The notes under the pieces were generated by a model. That model was given only the letters and a program-made list of their open reading frames with translations. It was not told where the DNA came from and searched no databases. Below, in pieces: positions 1 through 36,005 of a stretch of 36,005 bases of DNA. How positions within the stretch are numbered: position 1 is the first letter of the stretch; the number at the start of each line of letters is the position of its first letter. Both the position numbers and the translations under genes were made by a program. This DNA comes from Bdellovibrionia bacterium (lineage in GTDB: Bacteria > Bdellovibrionota > Bdellovibrionia > Bdellovibrionales > UBA1609), in the NCBI GenBank assembly GCA_030432925.1, contig JAUILT010000024.1:1-36005 (forward strand), in the 5' to 3' direction.

Positions 1-1309
1 ATATGGTGGTGCTTGGTATAGTCGCCTCCAATTAAAAGGCCAAGAGGGTGGAGCGCGTTGGGTGGAGGCTCAGATCTCAGCGGGTAAAGACAGCCAGGGA
101 CAGGTCGTCATGGTGATGGGAACTTTTAGCGATTTGACTCACCAAATGGAGACAGAGCAGGAGTTGATCAGTACGCAAAATCAACTCAAAACAATTTTAG
201 ATTTTATGCCTGGACCTGTTTACTCTAAATCTGTACATGGCATTTACCTCTTTGTAAATAAGCAGTTTCTGAAAGCCGTCAGTATGAGAGTGGAAGATCC
301 TGTAGGAAAAACAGACTATGAAATTTATCATGATAATACAGCTATAAAATTACGTGAAAATGATTTGGAAGTTATAAAATCTCAACAGGTTCAGGAGAGT
401 ATTGAGCATGTCCCCCATCCCGATGGAACTGTTAGAACCTACGAAAGCTATAAGTTTCCGACATTTGATCAGTTCGATAAAGTGCAAACAGTAACTGGAA
501 TTTCTTTTGATGTTACAGAAAAATTGAAGTTCAAAAAAGAACTTGAATTGGAGCGTTCTCGCTTGATTCAGGCCTCTAAAATGACGGCCTTGGGGGAAAT
601 GGCTGGTGGTGTTGCTCATGAAATCAATAACCCCTTGGCCATTATCACAGGCTATACAGTTCGATTAAAATCCTTATTTTATGGAGATCAAAATGAAAAG
701 GCTTTCAAAGCTCTGAAGATTGTCGAAGATATTTTGCGAGCCGTTGAGAGGGCGGGTGCGATTGTTTCAGGATTCCGTCGATTTGCCAGAGATCCATCGA
801 GTGAAATATTTAAGACAGCTTCCTTAGAAAAGATTGTTCAAGAGACTGTGGCCTTATGTAAGGCTCGTTTTGCAGAGTTTCAAGTGGCTATACATTTAGA
901 TTTGCAGCCCCACTTAGAATTGGAGTGTCAGGAGGTTCATATTTCTCAAGTATTGATGAACCTTCTTGGCAACGCATTGGATGCCACCCTAGAGGAGGGC
1001 GTTGGGTCTGAATCTAAAGTCCTTATCCGGACAAGAGCTTATAGTGAGGGCAGTCATGATTGGGTTAAAATACAGGTTTATGACTGGGGAGAAGGGTTTT
1101 CTTTAGAGGCTGCGGAGAGGCTGACAGAACCGTTTTATTCCACGAAAACAGCAGAAGGCGGAACGGGGCTGGGCTTGAGTATTTCAAAAAGCTTAGTAAA
1201 AAATCATAAAGGGCAGTTGCGTTTGATTTCTGTCAAAAACCCCACCATTATTGAAGTGCAGCTTCCCTTAAAGCCAAGCCATGTAAAGGGTATATCTAAT
1301 GAGAAGTGA
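1..1309 (+). CDS. PAS-domain sensor histidine kinase, 5' partial
   Basis: The reading frame is open from the first bases of the window, so the true start lies upstream; the GTG at 62 is only an internal codon. About 435 residues are visible. They begin with the end of a PAS/PAC unit (RWVEAQ, then GTFSDLT), continue with a second PAS domain (roughly nt 180-530, ending GISFDVTEK) and a short linker helix, and end in a HisKA/HATPase_c core. The H-box AHEINNPL puts the phospho-acceptor His at nt 617-619. The N-box is NLLGNALDA, the G1 box DWGEGF, the F-box EPFYST and the G2 box GGTGLGLS, so the kinase looks catalytically complete. No membrane segment is visible, but the missing N-terminus could hold one. 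Its last 11 bases overlap the start of the response regulator, so the two are almost certainly a cognate, translationally coupled pair. The signal sensed is unknown. Confidence 0.95.
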   Translation, partial: YGGAWYSRLQLKGQEGGARWVEAQISAGKDSQGQVVMVMGTFSDLTHQMETEQELISTQNQLKTILDFMPGPVYSKSVHGIYLFVNKQFLKAVSMRVEDPVGKTDYEIYHDNTAIKLRENDLEVIKSQQVQESIEHVPHPDGTVRTYESYKFPTFDQFDKVQTVTGISFDVTEKLKFKKELELERSRLIQASKMTALGEMAGGVAHEINNPLAIITGYTVRLKSLFYGDQNEKAFKALKIVEDILRAVERAGAIVSGFRRFARDPSSEIFKTASLEKIVQETVALCKARFAEFQVAIHLDLQPHLELECQEVHISQVLMNLLGNALDATLEEGVGSESKVLIRTRAYSEGSHDWVKIQVYDWGEGFSLEAAERLTEPFYSTKTAEGGTGLGLSISKSLVKNHKGQLRLISVKNPTIIEVQLPLKPSHVKGISNEK

Positions 1310-2045
1310 TTTATCGGGAAAAAAGTTTTTGATTGTTGATGATGAGCCAGATATTAGGGATTTTTTACGTTGGGAGTTTGAAGATCGTGGTGGAATTGTT
1401 CTTGAGGCCGATGGGCCAGCTACAGGAGAAAAGGTCTTTCAGGAGGAGTATCCAGACTTTTCTTTGTTGGATGTTCGAATGCCTGGGGGGTCGGGGTTAG
1501 ATCTTCTTACTCGTTGCAAAGCTCTCCGGCCCGAGAGCCCTGTAGCGCTAATGACAGGGTATACTGAAGTGTCACCTGGGAGGATTTACTCTCAAGGAGC
1601 TTGTGATCTGTTTGTTAAACCATTAAAATACAATCTGTTATTTCCTCGTATTGATAAAGAGCTGCTCCCTCTAGAAGGGCGATATTCGGTGATGAGCCTA
1701 CCAGAGGTTGAAGCGACCTGGAGTTTTGAAGAGAGTTTGCGCGACAAATATCAAAAGAGTGAACTGGAGCTGGGGCGAGGCGGCTTTAGTACCAGTTGTG
1801 ATAGGGCTATCAGCTTTACTCCGGGCAGTTATATTAAACTTAAGTTTGCTGGTGTGGAGTTTATGGTCAAGTACTGCTGGAGCGAAAAGGAAGGGGCTAA
1901 AAAAGATCAGGTACATGGCTTCGAGTGGATCCATGTTCCAGACACAGAAAAGCAATGGCTTTTAGAAAAAATCAAAGACCTTACTGCGCCAGCATACATA
2001 CCTATGAGCTTTGGGGTCGGCTTAACTTATACCGACCTGGTTTAA
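1299..2045 (+). CDS. Response regulator: receiver plus PilZ-like C-terminal domain
   Basis: This 248-residue protein starts with a complete receiver domain: acidic pair D14/D15 (VDDEPD), phospho-acceptor D58 ([11 protein letters not shown]), T86 (ALMTGYT) and K107 (FVKPLK). The rest (about 140-245) is not a DNA-binding domain. The segment [11 protein letters not shown] followed by a beta-rich stretch resembles a PilZ domain, but the usual RxxxR and (D/N)xSxxG c-di-GMP residues are not intact: LELGRGG stands where DxSxxG is expected. I infer a PilZ fold that may have lost or changed ligand binding. The ATG overlaps the kinase gene by 11 bases. The stop codon shares TTAA with the stop of the convergent pckA gene. 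Output is probably protein-protein interaction rather than transcription. The receiver call is sure; the PilZ call is moderate. Confidence 0.9.
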
Positions 2046-3721
2046 ATAGTCATATCTGTCTGAGAAGGTTTGCTTTGAGTGCCGTTATTAGGGGCAAATT
2101 GTGGCCCAAATTCACTGAGCTTTTTTCCAGCACTAACGTCAGTGAATTTTTCAAAATTATCTATGAACATTTCAGCCAATCTAGAGAGGGTTTTGTCATA
2201 GTCTATTTTATTATTCCAGGTATTTCTGGGGTTTAATATTTGAGGGTCAACCCCGAGAACTGATTTTGGTATTTGAAACTGAAACTGAGGGAACGTTTCG
2301 AACTCAGAATTTTCAATGGATCCATCCAAAATGGCGTCGATAATTTTTCTTGTATCCTTGATGCTCATTCTGTGCCCGACACCGTAGGACCCGCTTGTCC
2401 AGCCGGTATTGACCAGATAAGCTCTTGAACCATGCTGTTTCATTTTTCTGGAGAGAATGTCGCTGTAAACAGTGGGGTGAACACTTAAAAACGGTCCGCC
2501 AAAACAGGGCGAAAATGTTGCTGTAGGCTCTTTAACGCCGATTTCTGTTCCAGCAACTTTTGCTGTATAGCCACTGAGGTATTGATACTCAGCTTGTTCA
2601 GGTGTCAATTTTGCTACAGGGGGTAGAACTCCAAAAGCATCACAGGTCAGAAAAATAATGGTCTTCGGGTGACCGGCCGAGGAAATAGGTTTAACGATAT
2701 TTTCAATATGATAAATGGGATAGGACACTCGGGTGTTTTCAGTTTTTGAATTGTCTGAAAAGTCCACTTTTCCACTGCCATCATAAACCACGTTTTCTAA
2801 GAGGGCATCTTTGCGGATAGCATTGTAAATGTCGGGTTCGTTTTCTTTGGAAAGGTGAATACACTTAGCGTAACAGCCGCCCTCAAAATTGAAGATGCCT
2901 TCATCATCCCAACCATGCTCGTCATCACCAATTAACTGGCGTTTGGGGTCGGCAGACAGTGTGGTTTTTCCTGTTCCAGATAGTCCAAAGAACAGAGCGG
3001 AGCCGCCGTCTTCTCCGACATTGGCAGAGCAATGAAAAGAGCCAATGCCTTTTAGGGGCAGGAAGTAGTTCATGATAGAGAAAATACCTTTTTTGATTTC
3101 TCCACCATACCAGGTGCCACCAATAACAGTGGTTCGCTCCTTGAGGTGAGCCGCTACGTAGACTTCAGAGTGGAGCCCCATGTCTTTGAAATTTTTTGCG
3201 CTCGTCTTACAGGAGTCCAAAATCGTCCAATCAGGAGTGAAAGATTCCAGCTCTTCTTTTGTGGGGCGAATAAACATATTTTTGGCAAAGTGAGCCTTCC
3301 AGGCAACTTCTGTTACTAGGCGTACGCAAATACGGGAGTTTTTATTGGCACCACAAAAAGCATCTACCACATACAGCTTTTTCCCGTTCAGTTGCTTTAC
3401 AGAGTTGGCTTTCAACTGATCCCATACATCCTGCTGGATAGGATGGTTATCAGAACCAGTACCAGCCCACCAGACGTTGCCTTTGTTTTCCTCATCGATA
3501 ACAACGTACTTGTCTTTTGGAGAGCGGCCTGTAAAGCGGCCGGTATCCACAGTGACAGCACCAAACTCAGTGAGAGTTCCCTGGGCCCATTCTCCATCTG
3601 GTCTTCCTGTTTCATGCTCAAACAGGGTCTCATAACTAGGGTTATAAAAAATATTTTCGCTGGAGGTAATCCCGAAACGCTCGAGGCCTAGAGATTGTGG
3701 AGTCACTTCAGTAGAGGACAT
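2042..3721 (-). CDS. pckA: Phosphoenolpyruvate carboxykinase (ATP)
   Basis: Cytoplasmic enzyme that converts oxaloacetate and ATP to phosphoenolpyruvate, CO2 and ADP, the first committed step of gluconeogenesis. It has 559 residues from the start chosen here. Family residues are visible: R66 in [14 protein letters not shown] (K210/K211), H230 in FHCSAN, the P-loop GLSGTGKTT (246-254) and the metal/nucleotide motif LIGDDEHGW (D266/D267). These mark the ATP-dependent class rather than the GTP enzyme. The frame is open to an ATG at 3754, but the ATG at 3721 has a strong AGGAG Shine-Dalgarno sequence six bases upstream and gives a more usual N-terminus, so I prefer it. It lies downstream of the FAH-family gene on the same strand (148-bp gap) and ends tail-to-tail with the response regulator. 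Confidence 0.98.
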
Positions 3722-3842
3722 GGTTTCTCCTGTGTTTTGAGATGATGACAACATCAGTTTTGTAGAAGCTCTTTCCTAACAAATTTTTGACAGATTCAGT
3801 ACCCTTTGGAGGACTTTTAACAGAGGCAATGGTGCGGTGAGT

Positions 3843-3874
3843 AATAATTTCCTGACAGTCTTGAAGAAATTATT
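3843..3874. repeat. AT-rich inverted repeat at end of FAH-family gene
   Basis: A 9-bp perfect stem (AATAATTTC / GAAATTATT) with a 14-base loop spans the stop codon of the FAH-family gene in front of pckA. It is AT-rich and lacks a T-tract, so it is a poor intrinsic terminator. It could be a weak attenuating structure or an mRNA processing element between the two genes. Confidence 0.35.
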
Positions 3875-4529
3875 TAACGTGTGGAGATCCATTACGTGTG
3901 TTTGGGGTTGAGTGGTCTTTTGGAGAGGAATGAACGCTCCAAGTTTGCTGTATTTCAAAGGAGGGTAGGGCCACCTCAAGAATATCACTGTCTTCAACGG
4001 ATCCTACGCCTTCCGGTGTGCCCGTCAAAATAACATCCCTCGGGCACACCGGGAAATGGTGTTTCACGTAGCTGACAATTGTGGGAGCATCAAAAATCAT
4101 GTCTCCTGTGTGGCCCTTCTGACGAGTTTTGCCATTAAGCTTTAATTCAAATGTCACATTTTCTAGAAGCTTCAGATCAGATAAGGGTTTCCATTCAGTG
4201 ATGGTGCAAGCTCCAGAAAAGGATTTGGCGAGTGTCCAGGGGTGCCCTTTTTCTTTTAGCTGTGACTGCAGTGTGCGCTCCGTAAAATCAATAGCCAAAG
4301 CTATTTTTGAAGGCTGTAAGCTTGCATCCAACTGTAAAGCCACTTCCAATTCAAAGTGGAGATCTTTTACCCACTCAGGGAATACCAATGAATCTTTTGA
4401 GGCCTGAATGCAGGAGCCTGCTTTGAGAAATATCAACGGTGTTTGCGGTACGCTATTTCCCAATTCTTCGGCGTGCTTTTTATAATTGCGGCCCACGGCC
4501 CAGATATTTCTGATAATACGATTGTTCAT
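3870..4529 (-). CDS. Fumarylacetoacetase (FAH)-family hydrolase/decarboxylase
   Basis: The 219-residue protein covers the catalytic FAH fold in the short FAHD1-like form. Visible are AVGRNYKKHAEE near the N-terminus (H19, the usual catalytic His region), FLKAGS (K36), the metal-binding E60-x-E62 in HFELEVAL with a following acid at D81 (AIDFTER), and the late signature GTPEGVG. Family members cleave or decarboxylate acylpyruvates and 2-oxo acids, or isomerise catechol-pathway intermediates; some act on oxaloacetate. It sits upstream of pckA on the same strand, which makes an oxaloacetate-related role attractive but unproven. No aromatic-degradation genes are nearby. The exact substrate cannot be read from sequence. 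The ribosome-binding site is weak (AAAGAAAAG). Confidence 0.9.
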   Translation of the reverse strand: MNNRIIRNIWAVGRNYKKHAEELGNSVPQTPLIFLKAGSCIQASKDSLVFPEWVKDLHFELEVALQLDASLQPSKIALAIDFTERTLQSQLKEKGHPWTLAKSFSGACTITEWKPLSDLKLLENVTFELKLNGKTRQKGHTGDMIFDAPTIVSYVKHHFPVCPRDVILTGTPEGVGSVEDSDILEVALPSFEIQQTWSVHSSPKDHSTPNTRNGSPHVK

Positions 4530-4724
4530 GGACTTTTCTTTACGTGTTGTTTCAGTGTGAAAAAGTCAACCCTACACAGGAAAGTTTCTCAAATCAACCC
4601 AAGGTCTCGGCAAAAGTTTCCGTCTCTTTTTGAGGCAAAATATACCTATGAACCAAAGTTGTGAAAATCCATTAACAACTTGGAGTTTTAGGTACTTACG
4701 GGAGAATTTCTCGTCTGAAAGTTA

Positions 4725-4730
4725 TATAAT
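4725..4730 (+). promoter_or_regulatory. Candidate -10 box for the Calx-beta gene
   Basis: A perfect TATAAT lies 41 bases before the TTG start of the giant lipoprotein gene, a normal leader distance. I see no good -35 hexamer at 16-18 bases upstream and no TGn extension, so the promoter either needs an activator or the match is chance in this 240-bp divergent gap. Confidence 0.35.
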
Positions 4731-4771
4731 GAAAGAGCGATTCTTGGATCTCTTTATTTAAGGAAAGTACG

Positions 4772-7700
4772 TTGGCTGAGCCCTTGAAAAAACACCTGCA
4801 ACTCTTCATGATCACTGCAATGGTAACAGTTCTTGTCGCCTGTGGCGGACAGCCTGAAGATGACCTTGATCCTGAAGATGTTTTTCCGCCTAACATGACA
4901 GTGAGCGATGCTGCGGTTTCCGAAGGGGGAGATCTTATTTTTACTTTGAACATTGATTACACTCAAGGCCTGGATGTGAGCGTAGACTACTCGGTGGTAG
5001 ACGTATCCACTACTGATGGGGTGGACTATCCATCGACATCGGGCACTGTGGTGATTCCCGCCTCCGCAGATATACTCACTGCTACTGTGACTATTGCCAC
5101 AATCCAAGATGCTCTGGACGAGGCCGATGAGCAGTTCAGCTTGGAGTTATCTAACCCTGTAGAAGCCACCATTGTTGATGGCACCGCTATAGGAACTATT
5201 ATCGATGATGACCCCTTGCCAGCACTTTCTATTTTTAATGTCTCCATTTCAGAGGGAGAGACTGCTACGGTTCAGGTCAGCCTTTCTAGTGTGAGTGGTA
5301 GAGATGTCAGCGTTGATTACTCCACCTCAGATGGAAGTGCGCTGGCGGGCTCAGATTATCAGTCTACTTCTGGATCTTTGCTGATTCCAGCAGGCAGTCT
5401 GTCTGGCAGCATTGAGATTGTCTCAGTAAATGATGGTATTCCCGAAGCTTCTTTGGAAAATCTATCTGTGAATTTGAGCAACCCCTCCAATGCCAGTGCA
5501 GGAGTGGTGTCGGCTCAGGTTGAAATTGAAGATGATGATGCAGGGGCACTGCCTTTTGCTTATATCAACGATGTCAATGCCTTAGAGTTCAATGACTGGG
5601 TCTTTACTGTGACTTTTAACTTCCCCACCCCATCACTGAGCAGCTTTGACTATCAGTCATTTGATGGATCCGCCACTCAAGCTCAGGATTACTCAGCAGT
5701 TAGCGGAACTGCCAATATTGGAATTGGGGTCAGCTCCGTATCTATCACCGTGACGGGATTGAATGATAATGTATTTGAGGGCACTGAGACATTCACTCTC
5801 TCTTTGAGTAATTGGGTTCATCTGAATGCTGGAGACGACCTTGGGGTTGGGACTGTCAATGACGATGAAGTGATGCCAGACTTGGTTGTGTATGATAGTT
5901 CCGTGACCGAGGGGGGAACCCTTGTTTTTGATGTGTCGCTCAGCGGACTCACCACAGAGGAAGTCACTTATAATTTTGCCACTACATTTGGCACAGCCTC
6001 TTCGGGCCTTGATTATGCCGCGATCACAGGAAGTGGAACTATTGCGGCTCTAAGCCTTTTATCTCAGCATCCTGTTTTGACAGTGGATGACTCCATTGAT
6101 GAAGACGTTGAGACTCTAGCTCTAGATTTATCTTCTGTAGTTGGGGCCAACCTTTTGGACAACTCGGGCTTGGGGTCCATAGGTGACAACGATGCCCCTC
6201 CGGTACTGAACATTTCAGATGTTTCCGAGTTCGAGGGAGCCACGTTGAGATTTATTGCTTCACTGTCGGCATTAAGCTCTAAAAATGTGACGTTCGTATG
6301 GCAAACTTATGACGAAACAGCTGAGAGTGGAGTGGATTTTATGGGAGGGTCATCTCTGACAACAATCCCAGCAGGAAGCAGTTCCGTCATTATAGCTATT
6401 CCCTCTATTCAAGAGCTGATTGATGAGCCAGATGAAACATTTGCCATCAGTCTAGGAAGTCTGATAAACGCTCAAACCGGTGTTTTGGGAGCCCAGGGGA
6501 TTATTCAAAACGAAGATGTACCGCCGAATTTTCAGGTTATGGATTCACTGGTGGACGAAGGGGACGTGGCCTTTGTTCTGGTAACACTCAGTCATCAGAG
6601 CATATCGGATATTGTTTTTGATTATACCACCGTGGATGGTTCCGCTACGGCAGTGGGTGACTACATAGCTGTGGCTGCCAATATTACTATTCCCTCAGGA
6701 AACCTGTTTCATATTATCAGTATCTCCACTGTCGAAGATTTACTGGACGAGACAGGAGAGGTGTTTTCAGTCTCAGTAACCTCACTGGTAGGAGCCACAC
6801 CTATAGACTTGAATGGTACGGTGGCTGTGACAGATGATGATGCTCGCATTGATATCTTTGATGCTTTGGGGACAGAAGGGGAGACGGCTCTGTTTGTAGT
6901 TTCCCTATCTAAGGTTCTGGCGGAGGATTTGACATTCAGTTATCTCTCCGGCTCATTGTCGGCCACCGATGGAGTAGATTACGGTTCATTGAGTGGGTTG
7001 GGCACTGTACCTGCTGGAAGTCTTCAGGTAACTCTTTCATCAATTCTAACGGACGATACAATTTATGAATCTACTGAAAACTTTGAGGTTTCACTTTTCG
7101 GATTGTCTGCCAATGCTGAAGCTGGTGACCTTTTCGCTGAGGGTTCTATTTCTGACAACGATACAGTTCCAGAAATTCATTTGGTCGATGTTGTGACTCT
7201 TGAAGGCTCCAATTTGGAGTTTATTGTGACTTTAAGTAAAGTTCCAGCATTGGAAGTTACTTTTGATTATGCAACAGCTGACAACTCCGCTACCGCAGGT
7301 TCCGATTACGCAGCTGTCAGTGGATCTGCCACTTTTGATGTGGGGGTTTTGCAAATCACCCTTGCGATCAGTGGTCAGGAAGATGCTGTGGATGAAGGGG
7401 TAGAAACTTTTAATTTGAATGTGTTTAATGCAGGTAATGCGACTATTGTTGATGGTACTGGAGTGGCTACCATAGAGGACAACGAGTCTACATTGTATGT
7501 ATATGATGCAGCAGCCAGTGAAGGAGAGACCATTTTATTCAAGGCATCCTTGTCTCGGGCTCTGGTTATAGACTCTTCATTTTCCTACAATACAGTTTTA
7601 AATGGGGATGCCATTGTTACAGATATCACTCCCGTTGCGGCAACAACTGTGACATTTGGAGCTGGGTTAACAGAGTTGAATGTGCCAGTGATCACTACTG

Positions 7701-10700
7701 AGGATGTGATTTTTGAGACCAATGAAACATTTGGGATCACCGTAGCAGCTCTTAATCAATTGCTTGCGGGATCTAGCGCTGCTGTAGGAACTATTAACAA
7801 TGATGATGCCGTACCAACCATCGATGTTTTTGATGTGGCCGTGGCTGAAGGTGGGTCTGCCCAGGTGAAGGTCTCTTTGACCTCCTTGACCTCTGAAGAC
7901 GTCTTTTTTAGTTATGCCACATCGGACAATTCGGCTACAGGTGGCGGCGTTGATTATAACACGGCCTCGGGGGTCTCGAGCATTCCTGCTGGAAGTTACG
8001 TCCGTTTTATTTATGTGCAGACAATAGATGATCTGTTGTTTGAGGGAGATGAGGTTTTTGATTTTTCTATTAGCGCTATTACCAATGCCAATCCTGGAGT
8101 GGTTTTGGGGGCTGTGACCGTTCAAGATAATGAGCCTCTCCCTAAACTGTATGCCACTCAGGTGAGTGCTAGTGAAGGTGATACGGCTACTGTGGTGATC
8201 ACTCTGGATTATGCCCACTCTCAAGCGACGTCTTTTAACTACAATACCACAGGGATTTCAGCTACCGATGGAGTGGACTTTGTGGACACTTCTGGTTCTA
8301 TTTCTCTGGCTCCTGGTCAGATGACTATTCAATTGGGAATTCCATTTAATACTGATGCAGTGTATGAGTTTGATGAGACAATTTCTTTTGATTTGGCAGG
8401 GCTTGTCAGCTTGAGCCCCGGACAACTTCACACCACATTAACCATTTTGGAGGCTTCATCCCCACCAGACCTATATGTTTACGGCGATGCTCAATTGGAG
8501 TCCCTACAAGGTGTGGCTGTTGTTTCTCTCAGCGGAAATTCCACTGAACGGCCAGTGACATTTGATTATAACACTATTGATGGAACAGCCAATGCGGCCA
8601 CAGACTTTGCCGGAGTGTCTGGGACAGCAACTATTAGTGCAGGTCAACAAGTGTTTGGAGTCACAGTTGTCTTTAACCCTGACACCAACTTTGAAGCTGA
8701 TGAGTACTTTGTAGTGACAATGACTAATGTCAATGGAGCCAACTCTTTGGTGGAATTTGGTGTGATATCCATTATCAATGATGATCCGGCTCCTTCTATT
8801 TTTATTGATGACGTTAATCTGTCCGAAAATGCTGGAACTATGAATTTTCTAGTGTCTTTGGATGAAGCTGGGACCAGTGATGCCACTTTTGCCTTTGTCT
8901 CATCGGCCAACACAGCTACAGAGGGTGTGGACTATATTGGAGTTTCCGGAGTGGGCACCATCCCAATGGGTAGCCTGACAACTTGGGTGCATGTGGCGAT
9001 CAGCGATGATGGAGTTGACGAAGCTACCGAATATTTCGATGTGATACTTTCTTCGCTGAGTAACGTCAACGTGGGCGATATTGTGGGTGCTGGTGCTATC
9101 AGTGATGATGATCCGGCCCCATTTGTATCTATTGATGATGCTGTAGCTCTTGAAGGGTCTACCTTGAGTTTTACTGTTTCCCTGTCTTTAGCAAGTGAAC
9201 AAGAGATTGTTTTTAGTTATGATACCTACGATACCGGATCTGCAGTGGCAGGTGTGGATGACAACGCACCCTCTGGAGCTGTGACCTTTGCCGCAGGAGT
9301 CAGCGTGACCACTGTGGACGTGGCAGTGTTGACAGATGTTAGCTTTGAAGCCACAGAGTCCTTTAATGTGTCCTTGTCGGGGCTGTCCAACGTTCAAAGT
9401 GGGGACATAGTTGCCACAGGAAGTATCACCGACAACAATACCCCCCCCTTATTATTTGCTTTGGATGCTGTGGTGAATGAGGGAGAGACAGTGACACTTC
9501 AGGTGACGCTGTCTGAGGCCTCTGGAGCCGATGCTGTTTTCAGCTGGAGTACTATGGATAATACGGCTCTTTCTGGAGCAGATTATACTGGAGACTCAGG
9601 AACAGCGACTGTTCTAGCTGGCAACTTGAGCACAAGTGTTCAAGTGGTTACTCAAAATGATGCTATTTATCAGGGGAACCTACTGTTTCATGTATCTTTG
9701 AGTGCTGCGACCAATGCCAGCTTGGGAGATGACTTTGGAAATGTCTCTATTATTGATGGAGAAACAGCACCCATTAGTTACTTTATTGTTGAGGGAATCA
9801 CTGACCCCACCACAGTAGGAGTTGCAGAAACTGTAACAGTGACAGCCTATGATACTTTGGGAGAGGTAAAATCTGATTATTTTGGAACCATTACTTTCAG
9901 TTCGAGTGATGGTACTTCTAGTTTGCCAGTCAATTATACATTTACTGTACCGGATGCTGGGCAGGCTGTTTTTGCCAGCGGTGTGACATTCAACTCTATT
10001 GGAACTTACTACGTGCGTGCTGAAGAGGTGGGGACACCGGCAGTGTTTGGACAGCAAAGCAATATTGATGTAAGCAATCCCGCAGCTCCCTGTAATGTCT
10101 CCACAGTGGGCTTTCAGGTTTCTTCTAGTTCAGGCAGTGAGACTTCAACTTCTGTAGATTTAGTGGTGGCCCTTTCTGAGACTTGCGCTACCGAGATCAC
10201 CTTATCTTATAACACCTATGATGGCTCAGCCCTAGCTGGTAGTGATTATACAGCAGCTTCTGGCGTTCTCACTATTCCTTCTGGCAACTCGTCGGAGAAC
10301 ATTAATATTTCAGTGATCAATGACGCCGCTGTTGATGCCAGCTCAGAGACTTTTCAGGTGTCTTTATCTAATGCTGGACCAGCCAATGTGGTTTTGGGGA
10401 CAGCCCTGCATACCTACACCATATTTGATGATGAGGGAACTCCGCCTTGCAACTCCTCAACTGTTGGCTTTATAGATAGCTCCGGCAGTGGTGATGAAAG
10501 TGTGGCTGATGCTTCTTATACGGTGTCGTTGTCACAAAGCTGTACTTCTGACGTGACAGTGAACTACTCCTTTGCTGATCTGTCTGCCACTAATGGCAGT
10601 GATTACTCAGGGACCAATGGGGTTTTAACAATACCTTCTGGTAGCTTAACAGCCAGTGTGCCGGTCACTGTAATGAATGACACTCTGTCAGAGACTCCCG

Positions 10701-12166
10701 AGTCTTTTCGGGTGAATTTGTACAATGCAGGTCCCAACGATGTGTCTGTGGGCCTTTCAGTAAGAGACTATACAATCAACGACGACGACGGGGGGCCACC
10801 TCCATGCAGTACCACTATTGGGTTTACTCAGCAAAACGGAACAGCTTTGGAAAGTGTGACTATTGTTAACTTGGAGCTGACTTCTAGTAATGCATGCTCT
10901 GGCTATGAGATCACAGTGGATTATTCTACAGCCAATTTATCGGCGACCTCGGGGTCTGACTATGTGTACGCCTCAGGGACTGCGACTTTTCCTGTGAATG
11001 TGACGACCATTACAATCCCTATTGTTGTAACGGACGATGCTGCCGCTGAATCTACGGAGTCTTTTCAAGTAGAAATCAGTAACCCACAGCCCGCGGGGGC
11101 CATTATTCTAGGAAACTCCGTTTATACCCACTCTATTTTGGATAATGATGGTGCCGGAACTATCTACTATGTAAGAGCTTCGGGCAGCGACGCCAGTGCT
11201 GGAACGTCTGCTGGAACAGCTTGGCAGACTCTTGGACATGCCATAGCCAATGTGGTTGCGGGAGATACAATTTTTGTAGGCTCTGGAGTTTATAATGAAA
11301 GCCTGACTCTTGGGGTGGCAGGAGCCTCTGGAAGTACCATTCAGTGGATTGGGGATATCACGGGCTCTAATACTGGAGACCCTGGGCCGGTGTCACTCAC
11401 TGATAGTGGGTCCAACCGGGTTTTGAATGTGAATAACAAAGGTTATAATACTTTTGACAGCTTTATATTTGCTGGGGCCACTGGAGGAGAGGGGATTTAT
11501 TCTGGAACAGGAGCCCCTGCGGGAATTATCTTTAAGAACTGCACTATGACTGGCAACTCTATTGGCGTTTCTTTAAGAAATGCTGGAGCTATGGTTTTTG
11601 AGAATAATATTGTCTCTAGCAACAGTACGGCAGCTGTTCAGTTGGATCAGGGAAGCTCTGACACTATTTTTAGAAACAACTTGATTATCAATAACTCAGG
11701 TAAAGGTCTGCAGTTGGTAAAGAATAACGCAAATGTCACAGTGATTAATAATACGTTTAACAATAATACTGGCAACCAGATTGAGGTGGGGCAAAATGGT
11801 TCGGCCATAATCACCAACAACATTATCACCAACGGTGGTGCTGGTGGCATCGCTAAGGTGAGCTCAGGAACAGCCACCATTGATCACAATGATGTCTGGA
11901 ATAATAACAGTGGCACTTCTAACTATACGGGGGGATTTGCAGCAGGGACCAATGATATCTCTAGTGACCCATTGTTTGTGGGGGGAGGGAGTTATAGGGT
12001 AGAAACGAGCAGCCCAACATTGGACTCTGGTTCAGCGAATGCCTCCACAATCACTTTCAGTGATGGATCCTCTATGGGAGATCGATCCACTCGCTCTGAC
12101 GGTGCCAGTGATGGTAACACGTTTGGGGGAGATGGTCTGATAGTCAATATGGGGTTTCACTATTAA
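4772..12166 (+). CDS. Giant Calx-beta repeat lipoprotein with C-terminal beta-helix
   Basis: The protein has 2464 residues. A TTG start preceded by AAGGAAAG gives a lipoprotein signal (KK, hydrophobic core, LVAC) with lipidated C24. From about residue 41 to 1665 there are 15 tandem Calx-beta units averaging 108 residues, each with an EG near its start, a central pattern like SATAGSDY..SG, and an acidic terminal turn (DDD/DND) of the kind that binds Ca2+ in this family. A different Ig-like domain occupies about 1666-1773. Three more Calx-beta units follow (from C1774, C1893 and C2012), each with a Cys pair. From about 2130 the sequence becomes a right-handed beta-helix (YYVRASGSDA..GTS, then repeated NN-rich rungs), like DUF1565/pectate-lyase-fold proteins. 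I infer a Ca2+-stiffened fibre anchored by lipid, with the beta-helix as a distal adhesive or glycan-binding tip. No catalytic residues are evident. It appears to be a single-gene unit. Confidence 0.93.
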   Translation: MAEPLKKHLQLFMITAMVTVLVACGGQPEDDLDPEDVFPPNMTVSDAAVSEGGDLIFTLNIDYTQGLDVSVDYSVVDVSTTDGVDYPSTSGTVVIPASADILTATVTIATIQDALDEADEQFSLELSNPVEATIVDGTAIGTIIDDDPLPALSIFNVSISEGETATVQVSLSSVSGRDVSVDYSTSDGSALAGSDYQSTSGSLLIPAGSLSGSIEIVSVNDGIPEASLENLSVNLSNPSNASAGVVSAQVEIEDDDAGALPFAYINDVNALEFNDWVFTVTFNFPTPSLSSFDYQSFDGSATQAQDYSAVSGTANIGIGVSSVSITVTGLNDNVFEGTETFTLSLSNWVHLNAGDDLGVGTVNDDEVMPDLVVYDSSVTEGGTLVFDVSLSGLTTEEVTYNFATTFGTASSGLDYAAITGSGTIAALSLLSQHPVLTVDDSIDEDVETLALDLSSVVGANLLDNSGLGSIGDNDAPPVLNISDVSEFEGATLRFIASLSALSSKNVTFVWQTYDETAESGVDFMGGSSLTTIPAGSSSVIIAIPSIQELIDEPDETFAISLGSLINAQTGVLGAQGIIQNEDVPPNFQVMDSLVDEGDVAFVLVTLSHQSISDIVFDYTTVDGSATAVGDYIAVAANITIPSGNLFHIISISTVEDLLDETGEVFSVSVTSLVGATPIDLNGTVAVTDDDARIDIFDALGTEGETALFVVSLSKVLAEDLTFSYLSGSLSATDGVDYGSLSGLGTVPAGSLQVTLSSILTDDTIYESTENFEVSLFGLSANAEAGDLFAEGSISDNDTVPEIHLVDVVTLEGSNLEFIVTLSKVPALEVTFDYATADNSATAGSDYAAVSGSATFDVGVLQITLAISGQEDAVDEGVETFNLNVFNAGNATIVDGTGVATIEDNESTLYVYDAAASEGETILFKASLSRALVIDSSFSYNTVLNGDAIVTDITPVAATTVTFGAGLTELNVPVITTEDVIFETNETFGITVAALNQLLAGSSAAVGTINNDDAVPTIDVFDVAVAEGGSAQVKVSLTSLTSEDVFFSYATSDNSATGGGVDYNTASGVSSIPAGSYVRFIYVQTIDDLLFEGDEVFDFSISAITNANPGVVLGAVTVQDNEPLPKLYATQVSASEGDTATVVITLDYAHSQATSFNYNTTGISATDGVDFVDTSGSISLAPGQMTIQLGIPFNTDAVYEFDETISFDLAGLVSLSPGQLHTTLTILEASSPPDLYVYGDAQLESLQGVAVVSLSGNSTERPVTFDYNTIDGTANAATDFAGVSGTATISAGQQVFGVTVVFNPDTNFEADEYFVVTMTNVNGANSLVEFGVISIINDDPAPSIFIDDVNLSENAGTMNFLVSLDEAGTSDATFAFVSSANTATEGVDYIGVSGVGTIPMGSLTTWVHVAISDDGVDEATEYFDVILSSLSNVNVGDIVGAGAISDDDPAPFVSIDDAVALEGSTLSFTVSLSLASEQEIVFSYDTYDTGSAVAGVDDNAPSGAVTFAAGVSVTTVDVAVLTDVSFEATESFNVSLSGLSNVQSGDIVATGSITDNNTPPLLFALDAVVNEGETVTLQVTLSEASGADAVFSWSTMDNTALSGADYTGDSGTATVLAGNLSTSVQVVTQNDAIYQGNLLFHVSLSAATNASLGDDFGNVSIIDGETAPISYFIVEGITDPTTVGVAETVTVTAYDTLGEVKSDYFGTITFSSSDGTSSLPVNYTFTVPDAGQAVFASGVTFNSIGTYYVRAEEVGTPAVFGQQSNIDVSNPAAPCNVSTVGFQVSSSSGSETSTSVDLVVALSETCATEITLSYNTYDGSALAGSDYTAASGVLTIPSGNSSENINISVINDAAVDASSETFQVSLSNAGPANVVLGTALHTYTIFDDEGTPPCNSSTVGFIDSSGSGDESVADASYTVSLSQSCTSDVTVNYSFADLSATNGSDYSGTNGVLTIPSGSLTASVPVTVMNDTLSETPESFRVNLYNAGPNDVSVGLSVRDYTINDDDGGPPPCSTTIGFTQQNGTALESVTIVNLELTSSNACSGYEITVDYSTANLSATSGSDYVYASGTATFPVNVTTITIPIVVTDDAAAESTESFQVEISNPQPAGAIILGNSVYTHSILDNDGAGTIYYVRASGSDASAGTSAGTAWQTLGHAIANVVAGDTIFVGSGVYNESLTLGVAGASGSTIQWIGDITGSNTGDPGPVSLTDSGSNRVLNVNNKGYNTFDSFIFAGATGGEGIYSGTGAPAGIIFKNCTMTGNSIGVSLRNAGAMVFENNIVSSNSTAAVQLDQGSSDTIFRNNLIINNSGKGLQLVKNNANVTVINNTFNNNTGNQIEVGQNGSAIITNNIITNGGAGGIAKVSSGTATIDHNDVWNNNSGTSNYTGGFAAGTNDISSDPLFVGGGSYRVETSSPTLDSGSANASTITFSDGSSMGDRSTRSDGASDGNTFGGDGLIVNMGFHY

Positions 12167-12177
12167 GAGGCTCGTAG

Positions 12178-12288
12178 TCACCAGGGAATAATTTGTGGAA
12201 ATAACTTATGTTCTTGTTGTAAAAAGGCCTTGGTCAGCCCCAGGCCAATGCCTCGAGATTCACCGGTAATGACAATGGCTTTGGGGTT
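12178..12288 (-). pseudogene. Remnant of a short-chain dehydrogenase N-terminus
   Basis: Read on the minus strand directly after the lipoprotein stop codon, about 36 open codons encode KAIVITGESRGIGLGL followed by TKAFLQQEH. This matches the beta1-turn-alphaA nucleotide-binding segment of classical short-chain dehydrogenases (TGxxxGIG). There is no ATG/GTG/TTG start, and after the helix the frame leaves the family pattern and stops. It therefore looks like a vestige left by deletion rather than a working gene. A chance match is possible but unlikely, given the full motif at the correct spacing. Confidence 0.55.
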
Positions 12289-12824
12289 CAGATGTCATCT
12301 CTGATTTTGATGAATTCCGACTTTTTGCCACGACAATCAGGGGCTGCCGACAAGCAAAGGATCTCACCACCTTCTTTGATACTATAATACAGGCTGCCTT
12401 TTTTAATAATAGCTGGACAGGAGAGTTTAATGTCAAATTTTTCGTCTTTCTCACTGGCTTCATAGGCTCTGGCTTCAGTGATGGTGATTTTGTTGCGTAC
12501 CCTTTGAATAGGCACGCGGACCATGGAGTAAACGATGAACCCCCGTTTTTGGCATTCCACGGCAAGCAGCATGGAGCGGGCTCCCTTGAAGATGAAGGCC
12601 TCTCTTCGGTCATAGCCAGAGTCTGTGCTGCTTTGAGCCTGCCTCCACAGCCCATCCAGGCCGTGGGTAATGGGACTCTGGGGGGTGTCAAAATATTTTT
12701 TGGCATAGAGTATGGAACCACCTTTTTCTACCTGGACGTCGTCTCCTTTGTTGACCGGGGTCGTGGTCACCTTACAGCCGAAGAGAGTAAGTGTAAGTGT
12801 CAGAATTCCAGTGATTTTTTTCAT
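12288..12824 (-). CDS. Small lipoprotein, unknown function
   Basis: The frame is open from a GTG at 12836, but the ATG at 12824 is the better start: the GTG lies inside the GGGGG ribosome-binding sequence just before that ATG. The 178-residue product begins MKKITGILTLTLTLFGC, a clear lipoprotein signal with a LFGC lipobox and C17 lipidated. The mature part is hydrophilic, with three further cysteines (in VECQKRG, LSCPAI and EILCLSAAPDC there are four Cys in all), so a disulfide-stabilised periplasmic domain is plausible. I do not recognise the family. It stands alone on the minus strand between remnants (the dehydrogenase piece downstream, a short secreted ORF upstream), which suggests the surrounding DNA has been rearranged. 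Confidence 0.8.
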   Translation of the reverse strand: MKKITGILTLTLTLFGCKVTTTPVNKGDDVQVEKGGSILYAKKYFDTPQSPITHGLDGLWRQAQSSTDSGYDRREAFIFKGARSMLLAVECQKRGFIVYSMVRVPIQRVRNKITITEARAYEASEKDEKFDIKLSCPAIIKKGSLYYSIKEGGEILCLSAAPDCRGKKSEFIKIRDDI

Positions 12825-13060
12825 ATTTTCCCCCACGAGTGGCCCAAACCTTCAAAAGTGTTCGCAGAACTTATTTTATTCAGATAAGCTCTTTTCAAGA
12901 TTGTTGTATTACAAGCTTATTCAGTCAACCTTACAGGAGAGAGCAGTGATCAATGCCGTCATTTTTGATGTTGGTCGGGAATATCGGCGAGCTCACAAAT
13001 TGTTTCATTGGCAGACGCAAGAACTGATCTAGGGTTGATACCAGCACCTTGGACGATCTT

Positions 13061-13300
13061 CTAGAAATAGCCCGGCCACCAATTTACAGCGCCATCGGAC
13101 CAGTCTCGATAAAAACGCAATTTTCCACCTTGAGATTGTACCAAAGGCTCTGCAAGAGCAAAGATTTGATCAAGAACGTGATGAAACCTTGTTTCTTTGT
13201 AACCGTTATCCCATTTGGATTGTAACAAGAGTGACTGGGCTACAGATGAAATAGAAAATAGAAGCAATATTAGTAGAAGAAATTTTTTTACCATACCCAT
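13061..13300 (-). CDS. Short secreted protein, possibly truncated
   Basis: The 79-residue ORF (ATG at 13300, or the ATG two codons later at 13294) begins with a typical signal peptide: MVKKF, a long Leu/Ile core, then SVAQS. The mature part is only about 57 residues and ends abruptly at DGAVNWWPGYF. The segment RDWSDGAVN reminds me of the start of the catalytic region in a family of secreted metalloprotease-like proteins, in which DGTVNA is followed by a HExxH-type motif. That is a memory-based inference. If right, this is a 5' fragment of a decayed gene. After the TAG the same frame stays open for about 33 more codons without further family signal. No strong Shine-Dalgarno sequence is seen. 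Confidence 0.5.
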   Translation of the reverse strand: MGMVKKFLLLILLLFSISSVAQSLLLQSKWDNGYKETRFHHVLDQIFALAEPLVQSQGGKLRFYRDWSDGAVNWWPGYF

Positions 13301-13350
13301 TTATTTGAGAAAAATATTTCACTGTTGTCACTGAAAAATTCAAACCGCTT

Positions 13351-14703
13351 CTAGTCAATAACACTCATGGATTTCCATTTGGCTCCCTGAAACCTGTGAA
13401 CCAGAATCAAAGCCACGGCAATGACATAAACAGCGGCAAACCCCCAGGCGATTGTGACGGCATTTTCATAGTTCTGAATAAAGTATGTAGGAATAACCAT
13501 AAGAGGCCACGGAACAGTCAGAGCAATAAAAGAAACAAACCGAGTATCACCAGCACCCTTTAAGGCAAAAGAAACATTCAGATAAATGCTATCAAATATG
13601 GTAAATAGTGCCACAACTTTTAACAAAATGGGAGTTAAGGTGCTGACCTCAGCCCAAAGTGTTGCATTGTCCTTATTGGCAAACCAGGAAATATAAAAAT
13701 CTGGAATTAAAATAAACGATAAAGCCACAGCTCCCATGTATATAGATGAAATCTTAATGCCGTCCCAGGTGACTCTACCGGCTTCGTCTGGATTTTTTTC
13801 TCCAAGCCGTTGTCCGACGAGTGTCATTACAGCTTGGGCGACACCCATGGCAGGTAAAACAGAGAGCATCATTAAAGTAACGGCAATAGAGCTACCAGCA
13901 AGAGCTGCAGCCCCATTTTTGAGGTTTCCCATAATAATTAAAAAAGTGGTAAAAGCTAACCCTTCAAAAGCCCACTGTAACCCACTAGGGATACCAAACT
14001 TGAGAAATCGTTGGATTTGAAGAGAGTTAAGCCTCCATCCGCTGAGCATTTTATAGTCGGTCTCATATTTGGGATGAAAAATAAGAAACCCGCCAAAGAT
14101 AGCAGCGCCCAAGGTTGCAAGAGCTGTAGCGTAGCCGGCGCCTTCGATTCCTAGTTCGGGGAAACCCCAGTTTCCAAAAATAAGCAGGTAGTCTAGCAGA
14201 GCATTGAGAATGAGACCGATAAAATTGATTCCAATGACCGTTTGTGTGCGGCCAAGCCCAGTGAAAAAGCCGCTAATAGCGGCAACGAGTGCCATTGGAA
14301 GCGCGGACCAGGACAGAGCATTAAAATAGACAATCTCTAGTTCCTGAATGGAGGCGGAGTGTCCGACAGCTTGAAAAAAAGGTTTTGAGACAAATATCAA
14401 TCCTAAAAATAAAATGCCGCCGATCCAACTGACATAAAATGATTGCCAGACACTGGGGCCAATTTTTGAAAACTCTTTGGCGCCATAATACTGAGCCACA
14501 AAAGTTGTAACATAACTGGCTGTCTGTTGGAGTAAAGACATGGGCACCCAGAACACACCCATGACAGCCATAGCGGCGCCGAGAGATTCTGTGGAATGAG
14601 CGCCTAAAAAAACACGATCAATGGTCAGCTGCAGATTCCAGAAGCTATTGGCAATAATTAGGGGCCAGGCAATGGACAGAATTTCTTTCCAACGGGGGCT
14701 CAA
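13351..14703 (-). CDS. MATE-family multidrug/sodium antiporter
   Basis: This 450-residue inner-membrane protein has about 12 hydrophobic segments in two homologous halves, as in the MATE (NorM/DinF) exporters, which expel cationic drugs or metabolites using a Na+ or H+ gradient. The N-terminal signature region IAWPLIIANSFWNL and the following loop FLGAHSTESLGAAM fit the family, as do the second-half start FLKFGIPSGLQWAFE and GMGVAQAVMTLVGQ-like helices. The start is TTG: no ATG or GTG lies between the upstream in-frame TAG and the conserved first helix, and AAGG sits about nine bases upstream. It lies 130 bp downstream of the peptide-binding lipoprotein gene on the same strand; a functional link is not evident. 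The substrate is unknown. Confidence 0.94.
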   Translation of the reverse strand: MSPRWKEILSIAWPLIIANSFWNLQLTIDRVFLGAHSTESLGAAMAVMGVFWVPMSLLQQTASYVTTFVAQYYGAKEFSKIGPSVWQSFYVSWIGGILFLGLIFVSKPFFQAVGHSASIQELEIVYFNALSWSALPMALVAAISGFFTGLGRTQTVIGINFIGLILNALLDYLLIFGNWGFPELGIEGAGYATALATLGAAIFGGFLIFHPKYETDYKMLSGWRLNSLQIQRFLKFGIPSGLQWAFEGLAFTTFLIIMGNLKNGAAALAGSSIAVTLMMLSVLPAMGVAQAVMTLVGQRLGEKNPDEAGRVTWDGIKISSIYMGAVALSFILIPDFYISWFANKDNATLWAEVSTLTPILLKVVALFTIFDSIYLNVSFALKGAGDTRFVSFIALTVPWPLMVIPTYFIQNYENAVTIAWGFAAVYVIAVALILVHRFQGAKWKSMSVID

Positions 14704-14833
14704 CGCAATTGACCTTTCGGGTAAAAAACAGTGGAAAACTGAACACCAGGCTTCCTAGGAAAGAAAGAAGCAGAAAAAGACCTACTTGGGCAAGAGAATT
14801 TGTTTCTATGGCCATTTTTCTTTGGTATATTCT

Positions 14834-16429
14834 CTACTCGTCCAACCTCATGCCTTTGAAAATCAACCGTTCCACTCTGTTGGGGACATAGTTTTTTACT
14901 CGCGAGGAAACTAGAGACAGGTTTGTGGCAGAATAGACAGCAAAAAATGGAGCTTCATCAATCAGAATTTTTTGAGCATTTTTGTAAAGCTGAATTCGCA
15001 CTTCTTTATCTGTTTCTGAAGCTGCCTGATCAACCAGTTGATCGTATTTTTTTGAGGACCAGCCAGTCATATTAAAATGGGAATTGGATTTCCAGAGGGA
15101 CATCAAAAAATGGGGGTCCGGGTACATAGAGACGAACCCTAATCGAAAAATGCTAGCGGGTTGAGTGCGAACTTTTTGTAGATAGGTTTTCCACTCTAGC
15201 ATATGTATTGAGGCCTCTAGACCCAGGTTTCGACGGAGCTGGGCCTGAATATTTTCCAGCATGATTTTATGGGTGTCGTTGGAATTGCTGTCGATCTTTA
15301 GCTTTTGCAGCTCATGGCGTTGTACCTTTTTAAGTTGCTGGAATAACTTTAGAGCCTGTTTTGTGTCAAAGGATAGGCCTTGATCCTCCATGGCGGCAGG
15401 GAGGCCCTCTGGCAGCCAGCCAGTATTGACTCTGCGGTCGCCCCCAAGCAATGAAACAATTTCTTTTCGATTTATGGAGTGGATGATCATCTTTCGGGCA
15501 CGGATGTCATCAAAGGGCGGAGTTCGAGTATTGAAATTAAAATATAAAACGGCCAGTGATGGAGTTCTTCTGAACTCTGGACGGTTTTTAAATCGTTTTT
15601 CATCGTTGGGTGTTAGGCCTCTATGAATATCCAGTTTACCAGCATCAAATAGCTCAGCCGCGGCATTGAGGTCCTCAATCATTCTGCCGGCAATGATTGG
15701 AATTTTGGGCTTCTCTCCGTAGTAGTTAGGGTTGGACTTCAATACGAGAAGTTCATCGTGTTTCCACTCTTCCAGTGTGTAGGCTCCTAGAGTGATCATT
15801 TTGCCCGGCTCCGTCCAGAGGTCCTTATGTTTTTTAAGAATATCTTGTCTAATGGGTGCGGTATTTACAGAGGTCAGCATTTTTGGAAAAAATACGAGGG
15901 GTTGTTCCAGGGTAAACCGGAGAGTTCTTTCGTTAACGACTTTCAGGCCGACCTTTTCGAACTCTTTGATTTTGCCTTTGTGGAAGGCCTCCGCATTTTT
16001 GATGGGATACATGTAGCTGGCCCCTTCGGCTCCCAGAGAGGGGCTCAGTAGTCGACGAAAACTGTCGAGTACATGTTGCAGCGTGAGTGGTTGGCCATCG
16101 CTCCACTGTACGCCTTCTCTCAATTGAAAGGTCCATTCTGTGTGGTTTTTGTCAGGTTCCCATGACACGAATAAGCCAGGAACGGCTTCTAAATCAGGAG
16201 AAGTCAACTTGAGGCTAACCAGCGGTTCCATTAAATTGAATAAAATATTGTTAGAAACAATGTCATTGGCCTGGTTCCAGTCCAGAGTGGGAGGCTCGGT
16301 CCCCCAGTTCACCCAAAGTGTTTGCTCTCTGGGAAATCGATCCTCAATGGTCTTTTTTTTTGTGCAGGAGATCAATCCCCAGAAAAAGATGACACTGAAA
16401 ATTAAGTGGAGATGACGTCGGGTATTCAT
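14834..16429 (-). CDS. ABC transporter substrate-binding lipoprotein, peptide/nickel type (SBP_bac_5)
   Basis: This is a periplasmic lipoprotein of 531 residues. The frame is open to an ATG at 16525, but the ATG at 16429 has an AAGGA ribosome-binding site and gives a proper lipoprotein signal ending LISC; the longer form would bury that signal and overlap the divergent peptidase gene. The mature protein follows the OppA/DppA family: WGTEPPTLDWNQA near the start, LMEPLVS, FQLREGVQWSDGQPLT, and a C-terminal region with MYPDPHFLMSLW and YDQLVDQA. Such proteins deliver oligopeptides to an Opp-type ABC importer. No permease or ATPase genes are in the window, so it is an orphan binding protein. Next to a secreted peptidase gene transcribed divergently, peptide scavenging is a reasonable inference. 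Confidence 0.93.
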   Translation of the reverse strand: MNTRRHLHLIFSVIFFWGLISCTKKKTIEDRFPREQTLWVNWGTEPPTLDWNQANDIVSNNILFNLMEPLVSLKLTSPDLEAVPGLFVSWEPDKNHTEWTFQLREGVQWSDGQPLTLQHVLDSFRRLLSPSLGAEGASYMYPIKNAEAFHKGKIKEFEKVGLKVVNERTLRFTLEQPLVFFPKMLTSVNTAPIRQDILKKHKDLWTEPGKMITLGAYTLEEWKHDELLVLKSNPNYYGEKPKIPIIAGRMIEDLNAAAELFDAGKLDIHRGLTPNDEKRFKNRPEFRRTPSLAVLYFNFNTRTPPFDDIRARKMIIHSINRKEIVSLLGGDRRVNTGWLPEGLPAAMEDQGLSFDTKQALKLFQQLKKVQRHELQKLKIDSNSNDTHKIMLENIQAQLRRNLGLEASIHMLEWKTYLQKVRTQPASIFRLGFVSMYPDPHFLMSLWKSNSHFNMTGWSSKKYDQLVDQAASETDKEVRIQLYKNAQKILIDEAPFFAVYSATNLSLVSSRVKNYVPNRVERLIFKGMRLDE

Positions 16430-16484
16430 TGACTGAATCCTTTGCTCTGAATAGCGTGGGACCACTTGAAAAAAGGGGTCTATT

Positions 16485-19394
16485 ATGAAATTTAAAAGTC
16501 TGTTTCTACTTGTCCAGATTTTCACGGTAGCAGTGCTCGGATGTCAATCTGTCGAAAAAAAATCTACCACAGACAAAGAGACGGTAACAAAGTCCACAGA
16601 CATCTACAACTTGCTGACAGAAACCAGGCAATTGACTTACGGAGGAAAACGCTCTGGAGAGGGCTATTTTAGCCCCAATGGGCAGTTAATGACTTTTCAG
16701 TCGGAACGAGAAAAAGAAAACCCTTTCTACCAGATTTACTTAATGGATATGAGTTCTGGAGAAACCAAACGGGTGTCTCCAGGCTATGGAAAAACCACGT
16801 GCTCTTGGATTCACCCCACTCAGAGAAAAGTTCTCTACGCCTCCACGCACATGGATCCTAAAGCCAGAGAAAAACAAAAAGAGGAGTTGGACTTCAGAGC
16901 CACTGGAAAAAAGCGTCGCTACAGTTGGGATTATGATGAGAACTATGATTTATTTGAGTCCTCCCCTGAAGGCAAGGTGCTTCGTAGACTGACCCGTGCC
17001 AAAGGATATGATGCCGAAGGTTCGTACTCCCCTGATGGGCGCTGGATTGCTTTTGCCTCCAATCGGCATGCCTACCTTCCCACAGCATCTGAAAAGATGA
17101 AAAAACAAATGAAAGTGGACCCCTCATTTGGGCTGGATATTTATTTAATGCGATCCAACGGTACTCAGTTGAAAAGGCTGACAACCACAGATGGTTATGA
17201 TGGAGGACCTTTCTTTAGTCCAGATGGGCAAAGAATCACTTGGCGTCGATTTTCAGAAGATGGACACACTGCTGAGATTTATACAATGAAATTAGATGGA
17301 ACTGATCAGAAAAAGATCACCCGCCTGAAAAGTATGTCATGGGCTCCATTTTATCATCCCAGCGGTGATTATCTGATTTTCACCACTAATCTTCATGGCT
17401 ATCATAACTTTGAGCTTTACATTGTTGATGTAGAAGGAAAAGGAGAGCCGGTTCGAGTCACAAATCTGGAGGGGTTTGACGGTCTGCCCGTTTTTACTCC
17501 TGATGGCAAAAAGTTGACATGGTCAAGGAAAGACAAAAGCGGAGAGTCTCAAATTTATATTGGCCAGTGGAACGATGAGTTAGCTAGAAAGCTGTTGAGC
17601 CTTCCATCGCCCCCCTTGAAGTTTCGTCAACTTTCTCCTGAGATCAAGGTTACAGATGCAAAAAAATGGATCAAATACTTGGCTTCGGAAGACATGAAAG
17701 GACGGGCCACGGGGTCTCACGAAGAAAAGGCCTACCAAAAGACAATGGTTGAGGTATTTAAAAAAATGGGGCTCAAGCCTGGTGGGCCTAGGGGGAGCTG
17801 GTATCAGAGTTTTAATTTTGTAAAGGCTGTAGAGGCACCTGCCAATAGTAATAGCTTTCGTGCAGGAGACACCTCTTTGGTTTTAGGAGCCGAGTACACA
17901 CCACTGGCTTCCAGTGCAACAGGGGATTTTAAAGGAGAAGACCTTGTATTTGCCGGTTATGGTCTAGTGGCTCCGGGAGAAGGGGCGATCTCTGCTTATA
18001 ACTCTTATGACAATATCAATGGCATCGGGCTTCAGGGACAGTGGTTTGTAATTCTCAGAGATATACCGTCAGAAGTGGATTCCAAAACCCGAGCTCATTT
18101 TTTTCGTTATGCTCGCTCTGACTATAAAGTAATGTTGGCGGAAAAACGAGGTGCCAGGGGCGTGATATTTGTTACAGGTCCTAACACCAAGTTGAAAAAT
18201 GAGTTGATGGAATTGAAATATGATAAAGCTTCTGGAAAGAACTCAATACCCGTAATCTCCATGACCAGAGAGGCTTTGAGCAAACTTCTTTCCAAAGACT
18301 CCCAAGTCAGTTTGCAAAACCTGCAAGCTCAGTTGGACAAAGGGGATGTTGGTAAGGTGCAAAGGTGGCAGTCAAACCCTTTTCAACTGGCAGCGCATTT
18401 AAAAAAAGAAATGGCTACTGGCACAAATATCATTGCGGAGTTGCGGGTGAATACGCGCCAACGACATTTAATAATAGGAGCTCATGGAGACCATCTTGGG
18501 GTAGGCAAGTCTTCCTCTTCTTTGATGCACGCTGATTCCGACACAGAGATTCATTATGGGGCGGACGATAACGCTTCAGGGATGGCTGGGGTTATGGAAG
18601 TGGCTCACTATATTTCTGACAGATACAAAAATAAAAAAATAAACCTCAGGCAAAACGTGAAGTTTGCCATTTGGTCTGGAGAGGAGTTGGGGAACTTGGG
18701 CTCCGCAAGCTATGTAAAAGCCATTGGTCGCTCAGGAGCAAGACAAGTATCAGCCTACATCAATATGGATATGATTGGTCGCTTGGGAGATCATCTTTCT
18801 GTACAGGGAGTCTCTTCGAGTACAGAATGGGATAAGTTTTTGGAGCAGATGACATTTATCAAAGCCATGGCTATCAAACCTCAATCTAGCCCCTATCTTC
18901 CTACCGACGCTATGTCATTTTATATGGCAGAAGTGCCAGTCATTAATTTTTTTACTGGTGCTCACATCGACTACCATACTCCTGGAGATACTTGGGAAAA
19001 GGTGAATTATCAGGGCCTTATTGACGTTTCTGATTACGTAGCTAAGCTCGTTGAAAAACTTGCTGTGAGAGAGAATGGGCTTGCCTGGCAAAAAATAGAG
19101 CAAAAAGACGGTGGGGCTCGGGGAGGATTCAGAATTTTTTTGGGGACCATACCAGACTATACTCAAGAAGGAGTTCAAGGAGTAAAAATTCAAGGTGTCA
19201 TCAAGGGGGGACCAGCAGAACAAGCGGGATTAAAAGGTGGAGATGTGATTGTTCAATTTTCCGAGCACAAGGTCCAAAGCCTCTATGATTATGTTTATAC
19301 GCTCCAGGTCGTTAAGCCTGGAGAGGCCACTACGATTAAAGTGGTTCGGGATGGTCGCACTGTCGAGCTGCCCATCACTCCCAAATTAAAGTAA
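16485..19394 (+). CDS. Lipoprotein with TolB-type propeller, M28 zinc peptidase and PDZ domains
   Basis: The protein has 969 residues, a lipoprotein signal (VAVLGC, C20) and an AAGGGG ribosome-binding site. Residues about 45-370 form a PD40/TolB-like beta-propeller (repeats such as GYFSPNGQLMTFQS, GSYSPDGRWIAFAS and PFFSPDGQRITWRR). A peptidase core follows from about 390, with a protease-associated (PA) insert around 450-590. The M28 metal site is complete: H667 and D669 (AHGDHLG), bridging D694 (GADDNASG), E733/E734 (SGEELG), D762 (NMDMIGR) and H831 (YHTPGDTW). A PDZ domain ends the protein (about 885-969; VIKGGPAEQAGLKGGDVI). M28 enzymes are aminopeptidases or carboxypeptidases using two zinc ions. 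I infer a periplasmic or outer-surface exopeptidase; the propeller may restrict access or bind substrate. It is transcribed divergently from the peptide-binding protein, 55 bp away. Confidence 0.95.
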   Translation: MKFKSLFLLVQIFTVAVLGCQSVEKKSTTDKETVTKSTDIYNLLTETRQLTYGGKRSGEGYFSPNGQLMTFQSEREKENPFYQIYLMDMSSGETKRVSPGYGKTTCSWIHPTQRKVLYASTHMDPKAREKQKEELDFRATGKKRRYSWDYDENYDLFESSPEGKVLRRLTRAKGYDAEGSYSPDGRWIAFASNRHAYLPTASEKMKKQMKVDPSFGLDIYLMRSNGTQLKRLTTTDGYDGGPFFSPDGQRITWRRFSEDGHTAEIYTMKLDGTDQKKITRLKSMSWAPFYHPSGDYLIFTTNLHGYHNFELYIVDVEGKGEPVRVTNLEGFDGLPVFTPDGKKLTWSRKDKSGESQIYIGQWNDELARKLLSLPSPPLKFRQLSPEIKVTDAKKWIKYLASEDMKGRATGSHEEKAYQKTMVEVFKKMGLKPGGPRGSWYQSFNFVKAVEAPANSNSFRAGDTSLVLGAEYTPLASSATGDFKGEDLVFAGYGLVAPGEGAISAYNSYDNINGIGLQGQWFVILRDIPSEVDSKTRAHFFRYARSDYKVMLAEKRGARGVIFVTGPNTKLKNELMELKYDKASGKNSIPVISMTREALSKLLSKDSQVSLQNLQAQLDKGDVGKVQRWQSNPFQLAAHLKKEMATGTNIIAELRVNTRQRHLIIGAHGDHLGVGKSSSSLMHADSDTEIHYGADDNASGMAGVMEVAHYISDRYKNKKINLRQNVKFAIWSGEELGNLGSASYVKAIGRSGARQVSAYINMDMIGRLGDHLSVQGVSSSTEWDKFLEQMTFIKAMAIKPQSSPYLPTDAMSFYMAEVPVINFFTGAHIDYHTPGDTWEKVNYQGLIDVSDYVAKLVEKLAVRENGLAWQKIEQKDGGARGGFRIFLGTIPDYTQEGVQGVKIQGVIKGGPAEQAGLKGGDVIVQFSEHKVQSLYDYVYTLQVVKPGEATTIKVVRDGRTVELPITPKLK

Positions 19395-19447
19395 GTACCG
19401 CTTGGTGTACAAAAGTGAAGTTTATCTTCTGAGAAAGCCCCGTCGAC

Positions 19448-19480
19448 AAAGGTAGAGGGAAAAGTTTTCCCTCTGCCTTT
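19448..19480 (+). terminator. Strong hairpin after the M28 peptidase gene
   Basis: Two 16-base arms (AAAGGTAGAGGGAAAA and TTTTCCCTCTGCCTTT) are complementary with one G-T wobble and one base between them, so the real loop opens a few bases into the A/T ends. It lies 53 bases after the peptidase stop codon. The T-run after the arm is short (TTT), but the geometry suits an intrinsic terminator that separates this gene from the next. It is symmetrical enough to act in both directions. Confidence 0.65.
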
Positions 19481-19533
19481 CATCCAGACAACAGACCTGG
19501 AGAGTATATTCCAAATGGGTTTTACGTATAATA

Positions 19534-20292
19534 ATGAACATGAACAGGTTGGGACTTATTTTTCTACTGGTGCTATTGGCATGGGAGTCTTCCAGAGCTA
19601 TAGCCAAAGAGACCTTGGATATTGAACTTGCTGGTTACTATGAGCGGTCGAGGTTGGCCAGAACTTCGGATTCGGCTTCTAACTTCAGTTTGAACTCTAA
19701 CTCTGGTTATCGAGCTGAGTTGATGATGGATAAGTATCTGACTCGTTGGCTGGCACTGAGTCTGGGGGGAAGTTATTCAGCAGCAATATTTGAGGGCTCT
19801 TCAGCACGGATTCTCAATGAGGCTGAACAAACCATAGGTGGTGGAGAAGCCGGTTTCAAAATGATCTTTGGTGATTTTCGGTTTTTGACTCTTTATAACT
19901 ACGAGCCTCTGTTGATTTTGGATGACGAGTCTGTTAATGAGCACACTATCGAACAGGTTGGTTTGGGAATGGCTGTGATTGGCTTTCAGTTTGCCGCCAT
20001 TAGTCGCTATTGGGATCTGGCCATTGAGGCGCGTGGAGGTATGGCCACAGGAACTGGGGATTTTGAAGGGATGGAAGTCAAACATGAATATATGGTGGAG
20101 GGGTCAGCCATGATTATGTTTGGGCGTACTAATAAGACATTATTTGAAGTGGTTTCTTTAAAAAATATTATCGGTAATGAATCTTTATTTGGTTTAAAAA
20201 TTGCCTTGCGAGAGGACTCCTATAGTTTTGGAGATGATAAGTTCACAAAGACGAACTTCAGAACAGGGGTTTTTCTGCGCTTCATTTTCTAA
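19534..20292 (+). CDS. Predicted outer-membrane beta-barrel protein, unknown function
   Basis: The protein has 252 residues. A signal peptide (MNMNRLGLIFLLVLLAW, with AIA before the likely cleavage) precedes alternating beta-strand-like sequence, and the C-terminus is RTGVFLRFIF, ending in Phe as outer-membrane barrels do. No catalytic motif is visible and I do not recognise the family. The start is uncertain: no Shine-Dalgarno sequence precedes the ATG at 19534 or the one at 19540. A TATAAT lies at 19527-19532, seven bases before the second ATG, which would suit leaderless transcription. Its stop codon shares four bases with the stop of the convergent gene. Confidence 0.75.
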   Translation: MNMNRLGLIFLLVLLAWESSRAIAKETLDIELAGYYERSRLARTSDSASNFSLNSNSGYRAELMMDKYLTRWLALSLGGSYSAAIFEGSSARILNEAEQTIGGGEAGFKMIFGDFRFLTLYNYEPLLILDDESVNEHTIEQVGLGMAVIGFQFAAISRYWDLAIEARGGMATGTGDFEGMEVKHEYMVEGSAMIMFGRTNKTLFEVVSLKNIIGNESLFGLKIALREDSYSFGDDKFTKTNFRTGVFLRFIF

Positions 20293-21293
20293 AACACATC
20301 ATCTTTTCCTCCTAAATAGTTAGGCCCCATAACTAATTCTAAACGAAGAATAATTCCCGGACGAAAGGCAAAGTTTCTATTGCGGGGCCAAGTCCCCACT
20401 GGCTGAACTTCTGCAAATAGGGCATTGGCATAGAGCTTTCTTCGGTAACGAACAGTTACAAAGTAAGCCTGAAGAATAGGAGTGGGGTTAGCCAAAGAGG
20501 TGACACCTGTTGAGTAGGCGATACCATCTTGGCTACTTAGAGTTTCCAAAATGTTGAATGAGTGGTTAAAATTGGTAGTTTCTTCATCCTTGAGCCATCC
20601 AGCATTGTTGGCAAAACGAAAGAGTCTTTTATAATTGAGAGGCCTGTCAAGGTCGACACCTATATTAGCGCCAATGCCTCGGGATTGAAACCAGAACAAA
20701 GCTTGGGTGAAGCGAAACTCCCAGTTAGCAACAAACAGAGATTCTCGGAGTCGTAGTTGAGCAAATGGGTCTGGAGGCCATACAAGTTTTACGCCAGCAT
20801 CAGTGGAAACATTAAAATTACGTGATTTTTTGGTAAAGTAACGTAAACCGGCAAAGTAATCTTGGTTTCGAACAGATTCATCTGGAGACTCAGCATCAAG
20901 GGCTTCATCATTATTTTCGGTGAGGCTCTTAGAAAATGAAACGAGAATAAAATTCCACTTTTTTTTAGTTCTGGGCAGGTCCAGGCGAAAGTTTACACTG
21001 TTGGTAAAGACAGCGGGCTCTTTGTTAGTAAAGTTGCTTAGGAGGTTCAGTTTTAGGCGAGAGCCATTAGATTCTACGTCCATTCTTGGGTCAGCAAAAA
21101 ATATGTCAATAGAGTTAGAAAACGATCCAATTGTTTCTGAAATACCTTTATGACTCTGTTTGAGAAGACTCTTATGCTTTTGAGGCTCTAGAGATGGCAT
21201 GTGCTCATCCATCCAATCATCGCTTTGATCATTTGCCAAAAGAGTCGCAGAGGAAAAAATAAATGGAAGAAGAAGCAATAAAAAAAACTTCAT
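20289..21293 (-). CDS. Predicted outer-membrane protein, unknown function
   Basis: The protein has 334 residues with a clear signal peptide (MKFFLLLLLPFIFSSATLLA), an acidic N-terminal mature segment (DQSDDWMDEH) and then long runs of alternating hydrophobic and polar residues with many aromatics (WNFILVSFSKSL, WEFRFTQALFWF). It ends in Phe. This fits a beta-barrel, but I do not recognise the family. The start ATG overlaps the stop of the pterin-synthase gene upstream (ATGA), so the two are translationally coupled despite having no obvious shared function. Confidence 0.75.
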   Translation of the reverse strand: MKFFLLLLLPFIFSSATLLANDQSDDWMDEHMPSLEPQKHKSLLKQSHKGISETIGSFSNSIDIFFADPRMDVESNGSRLKLNLLSNFTNKEPAVFTNSVNFRLDLPRTKKKWNFILVSFSKSLTENNDEALDAESPDESVRNQDYFAGLRYFTKKSRNFNVSTDAGVKLVWPPDPFAQLRLRESLFVANWEFRFTQALFWFQSRGIGANIGVDLDRPLNYKRLFRFANNAGWLKDEETTNFNHSFNILETLSSQDGIAYSTGVTSLANPTPILQAYFVTVRYRRKLYANALFAEVQPVGTWPRNRNFAFRPGIILRLELVMGPNYLGGKDDVF

Positions 21294-21772
21294 AGGCTTT
21301 GGGCAAATGTGACCGATTGGCCTCGAGTTTCTTCAACACTTGTTTCGACTTTTTTTAATCCAATATCTGTAGGAGTCTTCTCAAGAAAGCGCTGACAGAT
21401 CCAGCGGGCCAGCTCCTCACTGGAAATATTTACTAAAGGAAGTATTCGTGTATCCTCCTGAGGAAGTGAATAGGTTTTGTTGTTAAATTGCACAACGACT
21501 TGAAAACCTTCTTTTGTCACTTTTTGATAAGGAGATTTTTCTGCAATGAGGACATGTTCATCGAGCTCTTCACAGACATCTTTGATAATGGGTTTTAACA
21601 AGTTAAAGTCAACGGCGAGGCCTTGTTTGGGGTTGATGGAGTCAAAGTAAAGGTTAAAGGAAACGTAATAGTTGTGTCCATGCATTCGTTCCCCGGAGTT
21701 AGGACCAAAAATAGTGAAGTGAGTGCATGAAAACTTGAACGTCTCTTTATTGAGGTGGAACACAAAACCCAT
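21290..21772 (-). CDS. 6-pyruvoyltetrahydropterin synthase/QueD family, PTPS-III-like
   Basis: This 160-residue cytoplasmic enzyme has the zinc ligands H18, H31 and H33 (CTHFTIF and MHGHNYY). In QueD and classical PTPS a catalytic Cys lies shortly before HGH (CxxxHGH or CxxxxxHGH). Here the sequence is NSGERMHGH: E28 occupies the ExxHGH position and no Cys is in place. That pattern defines PTPS-III, paralogues that can make 6-hydroxymethyl-dihydropterin and replace dihydroneopterin aldolase (FolB) in folate synthesis. The region after the core (GFQVVVQFNNKTYSL) looks like an extra hairpin, and SSEELARWICQRF and VETSVEETRGQS match the family's C-terminal part. I therefore avoid the name queD. 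The downstream outer-membrane gene is coupled by ATGA. Confidence 0.88.
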   Translation of the reverse strand: MGFVFHLNKETFKFSCTHFTIFGPNSGERMHGHNYYVSFNLYFDSINPKQGLAVDFNLLKPIIKDVCEELDEHVLIAEKSPYQKVTKEGFQVVVQFNNKTYSLPQEDTRILPLVNISSEELARWICQRFLEKTPTDIGLKKVETSVEETRGQSVTFAQSL

Positions 21773-21879
21773 ACCTAACTATGATATTTCCTGCGGCATT
21801 TGCCAACAAAAGGTTTTGTGTTCCGCGTTAGTGATGATAGGCTCGAAGGTGTTGGTATAAAGTTCGAGGGGAAATACAG

Positions 21880-22896
21880 ATGGCCACGGCTGCTGAATAC
21901 AACAGAATCAATAATGTTTGCCTGGTCATACTGACAGCTATAGCCTTGACGATGGCTTTGGTTTATACAAAGCCTGTACTGGTCCCATTTGTACTGGCCT
22001 TGTTTATTTATACGTCTGCCACACCTCTGGTGGACTGGTTTGAAAACCGCTTGAAGGCTCCTCATTTAATATCTGTGGGGATCACGTTTTTATTCATTTT
22101 TTTATGTTTCTCAGTATGTTTGGCTCTTATTGGTTCTTCATTGTCTGTTTTTTTTGAAGGTGCTTCCACCTACAAAGAAAAAATTCTATCTATGGCAGAT
22201 CAGGTGATTATTTTTTTAGAACCTTACGGGCTCTCAACGAATGTACAGTCTCTGAATGAAGTTATTGGAAAAACGCCTGCTTTTTCAGTAGCTAAAAAGT
22301 TTACCGGAGGTGTTTTGGGGTTTATATCCAATGCGACGCTCATTTCGGTGTTTTTAATTTTTTTATTTATCAGCGGATCTCAGAAATCTAAAAAGAACAA
22401 GTTGATATCTGAGATTCAACTAAAGATTTCAAGATATGTTTTAGTTAAGTTAATGACTTCTATAGGTACGGGAGTATTAGTAGGAGTTGTATTAAAGGTG
22501 TTTGGTGTAGATTTAGCTTTTATGTTTGCTGTTCTGACGATTCTATTTAACTTTATTCCTTCTATAGGGTCGATTATTGCCACTCTTCTTCCGGTTCCTG
22601 TCATTTTGCTTCAATTTGGATGGAGTTATGAGTTGCCTCTACTTGTGGTCTTATTGGGCCTGGCTCAATTTACCATAGGTAATATTTTAGAGCCCAAAAT
22701 TATGGGTGAGAATATGGACTTGCACCCAGTCACAGTTCTTGCCTTTTTGATTTTTTGGGGGTTGGTTTGGGGCTTGCCAGGGATGTTTTTAGCTGTTCCC
22801 ATCACTGCTATATTGAAAATTGTTTTGAGTCGAATCCCTACAACAAAAGTTGCTGCAGAAATTCTAGCAGGACGCATTCCCACTCACTGGAAGTAG
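21880..22896 (+). CDS. AI-2E family transporter (PerM/YdiK-like membrane protein)
   Basis: The 338-residue inner-membrane protein has about 7-8 hydrophobic helices with the family layout: a helical pair at the N-terminus (PVLVPFVLALFIYTSATPLV), a soluble stretch (about 85-130), then helices containing the conserved FNFIPSIGSIIATLLPVP and the signature GNILEPKIMGENMDLHPVTV. Members include proposed autoinducer-2 exporters and Na+/H+ antiporters, so substrate cannot be assigned. GAGGGG precedes the ATG. The next gene (DUF368) begins 10 bases after the stop, so the two form an operon. Confidence 0.95.
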   Translation: MATAAEYNRINNVCLVILTAIALTMALVYTKPVLVPFVLALFIYTSATPLVDWFENRLKAPHLISVGITFLFIFLCFSVCLALIGSSLSVFFEGASTYKEKILSMADQVIIFLEPYGLSTNVQSLNEVIGKTPAFSVAKKFTGGVLGFISNATLISVFLIFLFISGSQKSKKNKLISEIQLKISRYVLVKLMTSIGTGVLVGVVLKVFGVDLAFMFAVLTILFNFIPSIGSIIATLLPVPVILLQFGWSYELPLLVVLLGLAQFTIGNILEPKIMGENMDLHPVTVLAFLIFWGLVWGLPGMFLAVPITAILKIVLSRIPTTKVAAEILAGRIPTHWK

Positions 22897-22906
22897 GAGC
22901 TTATTC

Positions 22907-23797
22907 ATGCAACAAAAAATAAAGAATAGAATTGTTTTGATTATCAAGGGAATGGCTATGGGGACTGCTGATGTTATTCCAGGTGTATCTGGAGGAACAG
23001 TGGCATTTGTCACGGGTATTTATGAACGACTGATCATGTTTTTAGGAAGTATTGGGGTGAATGAGGGCAAGGCTGTACTTCAGATTTTTGCAGGAAGTAA
23101 TCAGCGTCAACAAGGCCTACAGACCATTAAGTCCTTGGATTGGGAGTTCTTCCTACCTTTACTGACAGGCATTGTGCTGGCTATTTTATCTTTGTCTAAA
23201 GTTATGGTTTACACCATGGAAGTTTGGCCAGTTCAGACCTATGCTTTTTTCTTTGGACTTATTTTAATTTCCATAAAGTTTCCTTTTGTAGAAATGAAGA
23301 AAAGCCCGTTAAACTACTTAATTATTATTATCACGGCTGCTCTGGCATTTTTATTTTTTTCGATCTCTGGAAACTATCAAGGAGATGTCGAAAACTTTAC
23401 CTATGTGTTCTTTGCAGGAGCCATTGCAGTGTGTGCTTTGATTCTTCCAGGAATTTCAGGCTCCACCTTCTTAGTGATTTTAGGCATGTATAAGCCTATT
23501 TTAAATGCTATTCATAATCGTGACTTACTGACTATCGGAATTTTTCTATCAGGAATGACCGTGGGAATTTTATCGTTTGTTCGCCTTTTAAAATGGCTGT
23601 TACAAAACTACCATTCTTACACTATGGCAGCCCTTACAGGTTTGATGCTGGGTAGTTTGAAGAAGGTCTGGCCTCTAGATTATGTAGAGGGAACATTGAC
23701 TATGTCCGTAGATGTATTGTCCATGTCGGCCTTTATTTTTATGGGTGCTATTTTGGTTTTTGGGTTAGAGTGGTTGTCTCGTCAGAGTCATGCATAA
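22907..23797 (+). CDS. DUF368 (PopT-type) undecaprenyl-phosphate translocase
   Basis: The 296-residue inner-membrane protein carries the DUF368 hallmark near the N-terminus, KGMAMGTADVIPGVSGGTVAF, and its partial repeat in the second half, CALILPGISGSTFLVILGMY. The two PG(V/I)SG re-entrant-like segments suggest an inverted-repeat transporter fold. Characterised DUF368 proteins recycle undecaprenyl phosphate, returning the C55 carrier across the membrane after peptidoglycan and O-antigen assembly. It follows the AI-2E-family gene by 10 bases. It ends two bases from the convergent membrane-protein gene. Confidence 0.93.
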   Translation: MQQKIKNRIVLIIKGMAMGTADVIPGVSGGTVAFVTGIYERLIMFLGSIGVNEGKAVLQIFAGSNQRQQGLQTIKSLDWEFFLPLLTGIVLAILSLSKVMVYTMEVWPVQTYAFFFGLILISIKFPFVEMKKSPLNYLIIIITAALAFLFFSISGNYQGDVENFTYVFFAGAIAVCALILPGISGSTFLVILGMYKPILNAIHNRDLLTIGIFLSGMTVGILSFVRLLKWLLQNYHSYTMAALTGLMLGSLKKVWPLDYVEGTLTMSVDVLSMSAFIFMGAILVFGLEWLSRQSHA

Positions 23798-23799
23798 CT

Positions 23800-24486
23800 T
23801 TAGAAGTGAACAGAAATAGCGGCTAGAGCAGTGATTCCTCCAAGTAAAAACATGGAATTTTTTAAATCTTTATCTTTTTCCTGACTGGCTTGGATAAAAT
23901 TTAGAGCAGAAATGGCTGCGTAGGTAGAAAAGTGAATCCATTTATTGGTTTGAGAATGGCTCTTTCTGACTTTATAGTAACTGGCAATAAGCTCATTTTT
24001 TTGTTGTAGAGTTAGAGATGTGACTCCGCTTACTGTTTGATAGAAAGACCGTTCTTCTCCACCAATGGAGTATTGGTAGTATCCGTAACCAATGGCTGCG
24101 ATAGAAAGAGACTGTGACAGAGAGTATACGGCTCTTTCTGGAGATTTATTGACGGAAGCATACCCTATACTTGACCCAATAAGAACGAGCCCTCCACTAA
24201 TCATATAAGCAAGTCCATTTTTCTTTTGAGAGATTTCAAGATCTTGAATCTGTTTTTGAAACGACAACCAGTCTGCAGACTTCAGATCAATGTTGGTTCT
24301 GTTTGATTTAACTCCAAAGATTTCACTTTTGGGTGTGGATTCTTCTGGGCTTTCATCGGGAATCAGTATTTGCGCCGGTCCCTTGGGAGAGTAGGTGCCT
24401 ATGAGTACCGCGATAAGCAAGGCTTTAAAGTTAGAAGACAAGGCCGAACTCCAGGTTAACGATTTCATCAGTTCGAGTAGAACCAT
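23800..24486 (-). CDS. Membrane-associated protein, unknown (third gene of an envelope operon)
   Basis: The protein has 228 residues from ATG 24486; an in-frame ATG at 24468 (MKSLTWSSALSSNF) is an alternative and neither has a good ribosome-binding site. The N-terminus has a hydrophobic segment (FKALLIAVLIG) that could be a signal or anchor. Later helices GLAYMISGGLVLIGSSIGYA, LSIAAIGYGYYQYSIGG and FLLGGITALAAISVHF are candidate membrane segments, separated by a charged coiled stretch (LSFQKQIQDLEISQKK). Family not recognised. It overlaps the preceding outer-membrane-type gene by 38-56 bases in another frame, which implies coupled translation. Confidence 0.7.
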   Translation of the reverse strand: MVLLELMKSLTWSSALSSNFKALLIAVLIGTYSPKGPAQILIPDESPEESTPKSEIFGVKSNRTNIDLKSADWLSFQKQIQDLEISQKKNGLAYMISGGLVLIGSSIGYASVNKSPERAVYSLSQSLSIAAIGYGYYQYSIGGEERSFYQTVSGVTSLTLQQKNELIASYYKVRKSHSQTNKWIHFSTYAAISALNFIQASQEKDKDLKNSMFLLGGITALAAISVHF

Positions 24487-25483
24487 TCCATTCAGGGTAA
24501 GATGTCTGTGTGAAGGAGACTCCTGTTTTTGCTGATAAAAAGCTGGTAGTTACTCCCAGAGACCAGGTGCCCTCAGAAATAGAGCCACTTGTGGTCATCA
24601 TTCCCAGAGAATAGGCAGTAAGTAGCTGTACTCGCTCCCAATTTTCTGGAAGTTTTTTGTCAAACCTATAGTTAATGCCAATATCCCAGTGTCCCCAGCC
24701 TTGAGATGTCAGTGGAGAAACGCCAATGCCAGTGTCAAAAAAACCATTATTTATAGAAGAGGGGGACTCTGCACCGGTATGATACACCCTAAGGTTTTGA
24801 AAGAAAATGGATGCTCGAGGCCTCCAAGGGCTATCATGTTCTATAACCAGAGCCGGTTCAACGTAAAGGCTTTCATGTTCAGAAATTTTCAAAAGAGATG
24901 GGTCAGCAAGTACATCAAAGAGTGCAAGGTTTTGAAAAACTGTTTTACGTTGGGCACCGCGAGCTTGAAGGCCTCCTCTAAAAACCCAACTCTTCCAGAT
25001 CATTTGATGAGAAGCTTGAATTCTTATTGATTTTTCAAGTAAGAATCTCATGTCTACAACCGGATAACTGCGGTTTTGCACGTCTGTATAAAAGTTCATA
25101 TGAAGGGGCACATAGGCAAAAGATAAAAAAGAATTTCTCATCCACAAAACAGATCCAGCTTCTAGTTGTAGAGGTTTTTCCTCTTCAAGGAGTTTGTTCA
25201 CTACAGCGAGTTCGTCCTTGTTATCCACATCTTTTCTATAAGCGTTGACTCGCTGAAAATTCTCTCCGATATAAAGGTTGGCAACAAATTGTCGGTGAGG
25301 ATGAGCTGTTAGTTGGGCTGGGCTACAGGGAAGACTAGCCTCAACGGGGGTGAGTAAGTGGCATCCTGGTCCCAATACTGTTTGTTGTAGGTCTAAAGGA
25401 AGGGGGCCACGCAGGCGGCTCCCCCTGGCCGGAGAGGCAAAGGAGAAAACAAACCATACAAGAAGAAAGAACCTTAGGAGCAT
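24431..25483 (-). CDS. Predicted outer-membrane beta-barrel protein, unknown (second gene of operon)
   Basis: The protein has 350 residues. It starts with a signal peptide (MLLRFFLLVWFVFSFASPARG), followed by a Cys-containing loop (GPGCHLLTPVEASLPCSP) and then many amphipathic beta-strand-like stretches rich in Trp, Tyr and Phe. It ends NLEFGLVF, a barrel-type C-terminal Phe. I do not recognise the family. Its start overlaps the end of the upstream lipoprotein gene by 10 bases and its end overlaps the downstream membrane-protein gene. A stable three-part envelope assembly is a reasonable inference. Confidence 0.78.
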   Translation of the reverse strand: MLLRFFLLVWFVFSFASPARGSRLRGPLPLDLQQTVLGPGCHLLTPVEASLPCSPAQLTAHPHRQFVANLYIGENFQRVNAYRKDVDNKDELAVVNKLLEEEKPLQLEAGSVLWMRNSFLSFAYVPLHMNFYTDVQNRSYPVVDMRFLLEKSIRIQASHQMIWKSWVFRGGLQARGAQRKTVFQNLALFDVLADPSLLKISEHESLYVEPALVIEHDSPWRPRASIFFQNLRVYHTGAESPSSINNGFFDTGIGVSPLTSQGWGHWDIGINYRFDKKLPENWERVQLLTAYSLGMMTTSGSISEGTWSLGVTTSFLSAKTGVSFTQTSYPEWNGSTRTDEIVNLEFGLVF

Positions 25484-26355
25484 GATTCCTCCTCAATCCA
25501 CTCCACTGCTTTTAGGAAGTATTCAAAGGTTTCAGGATCCATCTTCTTTATGGCATCTTTAAGGTCAGCTTTACTGACAGTATCAATCAGTGGATCCAAT
25601 GAGTTTTTTTGACGAGGTAGAGCTTTTGATAGGTCAGTGAGAACATCAAGAATAGCATTTCGTACTTGTATGAGATCTCTTTCAAGGGGGAGCAGTTTTA
25701 ATGGACATTGATGGATCGCTGAGAAGTATTTTTTATTTTTTATTTTATAGTTAATTAAAAAGAGTCGAAGAGCACTGCGAAACAAAAAATTTCCTGTTGT
25801 CATCCATTCGTTGTCATCGGATATCAAGTCAATAGCTGCTTCTAGGTCAGAGGCCCCTCCAGAAAGAGGAGCCGGAAGTGAATAAGCCAGTTTTACTATT
25901 TGGCTGGTCAAAAACAGAAATCTATAAAATTTAAAAATGTACTTTTTGGTGCTTTCAGCTTCTCTCCAAGAGGGGTTTATAGAAACTAGAAAATTCAGTT
26001 GCTCATCCATCAGCTGGAATACTTTTGACTGATCAGAAGATAGGTTTCTAAGGTTTTTAAGAAATTCCACGAATCGGGACATTTTAATGCCTGACCTATG
26101 TACATAGGCTGATGCCAAGACAATTCGCACCTGATTTTGTTCTACGGACATTTCTTGGTCATTGAACCAGGGCTCAAGAACTTGAATGGCCTGGTCTGGG
26201 TTCCCCTGGTCAATCCAGTAGCTGGCTTCTTCAATAGCCAGTTGTTGTTGTGTTACTGAGGCATTTTGGTGATTCTGCATTGAACAGGATATGAGCAAGC
26301 CTGTACAGAATACAGTCAGCAATCGCCTCAAGTTATTGAAAATCTGCCATTTCAA
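25474..26355 (-). CDS. Alpha-helical lipoprotein, unknown (first gene of operon)
   Basis: The protein has 293 residues with a lipoprotein signal (RRLLTVFCTGLLISC, C24 lipidated). The mature protein appears all-helical, with a TPR-like opening (EEASYWIDQGNPDQAIQVLE) and long helices after it; it ends in EEESCS. This resembles periplasmic helical-repeat lipoproteins that scaffold outer-membrane complexes, but there is no specific family match that I can see. It heads an overlapping three-gene operon with a beta-barrel-type protein and a membrane protein. The gene runs divergently from the secreted alpha/beta hydrolase; the gap holds no clear promoter. Confidence 0.78.
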   Translation of the reverse strand: MKWQIFNNLRRLLTVFCTGLLISCSMQNHQNASVTQQQLAIEEASYWIDQGNPDQAIQVLEPWFNDQEMSVEQNQVRIVLASAYVHRSGIKMSRFVEFLKNLRNLSSDQSKVFQLMDEQLNFLVSINPSWREAESTKKYIFKFYRFLFLTSQIVKLAYSLPAPLSGGASDLEAAIDLISDDNEWMTTGNFLFRSALRLFLINYKIKNKKYFSAIHQCPLKLLPLERDLIQVRNAILDVLTDLSKALPRQKNSLDPLIDTVSKADLKDAIKKMDPETFEYFLKAVEWIEEESCS

Positions 26356-26479
26356 ATGAAAAATGCTCCTTTTTGCAAGGACTTAAGCAACAGTGGTGCC
26401 AAGCCTGCCCGATGGCTTGATGTTTGCTCTTGAGGGAGCTTCACAAACGTTTAACAGTGAACCACGAGGTTTTAATTTC

Positions 26480-27436
26480 ATGAAAACTCTATTGTTATTT
26501 TTGGCTCTGACTTCAATGTCTCCGTCTTTTTCAAAATCTCTATCTGATGAGCTTTCGGATGTTTATCTTTCTTCTGAAAAGGGGTTTGAGCAGATTTTGG
26601 AGATGTACGAGATTCCGGTGATGCCCGATTCACTGATTGTTCGAGAAAGAAGCCATTACGTACAGCCCAGTAGTGGGTTTTTTATGGAAACTCTCGTGTT
26701 GGAGGGGGCGAGCACGCCATTCTTTAAAATTCATATTAGACACCCTCAGGGGAGTATGACGGACAAGCCCCTTCCTGTAGTATTTATTGCTGCCGGTCTT
26801 TATTCTTCTGAGTTGACTTTAAACCTGTTACCCCGAGTGGAAAACATAGTGTTTGTTGTTTACGAATACCCAATCAATACAGCAGATATTTTTTCTATTC
26901 TCAGGAACCTGGATCAGTCACTGAAATCCATTCCTGGTCAGATGGCTGCCAGTCTGAATTGGTTGGCTGCCCAGCCTTGGGTGGACCCGAGAGAGATACA
27001 TACAATGAATATTAGCTTAGGGTCGTTATTTGCTCCCTTAGCGCAACGGGTAGCAGAAAGGCAGGGCACTCAAGTGCGTTCAACGATTTTGGCTTATGGT
27101 GGAACAGATCTAAGTCTGATAATTGATAGAGAGCTTCAGGGTCGGTTGGGTCATCGCGAAAGGGAGATCGCTGTGGATACCTTGGGCTTTGCACTGAAGG
27201 CCTTTGACCCTACTTTGCATCTTCCTTATCTTAAGGGGCAGACTCTCATAGTTTATGGTGAGGATGACTCATTAATACCTAAAAAAATGACCTCTCAAAT
27301 GGTGGAAATGACACCTCACCCAAAGCAAGTCGTGGCTCTTCCTGGAGGACACATTAATACAGATAAATGGGACATCATCAGGGCTTTTGGTCAAACAGTC
27401 ATCGAGTGGTACAAGGGTCTTGGGGTTGGTATTTAA
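26480..27436 (+). CDS. Secreted alpha/beta-hydrolase
   Basis: The frame is open from a GTG at 26393, but the ATG at 26480 gives a signal peptide (MKTLLLFLALTSMSPSFS) and has CGAGG upstream, so I take 318 residues. Catalytic residues follow the alpha/beta-hydrolase order: nucleophile S179 in NISLGS (an elbow with Asn in place of the first Gly of GxSxG), acid D262 or D263 in YGEDDSLIP, and H291 in PGGHINTD. The strand before the oxyanion region reads PVVFIAAGLYSS. Substrate is unknown; an esterase or peptidase role in the periplasm is possible. The stop codon shares TTAA with the stop of the Sua5 gene. Confidence 0.85.
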   Translation: MKTLLLFLALTSMSPSFSKSLSDELSDVYLSSEKGFEQILEMYEIPVMPDSLIVRERSHYVQPSSGFFMETLVLEGASTPFFKIHIRHPQGSMTDKPLPVVFIAAGLYSSELTLNLLPRVENIVFVVYEYPINTADIFSILRNLDQSLKSIPGQMAASLNWLAAQPWVDPREIHTMNISLGSLFAPLAQRVAERQGTQVRSTILAYGGTDLSLIIDRELQGRLGHREREIAVDTLGFALKAFDPTLHLPYLKGQTLIVYGEDDSLIPKKMTSQMVEMTPHPKQVVALPGGHINTDKWDIIRAFGQTVIEWYKGLGVGI

Positions 27437-28398
27437 ATAATTAAGTGTGCAGCCCGACTCAATCGATCGTCAATGCTTTGCCAAAGTTCACTCGTCCATT
27501 GAGGGGACCATCGGCAGATGATGACAGTGGCCGAACCCTGCCCCAACTCGCGCAATTGGGAATAGAGCCTGCGGGCCGCGAGTGCCGGATGATCATTCAA
27601 TTGAAGCCAGGCCGCGTTTTTTACGTTCAGTTTTTCGCTGGTTTTTTGGAGCACCTTTTCATCGGAGAGAGAGAGAGTTTTCACTAGAACTAGAGGAATG
27701 GCCGGGCGGTAGTGAACTTTCAGTTGGCCGGGAGCCGTTATTTGTATGTCGGCAGAGACAAACTCAGTGCTCCAGCCTTTATTCGATAAAGTTTTTTTTA
27801 TATCAGAGGAGAGAACAGCACCGGGCCGAAGAATCTGCAGCTGGCAGGAATAATTATTACCATCCCAGTTTTCCACTCTGCAGATGGTGGACTCCAACCC
27901 CACATGACAGGAGCCACCGTCAACCACAGGAACCATGCCAGAAAATTCCTTTTCTACATGTTCAGCGGAGGTTGGACTTGTCCTGGAGAATATATTGGCA
28001 CTAGGGGCTGCGATGGGGGCGCTCAGTGTTTTAAGAATGTGTAAGGTGACCTTATGATCTGGGCAGCGCACACCCACTGTGTTTAGACCGGCTGTAATGG
28101 TGTCACTAATATGAGGTCCTTTGGGAGCAATCAATGTGAGGGGGCCGGGCCAGAATTCCTCTGCTAGAATTTGTAAAACCGGATTCCACTCAGAAACACA
28201 GGTTTTTGCTTGATCAATGTTGGCCGCATGTACAATGAGAGGGTCAAAAGAAGGGCGCTTCTTTGTAATAAAAATACTCTCAATGGCTTTATTGGAGTTC
28301 ACCTGACCGGCAAGACCGTAAACTGTTTCTGTGGGAAGAGCTACAATCTTTTCGCTGTTCAGTAATTCAATGGCTTTGGTTGCAGTGACAATACTCAT
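27433..28398 (-). CDS. tsaC: Threonylcarbamoyl-AMP synthase, Sua5 type
   Basis: This cytoplasmic enzyme makes L-threonylcarbamoyl-AMP from Thr, bicarbonate and ATP for the t6A37 modification of ANN-decoding tRNAs. It has 321 residues. The YrdC domain (1-200) shows ALPTETVYGLAG, ITKKRPSFDPL, PGPLTLI, VGVRCPDH, APSANIFSRTSPT and LESTI..LRPGAV. A linker with APGQLKVHYRPAIPL leads to a C-terminal Sua5 domain, so this is the long Sua5 form rather than the short TsaC. The gene starts 11 bases after the metallo-beta-lactamase-fold gene and is the last in that operon. Confidence 0.96.
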   Translation of the reverse strand: MSIVTATKAIELLNSEKIVALPTETVYGLAGQVNSNKAIESIFITKKRPSFDPLIVHAANIDQAKTCVSEWNPVLQILAEEFWPGPLTLIAPKGPHISDTITAGLNTVGVRCPDHKVTLHILKTLSAPIAAPSANIFSRTSPTSAEHVEKEFSGMVPVVDGGSCHVGLESTICRVENWDGNNYSCQLQILRPGAVLSSDIKKTLSNKGWSTEFVSADIQITAPGQLKVHYRPAIPLVLVKTLSLSDEKVLQKTSEKLNVKNAAWLQLNDHPALAARRLYSQLRELGQGSATVIICRWSPQWTSELWQSIDDRLSRAAHLII

Positions 28399-28409
28399 TG
28401 GAACTCTTG

Positions 28410-29291
28410 TTAAAGACGGTAGCCATTTAAGGTTTTAAAACTTTCAAGTGGTAGATAGCGTTGTTTTTCATTTTTCTGTATTGTGGCAGCACTGATAAAG
28501 GGGTCGTGGGTCAACAGGTGCAGCCATTGACCAGGAATGGAATCTTTGTAAAGTTCTGATTTTTCATTAATCACCTGTTCAGGGTACCTATCGTAACCCA
28601 TAGTGATGGGGACATGAATCCAAGCCTGGCCAGGAATCAGATCACCACAGAAAATGGCTGGTCGGATATTTCCGTGTACAACAGTGTGCATTTGCCCAGG
28701 TGTGTGACCACTAGAAAAGCGAAAGGTGAGCCTTCCTTCAAACAGGGGTTCGGGCTGTTTTTCATTGATCAGCTGGAGACGATGGGACTCTTCTAGAAGT
28801 CTGTTCAACTCTGGTAGAAATGAGGCTCGATCTCTGGGGTGAGGGGCCCAAGCCCGTTCCCAATTTTTCTGGCTGGTTACGTATTGGGCGTTGGGAAACA
28901 GTAACTTTATACCATTGTCTTGAATACTCTTGTAAGCAGGCAGTAGTCCTCCTGCATGATCAAAGTGAAGGTGAGACAGCACGACCATGGTGATATCACC
29001 CTCTTCAATTCCCAATGCTTTCAGGTTATTCAATAATAAATGCTCTTCAGACTGCTGAATGCCAAAACGGTCAGCTAGCTTAGGTTCAAAGAAAGCGCCG
29101 ATACCAGTTTCTAGAAGAATTTTTTGATCATCAAATTCTACCAGAAAACAGCGGCAGGCTAAGGGAATTCTGTGACGTTCATCTGGAGTTATCCACTTTT
29201 CCCAAACGGCTCTGGGGGCATTGCCAAACATGGCGCCACCATCGAGAAGCTGTCGATTGCTTTCAACAGAGGTGACTTTCACCAAACTCAT
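28410..29291 (-). CDS. Metallo-beta-lactamase-fold hydrolase
   Basis: The frame opens at 29315, but the ATG at 29291 forms an ATGA overlap with the upstream stop codon and is preceded by AAGG, so I choose 293 residues. Metal ligands of the fold are all present: H107, H109, D111, H112 (SHLHFDHAGG), H196 (SSGHTPGQMH), D217 (FCGDLIPG) and H262 (LLTHDPF). The pattern and size resemble the group that includes N-acyl-homoserine lactonases and other lactone or ester hydrolases, but the substrate is not readable. No signal peptide is seen, so it is likely cytoplasmic. It sits between the ChaN-like gene and Sua5 in a compact operon. Confidence 0.92.
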   Translation of the reverse strand: MSLVKVTSVESNRQLLDGGAMFGNAPRAVWEKWITPDERHRIPLACRCFLVEFDDQKILLETGIGAFFEPKLADRFGIQQSEEHLLLNNLKALGIEEGDITMVVLSHLHFDHAGGLLPAYKSIQDNGIKLLFPNAQYVTSQKNWERAWAPHPRDRASFLPELNRLLEESHRLQLINEKQPEPLFEGRLTFRFSSGHTPGQMHTVVHGNIRPAIFCGDLIPGQAWIHVPITMGYDRYPEQVINEKSELYKDSIPGQWLHLLTHDPFISAATIQKNEKQRYLPLESFKTLNGYRL

Positions 29292-30163
29292 TTCCTTGGC
29301 TCTTCCGTCATCCAAATCCAGTCAGCCCGTAAACCCCACTTTGGATGGGGCTGTAGGAGCATGGATTTTTTCTTTTTACTCAGGTCGCTGGCATCGACTT
29401 GTGAAAGGGTTACGACTCTTCTAGCGCCTCGAGCTAAGAGGCGGTCGGGTAGGCCCCCACCGTAAGCCACATGGAAATCTCCTACAATAATCACAAAAAT
29501 ATCAGATGAGGATCGGGACTGGTGAGTGAGGGTCTGCCAGGCCATGGTTTCATCCCATACGCTTTGGGCAGTGAAGTAGTTTATCAATTGATCTGGTGGA
29601 ACGTGATCTCCCCCCATGGCGAGCTTGAAACGCTCAAAATACTGATCATTACCCAGTTCAAAGTTGGGAGGCATGAGTGCTTGCATCTTTGGGGGCAGGC
29701 TTTTAAAACCACTGCGAGCAATGGTTTGGGTGAGTTCTCTTGGGGCATTGATGGCGAAGGTCCAGCCTCCTACCTCCAAAGGCCATAGAACCAAGTGTTT
29801 GTAGAAATCATAGCTATCTCCACCCCAGTTGATGGCAGTTAAAAACTCTTCTTTGGAGGAGTCTCCGTTAAGATAAGAGTCAACGTTGATTTGCTTGCGC
29901 CAGTCATAAAAAAACTCCATGCCCACATCAAAGGTTACACCTTGAGCATGCATTTCGTTAAGAATAGCCTCTTGGTTCAGGTGATGTTGAGCATTGGTAT
30001 GCAGTTCACCCAGAAGAAGAATATCTCCCGGCCTTAGAGATTCCACAAGCTCCTCTACAGTAGAGGAAGATCTGGTTTCAGATTTATAGAGTTGAGCTAA
30101 GGCGGGTGATTGGTGCATGAGATGAATTAAAATATAGGCCACAAATAAAACTTTGATATTCAT
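29288..30163 (-). CDS. ChaN-like (DUF399) secreted protein
   Basis: The protein has 291 residues with a signal peptide cleaved probably after PALA (residue 23), and is not a lipoprotein, unlike some ChaN proteins. The family signature LLLGELHTNAQHHLNQEAIL (E53, H55, H60, H61) is intact, followed by VGMEFFYDW and, near the end, IIVGDFHVAYGGGLPDRL. Characterised ChaN homologues bind haem or are linked to iron uptake; the wider EreA/ChaN/TIKI group also contains hydrolases, so the activity stays open. The ribosome-binding site AGGGGG before the ATG is strong. It starts the operon that continues into the metallo-hydrolase (ATGA overlap) and Sua5. Confidence 0.88.
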   Translation of the reverse strand: MNIKVLFVAYILIHLMHQSPALAQLYKSETRSSSTVEELVESLRPGDILLLGELHTNAQHHLNQEAILNEMHAQGVTFDVGMEFFYDWRKQINVDSYLNGDSSKEEFLTAINWGGDSYDFYKHLVLWPLEVGGWTFAINAPRELTQTIARSGFKSLPPKMQALMPPNFELGNDQYFERFKLAMGGDHVPPDQLINYFTAQSVWDETMAWQTLTHQSRSSSDIFVIIVGDFHVAYGGGLPDRLLARGARRVVTLSQVDASDLSKKKKSMLLQPHPKWGLRADWIWMTEEPRK

Positions 30164-30278
30164 ACATTCCCCCTAGATTTACTGGCCAGGGCACACTAGT
30201 GGGTTTATTGGTGAGAATCAACTAGCGAGTGAAACTGTTCTACCGGATCGGTATAAAAACTCCAGCCTGCGCTACGCA

Positions 30279-31268
30279 TCATTGATCAAGAGAGACAATA
30301 ATGCGTCCTTTGGTTTTTCTCTGAAGCATTTTTTCGCTCACAGAGACCACCTGCTCTAGAGGGACTTCGCAGTCAAGAGTTTCCATGAGGTGAGAGGGTT
30401 TCCAATCAGAGCCGAGGTGTTCCCAGATTTTCTTTCTTAAAATAGTAGGACAATTATTGGAGCTGACTCCGAGGAGGCTAACACCTCTTAAGATCAGTGG
30501 CATAACTGTGGTACGCAGCTCATGGGAAGACGCTAACCCTACACAGGCAATGTTGCCCCAAAGGCCCACATGTCGGCACAGACCGGCGAGCAGCTCTCCA
30601 CCGACGTTATCGACAGCCCCACCAAACCGGGTGGGCTCCAGGGGGCGTTGCCCAAAGTTGAGTTCCGAGGGTGCCATTGTTTTTGTGGCTCCCCATTTTT
30701 TGAGTTGTGGATGGAAACCTTTTTTATTGGAAATGGCGATCACCTCAAAGCCAGCTCTAGAAAATAATTGAATGGCTATGGAGCCCACACCACCACTGGC
30801 TCCAGTAATGGCAATGGGTCCTTTTTCAGGGGTTTGATCCATCTGAATCATTCGCTTTAAGCAAAGAGCTGCGGTGAAGCCCGCTGTTCCAATGATCATG
30901 GCTTCTTTGAGTGAGAGCCCCTCAGGGAGTGGAACCACCCAGTCTGCTGGAGCTGCCACAAAGCCCGAATATCCACCATTATAAACTTCACCGAGCCCAC
31001 AGCCATTGATTAAAACAAGCTGGCCCTTTTCAAACTCAGGGGATGTACTTTTCTCAATGACCCCACTGACGTCAATACCGGGAATCAGTGGAAAGTTTTT
31101 TAAAATTCGACCTTTTCCTGTAATGGCCAATGCGTCTTTGTAATTGACAGAGGAATACCGGGTACGAATCAAGACTTCGCCTGATTGAAGAGTTGGTTGC
31201 TTCTGCTCAACCAACTTCGAATGATATGTAGGTTTGTTACTTATGATGATTGCCTTAGTCGTTGTCAT
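30279..31268 (-). CDS. YhdH/AcuI-type NADPH oxidoreductase (acryloyl-CoA reductase family)
   Basis: The 329-residue medium-chain reductase lacks zinc. The signature RYSSVNYKDALAITGKGRI and the NADP-binding turn ITGASGGVGSIA (156-162), with GGAVDNVGG, place it in the YhdH/YhfP group, whose best known member AcuI reduces acryloyl-CoA to propionyl-CoA. I do not give the symbol acuI because the group is annotated loosely and no DMSP or propionate genes are near. It is cytoplasmic. The start overlaps the stop of the phosphatase gene (ATGA). The 115-bp gap to the ChaN-like gene downstream shows no convincing terminator. Confidence 0.93.
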   Translation of the reverse strand: MTTTKAIIISNKPTYHSKLVEQKQPTLQSGEVLIRTRYSSVNYKDALAITGKGRILKNFPLIPGIDVSGVIEKSTSPEFEKGQLVLINGCGLGEVYNGGYSGFVAAPADWVVPLPEGLSLKEAMIIGTAGFTAALCLKRMIQMDQTPEKGPIAITGASGGVGSIAIQLFSRAGFEVIAISNKKGFHPQLKKWGATKTMAPSELNFGQRPLEPTRFGGAVDNVGGELLAGLCRHVGLWGNIACVGLASSHELRTTVMPLILRGVSLLGVSSNNCPTILRKKIWEHLGSDWKPSHLMETLDCEVPLEQVVSVSEKMLQRKTKGRIIVSLDQ

Positions 31269-31735
31269 TTGATCTTGGTTTCTAGTTCTTTGATTAACTC
31301 ATCACAACTGTCTTCCAGAATATCAATGACGAGTTCAAAGCCGTCGGTGCCTCCATAATAAGGATCCGGAACCTCTCCTACGTCATGAATTTTGCAGTAG
31401 CTCACTATTTTTTTAACTTTTTTGTGGTAGATGCCTTCGGGGTCTAATCGGAGTGTGTTGTTGTAGTTGGACTCATCCATGGTAAGAATCAAGTCAAAGT
31501 GGTCCAGGTCCTTGGGGGTTAAATGTCGTGCCAAGCTAGTTAAATTGTATCCGCGGCCTTTGGCGTGATCTCGCATTCGGCCATCTGCGGGCTCGCCCTC
31601 GTGATAGGCGGAAGTTCCAGCAGAGTCACAGCTGATTAAGTGATCCAGGCCTGCATGCTTAATTTTTTGGCGGAAGATTCCTTCTGCAGCAGGTGAGCGA
31701 CAAATATTACCAAGGCATACAAATAATACCCTCAT
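31265..31735 (-). CDS. Low-molecular-weight protein tyrosine phosphatase
   Basis: The 156-residue cytoplasmic phosphatase has the P-loop V-C7-L-G-N-I-C-R13-S (CxxxxxR), the second Cys C12 seen in many members, and the general acid D124 in VPDPYYGG. Length matches the family. It removes phosphate from tyrosine residues; in bacteria such enzymes often pair with BY-kinases for exopolysaccharide control, but no such kinase is in this window, so the target is unknown. Arginine-phosphatase activity also occurs in the family. It lies 44 bases after hspQ and overlaps the reductase start by four bases. Confidence 0.96.
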   Translation of the reverse strand: MRVLFVCLGNICRSPAAEGIFRQKIKHAGLDHLISCDSAGTSAYHEGEPADGRMRDHAKGRGYNLTSLARHLTPKDLDHFDLILTMDESNYNNTLRLDPEGIYHKKVKKIVSYCKIHDVGEVPDPYYGGTDGFELVIDILEDSCDELIKELETKIK

Positions 31736-31779
31736 GGGACCTCCTCAAAGCCTTTTGGGAGAGGCTCTTAATGACAACA

Positions 31780-32109
31780 TTAGTGAAGATGACGATGATA
31801 TCGACCACCTTCAAACTGATGAAAAACTTCAGTGATCTGTGGATGGTTAATGGGGTCCTGTGAGGAGTCGGCATTGAGGAAGCTCTCAGCCACATAAGTG
31901 ACATAGTCTGAGCCGTCCACAAGTATATGATACCAAGCCTGTTCTTTAGAGGGTTGATCATTAGAGGCCTCTTTGTACTGTTCTTCAGTTCCAGAAAAGC
32001 AATCATCCACTTCGATAATGACTCCACGATAACCATATTTTTTGTGTACGATCAGCTGACCAGGGGAAAATTTAATCAGTGGGTTGGCGGTGGATTGTTT
32101 TGGGCACAT
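31780..32109 (-). CDS. hspQ: HspQ/YccV-like protein (hemimethylated-DNA-binding fold)
   Basis: The protein has 109 residues. The family pattern is clear: FSPGQLIVHKKYGYRGVI, EVDDCF, PSKEQAWYHILVDGSD, TYVAESFL, then INHPQITEVFHQFEGGRY. HspQ in enterobacteria is a heat-shock protein that binds hemimethylated DNA and acts as a specificity enhancer for Lon. Here a similar role in proteolysis is likely but untested. It stands between the M15 lipoprotein gene (52 bases upstream) and the phosphatase gene, all on the minus strand. Confidence 0.93.
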   Translation of the reverse strand: MCPKQSTANPLIKFSPGQLIVHKKYGYRGVIIEVDDCFSGTEEQYKEASNDQPSKEQAWYHILVDGSDYVTYVAESFLNADSSQDPINHPQITEVFHQFEGGRYHRHLH

Positions 32110-32161
32110 GGCACAAGTCTATCTTGAGCCCCCATTTCATGGTAGTCCAAATTGGAAAAAC

Positions 32162-33229
32162 TTATCTGACAGTCAGAGTTATAGATTTTGTAAGACTTCC
32201 TCCAATATTCACAGACACTTGGTATTCACCTGGAGGGAGCGCAAATGTAGGGTTTGATACATGGGAGGTCTTTACAACTTTCCCATTTTGAGAGACCTGC
32301 CAAAACCATATGATGCCTTTGCCATCTTCGAGCCAGATATTTTTTGCAGATAGTTTTATAGGGGCTTTATTCGATTTAGCAGAGAGTTGTACCTGTTTAC
32401 TGGAGATAATTTCTAATTCGTTGGTCAATGCATGAATGACGTCACCGTGGGAATGCTTGTGAATGCTGCTGGGCCGTAAATCTTCACCATAAATAGTTTC
32501 ATTAAGAGGAGTTGTTCTCCAGTCACAGTGAATATGAGTAGAGTAGATCTGATAGTACCCAGCACCTAAGTCTATGCATTTATCAGCAATGGTTTGAAAC
32601 GAAACCCCAGGAACTTTAAAATCAATGGCATCACCATAGGTGTGTCGGGAGTATTTTGCGGCTCCTGGAAGGCTGGTATTGTAAGAGGGGCTTCTATAAC
32701 CACTGTTGATAATTAACGGCTTTCCAAAGTGCTCTCGCATTTGCTGAATACGGTGAAGAGCCTCTGTGGAGAAAAAGCCATAGTGGCCGCGGTTGTCATT
32801 GGCATTGAGTACCTCTGCCCGTAGAAAGTTTTCTGCCAGTGGAGCGTTAGAAACATGCTGTGAGGAAAACAGCAAATTAAGTGGAGAGCGGTATTGCCAG
32901 CGATCTAAGCCTGAAGGAAATGATGGGTCGTTGAAAGAATCCACATAATTGTACTTGGGTTCGGCGTCGTTAACATCATCTCTATTGTGGACTTCAAAGC
33001 AGGTTTGCCCTTTGGAGGTTTGTAGATAGCAAACCTGAAGACCTGAATTTTTGTCGTTATCTGGAGGAGTCGGGCTCTCAGGGGCTGTTGGAGAGTCAGG
33101 GTTTTCAGGAGTTGCCGGAGGAGGCGGTACCGAGTCCATGACTTTAGCTGGTTGAGTGGGGCCTTCCAGTTTGGCACAGCCGGTAAATACAAATGCAAAT
33201 ACAATGAGAATCAGTGTTTGTTTTTTCAT
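32162..33229 (-). CDS. Lipoprotein with M15-type (D,D-carboxypeptidase-like) peptidase domain
   Basis: The protein has 355 residues: a lipoprotein signal (FVFTGC, C18), a proline-rich linker (34-58), a small Cys pair (C67, C77), a Peptidase_M15_3-like domain (about 100-240) and a beta-rich C-terminal domain (about 285-355; FALPPGEYQVSVN) like an Ig or PKD module. Zinc-site residues fit the family: SRHTYGDAIDF (H196, D203) and HIHCDW (H234), with SGYRSPSYN before them. M15 enzymes cleave D-Ala-D-Ala or related peptidoglycan peptide bonds. I infer a surface or periplasmic cell-wall hydrolase on a flexible stalk. It is first in the run that continues with hspQ. Confidence 0.9.
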   Translation of the reverse strand: MKKQTLILIVFAFVFTGCAKLEGPTQPAKVMDSVPPPPATPENPDSPTAPESPTPPDNDKNSGLQVCYLQTSKGQTCFEVHNRDDVNDAEPKYNYVDSFNDPSFPSGLDRWQYRSPLNLLFSSQHVSNAPLAENFLRAEVLNANDNRGHYGFFSTEALHRIQQMREHFGKPLIINSGYRSPSYNTSLPGAAKYSRHTYGDAIDFKVPGVSFQTIADKCIDLGAGYYQIYSTHIHCDWRTTPLNETIYGEDLRPSSIHKHSHGDVIHALTNELEIISSKQVQLSAKSNKAPIKLSAKNIWLEDGKGIIWFWQVSQNGKVVKTSHVSNPTFALPPGEYQVSVNIGGSLTKSITLTVR

Positions 33230-33282
33230 TCTTCTATTTTATTTGATGATTTTTTTGACAGAGAAAGTTAATTACAAAAATA

Positions 33283-33298
33283 GACAAAAGTTAGTGAG
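33283..33298 (+). repeat. 16-bp direct repeat, copy 1
   Basis: The sequence GACAAAAGTTAGTGAG occurs here, just before the start of the broken nitroreductase gene, and again identically at 33457-33472 inside it, 174 bases later and in the same reading frame (RQKLV in both). A perfect 16-base match at this distance is unlikely by chance. Confidence 0.9.
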
Positions 33299-33307
33299 AG
33301 GCTTTTT

Positions 33308-33857
33308 ATGTCATTGGAAGAAATTATCCGTACTCGACGTACTTATCACCAATTCAACGGCAATCAGGTGCCACAGGGCTTTAGAACTGGCGCTTTGGGC
33401 CCCAAACCATAAGATGACCTGCCCGTGGGCGTTTTATGACATTGGTCTTGAGACACGACAAAAGTTAGTGAGTCTTGCGATAGATCTGAAAAAACTTAAG
33501 ACACCAGATCTTTCTGATGCGATGGAGTTTTCACTGCGTGGCAAGCTAGAGTCAGTCTCTCACATGATCATGATTGGATTGAAATTGTGTGATGATGATT
33601 TTCAGTTACGGGAAGACTACGCTACTGTTAGTTGTGGAGTTCAGAATATGAGCCTTTATTTACATGACCAGGGGTACGGTAGCAAGTGGAGCACTGGAGG
33701 GTTCACCCGGCATGAAAAAGCCTATGAAATATTGGAAGTAAACCCCGCAAAGGTAGAAATAGTTGGAGCTTTTTTGGTCGGATGTATTGATAAATCTCAG
33801 GAGCTAAGGGTGCCTCCCCGGCCAGATAGTCAAGAAACGATTCATTGTCTGCCTTAG
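33308..33857 (+). pseudogene. Nitroreductase-family gene with frameshift
   Basis: The N-terminal part starts at ATG 33308 with GAGAGG upstream and reads MSLEEIIRTRRTYHQFN, the FMN-binding Arg-rich start of nitroreductases, up to GNQVP. It then goes out of frame and stops at 33412. The rest of the protein continues in another frame from about 33375: RALELALWAPNHKMTCPW, then GVQNMSLYLHDQGYG and VGAFLVGC, to the stop at 33857. In homologues about five residues lie between VP and RALE, whereas here only one base does, so a deletion near 14 bases (inferred) broke the gene. It resembles the YdjA-like small nitroreductases. Function is likely lost unless frameshifting or an assembly error is involved. 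Confidence 0.85.
33457..33472 (+). repeat. 16-bp direct repeat, copy 2
   Basis: Identical to 33283-33298. This copy is inside the coding part of the nitroreductase remnant; the frameshift lies between the two copies. Confidence 0.9.
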
Positions 33858-33876
33858 CTAGCTTTGGCAATAGCCC

Positions 33877-34983
33877 TTAATGATAGTCAAACTTTAACTT
33901 TAAAGTATCAGTTCTGGTGACACTTTTTACATTAAAGTAGATGCGTCCAACCTCTCGATCATCAGAGGTGATTACAGTTGTTTTCCAGTCTCCTTCTGAA
34001 AAGTTGGACTTGACTCCATAGCCTCGAAAACCACTTCCTCGTCCACCGGAAATTTGAATGGGAATTTTATCTTGTGGCTCCCAGTCACCTCGGGCATTTT
34101 TCAAGCTCCAAACCAAGTGGACTTGTTCTTCAAAATTACTTGGAGCAAATAGGCGAAAAAATACAATAATTTGATCTCCCTTATGAGCCTTAAAGCTTTG
34201 GTCACCATGACTCCAAAAGTTCCACCATGGTTTTAAGTGGCCGAGCTTATATTTATTATCTACTGTCTTTTCAATAGTATGATAAACACCGGCATATTGT
34301 AGAGATAGAGGAACGGGGGGAAGGATTTTAAAAAAGTAAGTTACCAGGAAAACCAGAATCACACTTGTAAAGGGAATAAAAACTTGCTTTTGAATTTTCT
34401 CTTCAGAGAGCTCTTTTTTTCTTAGCAAGAGTATAAAAAGTAGTAAAAATAAGGAGCCGACAATAATACTTAAAATAAATACTCCAGCTCCAATCACTCC
34501 AAAAAGAATGGGAATCAGGTAGGAGAGATAAGAGAGAGTACAAACTCCAAGAAGAGCTGACTTAACTCCCAAGCCCAGCTTTTGGAAATGTGGAAACTCG
34601 TTGGCTATGAGTAAAACGGCAATCACCAAAAGAAAAAAGAAGGAGACCGAAAAAGAAGAGCTTTTAAAATAAAAAATGGTGTAGGAGCTGAGCAAGGATC
34701 CAAAGAGAAAGTGCAAGGTGGCCATACGAAATTCAAGGATCATTTCTAGTTTTGGGTACTGGGGGGTCTTCCACTCGGGCTTTAGAAAAAGTGTGATCAG
34801 AATTGCAGTTGATAGAAGAATAAACACCGCTTGCTGAACAATTACAGGCCATTGATCAATGCGTCCAAGAGTTATGATGTCAAAGAGAAATCCTGCTAAA
34901 AAAGTAACAAAGGGGACAAGAGTCTTATGTTGTTCAAGAAAAGACTTTGAGATTTCTACTTTTCTCTGGATGGCTTTAATCAT
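33877..34983 (-). CDS. Membrane protein with C-terminal DUF2914 domain
   Basis: The protein has 368 residues. The N-terminal two thirds contains about seven or eight hydrophobic helices (for example FVTFLAGFLFDIITLG and FFFLLVIAVLLIANEF). The last ~130 residues form a soluble beta-rich DUF2914 domain: VHLVWSLKNARGDWEPQDKI, then ISGGRGSGFRGYGVKSNF and GDWKTTVITSDDREVG. DUF2914 proteins are widespread but uncharacterised; the domain probably faces the periplasm. GGAG lies seven bases before the ATG. The small membrane-protein gene ends 42 bases upstream and may be cotranscribed. Confidence 0.9.
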   Translation of the reverse strand: MIKAIQRKVEISKSFLEQHKTLVPFVTFLAGFLFDIITLGRIDQWPVIVQQAVFILLSTAILITLFLKPEWKTPQYPKLEMILEFRMATLHFLFGSLLSSYTIFYFKSSSFSVSFFFLLVIAVLLIANEFPHFQKLGLGVKSALLGVCTLSYLSYLIPILFGVIGAGVFILSIIVGSLFLLLFILLLRKKELSEEKIQKQVFIPFTSVILVFLVTYFFKILPPVPLSLQYAGVYHTIEKTVDNKYKLGHLKPWWNFWSHGDQSFKAHKGDQIIVFFRLFAPSNFEEQVHLVWSLKNARGDWEPQDKIPIQISGGRGSGFRGYGVKSNFSEGDWKTTVITSDDREVGRIYFNVKSVTRTDTLKLKFDYH

Positions 34984-35025
34984 GATGTCTCCGCAAGCTG
35001 AATAGCTGTAGAATCAAGGGGGCTC

Positions 35026-35211
35026 TTATTTAAAGTAGCCGCGGCAATGACCTCGCATATAAAGAATAATAATTGCGCAAACCAAAAGAATAATTCCTGA
35101 TGCTTTTGCAATGGGAGTGCCTTCAAACCCATATGTATATTGATTCTGCAGAACATAGATGGAAGCCGCAAGACATAAAAATGGCTTTATTTCATAGAAA
35201 AATTTCTCCAT
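35026..35211 (-). CDS. Small two-helix membrane protein, unknown
   Basis: The product has 61 residues with two hydrophobic stretches (PFLCLAASIYVL and ASGIILLVCAIIILYM) joined by a polar loop, and a basic tail (RGHCRGYFK), so an inner-membrane hairpin is likely. GGGTGGG lies just before the ATG. I prefer this frame to an overlapping 63-codon frame (34980-35171) because its composition is that of a real membrane protein and the other is not. It precedes the DUF2914 gene by 42 bases. Function unknown. Confidence 0.65.
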   Translation of the reverse strand: MEKFFYEIKPFLCLAASIYVLQNQYTYGFEGTPIAKASGIILLVCAIIILYMRGHCRGYFK

Positions 35212-35223
35212 TCAACCCACCCT

Positions 35224-35260
35224 ACTATACTTTATTTAGGTCTCCCCCGCGGAAACCTAA
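35224..35260 (-). promoter_or_regulatory. Candidate promoter with inverted repeat before the small membrane-protein gene
   Basis: On the minus strand a TATAGT (35224-35229, five of six to the -10 consensus) lies 12 bases before the ATG. Directly upstream is an imperfect inverted repeat (35236-35260, TTAGGTcTCC / GGAaACCTAA, five-base centre) where an operator could overlap the promoter. No -35 match is seen. The repeat could instead be an RNA hairpin; it has no T-tract. Confidence 0.3.
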
Positions 35261-35377
35261 TATTCAAACCAGATCGGTGTAAACACTTCTACTGAAGAGC
35301 AAAATCTGTTCGAGATGTAACTATCTGAAATTACATAAAAGAGGTTGTTTCAATTGTATACAGTTCAAACATCTGTC

Positions 35378-35485
35378 ATGAGAGCTAACATAAGAGTTAA
35401 TGAAAGACCGCTTCTAGTATTTCTCACATTGCATTCCTTTTCGCATTGGCTTTTAGCTCATAGAGGTTTAAAAGTTAAGTCATGA
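35378..35485 (+). CDS. Possible 35-residue leader ORF coupled to the esterase gene
   Basis: ATG at 35378 opens a frame for 35 residues (MRANIRVNERPLLVFLTLHS...) that stops with the TGA of an ATGA overlapping the esterase start at 35482. The esterase has no well-placed Shine-Dalgarno sequence of its own (GAGG is about 14 bases away), so coupled translation could matter. The leader's own ribosome-binding site is also weak, and a chance frame of this length is common. Low confidence. Confidence 0.25.
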   Translation: MRANIRVNERPLLVFLTLHSFSHWLLAHRGLKVKS

Positions 35486-36005
35486 GTGGACGACAGCAGC
35501 CAAAATGGGAAACCGTAGGGCCTTTGAAGGTGTTGAAGTACGGAAATACTTTAGATAGTGCTCCCAAAGTCGTTATCTTTCATGGCTTTGGAGCCAATGC
35601 CCATGACCTTTACAGCTTGGGAGAGGCCATGGATCCTAAGGGAAACATGCAGTGGTATTTTCCGGATGGAGTACTGACAGTTCCTATTGCGCCTGGGTTT
35701 ATGGGAAAGGCTTGGTTTCCCATTGATACAACAGCTTTGGAAAAAGCCATGGCCTCGGGAGAAGGGGTGAATTACTCAGGTTTACGCCCTCGGGGAATGG
35801 ATGAGGCAGTGGCTCGAGTTCTCGAGTTTTTGCAGGCTGTGGGTTTTGAGCCCTCCAATGGTTTCTTGGGAGGCTTCTCTCAGGGCTCTATGATGGCAGT
35901 GGATATTGTTAAAAATTTGCAGGGGCCCCTTAAAGGGCTTTTGATCTATTCTGGAGCACTTGTCGACCAACAGGGGTTTTTGGGTTATGAGTCAAGGTTT
36001 AAGAA
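35482..36005 (+). CDS. Phospholipase/carboxylesterase-family alpha/beta-hydrolase, 3' partial
   Basis: 174 complete codons are visible before the window ends; no stop is reached. The sequence has the oxyanion-loop motif HGFGANAHDL after strand KVVIF, the conserved early region VPIAPGFMGKAWFPID, and the nucleophile elbow LGGFSQGSMMAVD (GxSxG). This is the pattern of the small cytoplasmic phospholipase/carboxylesterase (YpfH/EstB-like, acyl-protein-thioesterase) family. The catalytic Asp and His should lie beyond the window. There is no signal peptide. Start ATG 35482 is the first good one; translation may be coupled to a short upstream frame. Confidence 0.9.
   Translation, partial: MSGRQQPKWETVGPLKVLKYGNTLDSAPKVVIFHGFGANAHDLYSLGEAMDPKGNMQWYFPDGVLTVPIAPGFMGKAWFPIDTTALEKAMASGEGVNYSGLRPRGMDEAVARVLEFLQAVGFEPSNGFLGGFSQGSMMAVDIVKNLQGPLKGLLIYSGALVDQQGFLGYESRFK

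Follow-up and report, generated by a model that had tools for sequence, protein, structure and literature searches.

The window analyzed here is a whole stretch of 36,005 nucleotides of the Bdellovibrionia bacterium contig JAUILT010000024.1, from a 3.04 Mb draft genome that is 96% complete; the bacterium is uncultured and belongs to the Bdellovibrionales (Bdellovibrionota). On its forward strand lies an uninterrupted open reading frame, at positions 4772-12166, whose 2464 codons specify a protein of 2464 residues. It starts with TTG, a few bases 3' of an AAGGA. From the N- to the C-terminus, the protein is made up of a signal peptide, an acidic linker of 12 residues, 15 Calx-beta repeats, an insert, three further Calx-beta repeats and a right-handed beta-helix:

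4772-4840, forward strand: predicted lipoprotein signal peptide, residues 1-23, with the TTG start and the lipobox L-V-A-C (lipobox scan; equivalent in the same-genus orthologue)
4841-4876, forward strand: putatively lipidated Cys24 and invariant linker CGGQPEDDLDPE, residues 24-35 (12/12 identity with the orthologue, locus L052)
4907-9766, forward strand: proximal stalk, Calx-beta repeats 1-15, residues 46-1665 (Pfam Calx-beta; repeat alignment; TM-score)
9767-10084, forward strand: probable Ig-like insert, residues 1666-1771, ~106 in all (counterpart in the orthologue, locus L051, E 1.1e-19)
10085-11155, forward strand: distal block, Calx-beta repeats 16-18 (residues ~1772-2128), all three of which have a Cys pair (Cys pairs; domain survey; tree)
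11156-12163, forward strand: right-handed parallel beta-helix tip, residues 2129-2464 (Pfam Beta_helix; AlphaFold2; Foldseek)

Pfam reports Calx-beta over 18 stretches of the protein (E 1.1e-167), Beta_helix at residues 2219-2350 (E 1.4e-17) and NosD (E 1.1e-8), a domain signal that exceeds chance by far. The first-pass annotation had proposed about 18 Calx-beta units in a single lipoprotein of 2464 residues, and the open frame, the 18 Pfam stretches and an LVAC lipobox with Cys24 bear this out.

Elsewhere in the window, a downstream gene of 182 codons (12288-12836, reverse strand) has a lipoprotein-like N-terminus, as read from its sequence, and no Pfam or NCBIfam match. A protein of 969 residues (16485-19394, forward strand) combines PD40 propeller repeats with an M28 peptidase and a PDZ domain, and three overlapping or adjacent genes at 23800-26355 (reverse strand; 228, 350 and 293 residues) are without a Pfam or NCBIfam match.

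The Calx-beta stalk and its beta-helix tip

The Calx-beta repeats are arranged head to tail in two blocks, residues 46-1665 (n = 15) and ~1772-2128 (n = 3). Their mean pairwise protein identity in the repeat alignment is 31%, and no DNA tandem repeats were detected by TRF; the array is therefore old, and a recent expansion of the repeats is ruled out on the same grounds. Variation in repeat number, considered earlier, thus finds no support as a product of slippage.

The columns of the repeat alignment that correspond to Ca2+ ligands, matched to the ligand positions of NCX1 CBD1, contain Glu in 18 of 18 repeats, Asp in 18 of 18, Asp in 17, Glu in 16 and Glu in 17, and the terminal triplet is rich in D/N (D/N/E). 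These columns are spaced as in NCX CBD1, to which the repeats are similar in sequence and fold, and single Calx-beta domains of the second predicted model have a TM-score of ~0.9 to CALX CBD1. The repeats thus show the CBD1 fold and the conserved Ca2+-ligand columns of Calx-beta domains. They would be expected to take up Ca2+ at conserved sites close to where neighbouring domains join, producing an extended, Ca2+-stiffened stalk, roughly 80-90 nm long if each domain contributes 4-5 nm.

Two features set the distal region apart. Repeats 16-18 each have a Cys pair (1774/1805, 1893/1924 and 2012/2042), and they are preceded by the insert, for which a single counterpart was found among the surveyed proteins, that of L051. 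The first-pass annotation had called this insert Ig-like. It is real and conserved in a relative, while its Ig fold stays unconfirmed, the AlphaFold2 confidence being low in this region (the alignment covered the repeats only).

For the tip, AlphaFold2 predicted from a 20-row alignment a parallel beta-helix (pLDDT 81.5, pTM 0.82), of which the last 40 residues are unreliable. The best Foldseek match is the Pel9A pectate lyase 1ru4 (E 2.8e-7), and the nearest solved folds are Pel9A, XylC (GH120), PL9 rhamnogalacturonan lyase, the GH136 lacto-N-biosidase and AlgE4; tailspikes appear further down the list, and viral helix proteins match too. The tip had been described at first pass as a DUF1565/pectate-lyase-like beta-helix. 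The fold is confirmed, with Pel9A as its nearest relative, but we dropped DUF1565 as a name, since Pfam gave no such match for the 2464-residue protein at E<=1.

As polysaccharide lyases and glycosidases have this same helix fold and provide its closest structural matches, one may ask whether the protein is a cell-tethered polysaccharide enzyme, in which a long stalk would keep a working lyase, epimerase or glycosidase away from the cell. We find this unlikely. The identity of the tip to the structurally matched enzymes is just 12-18%, and Pfam places no part of the 2464-residue protein in a PL or GH family. The DxNDVW motif at the end of the tip is common to many unrelated helix proteins. PL9 enzymes require clustered Asp for Ca2+, and the central rungs of the tip, between residues 2210 and 2370, are devoid of DD, DxD or DxxD; for these two reasons, we think it more probable that the tip binds than that it cuts. 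Its single clustered Asp pair, D2371/D2374, is close to the C-terminal edge. Compared with Pel9A-like and DUF1565-type right-handed beta-helices, the tip has the same fold, but no clustered acidic site was found in its central rungs and it is fused to a Calx-beta stalk. We propose that the stalk presents a beta-helix that would bind, probably without cleaving it, a polysaccharide or surface glycan belonging to prey, a host surface or a biofilm.

Paralogues, orthologue and pilin-type relatives

Four giant Calx-beta proteins, including the present one, are encoded in the source genome, and the other three differ in their tips. The first (C22) has at least 3164 residues, a lipobox LIAC, and FN3 and FG-GAP domains toward its C-terminal side, where the contig end cuts the gene. 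The second (C142) has 1456 residues, a lipobox VMSC and seven FG-GAP repeats. In the third (C171), which has at least 3957 residues and whose N-terminus is cut off, Calx-beta domains alternate with long intervening segments, and laminin-G-like, FG-GAP and Lcl_C parts are present.

The orthologue in a genome of the same genus (G002) was assembled from L052 and L051, two contigs joined by inference only, the middle being missing. L052 has the same lipobox region, with 12 identical residues out of 12 in the linker, and is colinear with the window protein (38.9% identity over 435 residues) up to its contig end. L051 begins in Calx-beta and is 31.5% identical to residues 1265-1940 of the window protein, insert included; downstream of the aligned part come Big_2 and then PA14 (E 1.6e-19). 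No helix was found in G002. Provided that the inferred contig join is correct, the sister-species orthologue would keep the lipobox, linker, stalk and insert, but end in Big_2 and PA14. In L051, at 2290-2420, the Big_2 region is interrupted after its first Big_2 by an in-frame TAA, with the other Big_2 part and PA14 lying beyond it; a pseudogene, a genuine stop or a misassembly may account for this.

A whole-protein search of named genomes returned no relative. The search with the helix alignment gave 29 loci, and Calx-beta and helix occur together only in a Pseudobdellovibrionaceae locus; in a further match from elsewhere in the phylum (L141), the protein has a signal peptide, and its helix is not preceded by Calx-beta. 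The Pseudobdellovibrionaceae locus belongs to isolate CSMAG_230 (G010, JAUVAX010000016.1), a bacterium of the same family. Its helix is 38% identical to the window tip, and the protein consists of a T2SSG/N_methyl pilin N-terminal region, one Calx-beta domain and then the helix. At this locus (L047, 5416-9213), two neighbouring genes code for unusually large T2SSG-type pilins, and it is the second that has Calx-beta, helix and a glycine-rich C-terminus; as no ATG, GTG or TTG was found ahead of its pilin motif, where it starts is uncertain.

The Calx-beta domain of the CSMAG_230 protein shares with window repeats 16-18 a Cys pair that is present in just 5 of 221 surveyed Calx-beta domains. In a tree of these 221 domains, window repeats 16-18 and the pilin-type L047, L066 and L106 form an exclusive clade (support 0.949). 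The Cys pair and this clade suggest that the distal region of the window protein and the proximal stalk have different histories.

Judging from these alignments, the tip is not a fixed element: the same-genus orthologue appears to carry Big_2 and PA14 in its place, and the nearest helix homologue sits on a pilin. We therefore picture an exchangeable tip, in which Cys-pair repeats and helix would share ancestry with pilin-anchored proteins, the same stalk bearing a PA14 tip in the sister species. The alternative tips and anchors of close relatives suggest an uncharacterized family of exchangeable surface fibres. A quite different role would be that of a structural matrix protein, self-associating in biofilms or at cell-cell contacts through Ca2+-dependent binding of repeat to repeat, with the helix as a mere cap; BapP, a Calx-beta-containing adhesin of Pseudoalteromonas tunicata, does act in biofilms in a Ca2+-dependent manner (PMC12153261). 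We hold this to be rather improbable here, as the exchange of whole C-terminal cassettes suggests that the tip, and not the stalk, sets specificity.

Lipid anchor and probable export route

Residues 21-24 of the window protein form the lipobox LVAC (LVAC|GG, the Cys being residue 24). With its predicted signal peptide, lipobox and Cys, and with LVAC kept in the orthologue, the protein has the marks of a Gram-negative lipoprotein.

Calx-beta was found in 29 of 59 relatives. We surveyed the anchors of the Calx-beta open reading frames with a readable N-terminus in the fetched loci (n = 44), along with the other reading frames of those loci (n = 191). A fixed pattern detected a lipobox in at least 31 of the 44, against 29 of the 191. 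Among the remaining 13 Calx-beta reading frames, a clear lipobox was recognized by eye in four more (L059, L112, L122, L123), a YQNC-type sequence in two (L063, L134), a pilin N-terminus in four (L061, L066 and L106 by pattern, L047 by Pfam) and a Sec-type N-terminus in one (L058), and two had no clear class (L104, L119). These counts indicate that a lipid anchor is the predicted norm for Calx-beta proteins of Bdellovibrionales, with a type II/IV pilin stem as the alternative.

Two further sets of lipoproteins were encountered among these loci. One genome (G044) has two pairs of neighbouring Calx-beta lipoproteins of ~1010 residues, every one with C-L-E-N after the lipobox (L125, 6575-12645; L126, 3232-9306), a local multigene family. 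In two same-genus genomes (G048 and G053; L057 and L135), a lipoprotein of 2579 residues, equal in length in both, combines Big, FN3, Calx-beta and an RCC1-like propeller.

The first-pass annotation held that the lipobox replaces a type I route. This proposal was abandoned: most Calx-beta proteins of the order have a lipobox and a minority a pilin N-terminus, and no match to the type I component HlyD (TIGR01843) was found in the 96% complete genome. Pfam likewise found no RTX repeats in the 2464-residue protein, whose C-terminus is a beta-helix. With neither RTX nor HlyD found, type I secretion was rejected. It had also been noted that no secretion genes are adjacent, and the likely exporter is indeed not next to the gene, but type II genes exist elsewhere in the genome. 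GspD scores above its cut-off and has a GspC-like gene beside it on the same contig; another contig carries three consecutive genes, a GspL/PilM-like one, one of 231 codons of no assigned family and a GspN-like one. At 45.1 bits, the GspN-like protein falls short of its curated cut-off, which is 50. Slam (SlipAM, PF04575), considered as an exporter, had no match in the genome, and none in the control genomes either, which makes this negative result not decisive.

In Acinetobacter, the lipidated adhesin InvL depends on GspN to reach the surface by type II secretion, as does PulA in Klebsiella (PMC12802150). For InvL, the Cys must also be followed by a Gly/Ser or Asn/Asp motif, GGG and ND(N/D) being found, with Gly/Asp mixtures in other species (PMC12802150). 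From Cys24 on, the window protein reads CGGQPEDD. The linker CGGQPEDDLDPE and its perfect conservation would fit a role as a type II export motif, a hypothesis by analogy; the other lipoproteins here are without the motif, and the residues that follow the Cys differ widely among those surveyed. The CGGQPED codons occur, among 60 genomes, in this genome and G002 alone. CGGQPED as a general sorting signal is ruled out, as it is confined to this gene and its orthologue. The system thus resembles the GspN-dependent InvL and PulA in its lipobox, in the Gly-rich and acidic residues after the Cys and in the presence of GspD and a GspN-like protein; it differs in that the GspN match is below the curated cut-off and that export dependence is known for InvL and PulA, whereas here it is the genes that are found (PMC12802150). 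We suppose that the precursor passes Sec and receives its lipid at Cys24, and that it is then carried across the outer membrane, most probably by type II secretion with the GspN-like protein, the lipid then holding the fibre at the cell surface.

Although a lipobox by itself is no proof of surface exposure, Pal and other lipoproteins remaining inside (PMC12802150), a periplasmic scaffold or spacer kept on the inner face of the outer membrane is an unlikely alternative, given a 250 kDa chain of 18 domains that should be far longer than the periplasm is wide, domain types that are those of adhesins, tips that vary among relatives and related tips on pilin-type proteins.

Comparison with known surface fibres

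All the evidence fits the lipid-anchored, Ca2+-binding surface fibre with a helix tip that was proposed at first pass; the meaning of the anchor, the export and the fixed tip are what we have revised. We consider it probable that the protein is exported by a type II system and displayed on the surface as a fibrillar adhesin, stiffened by Ca2+ and carrying an exchangeable tip that binds glycans. The gene is real and well defined, and we infer that its product is a variant of the fibrillar adhesins, with the function of one. What appears unusual is the exchange of tip cassettes between lipid- and pilin-anchored proteins, and not the lipid anchor. A broader proposal, which we put forward tentatively and with less conviction, is that Bdellovibrionales possess a second mosaic fibre system beside the MAT (mosaic adhesive trimer) fibres, in which tip cassettes of Calx-beta stalks (Cys-pair Calx-beta with beta-helix, PA14, FG-GAP or RCC1 propellers) are exchanged between an outer-membrane lipid anchor, with GspN-type type II export, and a type II/IV pilin stem; any direction of such exchange is likewise something we infer.

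The wider question is how predatory and related bacteria recognize varied prey or surfaces, to which MAT fibres and MIDAS adhesins are known answers in Bdellovibrio. If our proposal is true, widespread giant Ca2+-binding lipoproteins with exchangeable tips would form a further recognition repertoire. The family would also allow GspN-type type II secretion of very large lipoproteins to the surface to be tested outside the species studied, and the question to be asked how one tip comes to be found on a pilus stem as well as on a lipid anchor. A full-text literature search found no paper that treats Calx-beta together with Bdellovibrio.

The protein shares with fibrillar adhesins (PMC8286594) a long tandem Ig-fold stalk, here of 18 Calx-beta domains, a C-terminal domain of another fold, the mixing of stalks and tips and, in the orthologue, PA14, one of the commonest adhesive domains on fibrillar stalks. 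It differs from them by its N-terminal lipid anchor and by its beta-helix tip, which is outside the recognized adhesive Pfam domains and whose adhesive role is putative; the words Calx and lipoprotein are absent from the text of that survey (PMC8286594). With the RTX and Bap adhesins, such as LapA and BapP of P. tunicata, which both contain Calx-beta and are a differently anchored kind of adhesin, it has in common a large, Ca2+-binding Calx-beta extender region (PMC12153261). In contrast to them, it has no RTX repeats, its genome has no detected HlyD, and its anchor is an N-terminal lipid.

In the trimeric MAT fibres of B. bacteriovorus, the N-terminal domain stays constant and the tips vary, and tip swapping has been discussed by the authors who described them (PMC10769870). 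They come from the same bacterial order, and here too the fibres of a repertoire have a base that does not vary and C-terminal tips that can be interchanged. The chains of a MAT trimer are intertwined, and over half of the MAT fibres have an S74 chaperone domain. The window protein, in contrast, joins a Calx-beta chain to a single-chain helix and has a lipid anchor, and Pfam found none of the S74/NS74 tip domains in it. By this comparison, the Calx-beta fibre family would follow a logic similar to that of the MAT fibres, with unrelated parts.
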